Part shown: one piece after another, positions 1-49,146 of the stretch
How positions within the stretch are numbered: the first letter of the stretch is position 1
How the letters are laid out: each line of letters opens with the position of its first letter
Assembly (NCBI GenBank): GCA_018334755.1
Contig: JAGXLI010000008.1
Span: forward strand, 1-49,146
Source: Thermoplasmatota archaeon
Lineage (GTDB): Archaea; Thermoplasmatota; Thermoplasmata; Halarchaeoplasmatales; Halarchaeoplasmataceae
Reading direction: 5' to 3'
Length of the DNA: 49,146 bases
Translations under genes and position numbers: made by a program
Notes under the pieces: generated by a model
Told to the model about the DNA's origin: nothing
Seen by the model: the letters and a program-made list of their open reading frames with translations, nothing else
Database searches by the model: none

Positions 1-343
1 TTTTTCGTCCATAAACCGGGTGTTGTTATCTTCTATCAGGCGATGCATCTTCACACCAAGTTGCCATTTTAGATTGGATATAAAAAGATTGCTAGCTAAT
101 GTTAAAAAAACGTTTTTCTCTCTAGAGTTAGTAATGCATTTTCCATTTAGAGTATAACGATCCACTGATTTCTTCGTCTTTCTCGGACCACAGCATTCCC
201 AGTTCGTACAGGATCTTCCTTTTCTCTTTTCTGTCTCTTTTTCCGATCACGACAATTGATCTTCCTGAAGATTGTAGTGAGAGTGTTGAAAGAACAGTAA
301 TCCATATGTAGGGTCAGCATATTGGGAAGACGAGGTAAGACAG

Positions 344-796
344 ATGCATAAGTACGTCGCGCTGATCGACGGCAACTACTGGGACACGATGAACGGTCTG
401 TGGGCCGTGATAAAAAAAGATATGTTCACTCCGGATATGATATATCTTCTAGCTGAAGAGAACGACGAAGAGATGGTGAACGCTCTTACAGAAGATTGTA
501 AAAGTCTCTTAGACCAGTACGGTATAGAGTCAGAGATCCAAAGTCAGATCTTAGATAACGGCTTAGAAGAAGTCGAAAAGTTAATACAGGAGGATTCTAA
601 AGCGGCTTTGGATATCAGCGGGGGAACGAAACATCTGACTGCTAGAGTGCTCGCTAACATCTCAACCTCCAGTTTTGATCACATATTCTGCCTCTCTATC
701 GACAAGAATATAGATCCAAAAAGACCACTTCCCACGATCGATATGAAGAAAACAGTTTTAGAAGATCTCAAAGGCAAGCCAAAGGGGGATAGATGA
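344..796 (+). CDS. Stand-alone CARF-like (CRISPR-associated Rossmann fold) domain protein
   Basis: 150-aa ORF with a beta1-like start (KYVALIDGNYWDTMNGLWAVI), 'TPDMIYLLAEEN', and 'ALDISGGTKHLTARVL', which resembles the GTK ligand-binding motif of CARF proteins; stop overlaps the next start (ATGA). Confidence 0.65.
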   Translation: MHKYVALIDGNYWDTMNGLWAVIKKDMFTPDMIYLLAEENDEEMVNALTEDCKSLLDQYGIESEIQSQILDNGLEEVEKLIQEDSKAALDISGGTKHLTARVLANISTSSFDHIFCLSIDKNIDPKRPLPTIDMKKTVLEDLKGKPKGDR

Positions 797-1881
797 TGGA
801 AGAAGTTCTGAATAAGCGAAACCTGGTAATGCTTTTGAATGAGATTGAAAACCAGGATATCGATGAGTTCGAAATTAGAGAACCGTACTTCAATAACCGC
901 TTGTTAAAGGTAAAAATCAAAGATGAAGAATACGAGATCGAATTGTCCAGTAAAAAGAATCTAGAGGTACCAGTTTCAAAGGAGGAATACTGGGATGAAA
1001 AGGAGATACCAGGCTTCAACGAGTATAAGGAATGCCTGATCTCATCAGGTTTAGTCGATTTCCAGAACTGGAATGATTTTAAAGACTGGATACACTACTT
1101 TTACAAGAGTGAAAAAGAACCCGGACTTTCTAGCGAGTCCGTCTTCTTGACGATAGACACCAATATCGCTTATTACCGCCTCATATCAAGAAGATTTCCA
1201 TTGAGGTATGACGGCACAAAGATCAGAAGTGAGGATTTCGACTATCTCCTTAGTTCTATAGTGGAGGGGGAGATAGACCATCACATCCGCGATAAGTACC
1301 ACAAGTCGGACCTGAAGATGATGGGACTTCACTCGAAGATAGGCGATATCCGATACAAATTCAGGAATAGAGGAACATTAGAGACCAGAAAAGCAAAATT
1401 TGCTACAGAGGAATTGAACCACCTGAGAGGCGAGCTGAACGCGGCAAGGATCAAAGGCAACGCTTCTAAAACCGACTCCGAAAAGAACGATATAAGGATC
1501 GTCGAATCTCTAGAAAAATTCGGATGGGACAAGAACATCGACGTAGCTCTCATCTCTACCGACAGGAACATGGCCAATCATGCAGAAAATTCTGAGGTCC
1601 CGTTCTTCATCCTGGAGATGCCTCACAAGCTGCAGAGGAAAAATGTGGTCGGTGATGAAACGCTGTTGAACCTACTCCACGACCTGGCTTTGATGTTCGG
1701 AGCTGTACAGATACCGGAGCTGAGCACTACCTTGTTCGGTATCTGGGGCGGCAAAAAAGACTCTCATTATAGTCACGAGTGTGTCAAATTATGGATCAAC
1801 CCGGGGTCTTCTCTAGAGAGTCCCCTAAAACGTGATGTCAAGGTAATAAATTCCTTATCTAAAGCTAAATCTCTCGACTGA
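793..1881 (+). CDS. PIN-like domain ribonuclease with N-terminal extension, coupled to the CARF-like protein
   Basis: 362 aa; PIN-like acidic motifs 'VFLTIDTNIAYYRL', 'IVEGEID', 'SEKNDIRIVESL', 'VALISTDRNMANHAE'; 4-nt start/stop overlap with the upstream ORF. Confidence 0.65.
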   Translation: MMEEVLNKRNLVMLLNEIENQDIDEFEIREPYFNNRLLKVKIKDEEYEIELSSKKNLEVPVSKEEYWDEKEIPGFNEYKECLISSGLVDFQNWNDFKDWIHYFYKSEKEPGLSSESVFLTIDTNIAYYRLISRRFPLRYDGTKIRSEDFDYLLSSIVEGEIDHHIRDKYHKSDLKMMGLHSKIGDIRYKFRNRGTLETRKAKFATEELNHLRGELNAARIKGNASKTDSEKNDIRIVESLEKFGWDKNIDVALISTDRNMANHAENSEVPFFILEMPHKLQRKNVVGDETLLNLLHDLALMFGAVQIPELSTTLFGIWGGKKDSHYSHECVKLWINPGSSLESPLKRDVKVINSLSKAKSLD

Positions 1882-3327
1882 TCAATCCATGATGTGCCAT
1901 CTAGATCCTTCTTCCGAGTCCTCGACCTCTATCCCCAACTCTCTTAGTTCATCTCTTATCCTGTCAGCGTTCTCATAGTCCTCCTTCTCTCTCAACGTTT
2001 TTCTGATCTCTAGAAGGAGTTCTATATACTCATCAGCTCCCTCCAAGGTCTCTTCTCCTTCCTCCAATTTTAGACCGAGGACACCAGCTAACTCTTTCAA
2101 AGTCTCTTTCGCCTTCTCCAGAACGGAACTTTCGCTGTCCAACTTCTTGTTTATCCTGCTGCTGAACTCCAGCAGTTTGCTCATCGCCAAAGGCGTGTTA
2201 AGATCGTCATCCATGGCCTTCCTGAAGTCTTCCTCTATCCAGTCTATATCTTCTTCTAGACCGGTCTTATCGCCGCCTTCACTCTCTTCTATCTTCCTGA
2301 GTGTAGTGTAAAATCTATCGAGCTTTTTACTCGCTTCCTCAAGAGCTTCAAAACTGAAATCGCTCTGGGACCTGTAATGGATGCTGGCGAAGAAAGTCCG
2401 AATGACTTCGGGGTCGAACTCTTCCAGCAGCTCGGAAACTGTGTAAAAATTGCCTTCACTTTTCGACATCTTTTCCCCCTCTACCGTTATATGTTCGCTG
2501 TGTAACCAAAATTTCACGGGTTCTTCGCTCATGTCTTCCATGGCCATGTCCTGGGCTCTTTCGTTAGGATGGTGGGGAAAGATGTGGTCTACGCCTCCAG
2601 TGTGGATATCGAATTCTTTGCCCAGATAATTGACGCCCATCACGCTGCACTCGAGATGCCAGCCCGGATATCCCAGACTCCAGGGAGACGGCCATTTCAT
2701 TATATGGTTCGGGTCCGCTTTTATCCACAGGGCGAAATCAAGGGGCGATCTTTTCTCTTCCAGCTCCTCTTCAGAAACTCGGCCTCCCGCTCCCGTTTCC
2801 AGATCTTCTATCGTCCTTCCACCCAGCTTCGGATAGTCATGGTCCTTATCGAACTTTTTCACGTCGAAATAAACAGAGCCGTTCTTCTCGTAGGCGTACC
2901 CGTTCTCTATCATGTCTTTAACGGCTTCGATCATCTCGATCATGTGGCCCGTGGCTCTCGGATTGATGTTGTGCCTTTTCATGTTCAGTTCGTCCATCTC
3001 CCTGTACCACTTCCTCACCTGTTCCGTAACCAGTTCCCTCGGCTCGAGCCGTTTTTCCTTCGCTGCTTTTTCAACCTTGTCTTCGCCCTGGTCGGCGTCA
3101 TCGGTAAGATGGCCCACGTCGGTTATATTCATCACGTGAAAAACGTCATAGCCCTTCCAGGTCAAGTATCGGTTCAAAATATCCCAGGCCGAATAGGTCT
3201 TGGCGTTGCCTACGTGCATGTCTTCGTAGATGGTCTGGCCGCAGGAGTAAATCTTTATCGCGCCTTCCTCCAACGGTTCAAATTTTTCTTTCTGATTCGT
3301 CAACGTGTTGTACAGCTTTAGGGTCAT
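1882..3327 (-). CDS. cysS: Cysteinyl-tRNA synthetase
   Basis: [18 protein letters not shown] (HIGH region), [32 protein letters not shown]. Confidence 0.95.
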
Positions 3328-3371
3328 ATAAAATCAAGACTTCGATGAATATATTTCAAATTTATGTACTA

Positions 3372-4919
3372 TCACAGGAGAGGATATTCTCTCAATCTCT
3401 CTATATCGTTCCTGTAGCATTCCCTTATGTCTTCCCAGCCGAGCCGTAACATGACAAGTCTTTCCAGGCCTAGACCCCATGCTATGACCGGTTCTTCGAT
3501 CCCGTGAGGTTCCAAAACTTCTCTTCTGAATAGACCGGCTCCTCCCATCTCCAGATACTGGTCCTTCCATTTAGCAAAGACTTCCAAGCTGGGTTCGGTG
3601 AAAGGGAAATATCCTGGTCTGACTTTAACGTCCTCGAAACCCATCTTTCTGTAAAATTCCTTCATAAAGCCGATAAGCATATTTAAACTGGCGTTTTCCT
3701 CCATCACGATACCCTCGATCTGGACGAACTCAGAAAGGTGTGTCGAGTCCGGTTTCTCGCTCCTGTAGTTCCAATCCACGGAAAACGCCTTGACCGGCGG
3801 CTCGTCATTTTCGGAAAGGTACCTGATACTCGCTGCCGTGGTGTGCGTTCTAAGGACCGCTTTCCGCGCCTCCTCTTCGCTCCAGTCGTACTGCCACCCT
3901 TTGGACCTGGTATCCCCGCCGTTCTTGTGGATATTTTTTACTCTCTCCGCTATCTCTTCATCTATATCCAACTCGCCCGGCCTTTCCAAGTAAAAGGTAT
4001 CCTGAAGATCTCTTGCAGGATGATCTTGAGGTGAAAACAGTGCGTCGAAGTTCCAAAAAGCGGGCTGTATCACATCGGACTTCATCTCGGTGAAGCCCAT
4101 CTCCAAAAAGACCTGTCTGACCTTCTCCATCTCCCTTTTGATAGGATGTCTTTTTCCGCCGTATTCTTTAGGAGCGTAAGCTTTCACATCATAAGGTCTT
4201 ATCCTGGCGTCCTTCCACGCCCCGGTTCTGATTATCTCGGGTGTCAGCTGATTGATCTGGGGTCTGAGTTCTAACCCCTTTTCCAGTTCCTCTTTTCCTT
4301 TTTCCGTCAGCTTGACCGTCCTTAGTACTTCCTTGTCCTCCTCAAGGATCTCCTTTCTCGATAGGAGATTATTGATCGTATACTCGTCGAGTTCTTCTTC
4401 GGGCAGCTTTCCCTCCTTGCCCAACCTCCTGATGAGTTTTTCATCTCTCCCTTTTTCTTTCAACGCTTCTCTACCTTTTTTGGTGATCTGGAGGTAGGAT
4501 CCTCCCTTCTCCTTCACGATCTCGGCCCAACCCTTATCCTTGAGCCAGCCTAAGGCGATGCCCGCTTTTTTCTTACCCAGATCGCTTTTTTCTTGAAGTT
4601 CTGAAACGCTGCATCTCCCACCTTCCTTATCTAAAAATTTTAGAGCCTTTCTTTCGGGCAGATCCTTCTTGGCCAAACTTTTCTTGGCCAGTGAATAATA
4701 ATGCTTGACCTCCTCTTCGACGAAGACCAGTTCTTTAGAATTGAGCCAGGAGACGGCGTTCATCACTTTGACTTCCTCGTCGGCTTCACCGTGCTCCGCT
4801 ATCTCTTCGGGTGAAGCCTCTCCGTCCAATTCTTGTAAAGCTAACAGAGTGCTCTTCTCGAGATAGCTGAGCTCACCCGTTTCTTCGGCTTTTCCTTCTT
4901 CTGAAGAGTTCCCAGACAT
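3372..4919 (-). CDS. pheS: Phenylalanyl-tRNA synthetase alpha subunit
   Basis: 515 aa; N-terminal winged-helix region; 'FWNFDALFSPQDHPARDLQDTFYL', 'GAGLFRREVLEPHGIEEPVIAWGLGLERLVML'. Confidence 0.95.
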   Translation of the reverse strand: MSGNSSEEGKAEETGELSYLEKSTLLALQELDGEASPEEIAEHGEADEEVKVMNAVSWLNSKELVFVEEEVKHYYSLAKKSLAKKDLPERKALKFLDKEGGRCSVSELQEKSDLGKKKAGIALGWLKDKGWAEIVKEKGGSYLQITKKGREALKEKGRDEKLIRRLGKEGKLPEEELDEYTINNLLSRKEILEEDKEVLRTVKLTEKGKEELEKGLELRPQINQLTPEIIRTGAWKDARIRPYDVKAYAPKEYGGKRHPIKREMEKVRQVFLEMGFTEMKSDVIQPAFWNFDALFSPQDHPARDLQDTFYLERPGELDIDEEIAERVKNIHKNGGDTRSKGWQYDWSEEEARKAVLRTHTTAASIRYLSENDEPPVKAFSVDWNYRSEKPDSTHLSEFVQIEGIVMEENASLNMLIGFMKEFYRKMGFEDVKVRPGYFPFTEPSLEVFAKWKDQYLEMGGAGLFRREVLEPHGIEEPVIAWGLGLERLVMLRLGWEDIRECYRNDIERLREYPLL

Positions 4920-4964
4920 CTTATGCCCCGAAAGGTGAACTTGTAAATATATATTTTGTATCTA

Positions 4965-6485
4965 TCATTCCAACGATCCTATCTCGCTCTCCACTTTCTC
5001 CACGATCTTTCCGCTCTTGATCAGATCACTCATTTTCTCTATATCTTCATGGAGTGACCGATCCCCGTCCAAGGGTTCGACCCGCTCTCTTATGAAATCA
5101 TACGCAACCATAACACCTTCCCCGGGCGATAGATCATGATACTCCAGCCCTTCAGCGGCCGCCAACAGTTCTATCGACACTGTTTTCTGAACGTTCTTCA
5201 GTATCTCTCTAGCATGCCGAGCGGAGATAGAGCCCATGCTGACGTGGTCCTCCTGTCCAGCGGAAGTGGGAATCGAATCGACGCTGGCCGGGTGAGATAG
5301 GACCTTGTTCTCAGATACCAAGGACGCGGCAGTATATTGGGCTATCATGAAACCGGAATTCAATCCGCTCTCTTCGGTCAAGAATCGAGGTAAACCGCTC
5401 TCTTCGCGATACATCAATTTATCCGTCGTTCTTTCAGATATATCTCCTATCTCCGATATAGCGGAAGCGAAGAAGTCCATCGCTAGAGCTATCGGTTGAC
5501 CGTGGAAATTCCCTCCAGAAATCACGTCTCCGTTCGGGAACACCAATGGATTATCGGTCGCCGAGTTCATCTCGATGGTGAGCACTTTTTCAAGGTAATC
5601 GAAAGCGTCCTCCGCGGCACCATAGACCTGGGGCATACATCTCAAGGTGTATGGATCTTGAACTCTATCGCAGTCCTTGTGTGAATCGATTATCTCGCTG
5701 TCAGCGGTTATCTTCTTAAGGTTCCTAGCACATTTTTTCTGCCCAGGGTGCGGTCTCGATTCATGTATCCGGTCATCGAAGACCGCGTCTGTTCCTCTGA
5801 GTGCCTCTAAACTCATCCCGCTGGCTATCTGGGCCGCTTTCAACAATTGTCTTCCATCGTGTAGAGCCAAGGCTCCGATGGCTGTCATGACCTGTGTCCC
5901 GTTCAGAAGGGCTAAACCCTCTTTGGCCTTCAACGTCAAGGGCTTGAAACCGGCTCTATCTAGGACTTCTTCCCCTGACATTTTTTTCCCACTGAATTCA
6001 GCTTCACCTTCTCCGATCAAGACAAGACTCATATGAGCTAACGGAGCGAGATCACCAGACGCTCCTACGCTGCCTTTGGAAGGTATCACAGGATGGACTT
6101 CAGAGTTCAACAATTCGAGTAATCTTTCTATGACCTTTAATCGAACGCCGCTGTAACCTTTGGCTAATGTGTTCGCTCTCAGAAGCATCGTAGCCCTGAC
6201 CACCTCTTCATCGAGGGGGTCTCCGACTCCGCTGGCATGACTTCGGACCAGGTTCTCCTGCAGTGCTTTCATCTTCTCTTTTTCGATCTTCACGTTGGCG
6301 AGATCACCGAAGCCAGTATTTATACCATAGATGTCTTCGTCGCCCTCCAACTTTTCTTCAACCACTCCTCTAGACTCCTTTATCTTTTCTATACAGTTCT
6401 CGGCTAACTCGACCTTCTCATAGTTTCTAGCTACGTCGTGAAGGTCTTGAATGCTGAGTTCCTCTCCATCGATCTTTACAGACAT
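4965..6485 (-). CDS. hutH: Histidine ammonia-lyase
   Basis: MIO motif 'GSVGASGDLAPLAH'; 'LVRSHASG' with the Ser-His selectivity pair; 'NSATDNPLVF'. Confidence 0.93.
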   Translation of the reverse strand: MSVKIDGEELSIQDLHDVARNYEKVELAENCIEKIKESRGVVEEKLEGDEDIYGINTGFGDLANVKIEKEKMKALQENLVRSHASGVGDPLDEEVVRATMLLRANTLAKGYSGVRLKVIERLLELLNSEVHPVIPSKGSVGASGDLAPLAHMSLVLIGEGEAEFSGKKMSGEEVLDRAGFKPLTLKAKEGLALLNGTQVMTAIGALALHDGRQLLKAAQIASGMSLEALRGTDAVFDDRIHESRPHPGQKKCARNLKKITADSEIIDSHKDCDRVQDPYTLRCMPQVYGAAEDAFDYLEKVLTIEMNSATDNPLVFPNGDVISGGNFHGQPIALAMDFFASAISEIGDISERTTDKLMYREESGLPRFLTEESGLNSGFMIAQYTAASLVSENKVLSHPASVDSIPTSAGQEDHVSMGSISARHAREILKNVQKTVSIELLAAAEGLEYHDLSPGEGVMVAYDFIRERVEPLDGDRSLHEDIEKMSDLIKSGKIVEKVESEIGSLE

Positions 6486-6498
6486 ATTATCCTCTTTT

Positions 6499-6963
6499 TC
6501 AAAGCGTAACGCCTTCTTGACCTTGATAATTTCCTGATCTTTCAGAGTATCCTTTCTCGCTCTCCTCGGTCAGAAGGTTGAACGTCATCTGGGCAAAGGT
6601 CTCCCCGATCGGGATCTCCAGGTCCTTATAGGTGTTGTAGGCACTCAAAGTCAGATCGCCCTCAAAGCCGGCATCTATAAGTCCGAAAGAGGAGATGACT
6701 CCTTTTCTAGCCCATGTCGTCCTTATCCATAGCTCTCCCACTATGTAGGGAGGAAATTTTACGTATTCCTCGGTAGAAACGGCGAACCAAGTCTCAGCGG
6801 GTATGACAGATTCGCCCTTCTTCTGAGGTCTTCTCTCCTCTACGGCCACTTCGGCTATGGTCAAATCATACCCGTTCGGAGTCAAATTATCTTCATCAAA
6901 ATTCTTGATCTCCAGTTCGTCTTTTTCCATCAAATCTTTTATCTGAGCATCCGAGAGTATCAT
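6499..6963 (-). CDS. dcd: dCTP deaminase / dUTPase family protein
   Basis: 'MILSDAQIKDLM', 'LTPNGYDLTIAEV', 'IRTTWARKGVISSFGLIDAGFEGDLTLSAYN'. Confidence 0.85.
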   Translation of the reverse strand: MILSDAQIKDLMEKDELEIKNFDEDNLTPNGYDLTIAEVAVEERRPQKKGESVIPAETWFAVSTEEYVKFPPYIVGELWIRTTWARKGVISSFGLIDAGFEGDLTLSAYNTYKDLEIPIGETFAQMTFNLLTEESEKGYSERSGNYQGQEGVTL

Positions 6964-7058
6964 CTTATCACGATCACCTATAGCAATTTATCTCAGATAG
7001 TCCTACCACATATTTAGAATTTAGGTCAAATATTCTCTTTCAAGTTCTAAAATGACCA

Positions 7059-7580
7059 TCATTCCAAAAACTCTTTCTGGAATCTCTTTATATCCCGTTT
7101 GATCGCCCTATAAAATGACGGGAAGTATATCACTGTGGCCAAAAGTGCTATCACTCCCACGGCTATGTAGAAAACTTCTCTGTCGGCCTTGTAAGGTTCC
7201 ATCCCCTCGATTATGAACCCCAGTTCGTCCACTATCAAGCCGAGTCCAGACCCATAGAGGATCGAACTTATCCTCGCTATAGATCTGCTCCAGTAGTTTA
7301 TAGCTAACCAAGATGATATGGCCAGCAGAACGACCCCGTACGTTATATGATGTACGTGGTAACCTCCTAAAACAACATTTCTTCCTACACTGTAGGACAC
7401 TTCAGAACTCACGGGGGCATCGGCTTTCAGGAAGACCACCCAGAGTCGGGCGGCGATAAAAGTGATAAGGAAAGAGATCGAGATGAGAAAGGGTGTAGAT
7501 CTTCTCCGCTTGTAGATCTCTTTTTTTAGGAGATCGGGGATGTACTTTGAACCAGCTATAACCTTATCCTTTTTCGGCAT
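7059..7580 (-). CDS. Conserved multi-spanning membrane protein
   Basis: 173 aa with several hydrophobic segments and a histidine-rich 'GGYHVHHITYGVVLL' motif. Confidence 0.6.
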   Translation of the reverse strand: MPKKDKVIAGSKYIPDLLKKEIYKRRRSTPFLISISFLITFIAARLWVVFLKADAPVSSEVSYSVGRNVVLGGYHVHHITYGVVLLAISSWLAINYWSRSIARISSILYGSGLGLIVDELGFIIEGMEPYKADREVFYIAVGVIALLATVIYFPSFYRAIKRDIKRFQKEFLE

Positions 7581-7614
7581 CTTAACCCAGAACTAATGAG
7601 GGGATTTTATTCAA

Positions 7615-9300
7615 TTAAAATTTTCGGTCGGATAAAGTTCCCCTCGTGAGATAAACATCACATTCTTCCGAACCATAGACCCGGTAAAGATTTTCTTCGT
7701 AACCATCTTTCAAATCCTGATTCAAAGGTTTCGGGTTCTGTCCCGGATCGGTGGCCGTCCCTTCCAACATCTCCTCATCCCACGCTATATAACTGACATT
7801 ATTCTCTTTTAGGTCAAGCAAAGCTATAGAGAGATTCGAACTGAAGTACATCTCTTCCCCTTCAGTCCAGGTAAGATTTTTATTGCCTACGGAGAAGGCC
7901 GCCGCACTCATCCGATGATCCGTACCTATCTTACCGGTGGTAGAACTCTTCAACCAGAAAACAGTCTCCATGTCTTCACTCTCCACCCCCTCGGTATAAC
8001 CTCCGGCTCTTTCCTGGGAAGGAAAGGAGGCTGGAACTACCGAGGCTACGAGCAAAAAGATCGCCAGAGAAAGAGCTACCGTTTTTATTTTTTCATCGGC
8101 TGGATTGAACATCATCAGGAAGTAAAAAAGCCCTATGCCGAAAAATATAGAAACGACGAAAAGAAGAAAGGTGGCGTGTCTTATACCGAGTAGAGAATTG
8201 CTGTTGAAGAGAGCCCCGATACCTAAAGAGATCAGTATGAAAGCGAGCCACCCGATTATCGAAGGACCCTCCTGCAGTGCTTTGATCACCTTCCTGGTCG
8301 GTACGCCGAAGGCGCTCAGAGCTATGATCGGCGAGTAAAAGAAAAGCGCTGTACCCAATCTTATATCTTTTACCGGCATCCCCGTGAAGGCGATATGGAT
8401 GAAGATCGGCACTACTATGATCGCCATGATAGCGACAAATCTTAGAAAAGATCGATAGTCCTGTTTATGGAAGTTTATCGGAACATAGAACTCATGATTC
8501 CTTCTAACTCGGACGAGCAATTCGATGACGATAAGAACTAGGAACGGAACAGCCAAGATAGAATAAGATGGGAACACGAGAGCACCTTCCAGCCGATTCC
8601 CTCCGAAGGGTCCTGCGAAGTACACCCAGTATATCAAAGTCATCAGAGTGAAGAGTATATATAAAATCGTTCTATCTTTGTCCAGTTCCCACTCTCTATT
8701 TCTCCATAACCTTGAAACGAAGAGACCGCCCAACAGCATGAGTAAAAAGAAATACATAGAAAGATGGTGGGTGACCACAAGCGAGATCACAGAGAAGACC
8801 ATCAGTCCGGCCACTTTCTTTTTATGCTCCTTTAACAGGGTCACATTTAGAGCTAGAATTAAAGCCATCAGGAAAAAACCGATTGTCTCGGGTCTCGGTT
8901 GAGAATAACTGTATATGATCGGAGGAAGAGCGGCGAAGAAAAACGTCGAAAGTATAGCGGGCCTCCAGTCATCCATCAATTTGTGAACGATCAGAAAAAC
9001 GAAAAGGGGAGAAAATCCGGATATCAAAACCGGGATGAAAGTTGTAGAGATGATCAGATCGGTGCCGGTAAGTAAGTGGAAACTTCCGCCCAATATGAAC
9101 ATGCCGGGAAAAAACGGATATGCGGTACCCCAGCCGTCTATGGAGCCATAGATCCGCCCGTTCTCGACCAGGCGGTGAGTATAATAGAGGTACTCCCCGC
9201 AGTCCATCCCCCATAGAGTGAAATCGTAAAGAGGGATGGTCCTGATCAAGATAGAGAAGCTGAGGATAGCTATCAGCGCGAACCATCCGGATTTTTTCAT
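7615..9300 (-). CDS. GT-C-like multi-spanning membrane glycosyltransferase
   Basis: 561 aa, many TM helices, N-terminal 'LYDFTLWGMDCGEYLYYTHRL' acidic first-loop motif typical of GT-C folds. Confidence 0.6.
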   Translation of the reverse strand: MKKSGWFALIAILSFSILIRTIPLYDFTLWGMDCGEYLYYTHRLVENGRIYGSIDGWGTAYPFFPGMFILGGSFHLLTGTDLIISTTFIPVLISGFSPLFVFLIVHKLMDDWRPAILSTFFFAALPPIIYSYSQPRPETIGFFLMALILALNVTLLKEHKKKVAGLMVFSVISLVVTHHLSMYFFLLMLLGGLFVSRLWRNREWELDKDRTILYILFTLMTLIYWVYFAGPFGGNRLEGALVFPSYSILAVPFLVLIVIELLVRVRRNHEFYVPINFHKQDYRSFLRFVAIMAIIVVPIFIHIAFTGMPVKDIRLGTALFFYSPIIALSAFGVPTRKVIKALQEGPSIIGWLAFILISLGIGALFNSNSLLGIRHATFLLFVVSIFFGIGLFYFLMMFNPADEKIKTVALSLAIFLLVASVVPASFPSQERAGGYTEGVESEDMETVFWLKSSTTGKIGTDHRMSAAAFSVGNKNLTWTEGEEMYFSSNLSIALLDLKENNVSYIAWDEEMLEGTATDPGQNPKPLNQDLKDGYEENLYRVYGSEECDVYLTRGTLSDRKF

Positions 9301-9390
9301 CGTATAACTATATTAACAAAAAAGTTATATTATTTTCCCAACATTCCCTCCAAAATTTTAATTATCGAGTAAAACATCCCTTCCATAGAT

Positions 9391-10383
9391 ATGGAGAGAT
9401 ATGCTAGGCAGCTCGTACTCCCCGAGATAGGCGAAGAGGGGCAGTCAAAGATCATCGAAGGTTCCGTAGCAGTTTTTGGTTTGGGAGCTCTAGGTTCTAC
9501 CATCTCAGAGGCACTAGCTAGGACCGGTGTGGGAAAATTAAGACTCGTAGATAGAGATTTTGTAGAAGTCTCCAATCTCAACCATCAGATACTCTACAGC
9601 GAAAAAGATATCGGGATGCCGAAGGCGGAGGCCGCAGTCGACAGGATCAAAAAGATAAATTCTGATGTCGAAACTGAAGGTGAAGTGGTAGATATAAATC
9701 CCAACAACATTGAAAAGCTTATCGAAGATGTAGATATGGTATTAGACGGCACCGATAATATGGAAGTCAGGTACATTATCAACGACGCATGTGTTAAATA
9801 TGAGGTGCCATGGATCTATACCGCCGTTCTCGGAACCTACGGGATGTCTTTGAACCTGATCCCTGAAAAGACTCCATGTCTTCGGTGTATAATCCCGGAA
9901 AAACCTTCCGCCGGTGAGATGGAAACTTGTGAAACCGCGGGAGTCCTATCCACGCTTCCACGGATCATGGCAAATATAGCGGCCACCGAGGCGATCAAAT
10001 TTTTGACCGGAATATCGATGAGGAAGGAACTTCTTACCGTAGATATTTGGAACTCTGATTTTGAACTCACCGATGTCGAAAGAAGAGAAGGATGCAGGAC
10101 CTGTGCCGATAGAGATTTTGAATTCCTCCAGAGTGAAGGAGCCATGACAACCGAGCTCTGTGGGAGAGGAGCTGTGCAGATAAATCCAGGGGAAAAGGTA
10201 GAACTTGACCTTACGACACTTGAGGAGAGGTTCGAGAGTTCAGAGCTGAAGGGCGAGAACCTGATAAAGGTCTATCTCGAAGATTATACGCTCAATATTT
10301 TTAAAGACGGACGAGGGATCATCGAAGGAACAGAGGACTCAAAAAAAGCCAAGAGTCTATATTCCCGGTATATAGGGAATTGA
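9391..10383 (+). CDS. ThiF/MoeB/HesA-like E1 adenylyltransferase with C-terminal extension
   Basis: 'RYARQLVLPEIGEEGQSKI', 'VAVFGLGALGSTISEALARTGVG', CxxC pairs, 'CETAGVLSTLP' catalytic-Cys region. Confidence 0.9.
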   Translation: MERYARQLVLPEIGEEGQSKIIEGSVAVFGLGALGSTISEALARTGVGKLRLVDRDFVEVSNLNHQILYSEKDIGMPKAEAAVDRIKKINSDVETEGEVVDINPNNIEKLIEDVDMVLDGTDNMEVRYIINDACVKYEVPWIYTAVLGTYGMSLNLIPEKTPCLRCIIPEKPSAGEMETCETAGVLSTLPRIMANIAATEAIKFLTGISMRKELLTVDIWNSDFELTDVERREGCRTCADRDFEFLQSEGAMTTELCGRGAVQINPGEKVELDLTTLEERFESSELKGENLIKVYLEDYTLNIFKDGRGIIEGTEDSKKAKSLYSRYIGN

Positions 10384-10386
10384 ACC

Positions 10387-11013
10387 TTACCCCTCTATCT
10401 TTTTGAACTCTATCTGATCCATCAGGTCAGAGATATCTAATCTCTTTTCCTCATTTCTGATCTCAAAATCGTCGCTCCTTATTCTGGGTTCTTCGGGAGT
10501 CAGCATGCAGCATATACTCGGCTGTATGGATATCTCGTAAGTTCCTATCTTCTTTCCGATCTCTATGACCTCGTTCTTATCCATACCGATCAGAGGCCTG
10601 TGGATCGTGATCTCGAAATCCTTATCTATACTTTCAAGGTTACTTAAGGTCTGAGAGGCGACCTGACCTAGAGATTCACCGGTTCCGATAGCGTCGGCAC
10701 CTATCTTTTCAGCCAGGGTTGAAGCCGCCCTGTACATCATCCTCCGGCACAGCAGGCATCTCATATGTTCGTCACATTCAGATGCTATATGCTTTTGAAC
10801 GTGCCCGAACGTTCCCCTGTGATAACTTATATCTTCATGTCTCTCCTTGAGTTTTTCAACCAGCTGATCGACTATATTTAGGGTGCTTTCGTCCGTGAAT
10901 GGCCTGTTATCCAAGCTGAGTAAACTCACCTCAGCCCCCTTCTCGGCCAAGAGATGTGCCGCGACCGGAGAATCGATACCTCCCGATATAAGAACGACCA
11001 CTTTATAATCCAT
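10387..11013 (-). CDS. thiI: ThiI-like PP-loop sulfurtransferase domain protein lacking THUMP
   Basis: 'VVVLISGGIDSPVAAHLL' PP-loop at the N-terminus; 'CLLCRRMMYRAA'; 'GTGESLGQVASQTLSNL'. Confidence 0.85.
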   Translation of the reverse strand: MDYKVVVLISGGIDSPVAAHLLAEKGAEVSLLSLDNRPFTDESTLNIVDQLVEKLKERHEDISYHRGTFGHVQKHIASECDEHMRCLLCRRMMYRAASTLAEKIGADAIGTGESLGQVASQTLSNLESIDKDFEITIHRPLIGMDKNEVIEIGKKIGTYEISIQPSICCMLTPEEPRIRSDDFEIRNEEKRLDISDLMDQIEFKKIEG

Positions 11014-11233
11014 CTTCAGTTGTCACACTTCAGATTGGGGATATAAATATATCGACTATCGTTTAGTGAAAAAATGATCGTTCCACGAAGATCGCTGAGA
11101 GAGCTTTCAAGGAGAACTTTCACTTCCTTCGTCTTCAGCCGGTAGTAGTTCACACAGCAACAGAATAGTTCAACTGGGATTTTGGTGATTCTGTTTTAGG
11201 CTTCTTAGTTCCCATAAGTGAATCGGCGGTCTT

Positions 11234-11506
11234 TTATCTCTTGATGAAGAAGGAGTCAAACTCACCGGTGGGCTCTTCCTCCTCTATCTCAACACCATCC
11301 ACTCTGGCATTGGGCTGTTTTTCTCTGCACCACTCGATCAGATCATCCACTTGCTCCTCAGGTCCTTCAAAGACCGCCTCGACCCTTCCATCTCTCAAAT
11401 TTTTCACCCAGCCTTTGACTCCTCTCTTTCTAGCTTGTTCCCTCGTGTTAGCTCTGAAAAAAACGCCCTGGACCTTCCCGCTGAAGAAACAGTGCTTCCT
11501 TATCAT
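11234..11506 (-). CDS. acyP: Acylphosphatase
   Basis: 'GKVQGVFFRANTREQARKRGVKGWVKNLRDGRVEAVFEG'. Confidence 0.95.
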   Translation of the reverse strand: MIRKHCFFSGKVQGVFFRANTREQARKRGVKGWVKNLRDGRVEAVFEGPEEQVDDLIEWCREKQPNARVDGVEIEEEEPTGEFDSFFIKR

Positions 11507-11563
11507 GATATCTGTATCTAAATGTTTTCAAGAGGTTAAAAATTTTTTTATAGAGAAGAAAGT

Positions 11564-12313
11564 TCAATGGATAGCGGATCCACCGTTGACGCCGATCACT
11601 TCTCCGTTCACATATTCCCCCATGTCAGAAGCCAGGAATAAGGCGGCCTCCGCGATGTCCTCCGGTTCACCCAGTCTTTTAACGGGTATGTTCTGAGCTC
11701 TCCTCTTTCTTTTTTCTTCTGAATAACCCGAGATGATGTCAGTATCGATAGTTCCCGGTGCGATCCCGTTGACGGTGATGCCTTCAGGACCGAGTTCTAA
11801 AGCCAAAGCCCGTGTAAGACCGAGGAGAGCGGCTTTACTAACCACATAAGAAGTACCATGGTCCGATCCTTTGAACGCCAACTGGGAGGACATGTTTATT
11901 ATCCTTCCGGCCTCTGCTTCCTTGAGATATGGTAGAGATATCTTACTCAGCATGAAAGGACCGCGGACGTTCACACCCATGGTTCTGTCAAAATCTTCGA
12001 TACTGGTTTCCTCGATACTTTTCCTTTGATATATCCCCGCGTTGTTGATAAGGATATCTACACCATCAAATTTCTCCGTAAAGTTCGAGATGAACTCCCT
12101 GCACTCCTTTTCCCTGCTGACATCACCTTTCAGAAGTACACCTTCCGAGTATTCGTTCACGTTTTTGAGAACATCTTCGGCCTCTTCATCTTTAGAATGA
12201 TAATTGATACCGACGTAAGCACCTTCTTCGGCAAATCTCTCTGCGATCCCTCGACCTATACCTCTTGAAGCTCCCGTGATCACGACCCTTTTATCCTCCA
12301 ATTTCCCGCTCAT
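11564..12313 (-). CDS. Short-chain dehydrogenase/reductase (FabG-like); start moved to the internal Met (MSGKLEDK)
   Basis: 'VVITGASRGIGRGIAERF', 'NNAGIYQ', 'SYVVSKAALLGLTRALALELG'; the ORF-track extension to 12439 runs into the adjacent IS end and is unlikely to be coding. Confidence 0.9.
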   Translation of the reverse strand: MSGKLEDKRVVITGASRGIGRGIAERFAEEGAYVGINYHSKDEEAEDVLKNVNEYSEGVLLKGDVSREKECREFISNFTEKFDGVDILINNAGIYQRKSIEETSIEDFDRTMGVNVRGPFMLSKISLPYLKEAEAGRIINMSSQLAFKGSDHGTSYVVSKAALLGLTRALALELGPEGITVNGIAPGTIDTDIISGYSEEKRKRRAQNIPVKRLGEPEDIAEAALFLASDMGEYVNGEVIGVNGGSAIH

Positions 12314-12372
12314 ATCGTTTTCAACAAAAGAGGAGACTAAAATTATTTTTGTCCTAACTCCGATGTGAACTA

Positions 12373-12392
12373 CCCACAGCCAAGGCTGTGGG
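12373..12392 (-). repeat. Right-end palindrome of the IS200/IS605-like element
   Basis: Perfect inverted repeat cccacagcc-aa-ggctgtggg downstream of tnpB. Confidence 0.7.
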
Positions 12393-12404
12393 CTTCTATG
12401 CTCT

Positions 12405-12457
12405 CTACTGGAATTTGCTAGCAAATTCCATCGATTCACGGAACGAGTTCCGTGTAA
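12405..12457 (-). repeat. Double-hairpin element copy 1
   Basis: tggaatttgctagcaaattcca (perfect 22-nt palindrome), tcgatt linker, cacggaac-ga-gttccgtg. Confidence 0.7.
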
Positions 12458-12554
12458 CTCCGGGCTTTCAACCCAGATTCATCCATAGTTCGGGCAAGTT
12501 CATCTATTGCCCCCGCCATGTTTTGCCAGAATGAATCCGGCTCAATGGACTTTA

Positions 12555-12600
12555 CACGGAATCCAAGATTCCGTGAATCGAAGGAATGCTCCGCATTCCT
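12555..12600 (+). repeat. Double-hairpin element copy 2 (opposite orientation to copies 1 and 3)
   Basis: cacggaatc-caa-gattccgtg, aatcga linker, aggaatgc-tcc-gcattcct. Confidence 0.7.
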
Positions 12601-12920
12601 GTATATATCACTGTGCCGGGATATACCCTTTGCAGCGATGTTGGCTGACGCATTGAACTCAGCGTCAACTTCATCATCACATCTGCTGCAGTATACTCGC
12701 TGAAAAGAGGAATTATGCGGTCTCTTGACCCGTTGATTACATTTATAATGAAGTCTTGAGGTATTCCATTCGTTTATCTTCTCGCCTTTATTACCGTTCT
12801 CATTTAGTTTCAATATGCACTGGTCGATTATCCTACTAAACGACCAGTGCTGTAGTAATTTTCTACCTACTTTATCACCGTTGCCCTTGTACTTATTGTA
12901 CCGTATGTCTCTTGGATTCT

Positions 12921-12967
12921 ACTGGAATTCTAAGGAATTCCATCGATATGAGGAATTTGATTCCTCA
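12921..12967 (-). repeat. Double-hairpin element copy 3, inserted in the tnpB coding region
   Basis: tggaattc-taag-gaattcca-like hairpin, tcgat linker, gaggaat-ttg-attcctc. Confidence 0.7.
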
Positions 12968-13987
12968 AATATACCGAAAAAGACTGTAGTACCGTCAGGT
13001 ATCATCTCTGCAAACTGTTTAGCCAACTTTCTATCGAAGTCTTTTGCCACATTTTGTCGTTTGCTGCGCAGTTTCCTCAAAACCCCGTACTTCTCTTTTC
13101 TTCGCAAATGTGATATCCTGTCGTCGAGTTCCTTTAAACGCTCGGATTTACATGTTTGTAAGATGTTGAACCGTTCTATACCGTCTTCATCTATCAGCAC
13201 GGCTGATAGGTCTCGCTCGATCCCAAGATCAACACCACAAACATGACTTGTCCGAGCTTCTGTAGATTCATATTCATAGGTTATATGGACCATATACTTA
13301 CAACCTCTTTCCGGATGATGTACGATCTCAAAACTCTTGATCTTATCCGCCTCTTCTAGTTGCTCTTCATGCCAATCCGCCGGGTTTAGCAGCACGTCGA
13401 TAGTCTCTCCTTTCTTCAGCGTGCTTATATGCATCATCCATCCGGTCAGATCAAGATCTTCTGTTCTCTGGATCTTGCCTGTTCGATAATCAAAAAACGT
13501 AGGTATCTTCTTGTTATACTTCTTTGGACCAGGCAGAGTCGGCTCTCTCTGCTCCAACTTCTTGCACCATCTGGTCCCTTCTCTTGCATTGCTCATCGCC
13601 CACTCCCACTTTTCGTGACTCCTTTTGTACTGCCTGTACATCCATAGAACTTTATCTTCAACTTGTTGGATGAAACCAGTACTCAGACCTGTTTCCTCCT
13701 CCAAATATTCAGAATAACGCCTAACCTCATAAGTATTGCCTGGAATGAAACCTTCTTCATTTATCTTCTCACAAAGTAAATGAACCGCATAAGTCAACCT
13801 CGCTGTTAGATTGTCAAGATAGGACATCTTCTTTTTAGTTGTCTCGAAATGGATTGGGACCTTAACAGTCTTTCGTACTTTCATGAGCATCTTATATATA
13901 ACGCACTAGCCATTTGTAGGTGAACATGGGAGAGGTAAGTAAAAGTAGAGAGACAGGGACTATGTTCTCGTCTACCACGACATTCAT

Positions 13988-14007
13988 CCCACACGCAAGC
14001 GTGTGGG
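13988..14007. repeat. Upstream palindrome matching the right-end hairpin
   Basis: Perfect inverted repeat cccacacgc-aa-gcgtgtggg, about 100 bp upstream of the tnpB start. Confidence 0.65.
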
Positions 14008-14156
14008 TTTTCTGTCTATCATACGTTAATAAAAAAACTACTGCCCTATAAGATAAGAGAATATATGAAACATATATCCATGAAACGCGATCGATAGGCG
14101 AAAATAAAGAAAAGATTTATTATCTCACTAGACTTCCAGTATTAACGGAAGCGAAG

Positions 14157-15197
14157 ATGAGATTGAAGAAAGAGATCAAAGAGGCACATCGGAATACATC
14201 CAGAAGCGAGAAAAAAGACTTGATCACGACCTGGACCGGGCAGGAATTTTACCCTGACAAGGATGAGCTAGCGGATGTATTCGCCTTGATCTTCAGAACT
14301 CGAGGATGTTCCTGGTCCTACGAATCGGGTTGCTCTATGTGCGGATATTACACCCAGACGAACCCAGAGATCGGCAAGAAGGAGCTAGAGATACAACTGG
14401 AGGAAGCCATCAAGAAGTACGAGGATCAAGAGATAGTGAAGATATATACTTCCGGAAGTTTTTTTGACTCTCAAGAGATGCCGGATGAACTTGCCGAAAA
14501 AATACTAGAGAGATTCGGGGCAAAGGCAGAAAAAATAATCGTTGAGAGTCGGCCCGAATATATCGAACAAAAAAGGGTTGAAGATTATTCTAGATACGTG
14601 AACACCTTAGAAGTCGCCATCGGTTTAGAGTCAGCAGATGACTTCATCCTAAAGAACTGTATAAACAAAGGTTTCACCTATGACGATTACAGAAAAAGCG
14701 CTGAAAAGATCTCGGACTATGCTTCCATAAGGACTTACTTACTGATGAAACCACCTTTTTTACTCGAAAAGGAAGCTATCGAGGAGATGATAAGGTCGAT
14801 AGAGAAGATCTCTGAGATCACCGACATCATCTCAATCAATCCGGTCAACGTGCAAAATGGAACATTATTAGAAAAATTATGGCACGAAGGTACCTATCGT
14901 CCTCCGAGGCTGTGGTCGATAATAGAAGTCCTTTCTCGAGCCGAGAGTGAGAAACCCATCGTCGTGTCTCAAGCCGGCTTGGGCTCGGATAGGGGTGCAC
15001 ACAACTGCGGCGAATGTGACGAAGTCGTTTTGGAGAAAATAGAGAATTATAACAAAACGCAGAACGAGAGTAAATTTGATCCTCTTCCAGATTGTGGGTG
15101 CCGCGAGAGATGGAAAAAAGAGATGAAGATAGAACCTTTCTTGTTCTTCAGGGGCTCTACAAGGACGCTACGCGACCGATACACTGGATATCTCTGA
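14157..15197 (+). CDS. raSEA: Radical SAM protein, RaSEA-like (archaeosine synthesis)
   Basis: 'FRTRGCSWSYESGCSMCGYYTQTNP' cysteine cluster and the family-typical C-terminal 'DCGCRERWKKE'. Confidence 0.8.
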   Translation: MRLKKEIKEAHRNTSRSEKKDLITTWTGQEFYPDKDELADVFALIFRTRGCSWSYESGCSMCGYYTQTNPEIGKKELEIQLEEAIKKYEDQEIVKIYTSGSFFDSQEMPDELAEKILERFGAKAEKIIVESRPEYIEQKRVEDYSRYVNTLEVAIGLESADDFILKNCINKGFTYDDYRKSAEKISDYASIRTYLLMKPPFLLEKEAIEEMIRSIEKISEITDIISINPVNVQNGTLLEKLWHEGTYRPPRLWSIIEVLSRAESEKPIVVSQAGLGSDRGAHNCGECDEVVLEKIENYNKTQNESKFDPLPDCGCRERWKKEMKIEPFLFFRGSTRTLRDRYTGYL

Positions 15198-15605
15198 GTG
15201 CCTCATCATTATCTTTCTCGCGATCGACAGATTCCTGCCGTTATTTCCTATAGCTCTAGCCTTGTTTTCCGGCGCGACTTCAACGGTACCGTGCATCACA
15301 TCGTTCTTTTCCTCTATCGTCACATCCTTTACGTCATAACTGTAAAAGATATTTTCTAGTAATTCTTCCGGCTCCTCACTGTATTCTATAACATGGACGT
15401 TCCTCTCTATGGAGTCGCTGACTTTCGTTACGTTCTGGCCTCCTTTTCCTATCGCCTTTTCTATCTCTCCTTCAGCGACGAGGAAGATGACTTTCTCCGG
15501 GATATCCACACAGTCTACGACTTCTGCGTCGGTGATCTTTTCGAAAAGAGATATGTATCGAAGAGTTTTTTCATTAAAACTTACGTCCTCAACGCTCTCT
15601 GCCAT
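15168..15605 (-). CDS. nusA: NusA-like KH-domain transcription factor
   Basis: 'VAEGEIEKAIGKGGQNVTKVSD' and 'VAPENKARAIGNNGRNLSIARKI' KH motifs; position downstream of the rpo genes. Confidence 0.92.
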   Translation of the reverse strand: MAESVEDVSFNEKTLRYISLFEKITDAEVVDCVDIPEKVIFLVAEGEIEKAIGKGGQNVTKVSDSIERNVHVIEYSEEPEELLENIFYSYDVKDVTIEEKNDVMHGTVEVAPENKARAIGNNGRNLSIARKIMMRHSEISSVSVA

Positions 15606-15608
15606 ATT

Positions 15609-15899
15609 CTATTCCGCCTTGAGAGAAAGTATGTTCGACTCTCCAGAATCCAAGATCGACATGATAGAGATAGCGAATGGTTTTCCTGCTGCTGAACCTA
15701 AAACTTGATTATTCCCTTCAAAATGATAGATGGAAACGCCTTCGAACTCATCATTCTCCTTCATCTGATCGTCAGGACAGTTAGAAGCAACTATCAGCAG
15801 ATCGCAATCATCATCTTCGAGATTCTTATAGGCCTCTTTTAAGCCGAAGTCTACTTTACCTGTATTGACGGCCACTCTGATCTCTCTCTTTATTTCCAT
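15609..15899 (-). CDS. rpl30e: Ribosomal protein L30e family
   Basis: 96 aa between rpoA2 and nusA; 'EIRVAVNTGKVDFGLKEAYKNL.. DLLIVASNCPDD'. Confidence 0.88.
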   Translation of the reverse strand: MEIKREIRVAVNTGKVDFGLKEAYKNLEDDDCDLLIVASNCPDDQMKENDEFEGVSIYHFEGNNQVLGSAAGKPFAISIMSILDSGESNILSLKAE

Positions 15900-15975
15900 G
15901 CTCTTTCCTCCTTTATATACTCATCTCTTTCTTGTTCCATAAAACGCCTTCTATTTATGATTTTTTAAATGAGGC

Positions 15976-20104
<4,129 letters not shown>

Positions 20105-20108
<4 letters not shown>

Positions 20109-23100
20109 CTTTGATCCTCCACATTTAGCCGCATGGTTATACCAAGTGATCTTAACTCATCCATCAACAATTTGAAGGCGAAGCTAGTCTGTATCTGATG
20201 GACATCGGACTTTTCTCCACAAACGGGGCACCTCAACTCTCCATTGCTGTCCAACATGGCTATATGTCCACAGTCTGGATTTCCACAGACGTATTCAGTC
20301 GTGCCGTCCGATTGATCCAGAAGCCTGTCTTTTATAACCATGGCCGCGCCGTGACCGATAAGACAGTCTCGTTCCATCTCTCCGAATCTCAGACCTCCTT
20401 TTCGAGAACGGCCTTCTGTCGGCTGCCTCGTCAGTATCTGTACGGGTCCCCTCGATCTCATATGGAGCTTGCCAGAAACCATGTGGTGCAGCTTTTGATA
20501 ATAGATAACCCCGACGTATATCTCCGCTTCCAACATCTTACCCGTCTTTCCGTCGTAGAGTATCTCGGTCCCGTTCGGCTTGAATCCCGCCTTTTTCAGC
20601 GTGTCCTTGAGCGCGTCTTCACTTTCACCGCTGAAAGGTGTACCGTCGATGGTTCTACCCGCCAGTGAGCCCACTTTGCCTCCAAGCATCTCGAGCATAT
20701 GGGCGACGGTCATCCTGGAAGGCATAGCATGGGGGTTGACGATCATATCAGGTACGACTCCATCCTCGGTGAAGGGCAGATCTTCAGGTTCCACCATCTT
20801 CCCTATCACTCCTTTCTGACCGTGTCTCGAAGTGAATTTATCTCCAAGCTCTGGAACTCTCTGGTCCCTTATCTTAGTCTTGACCAATCGACTACCTCCT
20901 TCCGATTCGGTCAGCATAACGGAGTCGATCCAACCTTCTTCACGGGGTCTTACAGTCTCCGAAGTTTCTCTCCTCTTCTGAGGAGCCATCAGATCGGTAT
21001 CTTCCTCAAGGAATCTAGGCGGTGAAGTTTTACCGACTATGACTTCCTCTCCTTCAACTTTTGTCTCGGGATTGATGATACCGTCTTCGTCCAGTTTCCT
21101 GTACTGCTGGTCACTCCTAGCTCCTCGGACATCCGGATCCGGGATCTCAAATTTATCTTCCTGACCTCCGGGATATCTTCTCTCTTCAGTCGTATAAGTC
21201 CTGAAGAATGTAGAGCGAGCCAATGCTCTATCGACAGCTCCCCTGCTCATGATGAGAGCGTCCTCCATATTGTAACCGTGATAGGACATCACCGCCACGA
21301 CGAAATTTTGTCCCGCCGGTCTATCATTATAATTGACGAGATCCATCGTCTCGGTCTGGAGGAGTGATTTTTGAGGGTAGTGTAAAAGATGTTCCCTCGT
21401 ATCCGGCCTGTATCTATAATTGGAAGCATTAAGGCCAAGGGCCTGTTTCATCATGTTCGCGCCCATCGAACAGCGCGGAGCGGCGTTATGCTCAGCATAA
21501 GGTATGAGACCTGCTGAGCTGCCCAATATCAACAGCGGATCGACTTCCATGTGGGTATGGTCGTCAGTTATGTTCATCTCGGACTCCATCTCGCCCCCGC
21601 ACTTTCTACATTCCAGCTCTGCGGTATCTTCACCTTCTCCGACATTAAGCCACCTCACGTCCGCTTCTGAGAGCGGCTGATCACATTCATCACATACTTC
21701 AGGAATCTCAAAGGGATATAGAGCCACGTAAACGTCCTCTTCTTCTTCGGCATCTACCCATTCGATGTAACCTTCGTCGAAGAGAGAGTCCATACTTCTC
21801 TTTCCTTCTTGAATTTCTTCCATTATCTCCGTAGTAAGATTGAGACTCCCGTCTTCGACTATGACCAACGGCCTCCGGACTCTACCTTCGTCCGAGTTGA
21901 GGATGACCTCTCCCATCTTCTCATCGTATCTCACGTTCACCTGATCGGATAGGTCACTTTTTCTTCTAGCATCCTTTAGCTTTTTATTGAATTTATCAGG
22001 CTCCTCTGTGACACCGATTAGAGCGCCGTTGAGATAAACTTTGGTGGGAGATTCAGTTTCCGACTCCATCTCTTTCAAGCCGAGTTCAAAAAGTTTATCC
22101 TCTATCTGCTTGGGTTCTATCCCCTTTGAAACGTTGATCATCAAAGAGGAGTTCTTGACCAGCCCACAGTTTTGACCCTCGGGTGTTTGACTGGGACAGA
22201 GTCTACCCCAGTGTGTCGGGTGTAACTCTCTAGCTTCAAAATGGGGCTGGCTCCTGGAGAGAGGTGATTTCACCCTTCTGAGATGGCTGATGGTGGCCAT
22301 GTTTGACGTTCTATCCAGTAATTGAGATATACCCGTTCTTCCGCCTACCCAATTCCCAGTAGCCATCGCATGCTGTAATTTATTCGTCAACAGATCCGGC
22401 CTGATAGACGAGCGGATCCTCATATCTCCTTTCTTCCTATAATTTCTCTCTAATTGGTATTTCAGATCTTTTAGAAGGTTTACAACGGCGACTCTGAAAA
22501 GATCGGATAGAAGATCACCGGCAAGCTTGATCCTCTTGTTCGCATAATGATCTTTATCGTCAGTTTCCCTTTTATCCATCGACAGCTCGAGCACTTCCTT
22601 CGCCATCCTGCCGAGGAAATGTGCCTTCTTCATCCGATCCTCTTCTTTATCTCCTATGTGAGGGAGTAAGGACCTATCTAGGATAGATTCTATCTTTCTC
22701 TGCCTGTACTCTTCGGCTTGACCGGTCGCAAATTTTCTCTCGAGGTAAGCTAAAGCGTCCTGCTGGCTGTAAACGCCGTCAGGGGAGTATTCGTCCTCTT
22801 CCTGACACATCTCGATATTTGCATATACCACGCTGTTCATCTCGGGATCCGTGACTATCGAATCTCTTATCTCTTCGTCGCTCTCCATCCCGAGGGCTTT
22901 CATAAGTATAATTAGAGGTATATCTCCTTTAGCTGAAGGGACAGAGACGGCTATCAGTCCGTCTTTCTTCTTTTCCATCAGGGTCATCGCTCTGAACCCG
23001 TGGCGTTGGGAGAATATCTTCGCAACTTCCAGTTCCCTCCCATATTTTTCGTTTATCTCGCACATGACCCGGTTTGCAGCTAGATCCTCTACGGCCATCA

Positions 23101-23728
23101 AGCTCCTTTCTGTGCCTCCGACGATATAATATCCCTGGGGGTCTAGAGGGTCCTCTCCAAGGTCAGTTAACTTATCCTCATATGACTTTTCCATGTACTC
23201 TTTGCTCTCTATGTCCTCGTTCAGCACTTCTTCCATCGTATTATCGATGTTGTCGGGATGAAGGTTACAGATCTTGGAGCCTATCATCACGGGAATTTTT
23301 CCCACTGAGATCCACTCGGCTTCTTCTTCAACCCCTTCTCTTATCAGGCTGAATTTCATCTCTAGTTCGGCTTCGTAATGAAGGTCTCTCAGCCTAGCTT
23401 CCTGCGGTATCAGTTTGTGTTCCGACCCGCTGGCTTCTTTCACGGTGGGGCGCCTTATCCGTATCGTTGACTCTCTTTCATCTTCGATCTCTCCGTCTTC
23501 ATCTCTCTTCCTGCCCACTCTGATCTGGATATCTTTACCGTCTACTTTTTCGGGGTCGAGTTTTAGCTTACCCCAACCACCTTCGTCGAATCCGATCCTC
23601 AAGTTATCGACGATCTTCTGGGCTTTACTCTCCGGGTTATCCTCTGTCGGAAGAAAATCGTTGTAAGATTCCATGTGATGTCCGACGATATTCGCTTCCT
23701 CAAAGAAGGCCTCTACTAACTCTCTCAT
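20105..23728 (-). CDS. rpoB: DNA-directed RNA polymerase subunit B, undivided
   Basis: 1207 aa; 'GQNFVVAVMSYHGYNMEDALIMSRGAVDRALARS', 'RHGQKGVIGKMV', 'GGLRFGEMERDCLIGHGAA'. Confidence 0.98.
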
Positions 23729-23753
23729 AGTTCATGCTCCTTCAAATATTATT

Positions 23754-24026
23754 TCATTCTCGTTTGACTACCAAGCGGTAAGCCGTCGCGATGCCGGCCG
23801 TTCTGCTTTTCCTCTTTACCTCGACCACTCTACCCACGTTTATATCCCCATGGACCTTCTCCAGATGTTTAATAGCTGGATCCGACTTCAATATCTTTGG
23901 AAGATTTTCTTTCCCCACGTCGAGTTCTTCCAATGTCTCCTTTTCTTCTTCTCTAGATAAAAGTCGATGGTCTGGAACGAGCCCGTGCTTCAATACATTT
24001 ATTTCTTCCTTTTCTGCGCTACCCAT
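23754..24026 (-). CDS. rpoH: DNA-directed RNA polymerase subunit H
   Basis: 'LVPDHRLLSREEEKETLEELDVGKENLPKILKSDPAIKHL'; directly upstream of rpoB. Confidence 0.95.
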   Translation of the reverse strand: MGSAEKEEINVLKHGLVPDHRLLSREEEKETLEELDVGKENLPKILKSDPAIKHLEKVHGDINVGRVVEVKRKSRTAGIATAYRLVVKRE

Positions 24027-24103
24027 GTTTTATTCCCCGCGATTATTTCTTTTTTTTTACAGAGATACGATAGGCTGTTTTCCTTAAGAGGAGGGAGTCG
24101 GAC

Positions 24104-24237
24104 GGGCCTGTGGGGATTTCCGATAACCGCCTTTCGGCAATTCATTTTCGAACCCCAGGCCACCTGGTTAAAAGCCAGGTGCTCTATCCAGGGAAAGAGC
24201 ATAAGATCTCTTTCCTCCCTGGCTGAGCTACAGGCCC
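24104..24237 (-). tRNA. tRNA-Lys (anticodon TTT) with two predicted non-canonical introns
   Basis: Minus strand: acceptor GGGCCTG/CAGGCCC, D-stem GCTC/GAGC, anticodon stem CCTGG-CTTTTAA-CCAGG, T-stem TGGGG/CCCCA; removing 30 nt from each of the D-loop and T-loop gives a canonical 74-nt tRNA with T-loop TTCGAAT. Confidence 0.88.
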
Positions 24238-24463
24238 ATCAAGAGCGATCTTCAAATAGCAAATACGCAGTTAATAGCATCATCTATTTAAATGTGTTCA
24301 TGTCTCAGTTTTCTATCACAGATGGACGGAAGTGAGAAATTTTCGTTTAACGAGACTTGCACCTCCCGCACAAACCGACATAAAAGATAAAGGATATAAT
24401 ACTTTCGGGGATAAGTAAGGAATCCAAAAATAGTTATAGGATATGTAAATTTACCCTCTAACG

Positions 24464-25435
24464 ATGGATGTTTTCGTAAGCAGAGAGATACCCGAACCCG
24501 GCTTGAAAAAGCTCAGGAAGAGGTATGAAGTTCAAGTGAGTAAAAAACCTCGGAATCTCACAAAAGAAGAGTTGGTGGAGAATGTTGCCGGTAAGGACGC
24601 TCTGCTCTGTCTGTTGACCGATACGATTGATCGGGATGTTATAAAGGCCGGAGATGAATTGAAGGTCATATCGAATTACGCAGTAGGTTACGACAACATA
24701 GACGTTAAAGCGGCCACGGAAAGAAACATCGCGGTCACGAATACACCTGGGGTTCTAACAGAAGCGACGGCTGAACTGGCCGTTTCTCTGATGCTTTCAG
24801 CGGCCAGAAACGTGGTCGAAGGAGATAAATTCGTGAGAGAGGACCGTTTCGAAGGATGGGACCCGACCTTGATGCTGGGGCACGAACTTCATGAAAAAAC
24901 GTTGGGGATAATCGGTATGGGTAACATCGGGAGAAAAGTCGCCCAGATATGCAAAGGTTTTGAGATGGACATACTCTATCACAGCAGGACTAGAAAAGAA
25001 AAGGTGGAAGAAAAGATAGGGGCGGAGTACACCGATATAGAATCTCTTTTATCCAAGGCCGATTTTGTTTCACTACACGTCCCTTTGACCGATGAGACCG
25101 AAAAGATGATAGGACCGAAAGAATTGGAGATGATGAAGGAAGACGCCTATCTGATCAATACGGCTAGAGGCGGAGTCGTGGACGAGGAAGTTCTGATAGA
25201 TTTTTTAGAAGAGGAAAAGATAGCCGGAGCTGGCATAGATGTTTATGCCGATGAACCTTCCAATGCAAATCCCGGTTACTATGATCTAAACAACGTGGTC
25301 TTGACACCACACCTCGGGAGCGCTACTCACAGAGCTAGAGAAGGTATGGCTACTATGGCTGCGGACAATCTGATAGATGTTTTAGAAGGAAGGAGACCGG
25401 ACCATATCGTAAATCCGGAAGTACTAGATAATTGA
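24464..25435 (+). CDS. D-isomer-specific 2-hydroxyacid dehydrogenase (glyoxylate/hydroxypyruvate reductase-like)
   Basis: 'KTLGIIGMGNIGRKVAQICKGF', 'LINTARGGVVDEEVL', 'GAGIDVYADEP'. Confidence 0.92.
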   Translation: MDVFVSREIPEPGLKKLRKRYEVQVSKKPRNLTKEELVENVAGKDALLCLLTDTIDRDVIKAGDELKVISNYAVGYDNIDVKAATERNIAVTNTPGVLTEATAELAVSLMLSAARNVVEGDKFVREDRFEGWDPTLMLGHELHEKTLGIIGMGNIGRKVAQICKGFEMDILYHSRTRKEKVEEKIGAEYTDIESLLSKADFVSLHVPLTDETEKMIGPKELEMMKEDAYLINTARGGVVDEEVLIDFLEEEKIAGAGIDVYADEPSNANPGYYDLNNVVLTPHLGSATHRAREGMATMAADNLIDVLEGRRPDHIVNPEVLDN

Positions 25436-25489
25436 TTTTTGAGACTCCTGTAAAAACCAAAACCAAAAAAACAAAAAAGAGGACATATC

Positions 25490-26629
25490 ATGTTTTCTGA
25501 AAGAGTTAGTAAAGTCGAACTGAGTGGGATAAGGAAATTCTTTGAGATGGCCGATGAGAATACGATCAACCTCGGGATAGGTCAGCCTGATTTTCAACCG
25601 CCAAGAAGTGCGATCGAAGCTTATCGAGACGCGATGTTGAACGGGCATAACGGGTATGGATCCACGTCGGGATTGGTAGAATTAAGAGAGGAGATAGCTA
25701 AGGAATATTCAAAGTACAGACCCGGCCTGACCAAAGACAACGTTTTGATACACACGGGAGCTACCCAGGGCTTGAAGATCATAACCGAATCTCTAGTCGA
25801 TGATCATATAGAAGTCCTCTGTCCGCAGCCCGGATTCGTCCTCTACGAGGCGCAGGTCCGACTCGCCGGAGGGAACACCATCTCCTATCCCTTAAAGAAA
25901 GAAAATGATTTCATCCCCACTCTTGAAGATCTGGAGGAAAGAAGGACACCTAACACAAAGGCCATGATAGTCAACTCTCCTTCAAACCCCTCTGGAGCTG
26001 TTTATCCGGACGACAGGATAAAGGAGATGGTGGATTGGGCTAAAGAGCACGATATCGTGGTCATCTCCGACGAGGTATACGAAAAATTGGTCTATGGTGA
26101 AGACCACAAATCCTTCTTGGGAAAGGGCGACAATGTAGTGATGGTTAACTCATTTTCAAAGAGGTTCGCTATGACCGGATGGAGGATCGGATTTTCGATC
26201 GCTAGAGAAGACTGGATAAAGAAGTTAGGAAAGATCAATTATTACAACATCGCCTGTCCTCCTAACCCGACTCAGCATGCGGCACTTCATGCCTTGAGAA
26301 ATGAAAGTGATTTCGTCGAAAAGATGTATGATACTTTCCTAAAAAGGAGAGATATTATCGTAGATCGTTTGAATCAGATCGAGGGATTCGATTGCATGAT
26401 GCCTAAGGGAGCTTTCTATGTGTTCCCCAGATATAGTTTCGATATGGGAGCCGAGGAGCTGGCTAAGAAGATACTGGAAAACGGCGTTTTAGCAGTTCCA
26501 GGGACCGCTTTCGGGCCCGCCGGAAAGGGACATATCCGCTTTTCATACGCAAATTCAAAAGAAAATATAAATAAAGCCTTGGATATCATCGAAGACGCTG
26601 CGGCAGATTGGAAGATTGACGATGGCTGA
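25490..26629 (+). CDS. Class I/II PLP-dependent aminotransferase
   Basis: 'INLGIGQPDFQPP', 'NSPSNPSGAVYP', 'SDEVYEKLVY', 'NSFSKRFAMTGWRIGF'. Confidence 0.93.
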   Translation: MFSERVSKVELSGIRKFFEMADENTINLGIGQPDFQPPRSAIEAYRDAMLNGHNGYGSTSGLVELREEIAKEYSKYRPGLTKDNVLIHTGATQGLKIITESLVDDHIEVLCPQPGFVLYEAQVRLAGGNTISYPLKKENDFIPTLEDLEERRTPNTKAMIVNSPSNPSGAVYPDDRIKEMVDWAKEHDIVVISDEVYEKLVYGEDHKSFLGKGDNVVMVNSFSKRFAMTGWRIGFSIAREDWIKKLGKINYYNIACPPNPTQHAALHALRNESDFVEKMYDTFLKRRDIIVDRLNQIEGFDCMMPKGAFYVFPRYSFDMGAEELAKKILENGVLAVPGTAFGPAGKGHIRFSYANSKENINKALDIIEDAAADWKIDDG

Positions 26630-27791
26630 TATCCTACAACTGTGTATAAGATATCCACCGGCCCCTGGAGGAGCGGAAACCCACGTCAGCTCTCTAACGA
26701 GTTCTCTTGTTGAACTAGGTCATTCTGTGTCAGTGTATACTTCAGATCTTTACAAAGAATTTCCCTTCACTAGACTTGAGGAGGAAGAGAAGAAAAAGAT
26801 CCCAGTAAAAAGGCACCGCGCTTATTCCCTGAAAGGGGACCTCCACTACGTTTTTTTTCCTTCACTCTTGAGATCGCTGTTGAGTGAAGATTTCGATCTC
26901 TACCATGCTCATTCTTACGGTTACTTTCACATGAACGTCGCATCTTTTTATAAAAATCTGAAAGACAAACCGTTAGTCATCACGCCGCATTTTCATCCGG
27001 AATGGAGCATGTGGGGCGGAAAGAAAAGGAAGAAGATAAGAAAACTGTATGATTCCTGCATAGCTCAATCCGTCATGGATTCGGCCGAAAGGATCATAGG
27101 TGTAACAAGGAACGAGATAGACCTTCTCTCTGAAAGATTGGACATCCCTGAAGAGAAAGTAGAAATAATACCGAACGGGATCGATCCTGAAGATTTCGAC
27201 CCTATGCCGGAGGGTTCGACCTTCAAACAGAGATATGATGTTGAGAGCCCAATGGTCCTTTACACCGGGAGACTCGCGAGTAACAAAGGTCTGATGGATC
27301 TCGTAGAGGCTATGCCGGCAGTTTTAAAGGAAGATCCAGACACCACTTTTGTACTCGTGGGTGAAGATGAAGGGATGAAAGAGCAGATCAAAAAAAGGGC
27401 ACATGAACTCGACGTCGAGGACTCTTTGATCATCACCGGTTACATAGAGGATTACGATGTCTTCAAAGCAGCTTATGCGGCCGCTGACGTCTATGTATTA
27501 CCTTCAGAATACGAGGCCTTCGGTATAGTGCTCCTCGAAGCCATGATGTGTGAAACGCCCTGTATAGGTACAGATGTCGGCGGCGTTCCCGAGGTGATAG
27601 ATGAAGATGAGACCGGATTTATCGTAGAGTACGGCGATCCGAAAAAACTTTCCTCTAATATATTGACTTTGCTTCGGAATCCTCGGATGAGGAAGGAGAT
27701 GGGGGAAAAGGGCAGAAAAAAAGTCTTGGAAAATTTCACCTGGAAGAAAGTGGCAGAGGAAGTCGAGAGAGTCTATGAGGAGTTGATATGA
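26622..27791 (+). CDS. Glycosyltransferase family 4
   Basis: 'RYPPAPGGAETHVSSLTSSLVELGH', 'VLYTGRLASNKGLMDLVEAMP', 'VLPSEYEAFGIVLLEAMMCETPCIGTDVGGVPEVI'. Confidence 0.93.
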   Translation: MADILQLCIRYPPAPGGAETHVSSLTSSLVELGHSVSVYTSDLYKEFPFTRLEEEEKKKIPVKRHRAYSLKGDLHYVFFPSLLRSLLSEDFDLYHAHSYGYFHMNVASFYKNLKDKPLVITPHFHPEWSMWGGKKRKKIRKLYDSCIAQSVMDSAERIIGVTRNEIDLLSERLDIPEEKVEIIPNGIDPEDFDPMPEGSTFKQRYDVESPMVLYTGRLASNKGLMDLVEAMPAVLKEDPDTTFVLVGEDEGMKEQIKKRAHELDVEDSLIITGYIEDYDVFKAAYAAADVYVLPSEYEAFGIVLLEAMMCETPCIGTDVGGVPEVIDEDETGFIVEYGDPKKLSSNILTLLRNPRMRKEMGEKGRKKVLENFTWKKVAEEVERVYEELI

Positions 27792-27798
27792 TATTGTT

Positions 27799-28941
27799 TT
27801 AACTGTGGCTCTCCAAAGCTTTTTTGTAAACATCCACCAGCTTTTCGGTCGATTTTTTCCAAGTATATTCATCCAAGATCTTCTGTCTCGCCTTCTTACC
27901 CATGTCCTCGAGATCTCTTTTGAATGCCTCTGATGCATTTTCAGCAAGTATCTCTGGATCCCCTGGTTTGGATAATATGGCGGTATCTTCAGATAATATC
28001 TCTCTGAGGGACGGAAGATCGGAGGTCAAAACAGGTTTTTCACAGGCCATGTATTCAAACACCTTGAAAGGAGAGAACCCATAATCCACGTCCGGATATG
28101 GCGCTACACATATATCTGCCAGATTGATGTATTTCGGTACTTCCTTGTATGGAACCTTCCCGGTGAAAACTACCTCATCTCCTGCTTTTTTCCTATATCT
28201 CTTTACGTCTTTTTGGTCACCACCGACTATAACCGCTTTAAAATCAGGATATTCTTTTTTGATCACCGGTGTAGCCTTCAATAACGTATCTACCCCATGC
28301 CAAGGACCCAGTTTCCCAACGAAAACCATAGTTTTTCCTTGTAGATCGTATTTCCCTTTCAAAAGATCATCTTCATCCATGGGCTTGAATCTTTCCGGAT
28401 CGACCCCGTTTGGAACCACATCTATTCTCGTGGGATCACCGCCCCAAGATTCCGCTATTATTTTTTTTAACGTCTCTGAAACTGTGAAACTCCTGTCAGT
28501 TTTATCGATCAGTTCTCTACAGAACCTTTTAGAATGGCTATGTAAAAAGGGTAATTTCAGATAATTAGAATGCCTGTGTTCCATCTCTATCCAATCATCA
28601 TCTATCTGTAAAACCACTGGTAAGTCGTATTTGTCTGCCAATTTTGTAGCGATGCCGCCGAATAGGTATCCCCTATCATGGACCACATCGTAATCATTAT
28701 CCCTCAATAATCTTTTCAGTTTGGATCTGGAATCGATATTAAAAAATAGTCTAGCGAGGGGGACTTCTTTGGAAAATACCTTTTCAATATCGATATCCGT
28801 TTTGCCCTTCCCCTCCCTGGCCAATATATCGACCTGATGCCCCATCTCGATCAAATTTTCATAAAACTCCATCTGATGGATGCTTTGGGCCATCTTTGCC
28901 GGTATACGGACACTCGGACAGGACATCAGAATTCTCATCAC
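27799..28941 (-). CDS. Glycosyltransferase family 4
   Basis: 'VVPNGVDPERFKP', 'MVFVGKLGPWHGVDTLLKATP', 'GFSPFKVFEYMACEKPVLTSDLPSLREIL'. Confidence 0.93.
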   Translation of the reverse strand: MMRILMSCPSVRIPAKMAQSIHQMEFYENLIEMGHQVDILAREGKGKTDIDIEKVFSKEVPLARLFFNIDSRSKLKRLLRDNDYDVVHDRGYLFGGIATKLADKYDLPVVLQIDDDWIEMEHRHSNYLKLPFLHSHSKRFCRELIDKTDRSFTVSETLKKIIAESWGGDPTRIDVVPNGVDPERFKPMDEDDLLKGKYDLQGKTMVFVGKLGPWHGVDTLLKATPVIKKEYPDFKAVIVGGDQKDVKRYRKKAGDEVVFTGKVPYKEVPKYINLADICVAPYPDVDYGFSPFKVFEYMACEKPVLTSDLPSLREILSEDTAILSKPGDPEILAENASEAFKRDLEDMGKKARQKILDEYTWKKSTEKLVDVYKKALESHS

Positions 28942-29551
28942 TGCCCCATATCACCAGATAGAAATTAAAGTTTTTGTTGACTATTATATTTTTCATAGAT
29001 GTACCCATAATGGGTGAGAGCTTCTCGATCCATTTCATGCAAATCATCCCAATTTTTTCTGTAAATTTATTTCCTTTAGCTTTACTTTTTATATGCTTTA
29101 TAATTTTCAGGCGGTGGGATCTAGTATTTGAGATTTAGGATATACCTCTTCTAATCATTATATCTCTTTGGATAGTTTTGAGTTAATAAATAAATACAAT
29201 CGCATCTCTAGAGCGATGAAAAACAGTGATATCCCTTACAAAAGACTGATGATATCCATTTCCATAAACACTGTCTTCGAACCCTCAATCGCCACTTGAA
29301 ATCAAGTTTTGATTGAAACAAAGTTTTTCTAATTAGGGAAAGCTCAGATTTCATTTTCTAAATTCAAGAGCAGGATTTTTATATATGAGAGGTTTTCTAA
29401 TAATCCAACTAAAAAGGACTGAGATCGATCTGATCGGGCGGAAGTTCATAAATGATGGTAACAGAGGTGAGAAAAGATCAAGTTTTCCCTATTAGAACTC
29501 AAGGATGAAGAGGTCCTATCACTTTACCTAATAACCTCTATCCCTATCGTA

Positions 29552-31288
29552 TTGGCGGTCATATTTTTGTTTCCAGAAGTATTTTATCTCTTTTCGAGAG
29601 ACATAGCCTATACTCTAGTAGCTCTGGGAACGGTTCTGATTGTACCCCTCATCTTTCGATACAGGGAGGAAATATTCGAGGAAATTGAAAATAATACCTG
29701 TGAACCGATGGATAATAAGACAATGCCTTATGCCTTCCTGGTGGTTCTTTCCGCTGCTATACTGATCAGGTTCTTACTCGGTCCTCTAAAAACCGGGGCT
29801 TACATCGACGAATTCTATCATCTTTTCTCCGGCCTGCATATCATGGAACACGGGACCACCGCCCAGGTATACAGGGGAAGCGGGGGATACTATAGAGGGC
29901 TTTATGTTTCTTACCTAGTCGCTTTTTTCTTTAACTCATTCGGCAAGAGCATATTCGTGGCTAGACTTGTACCTTTTTTAGTAGGGATGATGAATTTATT
30001 ACTTCTATATGTGCTTGCGAGAAGGATAACCGACCGGATCATCGCCTCTTTCGCCCTACTGATATTTTCCCTGGAACCCTTGATGATCTTCATCCATACC
30101 TATATCCGGGAATATGTGTTCATCCAGTTCTTTGCTATTTTGTCTTTACTGATACTGTTTTATCTTCGAAGAAGGTATTTACAAGATGGGTATTTCTCCC
30201 TAAATAAAAAAAATATCTTATCGATAGCGGGTCTTATCTTCTTCAACGGGATCTGCTTAGCATTCACAAACAGTCTCAATAAGTACAGTGCTATCTTAGT
30301 GGTCGTCCTTTTCGTCATCCTCTTTCTTCTAGAGATAAACTACGATAGATTGACTTCCTTGACTCACAGAAAAAAATTTGCCATTCTTATATCCCTTTTA
30401 GTGTTGGCAGTCATAACTGCCTTCACCTTCAGAGATATACAGAAAGTGATTTTGGGTGGGGTCTTCGTACACGGTATGTCTTTAAAACCCGGACCCTTCA
30501 GTTTTACTGGCCGTTTGTTGTACACCTACGGTCCATTCTTGATCCTTTTCATCATAGGCGGATCGATGGCCTGGAAAGAGAAGGATAAAGAGCTATTATA
30601 CCTGACTAGCATATTCCTCATCATCTACCTACTATACGAATTCTCCAACATCAATTGGACGATAGAGGGGAGATTCATAGCATTTAGTTTACCCATCTTT
30701 TTTATAGTTGCTAGTAAAGGTATCCCGGTACTTTTCGAAGGTCTTAATCGATTCTTAGAAAGGTTTACTGGGCCAACAAAGTTCCCCAGCAACCAGCTAT
30801 TTTCAGGTTTTGTACTGATGATCGTTCTGATAGCGGCTCTTTTCTCGGCCTATCCGGCTCCAGAATCAGATGATGCCCCTAGTCTGCCAGGACCTCCTTA
30901 CAAGGACTGGGGTGAAGCTACTAGTTATCTACGTCAGCACGTTCGAAGGAACGACACGGTCATATCCATCCCAGCGCACGGTGCCGAATTCAGTGGGCCG
31001 AAACCAGACTATACCATAATGACCGGAGATTGGGATTACGCCAACAGGACTAGGGGCTACAGAGATGGTCAACTTGTCTATCTGATGACCGGCACTCCGG
31101 TCCTCAATTCTACGGAAGAATTGAATAAAGTTTTCAATGAGAGTGACAGGATCTGGATAATCTACTCGGCCGATTATCTTTCTAAGTGGAGCAACGATAG
31201 GATAGTTGACTTCGTGAAAAATAGAACCACGAGGGTTAAACGATCGAAGAACTGGGTTCGGGTTCAAGTACTAGTCTATCAGAAGTGA
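29552..31288 (+). CDS. GT-C-like polytopic membrane glycosyltransferase; start uncertain
   Basis: 578 aa, many TM segments; 'TGAYIDEFYHLFSGLHIMEHGT' first-loop acidic motif. Confidence 0.7.
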   Translation: MAVIFLFPEVFYLFSRDIAYTLVALGTVLIVPLIFRYREEIFEEIENNTCEPMDNKTMPYAFLVVLSAAILIRFLLGPLKTGAYIDEFYHLFSGLHIMEHGTTAQVYRGSGGYYRGLYVSYLVAFFFNSFGKSIFVARLVPFLVGMMNLLLLYVLARRITDRIIASFALLIFSLEPLMIFIHTYIREYVFIQFFAILSLLILFYLRRRYLQDGYFSLNKKNILSIAGLIFFNGICLAFTNSLNKYSAILVVVLFVILFLLEINYDRLTSLTHRKKFAILISLLVLAVITAFTFRDIQKVILGGVFVHGMSLKPGPFSFTGRLLYTYGPFLILFIIGGSMAWKEKDKELLYLTSIFLIIYLLYEFSNINWTIEGRFIAFSLPIFFIVASKGIPVLFEGLNRFLERFTGPTKFPSNQLFSGFVLMIVLIAALFSAYPAPESDDAPSLPGPPYKDWGEATSYLRQHVRRNDTVISIPAHGAEFSGPKPDYTIMTGDWDYANRTRGYRDGQLVYLMTGTPVLNSTEELNKVFNESDRIWIIYSADYLSKWSNDRIVDFVKNRTTRVKRSKNWVRVQVLVYQK

Positions 31289-31299
31289 AAAACCGATAA

Positions 31300-32208
31300 T
31301 CACTTTTCTTCTTTTCCTTTTCTCAGATTAGACCATAGGAACAATATCAAGTGAGAGATCAACTTGATCAACAGTACTTTGACCCTCTCGGACGGTTCGG
31401 TCTGCGACCTTATATTAGGGGGTTCGTAATCCTCGGCGAATTCGTAAAGCTGAGGGTACTGTTCTATAAGGAGATCCTTCTGTTCGCTCTGTCTTAAGGT
31501 CTTTCTCGTCAGGTATTCTCTAAATCCAGAGATATAATCGTGATATATGATCACCTTCGGATAATAGATTATCCTATCTTTCTCGACCCCGTTCTTCACT
31601 AACCGATAAGTGACCTCGGTACCCTCGTGTCCTCCGGATCCTGCTAGTTCCTCGTTGAACCCCCCTATATCTAGGAGATATTCTTTTTTAAATGATGAAT
31701 TTCCTTCGGTGTCTATGAGATAGGGATGCGGTTCATCTCCTAAGTCGTAGTGAGGAGCTAGTCTACTGAATATATCGTCACCTTTGGGGATGATCTTTCC
31801 TCTCAATGCTACTATGTCGTACTTTCTATGAGCTTTAAGATTCTCTTCGACGAAATCCTTCCTCGGGATCCCGTCGTCATCCAAGAAGATCAGTATATCA
31901 CCTTGAGCCATATTCGCCCCTATATTCCTACCTATAGTGAGGCCGTAATTTTTCTTCATGACGACGTATCTGGTGACACTTTTATGCCTCTGAAGCATCT
32001 CTTTTACGGGCCAGTCCGTGCCGTTATCTATTATTATCGTTTCAAACCTCTTTACCGTCTGATCATCGAGAGAATTCAATAGTTCTCTAAGGTCGTCCTT
32101 TTCGGGTTCGTAGATGACGGTAACGAGGGTAGCCTTGATTCTAGGTCCCGGCTCATGTAGATCATATATTTTTTCTATCTCTTCTGAGTACTTATCTCCT
32201 AACTCCAT
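31300..32208 (-). CDS. Glycosyltransferase family 2
   Basis: 'ATLVTVIYEPEKDDLRELLNSLDDQTVKRFETIIIDNGT', 'NIGANMAQGDILIFLDDDGIPRKDFVEE'. Confidence 0.92.
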   Translation of the reverse strand: MELGDKYSEEIEKIYDLHEPGPRIKATLVTVIYEPEKDDLRELLNSLDDQTVKRFETIIIDNGTDWPVKEMLQRHKSVTRYVVMKKNYGLTIGRNIGANMAQGDILIFLDDDGIPRKDFVEENLKAHRKYDIVALRGKIIPKGDDIFSRLAPHYDLGDEPHPYLIDTEGNSSFKKEYLLDIGGFNEELAGSGGHEGTEVTYRLVKNGVEKDRIIYYPKVIIYHDYISGFREYLTRKTLRQSEQKDLLIEQYPQLYEFAEDYEPPNIRSQTEPSERVKVLLIKLISHLILFLWSNLRKGKEEK

Positions 32209-32231
32209 CTTTCTCCTCTAGTATATATGAT

Positions 32232-33722
32232 TCAAAATTGTGCCCATATCTCCTTAATGTTATTTATGGGTTTCCAGGACGTTTTTTTGTCTGCTAAGAA
32301 TGCCAAACCAAGATAAATCATGGCTCCTATAATGATTTCGTACAGCAGGAAGAAAATATCGTATCTCTGGATGAATATCTTTGATATCCATATGCCGGCG
32401 ACCATCGTTCCAGAGATCAGGATAGGTATCATTATGTACTTGAAGAGCTTCTTCTTTTTCAACTTAGTTTCCGTCGTTATATAGTACGCGGTTATCAGAT
32501 TGGCTAGAGATATACTTATGACCAAAGCTGTGCTGATCCCCACGATACCGCGCCAGAGGGAGAACGGATATATCAGAATCACTATGAATATTAACTCTAC
32601 AATGTGTATCCTTGTGGAGATATGAGGTTTACCTATTGCCTTGAAGACCGGGCCGGCTGTGGATGCAAGGGCCCTGATAAGCCCCCAGATGCTCAGTATC
32701 TGCATGGGTAATATTATGGCCTCCCATTTTTCTCCTAGGATCACGATGGTGAACTCTGGCGCTATCGCGATAATGCCAAAAGAGATAGGAAATGTAATGA
32801 AAGAGATGACGAAGAATACTTTTTTGAATGCGACCTTCAATTTCTTTATATTATCTTGTATCTTGGAATAAGCAGGGAAAAGTACCCTTGTTATAGTATG
32901 GCTGATCTCGGTAGCGGGGGCATTCGAGATACGATAAGCGAGTTGATAGAAACCCAGCGCGGTCACACCTAGGATCCTACCGACGAATATATCGTCACCC
33001 TGGGTCAGGAAGAACGTTATGATGCTGCTGGCCATTATCCATTTGCCGAATGTGAACATTTCTGAAATTTTGTCTATCTTGAATTCCAGACTCGGTTGAT
33101 GTGGATGTATGAAATATGACATCACCATAGATATCAGGGCCCCTGAAACTGTTCCATAAACAAGGGCCCAAACGTTCTGAAGTAGGTAAGCTAGTGAGAC
33201 AGTGATGACAAATGCAGGTAGCACTTTACTCAGATCTAAAACAAATTTCTTTTTGAACTGTAATTCTTTCCTGAAGAAGACGACACCTATGTTTCTCATA
33301 CCTCTGAAGATCAAGACCAGGCCAAAAACCCTCAAGATATCAACGGCCCTCGGTTCATTGAAAAAGGCGGCGATCAGCGGTGCAACCGCGAAGAGGACCA
33401 GATACAGAGCGAAACCCCGAAGCACCAAAACTGTCCAGGCTGAATTAAGGTGTTCTTTAACATCCTCTTTTTTCTGTATTATAGACTCTTGAAATCCGGT
33501 TTTGGTAAAAACTTTGAGGATCTCTATAGTGAGTAGAGATATACCTAGAAGTCCAAAATCTTTTGGGACTAGGATACGAGCGATTATGATTATCTGAAGG
33601 AATGAAAGCCCTCGGGTAGATATCCGGCTGATTAGACTCCAAATCCCACTTCTAACGGTTTTCTGAGGTATAGAACCGCCGGATCCGCGTAGACTCTTGA
33701 GTTTTTCTTTGATCATCAGCAC
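32232..33722 (-). CDS. Wzx-like polysaccharide flippase
   Basis: 'TVRSGIWSLISRISTRGLSFLQIIIIARILVPKDFGLLGISLLTIEI'; about 12-14 TM segments. Confidence 0.9.
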   Translation of the reverse strand: MLMIKEKLKSLRGSGGSIPQKTVRSGIWSLISRISTRGLSFLQIIIIARILVPKDFGLLGISLLTIEILKVFTKTGFQESIIQKKEDVKEHLNSAWTVLVLRGFALYLVLFAVAPLIAAFFNEPRAVDILRVFGLVLIFRGMRNIGVVFFRKELQFKKKFVLDLSKVLPAFVITVSLAYLLQNVWALVYGTVSGALISMVMSYFIHPHQPSLEFKIDKISEMFTFGKWIMASSIITFFLTQGDDIFVGRILGVTALGFYQLAYRISNAPATEISHTITRVLFPAYSKIQDNIKKLKVAFKKVFFVISFITFPISFGIIAIAPEFTIVILGEKWEAIILPMQILSIWGLIRALASTAGPVFKAIGKPHISTRIHIVELIFIVILIYPFSLWRGIVGISTALVISISLANLITAYYITTETKLKKKKLFKYIMIPILISGTMVAGIWISKIFIQRYDIFFLLYEIIIGAMIYLGLAFLADKKTSWKPINNIKEIWAQF

Positions 33723-33762
33723 TAAACGGTAAATTAAATCTTTTATTTATAATTACCATCCT

Positions 33763-35307
33763 TTAACTACATCTTTCATCGAGTTCTTTGAATAATCTTT
33801 TAAACTTATCTTCCATGACAAACATGTAGATCATCCATAGTATCAATAAGGACGATACACTCGAGAATAGAAAAGCGCTGTAAGTCGTTAATGGATCGGG
33901 ATATGACGGTAATGCTCTGAGAGCTCTAGCAAAAGACAGAGACAAGATGACTCCAATGTAGATCGAAAATACCCTTTTATCCCTAACAGCATAAAACAGG
34001 AAAGTCGGGAGCAGAATAAGATAATACTCCCAATGTATTTTGGGATACATGATGAGAAAGAAAGCCAAGGTAGAAGTGAAAATCAGCATAATATCCCAAT
34101 CTTTCTTATAACCGGTGTATAAGATCCCTAATTCCACTATCCCTATGAAAGCCAATATGATATTATGATCGATGATAGATTCTGATATCAACGGTGTCGA
34201 GGATAAAGTTACCCATATCGAAACTCCTCCTAATGTGGTTTTTGATGCAGATCCGCCGTAAAAACTGATGAACCAGAGTGACTTCGGGCCCCATAAAAAG
34301 TAAAAGAAAGACATCAGCGATAACGCAACCGCTGCAGAGATCCCTACATGCCGAAGCCTTTCATTGAATCTATTATCCCTGTCAAACAACTGAGCCGGGA
34401 TCAAAAAACCGGTCCATACTTTAGTTATCGAGCCCAGACCGATAGAGATGGCCCCCAATTTTTTTCTTCTTTTGATGAGCAATAACAGGGACAAGATGAC
34501 CGTAAAAGCAATTATCCCTTCATCTTGAAACAGGGTATAGATTGATATCGGGTTCGCTATGAACAGTAATGATGAAAAGAACGCCTTATTTTCGTCCCAA
34601 TCTCTGAACATATAAAATAATAGAAGAGCGTCCACTAATATGAAAAGTGCAAAGTAGATATAAAAGGAAAGGAAATAGCCCCCGAATTCCGCCGAGGGAG
34701 CGAGAACCGTCGGAGGTATGAAAAAGAAATGGATCAAAGGAGGTGGACCCGTCCTGACCTCTTCGTAAACATTGCCCCCTTCTATTATGACCGACGCCCT
34801 TTTGTAGAACCTCGGAAGATCTGATTTATCTACTCTAAAATAGAAGTGTATTTTTCCATTTCTTTCGAACGTTTTATTGGCTTTCCATGTTTCGTCGTCG
34901 CCTTCGCTTTCCTGCGCAGAATGATGTAGGCGCACCAGATCTTGGGTGCCCCAGCTCGTATTGTAATAAACGGTCACCTGACCGACATGGACCCTGGCAG
35001 TGTAATTTTCGGCTTTCCACTTGAAGTTCAATGGTTTTCCCTCTTCCACCTCTCTCACGTATCTACCTTGAGTGATATTAGCTTCTGGATAGACAGTAAC
35101 GTTCCAATCTTCTCTATCCGCATCGATAGGAGATGAAGATTCAGGATAGTAAGAAAACTGGGTCCTGCGATGGATAGAAGTATAGACAGCTATCGAAGGT
35201 ATGAATATGAGGGCCCAGACCACGATCAATACGAAAATCTTTTTTTTGGTGGACCATCCCTCTACGGCCTTCAAGATCCCCGTGTACAGATCTTTAATAT
35301 TTTTCAT
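33763..35307 (-). CDS. GT-C-like membrane protein, tandem paralog 1
   Basis: N-terminal TM plus ectodomain; 'RRTQFSYYPE', 'YEEVRTGPPPLIHFFFIPPTV', then multiple TM. Confidence 0.6.
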   Translation of the reverse strand: MKNIKDLYTGILKAVEGWSTKKKIFVLIVVWALIFIPSIAVYTSIHRRTQFSYYPESSSPIDADREDWNVTVYPEANITQGRYVREVEEGKPLNFKWKAENYTARVHVGQVTVYYNTSWGTQDLVRLHHSAQESEGDDETWKANKTFERNGKIHFYFRVDKSDLPRFYKRASVIIEGGNVYEEVRTGPPPLIHFFFIPPTVLAPSAEFGGYFLSFYIYFALFILVDALLLFYMFRDWDENKAFFSSLLFIANPISIYTLFQDEGIIAFTVILSLLLLIKRRKKLGAISIGLGSITKVWTGFLIPAQLFDRDNRFNERLRHVGISAAVALSLMSFFYFLWGPKSLWFISFYGGSASKTTLGGVSIWVTLSSTPLISESIIDHNIILAFIGIVELGILYTGYKKDWDIMLIFTSTLAFFLIMYPKIHWEYYLILLPTFLFYAVRDKRVFSIYIGVILSLSFARALRALPSYPDPLTTYSAFLFSSVSSLLILWMIYMFVMEDKFKRLFKELDERCS

Positions 35308-35345
35308 CCATAATCCTAATTTTCACTTCGCTTATATCTTTTTGG

Positions 35346-36878
35346 CTATCTGTCTTTAAAATCGATATCGGAGATGTTCCCACCTTCCTTATAAATACTG
35401 ACTAAGACATAGATGAAGGAAGCAGCCAAAAGTAAAGAGGCGAAGAACGCTAGGATGACCGGAACGCTGTCAGACCTGAGAAGAAGCATCGTGATGGAAG
35501 ACAATGCCGTTATGATATAAAACAAGATCAGATACCTTTGCTCTTCAGTTGCTAGTATACTCAAAAATGGTAGAACGAGCAGGACATATTCCCAGTGAAT
35601 TTTTGGGTAAAAAGCCAAGAAGATGATGATGAAGGAAACGAGAGCCGAAACTGGTCTCCAGTTTCTCTTCCAGGCCAGCCACCATATCAAGAGTTCTGCC
35701 AAAAGTATGCCGAGCAAGATCATACTGGTTGGAAGGACCTCAGCGTTTACCTTGAATAGCTTCAGTCCAAGATTCCAGATAGATATACCGCCGAGGTTTT
35801 TCTTGCCCGCCGTCCCCCCATAGAAGGTCAGGAACCAAAGGACTTTTTCACCCCACATGAATACGAAGAGCAAAAAGATAGATAGTCCCGATAGTATCAT
35901 CGTCAGTAGAGTTTTGATCTCTCTCAAACCCTCATATAAAAAGAATATCGGTATCCAAAACGCAGTCCAGACCTTGGCAACGGTTCCAAGTCCGACGGCT
36001 GCAGAGGAAAGATACTTTTTCCCTCTGAGTATCAAGAATAACGGTAAGATCATCAAAAACACGATGATCGGCTCGTCCTGGTGTACCGTAAATACTGTTA
36101 TAGGATTCAAAATAAATATCATGGACGATAGAAATGCCTTGGATTCATCGAATTCCCTCAGACTGAAGAATAAAAGGAAAGCACTGAGAAGCACGAACAG
36201 GGAGAAATAAATATTGAAGGAGAGAAAGGCCCCGCCGAGTGCGACCGGGGCCGATAATACAGTGGGAGGGATGAATAAGAAGTGGATCAGCGGAGGTGGG
36301 CCCGTTCGAGCTTCCTCATAAGGATTTTCACCCTCTAAGATGAGGGATGCTCTCCTTTCGAAGGTGGGTATGTCAGTCCTACCCACTCTAAAATAGTATC
36401 TTATCCCTTTATCTTCATCAAAGGTTACGTTCTTACCCCAGACCTCTTCAGTCGAATTTTCGTGTTCTTTTCTCAACCTGATCGTTTTTAATTCACTCGA
36501 GCCGTTCTCTTCGTATAAGATATCCACGGCACCGATATGAGAAGACTTTTCTGGACTTTTCTTCCAGATCCATTCAAATCCTATTTCATCCCCCGCCGTG
36601 GCGTTGAGAAGAAACCACCCCCGGTCAGTTTGCTCTTCCATAGATAAAGGTCTAGTCCTAACGTCCCAGTCCGGCGGATCATAATCCTCCGGGCCTCTTT
36701 TTACAGGATAGAAATGGTAATGTTCATCCCTCTGCATGTAAGAATGGTCGACCGTCAAAGGAACAAATATGATCATCCAGATTAAGAGCAAAACGATGAT
36801 CTTTTGCTTTGAAGATAAACTGTTGAGTTTTTCCAATATATTTTTCAGAGAGAGATCTTCAGGTGAGATCATTTTCAA
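35346..36878 (-). CDS. GT-C-like membrane protein, tandem paralog 2
   Basis: Shared 'RRASLILEGENPYEEARTGPPPLIHFLFIPPTVL' and architecture. Confidence 0.6.
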   Translation of the reverse strand: MKMISPEDLSLKNILEKLNSLSSKQKIIVLLLIWMIIFVPLTVDHSYMQRDEHYHFYPVKRGPEDYDPPDWDVRTRPLSMEEQTDRGWFLLNATAGDEIGFEWIWKKSPEKSSHIGAVDILYEENGSSELKTIRLRKEHENSTEEVWGKNVTFDEDKGIRYYFRVGRTDIPTFERRASLILEGENPYEEARTGPPPLIHFLFIPPTVLSAPVALGGAFLSFNIYFSLFVLLSAFLLFFSLREFDESKAFLSSMIFILNPITVFTVHQDEPIIVFLMILPLFLILRGKKYLSSAAVGLGTVAKVWTAFWIPIFFLYEGLREIKTLLTMILSGLSIFLLFVFMWGEKVLWFLTFYGGTAGKKNLGGISIWNLGLKLFKVNAEVLPTSMILLGILLAELLIWWLAWKRNWRPVSALVSFIIIFLAFYPKIHWEYVLLVLPFLSILATEEQRYLILFYIITALSSITMLLLRSDSVPVILAFFASLLLAASFIYVLVSIYKEGGNISDIDFKDR

Positions 36879-38431
36879 GCTTCTACCTCCTTTCGACCCC
36901 AGATCTCATCCAGCTCCATCCTATAAATCTTTTTATCTCTCATGAACAGGAATACATGGTACAAAAGAAGGAAAAGTACCAAAGTGTTCAAAAGCGCCAT
37001 CAGGATCGAAGGTACAAAAAAGGAAGTGGATGCAAAGAACATCATCAGGTATATAGTCGAAACGATACTGACGAAGGCGAAGAACAGCCGTTTATCCCTC
37101 ACGGTAAAATATAATAGGAAAGGGAAGAGGATTATATAATAATCCCAGTGGATCTTTACGTATAATCCGAAAAAGACACACAAGAGAGAAGTCAAAGTCA
37201 TCAGTGGCGGCCGATCCTTTTTATATGCCAGGTAAAGGATGAGCAACTCGAGCGCCCCTATACACACTAAAATGGATGTCCGGGGGAGGTCCTGTGAACT
37301 CATGGAAAAGACGTCTAACCAGCGGCCCCAGAAGGAAAGAGGACCCAGACCCATGACTTCAGTGGTGCCGGAATACTGGCTTAAAAACCAGATACTATTG
37401 GAGCCCCAGAGAAGATAGAAAAACAGGAATATAGAGGAAGTTACCAAAACGCCGGAAAAGACGTGCTTTAAACGCTTTTTTAAGCCCAGTTCTTTTCTGA
37501 GCAGATATATCGGGAAGATGAAACCTCCCCATATCTTCACTGGTATAGAGATACCCGCAAGTATCGAAGATATTTTATCCCGCTTTTTTATCAAGAACAG
37601 CAGGGGTAAGAGCATCGTGAAAGCCACTATGGCCTCATCCTGGTGGATGTTGAAGATGGTGACTGGGTTTACCATGAACAACAGGGACATCAAGAATGCT
37701 TTTGACTTTCCGAATTCTTTGAAACCTGAGAAGAGCAGTAAAGAATCAAAGAGTATGAAGATAGAAAAATAAAGGATGAACGAGAGATAGGCGCCTCCGG
37801 CTTCGGGAGACAGTGTCATCAAAGTGGGGGGTATGAAGAACAGATGGATCAGCGGCGGCGGACCCGTCCTGACTTCTTCGTATATGTTTTTTCCTTCTAG
37901 AAGCACGGAGGTGCGCCTATGAAATATAGATATGTCGTCCTTATCCACGCGGTAGTAATATTTCAAGGTCCCTTCATCCTTAAAGGTCTTTTCAGCAGCC
38001 CATGACGTCACATCCCCGGCCCGATGAACGTTTTTTAGTCGTATCACTCCTTCCGTTCCGTTCAATTCGTAGTACACGTTTATCCTGCCGATGTGTCTGG
38101 AAGAATCATAGTCCCAAGCGGTCCAGTTGAACTCGACAGTTGTCCGATTCTGGATCGGTTTTACAAAACGTTCTCCGGCTGCCTCCTCCATAGATTGCGG
38201 CAGTGTGGTCACGTTGTAATCCTTGTTATCAAAATCCATGGGATTAGCGGCTTCAGGATAATAGGCGTAGTACTCCTCAGACTGGCCAATAGATAAAAAG
38301 AAGGTAGCGGGTAAGTAAAGTAGAAGCCATACTATGATCAAGATCAAGATGAGTTTTTTGAACGATAGAGATTCTAACCTTGAAGTTAGGCTCTCGAACA
38401 AAGATCGTAACTTTTCCCAACTTCTTTCCAT
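36875..38431 (-). CDS. GT-C-like membrane protein, tandem paralog 3
   Basis: Shared 'RRTSVLLEGKNIYEEVRTGPPPLIHLFFIPPTLM' and architecture; start overlaps paralog 2 end. Confidence 0.6.
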   Translation of the reverse strand: MERSWEKLRSLFESLTSRLESLSFKKLILILIIVWLLLYLPATFFLSIGQSEEYYAYYPEAANPMDFDNKDYNVTTLPQSMEEAAGERFVKPIQNRTTVEFNWTAWDYDSSRHIGRINVYYELNGTEGVIRLKNVHRAGDVTSWAAEKTFKDEGTLKYYYRVDKDDISIFHRRTSVLLEGKNIYEEVRTGPPPLIHLFFIPPTLMTLSPEAGGAYLSFILYFSIFILFDSLLLFSGFKEFGKSKAFLMSLLFMVNPVTIFNIHQDEAIVAFTMLLPLLFLIKKRDKISSILAGISIPVKIWGGFIFPIYLLRKELGLKKRLKHVFSGVLVTSSIFLFFYLLWGSNSIWFLSQYSGTTEVMGLGPLSFWGRWLDVFSMSSQDLPRTSILVCIGALELLILYLAYKKDRPPLMTLTSLLCVFFGLYVKIHWDYYIILFPFLLYFTVRDKRLFFAFVSIVSTIYLMMFFASTSFFVPSILMALLNTLVLFLLLYHVFLFMRDKKIYRMELDEIWGRKEVEA

Positions 38432-38537
38432 CTCGCCCTTCGAACTGGTTTAATTTATATAGGTTTTATCTTCACTCAAAATTGAGAGAAAGAATCACCC
38501 ATAATTAAATACCTCTCCTTCAATCAAGGTTCGAATC

Positions 38538-39506
38538 ATGAAAGAGAAGTCTAAAGAAAGGATTAAGACCGTCTTAAAGATCATGGTCAGCGTCGGATTG
38601 ATATCCTATATCATCTACAACGCCGGCCCCTACAAGATCTGGTCCCATATACAGAGAACGAACAAGATATTTTTCTTCATAGTTCTACTGATGGCGATCG
38701 TTAAAGTTGCAATAAGCGCTAAAAAGTGGCAGATATTGCTGAAAGCGAAGGATGAGATAAACAATTTTTTCTACGTTTGGAAGGTCTACTACATCGGGAC
38801 TTTCTTCAACATGTTCCTTCCGACTAACGTGGGAGGCGATGTGGTGAAGGCGCACAAGATGTCAAAGGTTTCAGAGAACACCATCGAAGCCTATTCTTCC
38901 GTCTTCATGGAAAGGTTCACCGGTATCATAGCGATCCTCAGCCTTGCCACTGTTTCTACAACGTTTTACCTGAGCGAGTTACCCTTCGAAATAATACTGA
39001 CGATCTACGGAGTTTTCCTCCCTCTGATAGTCATCTCGTTTATCATGATATCTACGAAAAGATCCGTAAGATTATTGCGGGGTCTATTCGAAAAGGTCTT
39101 CAGCAGGTTCAATCCTTTCTCGATAAAAGAAAAATTGATCAAACTACTGAGATCCATAAATCTTTACACGAAAAAGAAAAAAGCCCTTGGTTATTCTATA
39201 TTCATATCGTTCATCTTTCACACCCTCTTGATCCTGAGCAATTATATACTCGCTCTCTCGATCGGATTAGATATCTCTTTGCATTATTTCTTCATCTTCA
39301 TCCCTATAAGTGCTATACTTCTTTTCTTACCGATATCGATCAGGGGCTTCGGCGTGAGAGAAGTTTTATACGTATACTTCTTCACCCCGGTAGGAGCTAC
39401 GGCGGCTCAAGCTGTTTCCCTCTCTTTTCTGGTCCAATTGGTGAGTATAATCAGTTCGCTGATCGGGGGATCCGTTTATCTCGCCTCCCAGAGAGAGAAT
39501 GTGTGA
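38538..39506 (+). CDS. Lysylphosphatidylglycerol synthase TM-region / AglD-like (UPF0104) membrane protein
   Basis: 'YYIGTFFNMFLPTNVGGDVVKAHKMSK', 'FMERFTGIIAI', 'ISIRGFGVREVLYVYFF'. Confidence 0.88.
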   Translation: MKEKSKERIKTVLKIMVSVGLISYIIYNAGPYKIWSHIQRTNKIFFFIVLLMAIVKVAISAKKWQILLKAKDEINNFFYVWKVYYIGTFFNMFLPTNVGGDVVKAHKMSKVSENTIEAYSSVFMERFTGIIAILSLATVSTTFYLSELPFEIILTIYGVFLPLIVISFIMISTKRSVRLLRGLFEKVFSRFNPFSIKEKLIKLLRSINLYTKKKKALGYSIFISFIFHTLLILSNYILALSIGLDISLHYFFIFIPISAILLFLPISIRGFGVREVLYVYFFTPVGATAAQAVSLSFLVQLVSIISSLIGGSVYLASQRENV

Positions 39507-39525
39507 AGGAACACAGGTAATGTGT

Positions 39526-40446
39526 CTATTCCTCGATCACGAACCACGGGACCTCGTTCAGAACGGGATGTTCTGGAAGATATGAATGACCGTAGAATCC
39601 TTCCTCTCCTAGATACTCGCCGTGGTCAGCGCTTATCACCGTTTTTCCGCTCAACTCTCCGGTCACTTCGCTCAGAGCTTCAAGCACGATCTCGAGATTG
39701 TTCGTGTACGCTTCAATCAATCCCTCGTGGCCGACCTTCCTTAAAGTCTCATCCATGGGGTTTATCGGAGGTAGTTTCAAGGCGCGAATCAGCCTTCGGG
39801 TCATCCCGCCGCCGAGTGTTCTCCTCACCCTTGAGCCCAAAAAATTTCTCATCTTCCTCTTCAGGTTGTCGTGAGATGAAGGTTCTTTGTCCTTCGGATT
39901 GAACGGATTTTCCAGAGAAAGGTATGGGAAGTGAGGCTGCATGTAGTGAGCGATGATCTTCTTGTCAGGGTACTTGTTCCTTGCCTTCAACACGGCTTCG
40001 TTGACTTTCTCGGGCATCACCGTGCCCTTCTCGTCGTTCCATCCAGAATTCCAAACATCCATCACCTTCCAGAAATGATCCGAGGCCTTGAAACCGTTGA
40101 CCTCGGAGAAAGAGTTCACGTGCGGAGTGGTGGAAACATAAACAACGTCTTCGTACTCCTCGGTGAAAACGGCTTTACACCACTCTGAAGTAGCTACGCC
40201 TTCTTTGCAGTTAACTGGAGAACGGGCCTTCTTCAGCCCCCCTTTTAATAACCCCTCATAATTATCCACAAAAAAATCGTACCTGCAGGCATCTAGGATG
40301 ATAAGACAATCCCAGTCTCTCTTTTCGATCTCGGCTTTCTGATCCAGCAAATCAATCCCCCTCCAGCACGAACCACGGTACCATCTCAAGTTCATCGAAC
40401 CCTTCGAACTCGTGTCCATATCTTCCCTTTTCTCCCAAAAGTTCAC
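39526..40446 (-). CDS. Alkaline phosphatase/sulfatase superfamily protein, tandem copy 1; start uncertain
   Basis: 'WDCLIILDACRYDFF', 'HYMQPHFPYL', 'GKTVISADHGEYLGEEGFYGH'. Confidence 0.85.
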   Translation of the reverse strand: MNFWEKREDMDTSSKGSMNLRWYRGSCWRGIDLLDQKAEIEKRDWDCLIILDACRYDFFVDNYEGLLKGGLKKARSPVNCKEGVATSEWCKAVFTEEYEDVVYVSTTPHVNSFSEVNGFKASDHFWKVMDVWNSGWNDEKGTVMPEKVNEAVLKARNKYPDKKIIAHYMQPHFPYLSLENPFNPKDKEPSSHDNLKRKMRNFLGSRVRRTLGGGMTRRLIRALKLPPINPMDETLRKVGHEGLIEAYTNNLEIVLEALSEVTGELSGKTVISADHGEYLGEEGFYGHSYLPEHPVLNEVPWFVIEE

Positions 40447-41179
40447 CGTGATCCGCCGTTATGACCATCTTACCTTCCAATTCTTCTATCAAAGTTCTTA
40501 CCGTTTCTAAAGCAATGAGCAGATTTTCTTTGTAGGCCTCTTTGACCCCTTCTTCTCCGACCTTTCTCAGGGCGTCGTCCATCGGGCTCAAAGGCGGCAG
40601 ACCGAGCATCGCCATCAGATCTACGGCTTTTTTGTCTCCTATGAATGTTCTCGCCTTCTTGACCGCAAAATTCCTCACTCTCCTGGTAAAAGAGGTCCTC
40701 GATCCCGGCTCCCTTTTCTTCTTTGTACTCGGAGGATCAAGGGTGAGATAAGGGGTGTGGGGCTGCATGTAATGGAAGATGAATCTTTTCTCGGGATTTT
40801 TCTTTACCGTCTTCAAACCTTCTTTCGTTACGGTTTCTGGTAAAACGGTCCCGTATTCCTCGTTCCAGCCGGTATCCCAGACATCTATGACTTTGTGAAA
40901 ATGTTCAAAGCCCTTGAAACCTTCTACCTCCATCATCGAATTTACCCTCGGGTGAGACGAGATATGGATCACATCGTCATATCTCTTATCAAATACGTTC
41001 CTGTACCAGACCGAGGTGGGAGCTCCCGTCCCATTGAAAGCCGGCGAACGAACTTTTTTCAATTGTCCATCGAACTCACAGTACTTTTTAAAATAATCAT
41101 ACCTGCATGCATCTAATACCACGAGGTATTTCCACTGAGAATCATTTACTAGTTCCTTCTGATCAACAGGTCTATCCAT
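40352..41179 (-). CDS. Alkaline phosphatase/sulfatase superfamily protein, tandem copy 2
   Basis: 'WKYLVVLDACRYDYF', 'HYMQPHTPYL', 'KMVITADHGELLGEKGRYGHE'. Confidence 0.87.
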   Translation of the reverse strand: MDRPVDQKELVNDSQWKYLVVLDACRYDYFKKYCEFDGQLKKVRSPAFNGTGAPTSVWYRNVFDKRYDDVIHISSHPRVNSMMEVEGFKGFEHFHKVIDVWDTGWNEEYGTVLPETVTKEGLKTVKKNPEKRFIFHYMQPHTPYLTLDPPSTKKKREPGSRTSFTRRVRNFAVKKARTFIGDKKAVDLMAMLGLPPLSPMDDALRKVGEEGVKEAYKENLLIALETVRTLIEELEGKMVITADHGELLGEKGRYGHEFEGFDELEMVPWFVLEGD

Positions 41180-41196
41180 CTCGATCTCACTCTCAT

Positions 41197-42129
41197 CTAC
41201 AGTCCTTTCTTCTCCTCCACCACATAGGGCTTCCTTTCCTCGTAGTAGGTTTTAGCAAGCATCTCAGCCAAAATACCGAACATGAAGAGGAGGAAACCGA
41301 AGAGGAGCAGGCCGACCGCTAATAAAAGTTGAGCTAGATGTGGAAGTACAGGTACTCCGAAGGCATACTTCATTATCACCCTGTAAAGTCCTATAAAGAA
41401 ACCGACCGACATGAACACGGTCCCTATCCCGCCCAAGAAGTGGAGCGGTCTTACGGAGAACTGATTCCAAAAATAGCTGAATATGAGATCATAGAAGCCC
41501 CTGAAGAGTCTACCGGTCCCGTACTTGGTTCTGCCGTGCTTTCTAGGTCGATGATTGACCTCCATCTCGGTTATTTTGTAACCGCTTTTGTACAATTTTG
41601 CCGGGATGTACCTGTGTCCTTCACCGTAAAGATTTATATCCTTCACAGCCTCTTTCCGGTAAGCTTTCAGGGTGCATCCGAAGTCATGGATGTCCGGGCC
41701 TGTCCTCATCGAAAGATGGGTCTGCACCCAGCTGGAGAAGCGTTTCCCGATAGAATCCTTCCTGTTCTTTCTCCATCCCGATACGCAGTCGTACCCTTCT
41801 TTCAACTTATCGACCAATTTTGGTATATCTTTGGGGTCGTTCTGGAGGTCGGCATCCATAGAAACCACTACGTCACCCTCAGCGTGGTCGAATCCGGCCA
41901 TCAGAGCCGCGCTCTGACCGAAATTTCTCCTGAACTTTATGACTTTTACGTGATCGTCATCTTCGCTCAATTTTTCCAATACCCTATAACTATTATCTTC
42001 CGAGCCGTCTTCTACATATATCTCTTCCCACTCTTCAAAATTGTTTTTCAGAACCTCCCGCGTCTCTTCATGAAGTTTTTTGAGATTTTTAGCTTCGTTA
42101 TACACTGGGAATACTACTGATATCTCCAT
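41197..42129 (-). CDS. Glycosyltransferase family 2 with C-terminal TM helices (DPM/GtrB-like)
   Basis: 'ISVVFPVYNEAKNLKKLHEE', 'GDVVVSMDADLQNDPKDIPKLVDKLKEGYDCVSGWR'. Confidence 0.93.
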   Translation of the reverse strand: MEISVVFPVYNEAKNLKKLHEETREVLKNNFEEWEEIYVEDGSEDNSYRVLEKLSEDDDHVKVIKFRRNFGQSAALMAGFDHAEGDVVVSMDADLQNDPKDIPKLVDKLKEGYDCVSGWRKNRKDSIGKRFSSWVQTHLSMRTGPDIHDFGCTLKAYRKEAVKDINLYGEGHRYIPAKLYKSGYKITEMEVNHRPRKHGRTKYGTGRLFRGFYDLIFSYFWNQFSVRPLHFLGGIGTVFMSVGFFIGLYRVIMKYAFGVPVLPHLAQLLLAVGLLLFGFLLFMFGILAEMLAKTYYEERKPYVVEEKKGL

Positions 42130-42198
42130 ATTAATCCCTTCTGAGCTTTTTAAGGATGATGTTATATATTTATCCTAGGGACGTTTTTTCGGTCTTAA

Positions 42199-43197
42199 CT
42201 ACTTGGTCATCATATAATTGATGCTTATCTCCGAGATGTCCGTGGCATAGGACCCCGTTCTAGACAGACTCTCTAAAATATACGAAAGAGGGGTGACGTT
42301 TTCCTTGTCTTTCTCTTTAATCTTCTTTATCAAAGATGCATCCATCTCGGCTAGTTCTTCCTTCATCTCTATAGCGTGGTTCGCCTGTGAGAGGTCCTCT
42401 TCAAAGTAAGCTTCCGCTGACTCATCGAGTATCTCTAAAGCCAATTCACTCTTCTCCTCTATATCCTTAACCAGTTCTCCATCGAAACCTTCCTTTAACT
42501 TTTTAGAATTCTCGGCGATCCTCACCGCGTGGTCCCCTATCCGTTCCATCGCTCTAGAGACCAACATATAACTCAGACTTCTCTCCTTCGAGATCTGCAT
42601 GCTTTCGATCAACCTGGGATTCGCTTGGAGCATGTTATAATGCTTGGTTATCATCCAGTATAGCCTATCAATGTCCCCGTCCCTTTCGATAACATCCCTT
42701 GCCAGTTCCATGTTGCCGGTCTTCAATGTTTTGACCGCATCCTCGTGCATCTTTTTGACTATAAGATACATCCTTCTAAGTCCTTTTCTCTGGGAGAATT
42801 CCGAGGGGTCTATCATATCTTTTAGTATGATCCTTTTTTCAGATTCTTGGATAACTTCAGGTCCTATCACCATCCTGGTAAACTCCATTATCGTTCTTCT
42901 CAATTCAGATTTGATCTCATCTTTAGCTTTCAACTCTATCTTGGTATAACCGGCTATATAGATACCTATGAGTTCTCTTATCAGGGACTCTTGATCCTTA
43001 TCGGTTATATCGACTACCCTGTGATTTGCCTTTTTTTCGTATTCCCTCTCAGGATTGACTATTATAGACCCATCCTTTCGCTGAGAAAGTACCAAAGAAT
43101 CTCCAGCCTCTATCTCCTTCTCTTTCACCCAACTTTTGGGGAGAGAAACTATATAAGTGGAACCGCCGGTGATCTGAACTTTTCTAGACTCGGGCAT
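42199..43197 (-). CDS. AbrB-PhoU domain phosphate uptake regulator
   Basis: AbrB-like N-terminus 'RKVQITGGSTYIVSLPKSWVKEKEIEAGDSL' followed by PhoU-like helices. Confidence 0.88.
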   Translation of the reverse strand: MPESRKVQITGGSTYIVSLPKSWVKEKEIEAGDSLVLSQRKDGSIIVNPEREYEKKANHRVVDITDKDQESLIRELIGIYIAGYTKIELKAKDEIKSELRRTIMEFTRMVIGPEVIQESEKRIILKDMIDPSEFSQRKGLRRMYLIVKKMHEDAVKTLKTGNMELARDVIERDGDIDRLYWMITKHYNMLQANPRLIESMQISKERSLSYMLVSRAMERIGDHAVRIAENSKKLKEGFDGELVKDIEEKSELALEILDESAEAYFEEDLSQANHAIEMKEELAEMDASLIKKIKEKDKENVTPLSYILESLSRTGSYATDISEISINYMMTK

Positions 43198-43276
43198 ATT
43201 TTAAGCGAAACGATAGGATATATTTAGACCTTGTTCTAATTATCTAAAGGATATGATTGATATATAGGTATTCATC

Positions 43277-43963
43277 TCATTTAGATTCAAGATTAGAATC
43301 TATCATATCTCCAACGTTCTCCGCATGGTCAGCTATAGAGTCCATCCTATCTACCACTTTTAAAAGGTGGACCGCCGTCAAGGGCTCTTTATCATAATTG
43401 AACAGTTTTTTAGAGATACTCTTTTCGATCTTATCGGCTTCGTGTTCTCTTTCACTCAATTCTACCTGTAATTCTCTAGCCTTCTCTTTAGATTTTTTAC
43501 TGAACGAAGATTCCAACAGCTCTGAAAAAATTTTCATCATCTCGTCGAACTGTTTTACGGACTCGAATACCTTCTTTGAGAACTTCTTGAAATCTTCAGT
43601 CACCGATTCCGGTATCTCTTCTTCCCTCATAGGCAGCAAAACGGCCACGTCTTCTGCATAATCCAGTATAGCGTCAGCTTCTTTTAAAAGCGTAAGAAAA
43701 TCATCCCTCGTGATAGGCATGAATATGAACCGTGGTAAATTTTCTCTTATCTGTACCTTTATCTTATCTGCTTCATGTTCTAATTTTGAAACTCTTTCAA
43801 ATTTTTCCTCCGCTTTTTCAAATTCACATTCGCTGTAAAAATGAACTCCTCTCTGGAACTCCTTTATCGCTCTTTTGATCAGATCCGAATGCTTTTTCAA
43901 CCCATCGAACGGGGAATCGAATAGAGCGTCTTCCAACGTCGACCTTCTAAATTTCGCACTCAT
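43277..43963 (-). CDS. DUF47 (PhoU-like) protein, PiT accessory
   Basis: 'EFEKAEEKFERVSKLEHEADKIKVQIRENL', 'EREHEADKIEKSI'; adjacent to a PiT gene. Confidence 0.9.
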   Translation of the reverse strand: MSAKFRRSTLEDALFDSPFDGLKKHSDLIKRAIKEFQRGVHFYSECEFEKAEEKFERVSKLEHEADKIKVQIRENLPRFIFMPITRDDFLTLLKEADAILDYAEDVAVLLPMREEEIPESVTEDFKKFSKKVFESVKQFDEMMKIFSELLESSFSKKSKEKARELQVELSEREHEADKIEKSISKKLFNYDKEPLTAVHLLKVVDRMDSIADHAENVGDMIDSNLESK

Positions 43964-44024
43964 ATTATCACCAATCTCTTTTCTTAAATTTTAAACTTGT
44001 GCTTTTTTATTATGTCTTCATCAT

Positions 44025-45269
44025 TCAGATGAATTGGGCCATCCCTAAATATATGAATACACAGGTTATCCCCGCTATAGGGACCGTGATCAGCCAGGAG
44101 ATAACTATCTTCTTGATAACGGAAAGATCGACCGCTTCCAGTCCTCTTGCCATCCCAACGCCGAAAACGGCTCCGACCACGGTATGACTTGTAGATATAG
44201 GCATGCCCAATTTGCTAGCGACCAGTATGGTGGTCGCGGCTCCAAAATCGACAGAAAAACCACGAGTATTCGTCAATTTAGTAACTTTGAAGCCGACGGT
44301 CTTGATCACCTTGTATCCCCATGTGGAGAGTCCGACCGCTATCCCGAGACCTCCCATGAGTAAAAGATAATCAGTTCCCATGAAGAACGGCAGGCTTTTA
44401 TTGACGGAATTTTCCACGACCAACATGACCGGACCGATTGCGTTTGCCACATCATTAGCGCCGTGAGAAAAAGCGACAAAACAGGAAGTCAGAACTTGAA
44501 GATTTCTAAATATGTTCTCTACCTCCCCTATGCCGTTGTCACCGTCAGCATATCTCAAAACTATGAACTTCCCTGCATATCCCAATACGCTTCCCACAAC
44601 CAGAGCCATGCCCAGCCCTTCCAACATAGTCGGCTGTCTGCCGAAGAGCTTGAGAGAAAGAGCGGTTTCGTATAACAAAGATAGAGTGATTATGAAGAGA
44701 GCGGCCCCGAGAAAGAAGGGAGTCGTTTTCTTTGCCGTTCTTTCAGGATCTTCCGAATCAAATATCAACTTGACGATGATCTTGAAGATGATAAAGGCCA
44801 AAATGGCTCCGAAGATCGGAGACGTGATCCAACTGAGGATGACTTCACCTAAAGTTATCCAAGAGATTATCTCAGGGCCCCCAGCTACCAGCCCAAATCC
44901 CAGCATCCCTCCTATTATCGAATGAGATGTCGAGATGGGCAAGCTTTTCCATGTTGCGATAGTGACCCAGATCGCCGCGGCCGTAACAGAAGCCAAACCA
45001 CCTAATGCTAGATGAGTACTGTCTACAGCCTCAGGATCGAATATCCCCCCTTTTACGGTCGCGGTTACATGTCCGCCCACTAGAACTGCGCCGGCGACCG
45101 TTAAAATAGACGCGATAACGATGGCCTGTTTGTAAGTTATGGCTTTGGCACCCACCGCTGTTGACATGGAATTAGCGACATCGTTCGCTCCTATATTCCA
45201 TGCCATGTAAAGCCCTGCGGCGAGCCCCGCTAGGAGCATAGTAGTGCTAAAAGGTGAAAGACCAAACAT
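44025..45269 (-). CDS. pit: Low-affinity inorganic phosphate transporter (PiT family)
   Basis: 'NIGANDVANSMSTAVGAKAIT', 'SHGANDVANAIGP', 'PISTSHTVVGAVFGVG'. Confidence 0.95.
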   Translation of the reverse strand: MFGLSPFSTTMLLAGLAAGLYMAWNIGANDVANSMSTAVGAKAITYKQAIVIASILTVAGAVLVGGHVTATVKGGIFDPEAVDSTHLALGGLASVTAAAIWVTIATWKSLPISTSHSIIGGMLGFGLVAGGPEIISWITLGEVILSWITSPIFGAILAFIIFKIIVKLIFDSEDPERTAKKTTPFFLGAALFIITLSLLYETALSLKLFGRQPTMLEGLGMALVVGSVLGYAGKFIVLRYADGDNGIGEVENIFRNLQVLTSCFVAFSHGANDVANAIGPVMLVVENSVNKSLPFFMGTDYLLLMGGLGIAVGLSTWGYKVIKTVGFKVTKLTNTRGFSVDFGAATTILVASKLGMPISTSHTVVGAVFGVGMARGLEAVDLSVIKKIVISWLITVPIAGITCVFIYLGMAQFI

Positions 45270-45439
45270 CTCGGACCTGAGAATTGGGGATGAGTATATT
45301 AGATTTATCTTTATAATCTATGTAGTCTATATAGACAATGTATTTTGTGTGACCTACAATTATCCCGGATCAAAACAGAATATTGGGGGTTCCTATGATT
45401 ATCCTTTGGTATCAGATAGAAAAAGAATTGTAAAACGAT

Positions 45440-46195
45440 TCATCTAGTTATCTTGCTGCCATCGAATTCTTCGTCCTGTATAGCGCTCTTCAGGGTCGAA
45501 AGATCTCTACCATCTACTATGTAAGTCATGATGTTCGCCCTCTTGATTATCCTAGCCGCCAGGGGATCAAATACCACATTCGGTCCCGCACCGCTTTCTC
45601 CTTCGGAAACTATCTCTATTAGTTCCTCATAGGTGAGTTGCTTCAATCTTTCGGCTTCCCCATCTTTTTTCGGGTCCGCAGTATATACTCCATCCACGGA
45701 GGTCGCATTGATCAGCCTATCTGCTCCTAACTTTTCCGCCAGCATCGCAGCGACCGCGTCCGTGGTGTGTCCTGGGTGTGTACCTCCCATCGTTACAATT
45801 GAGTGGTTATTTCCAGCCGAGATCGCCTCGTTGAAATTTTTGGCAGGGACGGGATAAACATCCCCCTCTAGAGCTAGGATCAACAGTCTAGCGTTCAATC
45901 GTGAGGTCTCTATCCCTAATTCATCTAGGGTCGCTTCATCAGCCCCCAATTCTCGACCCCAGTTGATGTACTCTCTAGCTATTCGTCCCCCTCCTACTAC
46001 GAGGTAAATGTTTCTTTTTCCGCGGTTCTTTTCAAGAATTTTCGCTAGAGAGGATAGCCTCTCAATGTCTTCATCCTCGGGCAGGAGTATGGAACCTCCG
46101 ATAGATATGACCAGGTCTTCAGTTTCTCTATTCATCTTCATCCATCTGTCCATAAACATCAAACGATATATAAGGATAGGTATTCGATTTTGCAA
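45440..46195 (-). CDS. pyrH: UMP kinase (amino acid kinase superfamily); true start probably internal (MNRETEDLV)
   Basis: 'DLVISIGGSILLPEDED', 'VVGGGRIAREYINWGRELGA', 'INATSVDGVYTADPKKD'. Confidence 0.88.
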   Translation of the reverse strand: MQNRIPILIYRLMFMDRWMKMNRETEDLVISIGGSILLPEDEDIERLSSLAKILEKNRGKRNIYLVVGGGRIAREYINWGRELGADEATLDELGIETSRLNARLLILALEGDVYPVPAKNFNEAISAGNNHSIVTMGGTHPGHTTDAVAAMLAEKLGADRLINATSVDGVYTADPKKDGEAERLKQLTYEELIEIVSEGESGAGPNVVFDPLAARIIKRANIMTYIVDGRDLSTLKSAIQDEEFDGSKITR

Positions 46196-46240
46196 TAACT
46201 GCCCAAAATTATTAATCTCACTTTTCCTACTGCCTTAAAC

Positions 46241-47146
46241 ATGTATGATATACTCGTGATTGGTACAGGACCGGCGGGTTATACCAGCGCTCTTTACAGC
46301 GCCAGGTACAACCTGGATGTGATCCAAGTAGGAGAGATGCCTGGAGGTTTGATATCTGAAGCTCCTGAGGTCTGCAATTATCCTGGTTTTGACAGCATAA
46401 GCGGTATGGAACTCGGGGACCGCATGGAAGAGCAGGTCAAAGACATAGGGGCGGAGGTGGTTTACGACAAAGTCGAAAAGATAGAGGGCGATGATCAAGA
46501 TTTTACTGTAAAAACGAGTAGAGACGAATACAGAGCTAAAAAGGTCATCCTCGCCACGGGACAAGAGAGAAGAAGGTTGGGCCTGGAGAGGGAAAACGAA
46601 TTCAAAGGTAAAGGTGTCAGTTACTGCGCCACATGTGACGCTGCCTTCTATGAAGATAAGAGGGTAGGAATCGTCGGTGGTGGAGACGCGGCTTTAGCTT
46701 CAGCCCTTCTTCTTTCCGACCACGCCGAAAAGGTCTATATATTATACCGGCGGGAAGAATTCTTCAGGCCGGAACCGATCAGAGTAGAAGAGATAGAACA
46801 GGAAGAGAAGATCAAACCAGTTTTTGAGGTCAACGTTAAGAGGCTGATAGGCGAGGATAAACTCGAAGCCGTAGAGTTGGACAATTCAGAGACCTTAGAA
46901 GTCGACGGCCTTTTCATAGAGATCGGCTCGACACCCAATTCAGATTTGGCCGAAGACATCGGCGTTGAACTTAGCGAAGGAGGCTACGTAAAGACCGACG
47001 AAGACCGACGGACGAACATACCTGGGGTCTTCGCCGCGGGCGACGTTATAGACTCCCCGTTGAAGCAGGCGATCACCGCCGCTGGACAAGGCGCCGAGGC
47101 CGCCAGCACCGCTTACGAGGATTTGAAAAAGGAAGAGGTCAGATAG
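46241..47146 (+). CDS. trxB: Thioredoxin-disulfide reductase
   Basis: 'ILVIGTGPAGYTSALYSARYNLDV', 'GVSYCATCDAAFYEDKRVGIVGGGDAA', 'GVFAAGDVID'. Confidence 0.95.
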   Translation: MYDILVIGTGPAGYTSALYSARYNLDVIQVGEMPGGLISEAPEVCNYPGFDSISGMELGDRMEEQVKDIGAEVVYDKVEKIEGDDQDFTVKTSRDEYRAKKVILATGQERRRLGLERENEFKGKGVSYCATCDAAFYEDKRVGIVGGGDAALASALLLSDHAEKVYILYRREEFFRPEPIRVEEIEQEEKIKPVFEVNVKRLIGEDKLEAVELDNSETLEVDGLFIEIGSTPNSDLAEDIGVELSEGGYVKTDEDRRTNIPGVFAAGDVIDSPLKQAITAAGQGAEAASTAYEDLKKEEVR

Positions 47147-47175
47147 GAAAGGTAACTTCAAATACCAGGAGGACC

Positions 47176-48075
47176 GTGGATAGGTCCGTGAACGTACAAA
47201 AAGGCGCCCTGGTAGGAGCCGTCTGGGTAATCATCCTCGTGGCAGCGATAATCACCGGTTCTTTTTTCCCACCTCTAGTAAAAGAAAATTTTGATCTCTA
47301 CAATTCTTACGAATACTCTCAGATGTATCTGGAGGATGAACCTTACTCCGATCTGGTGATCGAATATGATTACGTGTGGGAATACGGTCCTACTGAAAGA
47401 GGCATAGGAGAACTTGAAGAAAAAGTAGATAATTACACCGAAAAGGAGAAAATCAGAACAGAAGTGGACGATGTGATAGATCCTATAGATACCACAAATC
47501 CATACGATGAAGAAGATCTAAAGGACTTGATGGAGGATTACAAAGATCATGAAAGAAAAGACAACACTATATCGATCCACGTCCTCTATCTGAATGGATA
47601 CTGGAAAGAAAGTAGAAGAACATTGGGACTATCAAAGAAACCTTACAATATCGTCATCTTCAAGGAAGCTTTGATCTCTTTTACTTCCGGGACTCAAGAT
47701 CTAGCGCCAGAAGATATAGAGCCGTCGGTCCTGGTACACGAATTCGGACATCTTCTATCGCTCGTTGGAGACGGATATGAGAGCGATCATGAAGACGAGG
47801 AAAATGATTATCACTGCAATGAGGAGGGGGGTGAATGTGTGATGGACGCCTCGGTGGAGATCAAAAATAACACGGAGCAGGGTCCGCCGCCCACAGATCT
47901 CTGCGAACTCTGTAAAGAAGATCTAGAAGAGATAAAGAATATGGATAGACCTTTCAGTTTTGTAGACTTGATGACCTATGGCATCATAGGAGTGGAAGCT
48001 ATCCTTGGTATCGGTGCAAGTATAGCTATAATCTCAAAGGATAAAAAGAGAGAACCGCCGGAATATGCGTACTGA
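47176..48075 (+). CDS. Membrane-anchored zincin-like metalloprotease
   Basis: N- and C-terminal TM; 'SVLVHEFGHLLSLVGDG' HExxH motif; cysteine-containing 'ECVMDASVE'. Confidence 0.75.
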   Translation: MDRSVNVQKGALVGAVWVIILVAAIITGSFFPPLVKENFDLYNSYEYSQMYLEDEPYSDLVIEYDYVWEYGPTERGIGELEEKVDNYTEKEKIRTEVDDVIDPIDTTNPYDEEDLKDLMEDYKDHERKDNTISIHVLYLNGYWKESRRTLGLSKKPYNIVIFKEALISFTSGTQDLAPEDIEPSVLVHEFGHLLSLVGDGYESDHEDEENDYHCNEEGGECVMDASVEIKNNTEQGPPPTDLCELCKEDLEEIKNMDRPFSFVDLMTYGIIGVEAILGIGASIAIISKDKKREPPEYAY

Positions 48076-48091
48076 ACGTTTGATATTTTTT

Positions 48092-48826
48092 CTAACTTCC
48101 CTCATATTCGAATGAAAAGCTGACCTCGGTATTGTTTCCATCTCTCTCTTTATGAACTTCTTTATGAACTTCCGAGGAGGACTCTTCTTCCTGTATATCC
48201 GAGAGTCTCAACACTTCAAGGTCTTTTCCTTTTAACTCCTTTTTCATCCCCGGAACATGACCGTCTCCCACCACGGCGACCACGTTTCCAAAACGATCCT
48301 CAAGTTCTCTTAGATTCTTTGCCATGAAGTCGTTCCTCTCATCTATAAGGATGCGTTTGATAGCGGGCATCTGGACCGTCATCATCTTCGATTGTTTGGC
48401 TTCTCCGGATTGAAATCTTTTTACCTCTTTTTCCAGTCTTTTTTTACTCACGAAGAAGCCGAGGAATCCACCTATCACTAGGGATATCTTTTCTTTTAAG
48501 CTCATCTCGTCCAGCAGCTTGTTCAGGAACTGCTCCGCGGGCAGGTCTATGAAGGCGACTCCCGCGTTCAGTTCCTCCGCAGTTTCGACCGCGGTCAGCA
48601 TCTCATCGCCGACCTCCACATCGTATTTTTTAGCTAGATGTTTCTGGACCTTATTGAGTAAGCGGTAGATAAACGGGCCTTCGTTTCCCCTCTCCCTACT
48701 CTTCAACGCTCTATATCGATTTTTATCCAGTTCGACCGCAACAACAGGCGGGTTTCTAGCTTTGATCTCCTTTTCGATCCTGTCTGATATATCGAAGACA
48801 TGGGCCGACCCGATTAATGTTATCAT
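48092..48826 (-). CDS. TraB/PrgY family protein
   Basis: 'ITLIGSAHVFDISDRIEKEIKARNPPVVAVELDKNRYRAL', 'VVAVVGDGHVPGM'. Confidence 0.88.
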   Translation of the reverse strand: MITLIGSAHVFDISDRIEKEIKARNPPVVAVELDKNRYRALKSRERGNEGPFIYRLLNKVQKHLAKKYDVEVGDEMLTAVETAEELNAGVAFIDLPAEQFLNKLLDEMSLKEKISLVIGGFLGFFVSKKRLEKEVKRFQSGEAKQSKMMTVQMPAIKRILIDERNDFMAKNLRELEDRFGNVVAVVGDGHVPGMKKELKGKDLEVLRLSDIQEEESSSEVHKEVHKERDGNNTEVSFSFEYEGS

Positions 48827-48886
48827 CGCCCTTCAATCCAGCCTCAGTGTATAAAAAAGTATTGATGACGACTGCTCTTCCTCAGT

Positions 48887-49146
48887 TCAACCCCTTATAT
48901 CTTCCATGACTTTCGAGAGCTGCTGAACTCCCTGGACCACGGACTGAAAATCCTTACCGAAGGTCAACCTGATGTGTGAGTCATAATCGTCATCTCGAGA
49001 AAAGTAACTTCCCGGGGCAACGAGGACCCCGGATCTTTTCGCTTCCTTTGCGAATTCCTCCGAAGACATCTCGATATCCAACTTAGGAAATGAGATAATA
49101 CCTTGAGACGGTTCTATCCACTCTATCTCTGAGGTGCCCTTTATCC
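48887..49146 (-). CDS. Class I/II aminotransferase, C-terminal fragment (continues past window end)
   Basis: Frame open to the window edge: '..KGTSEIEWIEPSQGIISFPKLDIEMSSEEFAKEAKRSGVLVAPGSYF.. HIRLTFG'. Confidence 0.75.
   Translation of the reverse strand, partial: IKGTSEIEWIEPSQGIISFPKLDIEMSSEEFAKEAKRSGVLVAPGSYFSRDDDYDSHIRLTFGKDFQSVVQGVQQLSKVMEDIRG

Follow-up and report, generated by a model that had tools for sequence, protein, structure and literature searches.

An operon of two genes at the start of the window, which is the complete 49,146-base contig C82 and whose readable sequence therefore begins at base 1, encodes a CARF protein followed by a PIN-domain protein. With a probability of roughly 0.55, these genes encode the CARF_m1 CARF-PIN effector as two separate subunits, which form a ligand-gated PIN RNase that operates outside CRISPR. 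The split-effector reading is supported by the matches of the two proteins to consecutive parts of one profile, a conserved operon that is always split, invariant acidic residues and the match to SiRe_0806; a role outside CRISPR is suggested by the scarcity of type III genes among carriers (4 of 49), by the failure to find Cas10 or RAMP in the contig's own genome, and by defence-type neighbours on plasmids. That the two proteins form a complex, that a ligand gates it, that it cleaves RNA and that it serves defence or stress outside CRISPR are inferences.

The features of the locus are collected in Table 1. The preliminary description had given the two plus-strand ORFs, their lengths and their ATGA overlap exactly, and the overlap is predicted from the sequence to couple their translation. 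The motif quoted there for the first protein, DISGGTKHLTARVL, is found at residues 90-103; in the second protein, IDTN (121-124), IVEGE (156-160) and STDRN (255-259) were likewise located, whereas the motif written as 'END.RI' actually reads E230-K-N-D233-I-R-I. The N-terminal domain of the second protein is a candidate for CARF docking and signal relay. The neighbouring gene, cysS, is on the opposite strand, and its stop codon directly abuts that of the second ORF (1882). The source assembly comprises 2.1 Mb in 112 contigs and is 93% complete.

Table 1. Coordinates of the CARF/PIN gene pair and its parts within the window.
Feature	Position	Strand	Evidence
Predicted CARF sensor subunit (CARF_m1 family), 150 aa	344..796	+	PADLOC, AF2 model, structure match
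Motif-II-like DISGGTK	residues 90-96 of ORF 344-796		
ATGA stop/start overlap	793..796	+	sequence; same 4-nt overlap in 18/50 pairs
PIN-domain nuclease subunit (predicted), 362 aa, conserved ~118-aa N-terminal domain	793..1881	+	PADLOC, Pfam
N-terminal domain of PIN protein, residues 1-118	793..1146	+	conservation
PIN region with acidic residues D122, E160, D233 and D257 of the second ORF	1153..1572	+	conservation

The CARF assignment of the first protein proposed in the preliminary description is supported by its sequence and by a predicted CARF Rossmann-like fold, with PADLOC profiles, a PDB profile search and a confident structure model all in agreement. In particular, residues 1-144, the whole domain, match the PADLOC profile CARF_m1--CARF (E = 5.5e-15), which is matched by 41/41 aligned members of the CARF family; the protein also matches the N-terminal part of CARF_m1--CARF_PIN (7e-11) and other CARF profiles. 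A PDB search with a profile of 41 CARF relatives retrieved Sso2081 (2.1e-7), the 9JXW chain (3e-6) and Card1 (1.6e-5). Moreover, the AlphaFold (AF2) model has a pLDDT of 84.5 and most closely resembles known CARF structures, with SiRe_0806 at the top (Z 17.1, rmsd 2.1, 135 residues). Motif II here is G94-T95-K96; K96 is present in 43/47 homologues and position 95 is R or T in 39/47, as expected for the binding of an anionic ligand. The position of the motif-I serine is occupied by N11 in the window copy, and by serine in only 21/47 homologues. A search of the contig's own genome for a second CARF of the same family found none.

The second protein carries a PIN domain according to its sequence, which upholds the earlier PIN-like assignment. 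It matches positions 189-453 of the CARF_m1--CARF_PIN profile (PADLOC, E = 8.7e-24) and Pfam PIN_4 (PF13638) at 23.8 bits, above the cut-off of 21.9; across the family, the former profile is matched by 41/41 members and PIN_4, at E<=1e-3, by 19/41. The acidic residues are nearly invariant: D122, E160 and D233 occur in 47/47 homologues and D257 in 45/47, and all four are kept in 11/11 haloarchaeal homologues. Two residues beyond the PIN domain are also conserved: N16 without exception, and P73 in 46/47 homologues and each of the 11 haloarchaeal copies. For this protein, the AlphaFold model computed from a 6-sequence alignment reached a pLDDT of 40.3, too poor for a fold search, so that the PIN assignment relies on profiles and conserved residues. 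Matches of the PIN profile to influenza haemagglutinin (E about 0.1 over about 40 residues) were rejected as chance. The named relatives of the protein come from Thermoplasmata MAGs, including Candidatus Saliniplasma halalkaliphilum.

Because the two ORFs match consecutive parts of the fused CARF_m1 CARF-PIN profile, they represent the same architecture split into two genes. The survey of conserved adjacency, a check set beforehand in the preliminary description, shows that this split pair is kept together. Across the 52 PIN loci of the phylum (extra copies included) that a search of 200 related genomes yielded and that were read with their flanks, a same-family CARF gene lies directly upstream on the same strand in 49, and the other three PIN genes are at contig ends. 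Of 50 pairs, 18 share a stop-start overlap of exactly 4 nt, and in nearly all others the stop and start are within about 40 nt. On haloarchaeal plasmids, all 11 loci have the CARF gene directly upstream, in diverged pairs with 20-25% identity in the PIN protein. Pairing at this frequency far exceeds what chance would give. When the fused profile was searched across the phylum, it retrieved no fused CARF-PIN gene, and every locus examined was split. Two candidate fusions (L099 and L100) are each interrupted by a stop codon that separates CARF from PIN, and an apparent exception to the pairing (L063) lies at a contig end, where the last CARF-like codons (EEVWK*) adjoin unrelated sequence in a possibly chimeric contig. 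The distribution of the PIN protein is patchy, with 49 carriers among the 200 related genomes, including the contig's own; a search of viral contigs and phage records found no relatives.

The two proteins have changed at different rates. Within the genus (L048-L051), identity to the window copy is 37-41% for CARF, 69-73% for PIN and 75-78% for CysS. The CARF and PIN distance matrices are correlated (r = 0.67; the highest value among 1000 permutations was 0.16), as expected of partners inherited together, a correlation for which shared species history alone would suffice. The fast change of CARF fits an arms race or relaxed constraint.

The pair is only weakly linked to type III CRISPR. The 200 related genomes include 6 with the Cas10 palm domain, 7 with RAMPs and 61 with Cas1. 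Type III genes were found in 4/49 carriers versus 3/151 non-carriers, slightly more commonly in carriers (Fisher p = 0.06), and Cas1 in 13/49 versus 48/151 (p = 0.59). In the 4 carriers, the type III genes are on other contigs or far from the pair, and no type III core genes lie beside it in the relatives' loci examined. Both Cas10 and RAMP are absent from 45/49 carriers, a count taken with one profile per gene from genomes that are mostly incomplete MAGs or drafts. The pair is present without Cas10 or RAMP in a single-contig, 99% complete genome (G068), and three further single-contig carriers (G029, G039 and G162) lack Cas10, RAMP and also Cas1. Profile searches of the contig's own genome, a 93% complete draft, found no Cas10, RAMP, Cas1, minimal CRISPR polymerase (mCpol) or SMODS, and no Cas10 was found on the 11 haloarchaeal plasmids. 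The preliminary description had allowed either a CRISPR ancillary module or a stand-alone system; since most carriers have neither Cas10 nor RAMPs and the plasmids have no Cas10, the stand-alone option is favoured. Two other signal sources were considered and rejected: mCpol occurs in only two genomes, both with Cas10 and without the pair, and the SMODS matches in relatives are weak, mostly below the cut-off and located in ORFs of ~445 aa that read as putative CCA-adding enzymes.

The genomic surroundings differ between the lineages. In Thermoplasmata, the neighbours are mostly housekeeping genes that are conserved within clades, and not defence islands; the genes on the cysS side are conserved in the genus of the window, and in a sister group the neighbours include pgk and a ~695-aa gene, apparently for DNA polymerase B. 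This clade-conserved synteny suggests vertical inheritance there. The haloarchaeal plasmid surroundings include BREX PglX and BrxE (L134), DrmE (L141; DISARM-like), csa3 (L135), and HNH and UvrD/PD-(D/E)XK genes. In a crude comparison, where many profiles match the same helicases, 116 PADLOC profiles (1e-8) matched among 51 plasmid neighbours, compared with 13 for 56 control genes taken from these plasmids; the UvrD helicases with a match to GajB could instead be repair proteins. The plasmid neighbours support a defence context, without proving it.

The order of domains is that of SiRe_0806 from Sulfolobus islandicus (PDB 9JXW; 9JXX with cA4), in which CARF is likewise followed by PIN. The CARF model aligns with 135 residues of its CARF domain at Z 17.1, and there is a weak match (E 0.08) of the PIN profile to chain positions 250-357. 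SiRe_0806 is a single chain, however, whereas here CARF and PIN are separate genes. A literature search on SiRe_0806, 9JXW and CARF-PIN proteins found nothing relevant. Both ORFs match the PADLOC CARF_m1--CARF and CARF_m1--CARF_PIN families significantly; PADLOC has one profile for CARF alone and another for CARF fused to PIN, whereas the obligate two-gene operon with its weak CRISPR link comes from the present analysis. The CARF_m1 and CARF-PIN families are already described, under names that reportedly follow Makarova et al. 2020, and parts of the present findings may have been noted in that classification. The type III CRISPR effectors Csm6/Csx1, Card1 and Can2 also couple a CARF sensor to a nuclease, and the CARF model matches them at Z 10-12.5; they are single-chain and driven by Cas10, whereas most carriers of the pair are without Cas10. 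RtcR offers a CARF sensor that operates outside CRISPR, binding 5' tRNA halves that end in 2',3'-cyclic phosphate (PMC7790460), but it controls transcription and has no nuclease.

Several other explanations were weighed. The pair could be an ordinary type III CRISPR ancillary effector working in trans, activated by cA4 from a Cas10 that is elsewhere or was missed. The structure of the fused relative SiRe_0806 with cA4, the type III genes elsewhere in 4 carriers and the 93% completeness of the source assembly give this explanation some weight; it is unlikely, however, given the 45 carriers without Cas10 and RAMP, the nearly complete single-contig genome without both, the three others also without Cas1, and 11 plasmids with no Cas10 on any of them. 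Somewhat less probable is a toxin-antitoxin system, in which the PIN protein would be a constitutive toxin and the CARF protein an antitoxin released by degradation or ligand binding. PIN is a common toxin domain, and the layout of a small upstream gene overlapping a downstream nuclease gene would be consistent with such a system, as would the faster evolution of the small partner (37-41% versus 69-73% identity within the genus). The CARF protein, however, retains nucleotide-site motif residues that would be superfluous in a pure antitoxin, the same two parts are fused into one chain in the PADLOC profile and in SiRe_0806, and the cysS synteny within the genus suggests vertical inheritance.

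A third explanation, improbable to a slightly greater degree, is a housekeeping regulator of RNA damage or stress, in which the CARF protein would sense RNA ends or tRNA fragments and the PIN protein would trim or degrade RNA. The patchy presence (49/200 genomes), the defence-type plasmid context in haloarchaea and the fast evolution of CARF all speak against it, while the precedent of the RtcR CARF (PMC7790460) and the stable position of the Thermoplasmata pair between housekeeping genes such as cysS and pgk speak for it. Finally, a ring nuclease role for the CARF protein, with destruction of the signal in place of sensing, is very improbable. Sso2081 is indeed the best PDB sequence match of the CARF profile, and several haloarchaeal partners carry the PGAP name 'CRISPR-associated ring nuclease'. 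In Sso2081, motif I is Gly9-Thr10-Ser11, and Arg105 and Lys106 of the motif II GRK contact cA4 (PMC10018336); the Gly-Thr-Ser and Gly-Arg-Lys motifs of such a ring nuclease (Crn1) are absent here (N11; G94-T95-K96), and the CARF protein is paired with a nuclease that lacks any other sensor domain. That K96 is mostly kept, with the motif-I serine in only 21/47 homologues, points to a sensor rather than a ring nuclease.

According to the two-subunit effector reading, the 150-aa CARF protein would act as the sensor, dimerizing around a small anionic nucleotide as other CARFs do. Once docked on the N-terminal domain of its partner, the dimer would trigger the PIN domain to cleave RNA in a metal-dependent manner, which would lead to growth arrest or to a block of viral expression. 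Most likely, the signal is a cyclic oligoadenylate-like or RNA-derived nucleotide produced by an enzyme other than Cas10; the search of the own genome with Cas10, mCpol and SMODS profiles found no ligand-producing enzyme, which counts against ligand gating. The broader proposal, an immune or stress module that is widespread in archaea, stands alone and has its PIN RNase gated by a separate CARF in response to a non-Cas10 nucleotide signal, is plausible at a little under even odds, and the housekeeping neighbours in Thermoplasmata count against a defence role. CARF sensors are familiar chiefly as receivers of Cas10 signals. If the proposal is true, a conserved split CARF/PIN pair in many genomes without Cas10 would imply another archaeal signal source, or CARFs that read other molecules; further, as the sensor and the nuclease are separate proteins, their gating is directly testable by mixing. 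The pair may be a free-standing stress or antiviral switch of salt-loving and related archaea.

Searches of the 49,146-base window for CRISPR-like repeats, tRNAs and Rfam matches found none; short, pyrimidine-rich, imperfect direct repeats at 17166-17265 are probably of low complexity. One relative (G003) has, besides the orthologue, two further, strongly diverged CARF-PIN pairs (L083:66-1608 and L084:8979-10521) with about 24% PIN identity. Another of the phylum's lineages has a second CARF-family ORF of 219 aa ahead of the pair (L105:784-1998, minus strand). On the haloarchaeal plasmids (L133, L134, L139-L142), genes annotated as VWA-domain, HEAT-repeat and ADP-ribosylglycohydrolase proteins recur next to the pair, with some metallophosphoesterases, and possibly form a linked set. 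Moreover, two tandem CARF3/Csa3-like genes lie just upstream of the pair at L066:8201-9473 (also in L059, L069, L072 and L089); at least the first combines CARF with a winged helix, and the resulting clusters of three CARF genes are found in genomes without type III genes.

Follow-up and report, generated by a model that had tools for sequence, protein, structure and literature searches.

A family-restricted, gene-less double-hairpin element in hypersaline-lake Thermoplasmata that recurs at the 3' ends of tnpB genes

Gene-less palindromic mobile elements are an established kind of repeat and, in halophilic archaea, they include the PATEs of Haloquadratum walsbyi, which have two near-terminal palindromes and a terminal oligonucleotide, lack inverted terminal repeats, cause no target duplication and are heterogeneous in sequence (PMC3119063). 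The double-hairpin element described here resembles the PATEs in all of these features. However, PATE palindromes are related to the ends of IS605 (PMC3119063), whereas no such parent has been found for the present element, and the tnpA and tnpB ends that were inspected, on short contigs covering only part of the ends, are unlike it. A second repeat of the same organism, SMR-A, is likewise small and gene-less, produces no target duplication, prefers IS605-type elements and has an enigmatic mover (PMC3119063), all of which apply here too. Unlike the present element, which is 46–67 nt long, SMR-A is about 110 bp in length and displays prominent inverted terminal repeats and a high identity between copies (PMC3119063). 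SMR-A are also inserted preferentially into PATEs (PMC3119063).

The REP and REPIN sequences associated with RAYT proteins provide a further parallel, as they form hairpins, occur as dimers or clusters, possess a GTAG-containing end and are sometimes found inside palindromes or genes (PMC3733652, PMC6006769, PMC3116915). In REPs, though, the hairpin has GT[AG]G at its 5' foot (PMC6006769), in contrast to the element, which has GTAG on its 3' side. Only bacterial phyla are listed in a survey of repeats tagged with GTAG or CGTC (PMC3733652), and a survey from 2025 reports REPs in archaea, with Thermoplasmata absent from its text (PMC12306157). The Rickettsia palindromic elements and the CGTC-tagged repeats are, like the element, palindromic, frequently in frame within protein genes and without a known mover (PMC10969869, PMC3733652), but the former are given as about 150 bp in a review and the hosts are bacterial (PMC10969869, PMC3733652), whilst the CGTC repeats end in CGTC (PMC3733652) rather than GTAGA. 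A MITE of a DDE transposon would have terminal inverted repeats and a target-site duplication, neither of which is seen at the pairs of sites examined. In the mitochondria of fungi and sponges, double-hairpin or repetitive hairpin elements are also short hairpins with occasional insertions in genes, and no flanking duplications are reported for those of Allomyces (PMC2800124); these reside in eukaryotic organelles, not in archaea, and the likeness is one of anatomy and insertion, with no common descent claimed. The analogy with mitochondrial and Rickettsia-type elements that was drawn from the sequence alone holds for anatomy, the missing target-site duplication and in-frame insertions. The accompanying suggestion of novelty in archaea has to be narrowed in view of PATEs and SMR-A (PMC3119063), but no description of this particular family was found in the literature searched, which excludes most subscription journals, and the family is apparently undescribed.

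The element was recognised in the window, that is, the whole analysed stretch of 49,146 nt, where three copies lie in and around the tnpB gene of an IS200/IS605-type element (12436–13890, minus strand). Copies 3 and 2 interrupt this gene and copy 1 marks its end, and a PF07282 match at 12436–12813 marks the C-terminal part of its product. The left end of the host element is an inverted repeat (13979–14016, minus strand), and the same hairpin together with ATGAATG is present upstream of related tnpB genes, whilst its right-end hairpin (12373–12392, minus strand), consisting of CCCACAGCCTTGGCTGTGGG followed by TAGTTCAC, is conserved in related copies in the alignment of the copy 1 region. Copy 1 (12404–12457, minus strand), which reads TTACACGGAACTCGTTCCGTGAA-TCGA-TGGAATTTGCTAGCAAATTCCA-GTAGA, is at the tnpB stop codon. 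Copy 2 (12552–12605, plus strand) has the opposite orientation and a 3' end of GTATA, and tnpB reads through it in frame, whereas copy 3 (12918–12971, minus strand), within the coding region, supplies an in-frame TAG. The three double hairpins, with the second inverted, are present just as the sequence-only reading had them, but its limits of about 45 nt per copy and 12405–12967 overall are slightly too narrow, since each copy is 54 nt long and together they span 12404–12971. Beyond these copies the 49 kb window contains no double hairpin with an ATCGA-like linker, and no Rfam 15 family reached the gathering score in the window or E<=1 in the region of the three copies.

The exact limits were set by comparison with empty sites in related tnpB genes of other genomes. 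Orthologues of the host TnpB in G003, G004 and G007 share 71–81% identity with it, and the deletion of exactly the three 54-nt pieces yields a protein that is colinear with these relatives. The copy 1 site is empty in L180, L183, L186 and L184, with a junction that is one base off in comparison to the relatives without the copy, and it is occupied at the same place in L127, which indicates that copy 1 is older. For copy 2 the site is empty in L180, L181, L183, L127 and L184, and the junctions GGACT/54 nt/TATC compare with the empty sequence GGACTTATC. For copy 3 the junctions TTCGGTA/TATTTGAGG..GTAGA/ATCC compare with TTCGGTAATCC in L180, and the site is also empty in L181, L183 and L186. The tnpB insertions at 12918–12971 and in L109 are at different places, but in both the end of the element is in the same phase and gives an in-frame TAG (TTC CAG TAG).

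Across the family the element is about 46–67 nt in length. The first hairpin has an outer stem of a few base pairs, a bulge of 1–2 nt on the 5' side, an inner stem containing GGAA/TTCC and a loop. This is followed by a TCGA linker, a second stem of the form WGGAA/TTCCW with an A-T or T-A pair at its foot, a further loop and the 3' tail GTAGA, which follows the second stem in almost every copy. The linker had initially been read as ATCGA, but its leading A belongs to the stem, where its partner is the element's first base; this pair is T-A in 50, C-G in 10, A-T in three and G-C in one of 65 copies. Similarly, the GTA edge noted earlier is genuine and extends to GTAGA (GTATA in copy 2). The ends of the element form no terminal inverted repeat. 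In a MAFFT alignment of 45 copies, pairing is maintained in 97.8% of cells compared to 73.1% in shuffles, which bears out the observation that stem letters vary whilst pairing is kept. The covariation score in the same alignment is 0.600, compared to 0.142 for shuffled and at most 0.093 for slid controls, and 11 of the 16 stem pairs show changes on both sides. Neither the observed pairing nor the observed covariation was reached in any of 500 shuffles; these tests are inflated by relatedness, but the slid controls retain that relatedness and yet score far lower. The base pairing of the double hairpins is not due to chance.

A genome-wide covariance-model search, as proposed in the sequence-only reading, was undertaken with a model built from the three window copies, and identified 12 copies in the genome of origin (E<=0.01) as well as copies in all 16 genomes of the family. 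With a second model, constructed from 45 copies, at least 154 copies were found in 16 of 16 family genomes (E<=0.001), a lower bound because the wide searches scored 19–28 candidates per genome. The same model detected the element in none of 184 other genomes of the class (E<=0.001) and none of 292 other genomes in a sample of the phylum (E<=0.0001). The element is therefore restricted to one archaeal family, comprising the hypersaline-lake Thermoplasmata Saliniplasma, Haladaptatiplasma and Halarchaeoplasma. When 85,462 species genomes were scanned with a pattern, 29 stretches were returned whose titles denote Thermoplasmata from saline and soda-lake samples, including Saliniplasma, Haladaptatiplasma and Halarchaeoplasma, together with two further contigs from the same sediments that are binned to other groups. 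The contigs of the copies L123 and L127 are binned as Halanaerobiaceae and Aenigmatarchaeota; the two derive from T1Sed10 sediment and reflect either misbinning or transfer. An exact-spacing pattern found no match in the genome of origin because the copies vary. Viral contigs gave two pattern matches, both of them chance single hairpins. At several contig ends in G001 and G002 (L021, L066–L070) one copy recurs within a nearly identical composite of hairpins; assemblies break at this composite, with the consequence that copy numbers are underestimated.

Insertion is clean. At the occupied and empty pairs examined there is no target duplication beyond a one-base ambiguity, which answers the question raised earlier of whether one accompanies the element. 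In the tnpB of L109 the arrangement ATCGCTG/54 nt/TGAGG compares with the empty ATCGCTGTGAAGG in L127, L198 has GGAAGC/67 nt/TTGTCAG in place of GGGAGCTTGTCAG in L205, and L127 has GCCCGAAC/63 nt/TATGG at a site that is empty in the window. Two more such pairs, L131 and L075, are also without duplication. The same holds for the pairs with GAAA/55 nt/TGACC at the end of a transposase gene (L114) and CCTCAACCT/54 nt/TGCAAAGG in a tRNA-Ala copy. The target consensus is loose, with T or C after the insertion point at 46 of 57 sites. Some insertions are within the loops of target inverted repeats, as in TTCCTCgaag^taaaGAGGAA, TCCATCgttg^tttGATGGA and the anticodon loop of the tRNA-Ala copy, and at six of 55 sites the loop belongs to an inverted repeat whose stem is 6 bp or longer (P=4e-5 against the window background). 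The flanks of copies are themselves rich in hairpins, with 4.6 per kb compared to 0.65 in the window, and against these flanks the enrichment is not clear (P about 0.06). A preference for such loops is hence suggestive.

Copies are found in both orientations, either inside transposase genes or where these end, and in cellular genes, and seven copies in the insertion-site set are tandem neighbours. Within transposase genes the frame is often shifted. In contrast, an 803-aa AAA_16/TPR protein (L033) and an ATPase_2/DUF234 protein (L040) have in-frame, stop-free inserts that add 21 residues and, inside the DUF234 domain, 17 residues, respectively, and both genes look intact. In two genera (L126, L132) an Rhs-like reading frame, assigned by eye on short fragments without a Pfam match, also contains an in-frame element. 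That surviving genes keep only in-frame, stop-free inserts looks like selection after insertion, comparable to the Rickettsia elements. The tRNA-Ala insertion was also considered as an intron, a reading that is not supported, since the occupied copy has no tRNA 3' end and adjoins an intact tRNA-Ala. Truncated tRNA-Ala copies with the element at the anticodon loop are adjacent to an intact tRNA-Ala in both G002 (L037, 862–1142) and G003 (L063, about 2510–2810), and another truncated copy with the element is found at the end of L048, such that these copies look like a repeated tRNA-derived landing site. Genes resembling AbiE-type toxin-antitoxin systems and nucleotidyltransferase/HEPN pairs recur near copies (L075, L078, L105 and others), the largest clusters comprising nine and six loci.

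Copies are strongly in excess at tnpB 3' ends. When the family's tnpB genes were searched for independently, 37 matches were obtained, and the element model, applied to these, placed seven copies no more than 300 nt downstream of the TNB domain, compared to the 0.06 that the density of copies across the genomes predicts (P=5.5e-13). Allowing tenfold for neutral DNA gives P=3.4e-6, the factor being a rough guess that leaves the exact enrichment uncertain but its direction clear. If the tnpB gene in the window is set aside, there are still five loci (P=5e-9). Comparison of L198 with L205 places one insertion immediately before the right-end hairpin. In known systems the stretch before this hairpin, at the tnpB 3' end, encodes the guide RNA of TnpB.

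That the double hairpins represent a real mobile element restricted to this family is close to certain, and the description of a small mobile palindromic element made from the sequence alone is upheld by the many other copies in the genome and the related tnpB genes that are empty at these positions. How the element moves is less secure. The best explanation, held at a probability of roughly 60% for its two parts taken jointly, is that it is a non-autonomous element mobilised by a single-strand HUH (Y1) mechanism. It would move as folded single-stranded DNA, excised and pasted in trans by an IS200/IS605-like Y1 enzyme, with the two hairpins being recognised by the enzyme and cleavage taking place at the GTAGA end. 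It is inserted whole between two target bases, in either orientation and without target duplication, preferentially into other mobile DNA and above all the 3' ends of tnpB genes. We infer this mode because the element inserts cleanly, has folded ends and keeps a fixed 3' tail, which is consistent with the behaviour of IS200/IS605. Single-strand Y1 transposition in IS608 and ISDra2 is established to give hairpin-marked ends and no target duplication (PMC6006769). IS608 left ends have unpaired sequence 5' of the stem, however, and the element has none before its first stem. Y1 genes are present in 12 of the 16 family genomes, yet 14 of 45 genomes that lack the element have them too, and none were found in four family genomes that have copies (these genomes being 61–83% complete). 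The nine Y1 loci of the family were scanned with the element model and none is flanked by the element, the sole strong match being inside one of the Y1 genes. Neither the Y1 distribution nor the locus scan ties a mobiliser to the element. There is also no REPtron, a Y1 gene flanked by repeats, among the nine, and the REP-type TnpA partner raised earlier, like a RAYT association, receives no support. The only Y1 (IS200-type) gene found in the genome of origin is itself interrupted by a copy (L008/L156, G000:C110:11021-11073).

Other origins have to be weighed against this. The double hairpins can hardly be a native structure of tnpB, for instance part of its guide RNA. Seven copies are located at tnpB 3' ends, which in known systems encode the guide RNA, but the hairpins are absent at all three positions from related tnpB genes, a comparison that the sequence-only reading had named as decisive for a native scaffold, and copies occur in both orientations, in coding regions, in a tRNA copy and in unrelated genes. 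A closer contender, if still an unlikely one, is a terminal-only PATE, in which left and right IS605-type ends would have been fused with loss of the genes whilst remaining a substrate for the parental TnpA. Two near-terminal hairpins, a conserved terminal oligonucleotide and clean insertion are the PATE description, and a 52-bp example is reported in Haloquadratum (PMC3119063), but no parent was found, the inspected IS605-type ends (hairpin with ATGAATG; hairpin with TAGTTCAC) are unlike the element, and none of its matches flanks the Y1 genes of the family.

Rather improbable is spread through RNA, by which a folded transcript would be reverse-transcribed or templated into breaks, a route proposed for the Allomyces mitochondrial elements because duplications are missing (PMC2800124). 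The lack of target duplication, the retention of pairing as stem letters change and the copies in tRNA-Ala would all suit such a route, but the defined GTAGA end and the intact 5' ends argue for end-specific cutting. An unrelated enzyme, such as a tyrosine or serine recombinase, a DDE transposase or a casposase, that recognises the folded or double-stranded form is less probable again. Such an enzyme would accord with the want of a mobiliser tied to the element: among the ORFs up to about 2.5 kb from copies there is neither an over-represented transposase family nor a shared protein family that could be the mover, and the commonest were judged by eye to be AbiE-type-like. Against it, the terminal inverted repeats are missing, as are the target duplications normal for DDE enzymes and casposases.

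A further and distinctly speculative possibility is that the element is a hyperparasite of IS605/TnpB, whereby a single-stranded element of about 54 nt would home to folded DNA at tnpB 3' ends (the guide-RNA region and right-end hairpins) and to other hairpin loops, and so break or rewrite the RNA guides of TnpB. The preference for tnpB ends links the element to the biology of TnpB, which is an ancestor of Cas12. The element is among the shortest mobile elements with known occupied and empty sites, here in archaea. Its approximately 150 natural variants reveal where the sequence tolerates change and where pairing has to be maintained, and they offer a direct set of substrates for how gene-less double hairpins move, a question shared with the Rickettsia and mitochondrial elements.

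The double hairpin may belong to a wider set of related palindromic modules. In the flanks of copy-bearing loci (L006–L106), 289 of 547 hairpins with stems of at least 7 bp have GGAA/TTCC arms, and many of these are single hairpins. After the TNB domain of L193 there is an extra palindromic stretch (CTGCCTGAGG..ATGCAGG..CCCGTACAGG) relative to the paralogue L205, possibly a second element family, with a double hairpin nested inside it.
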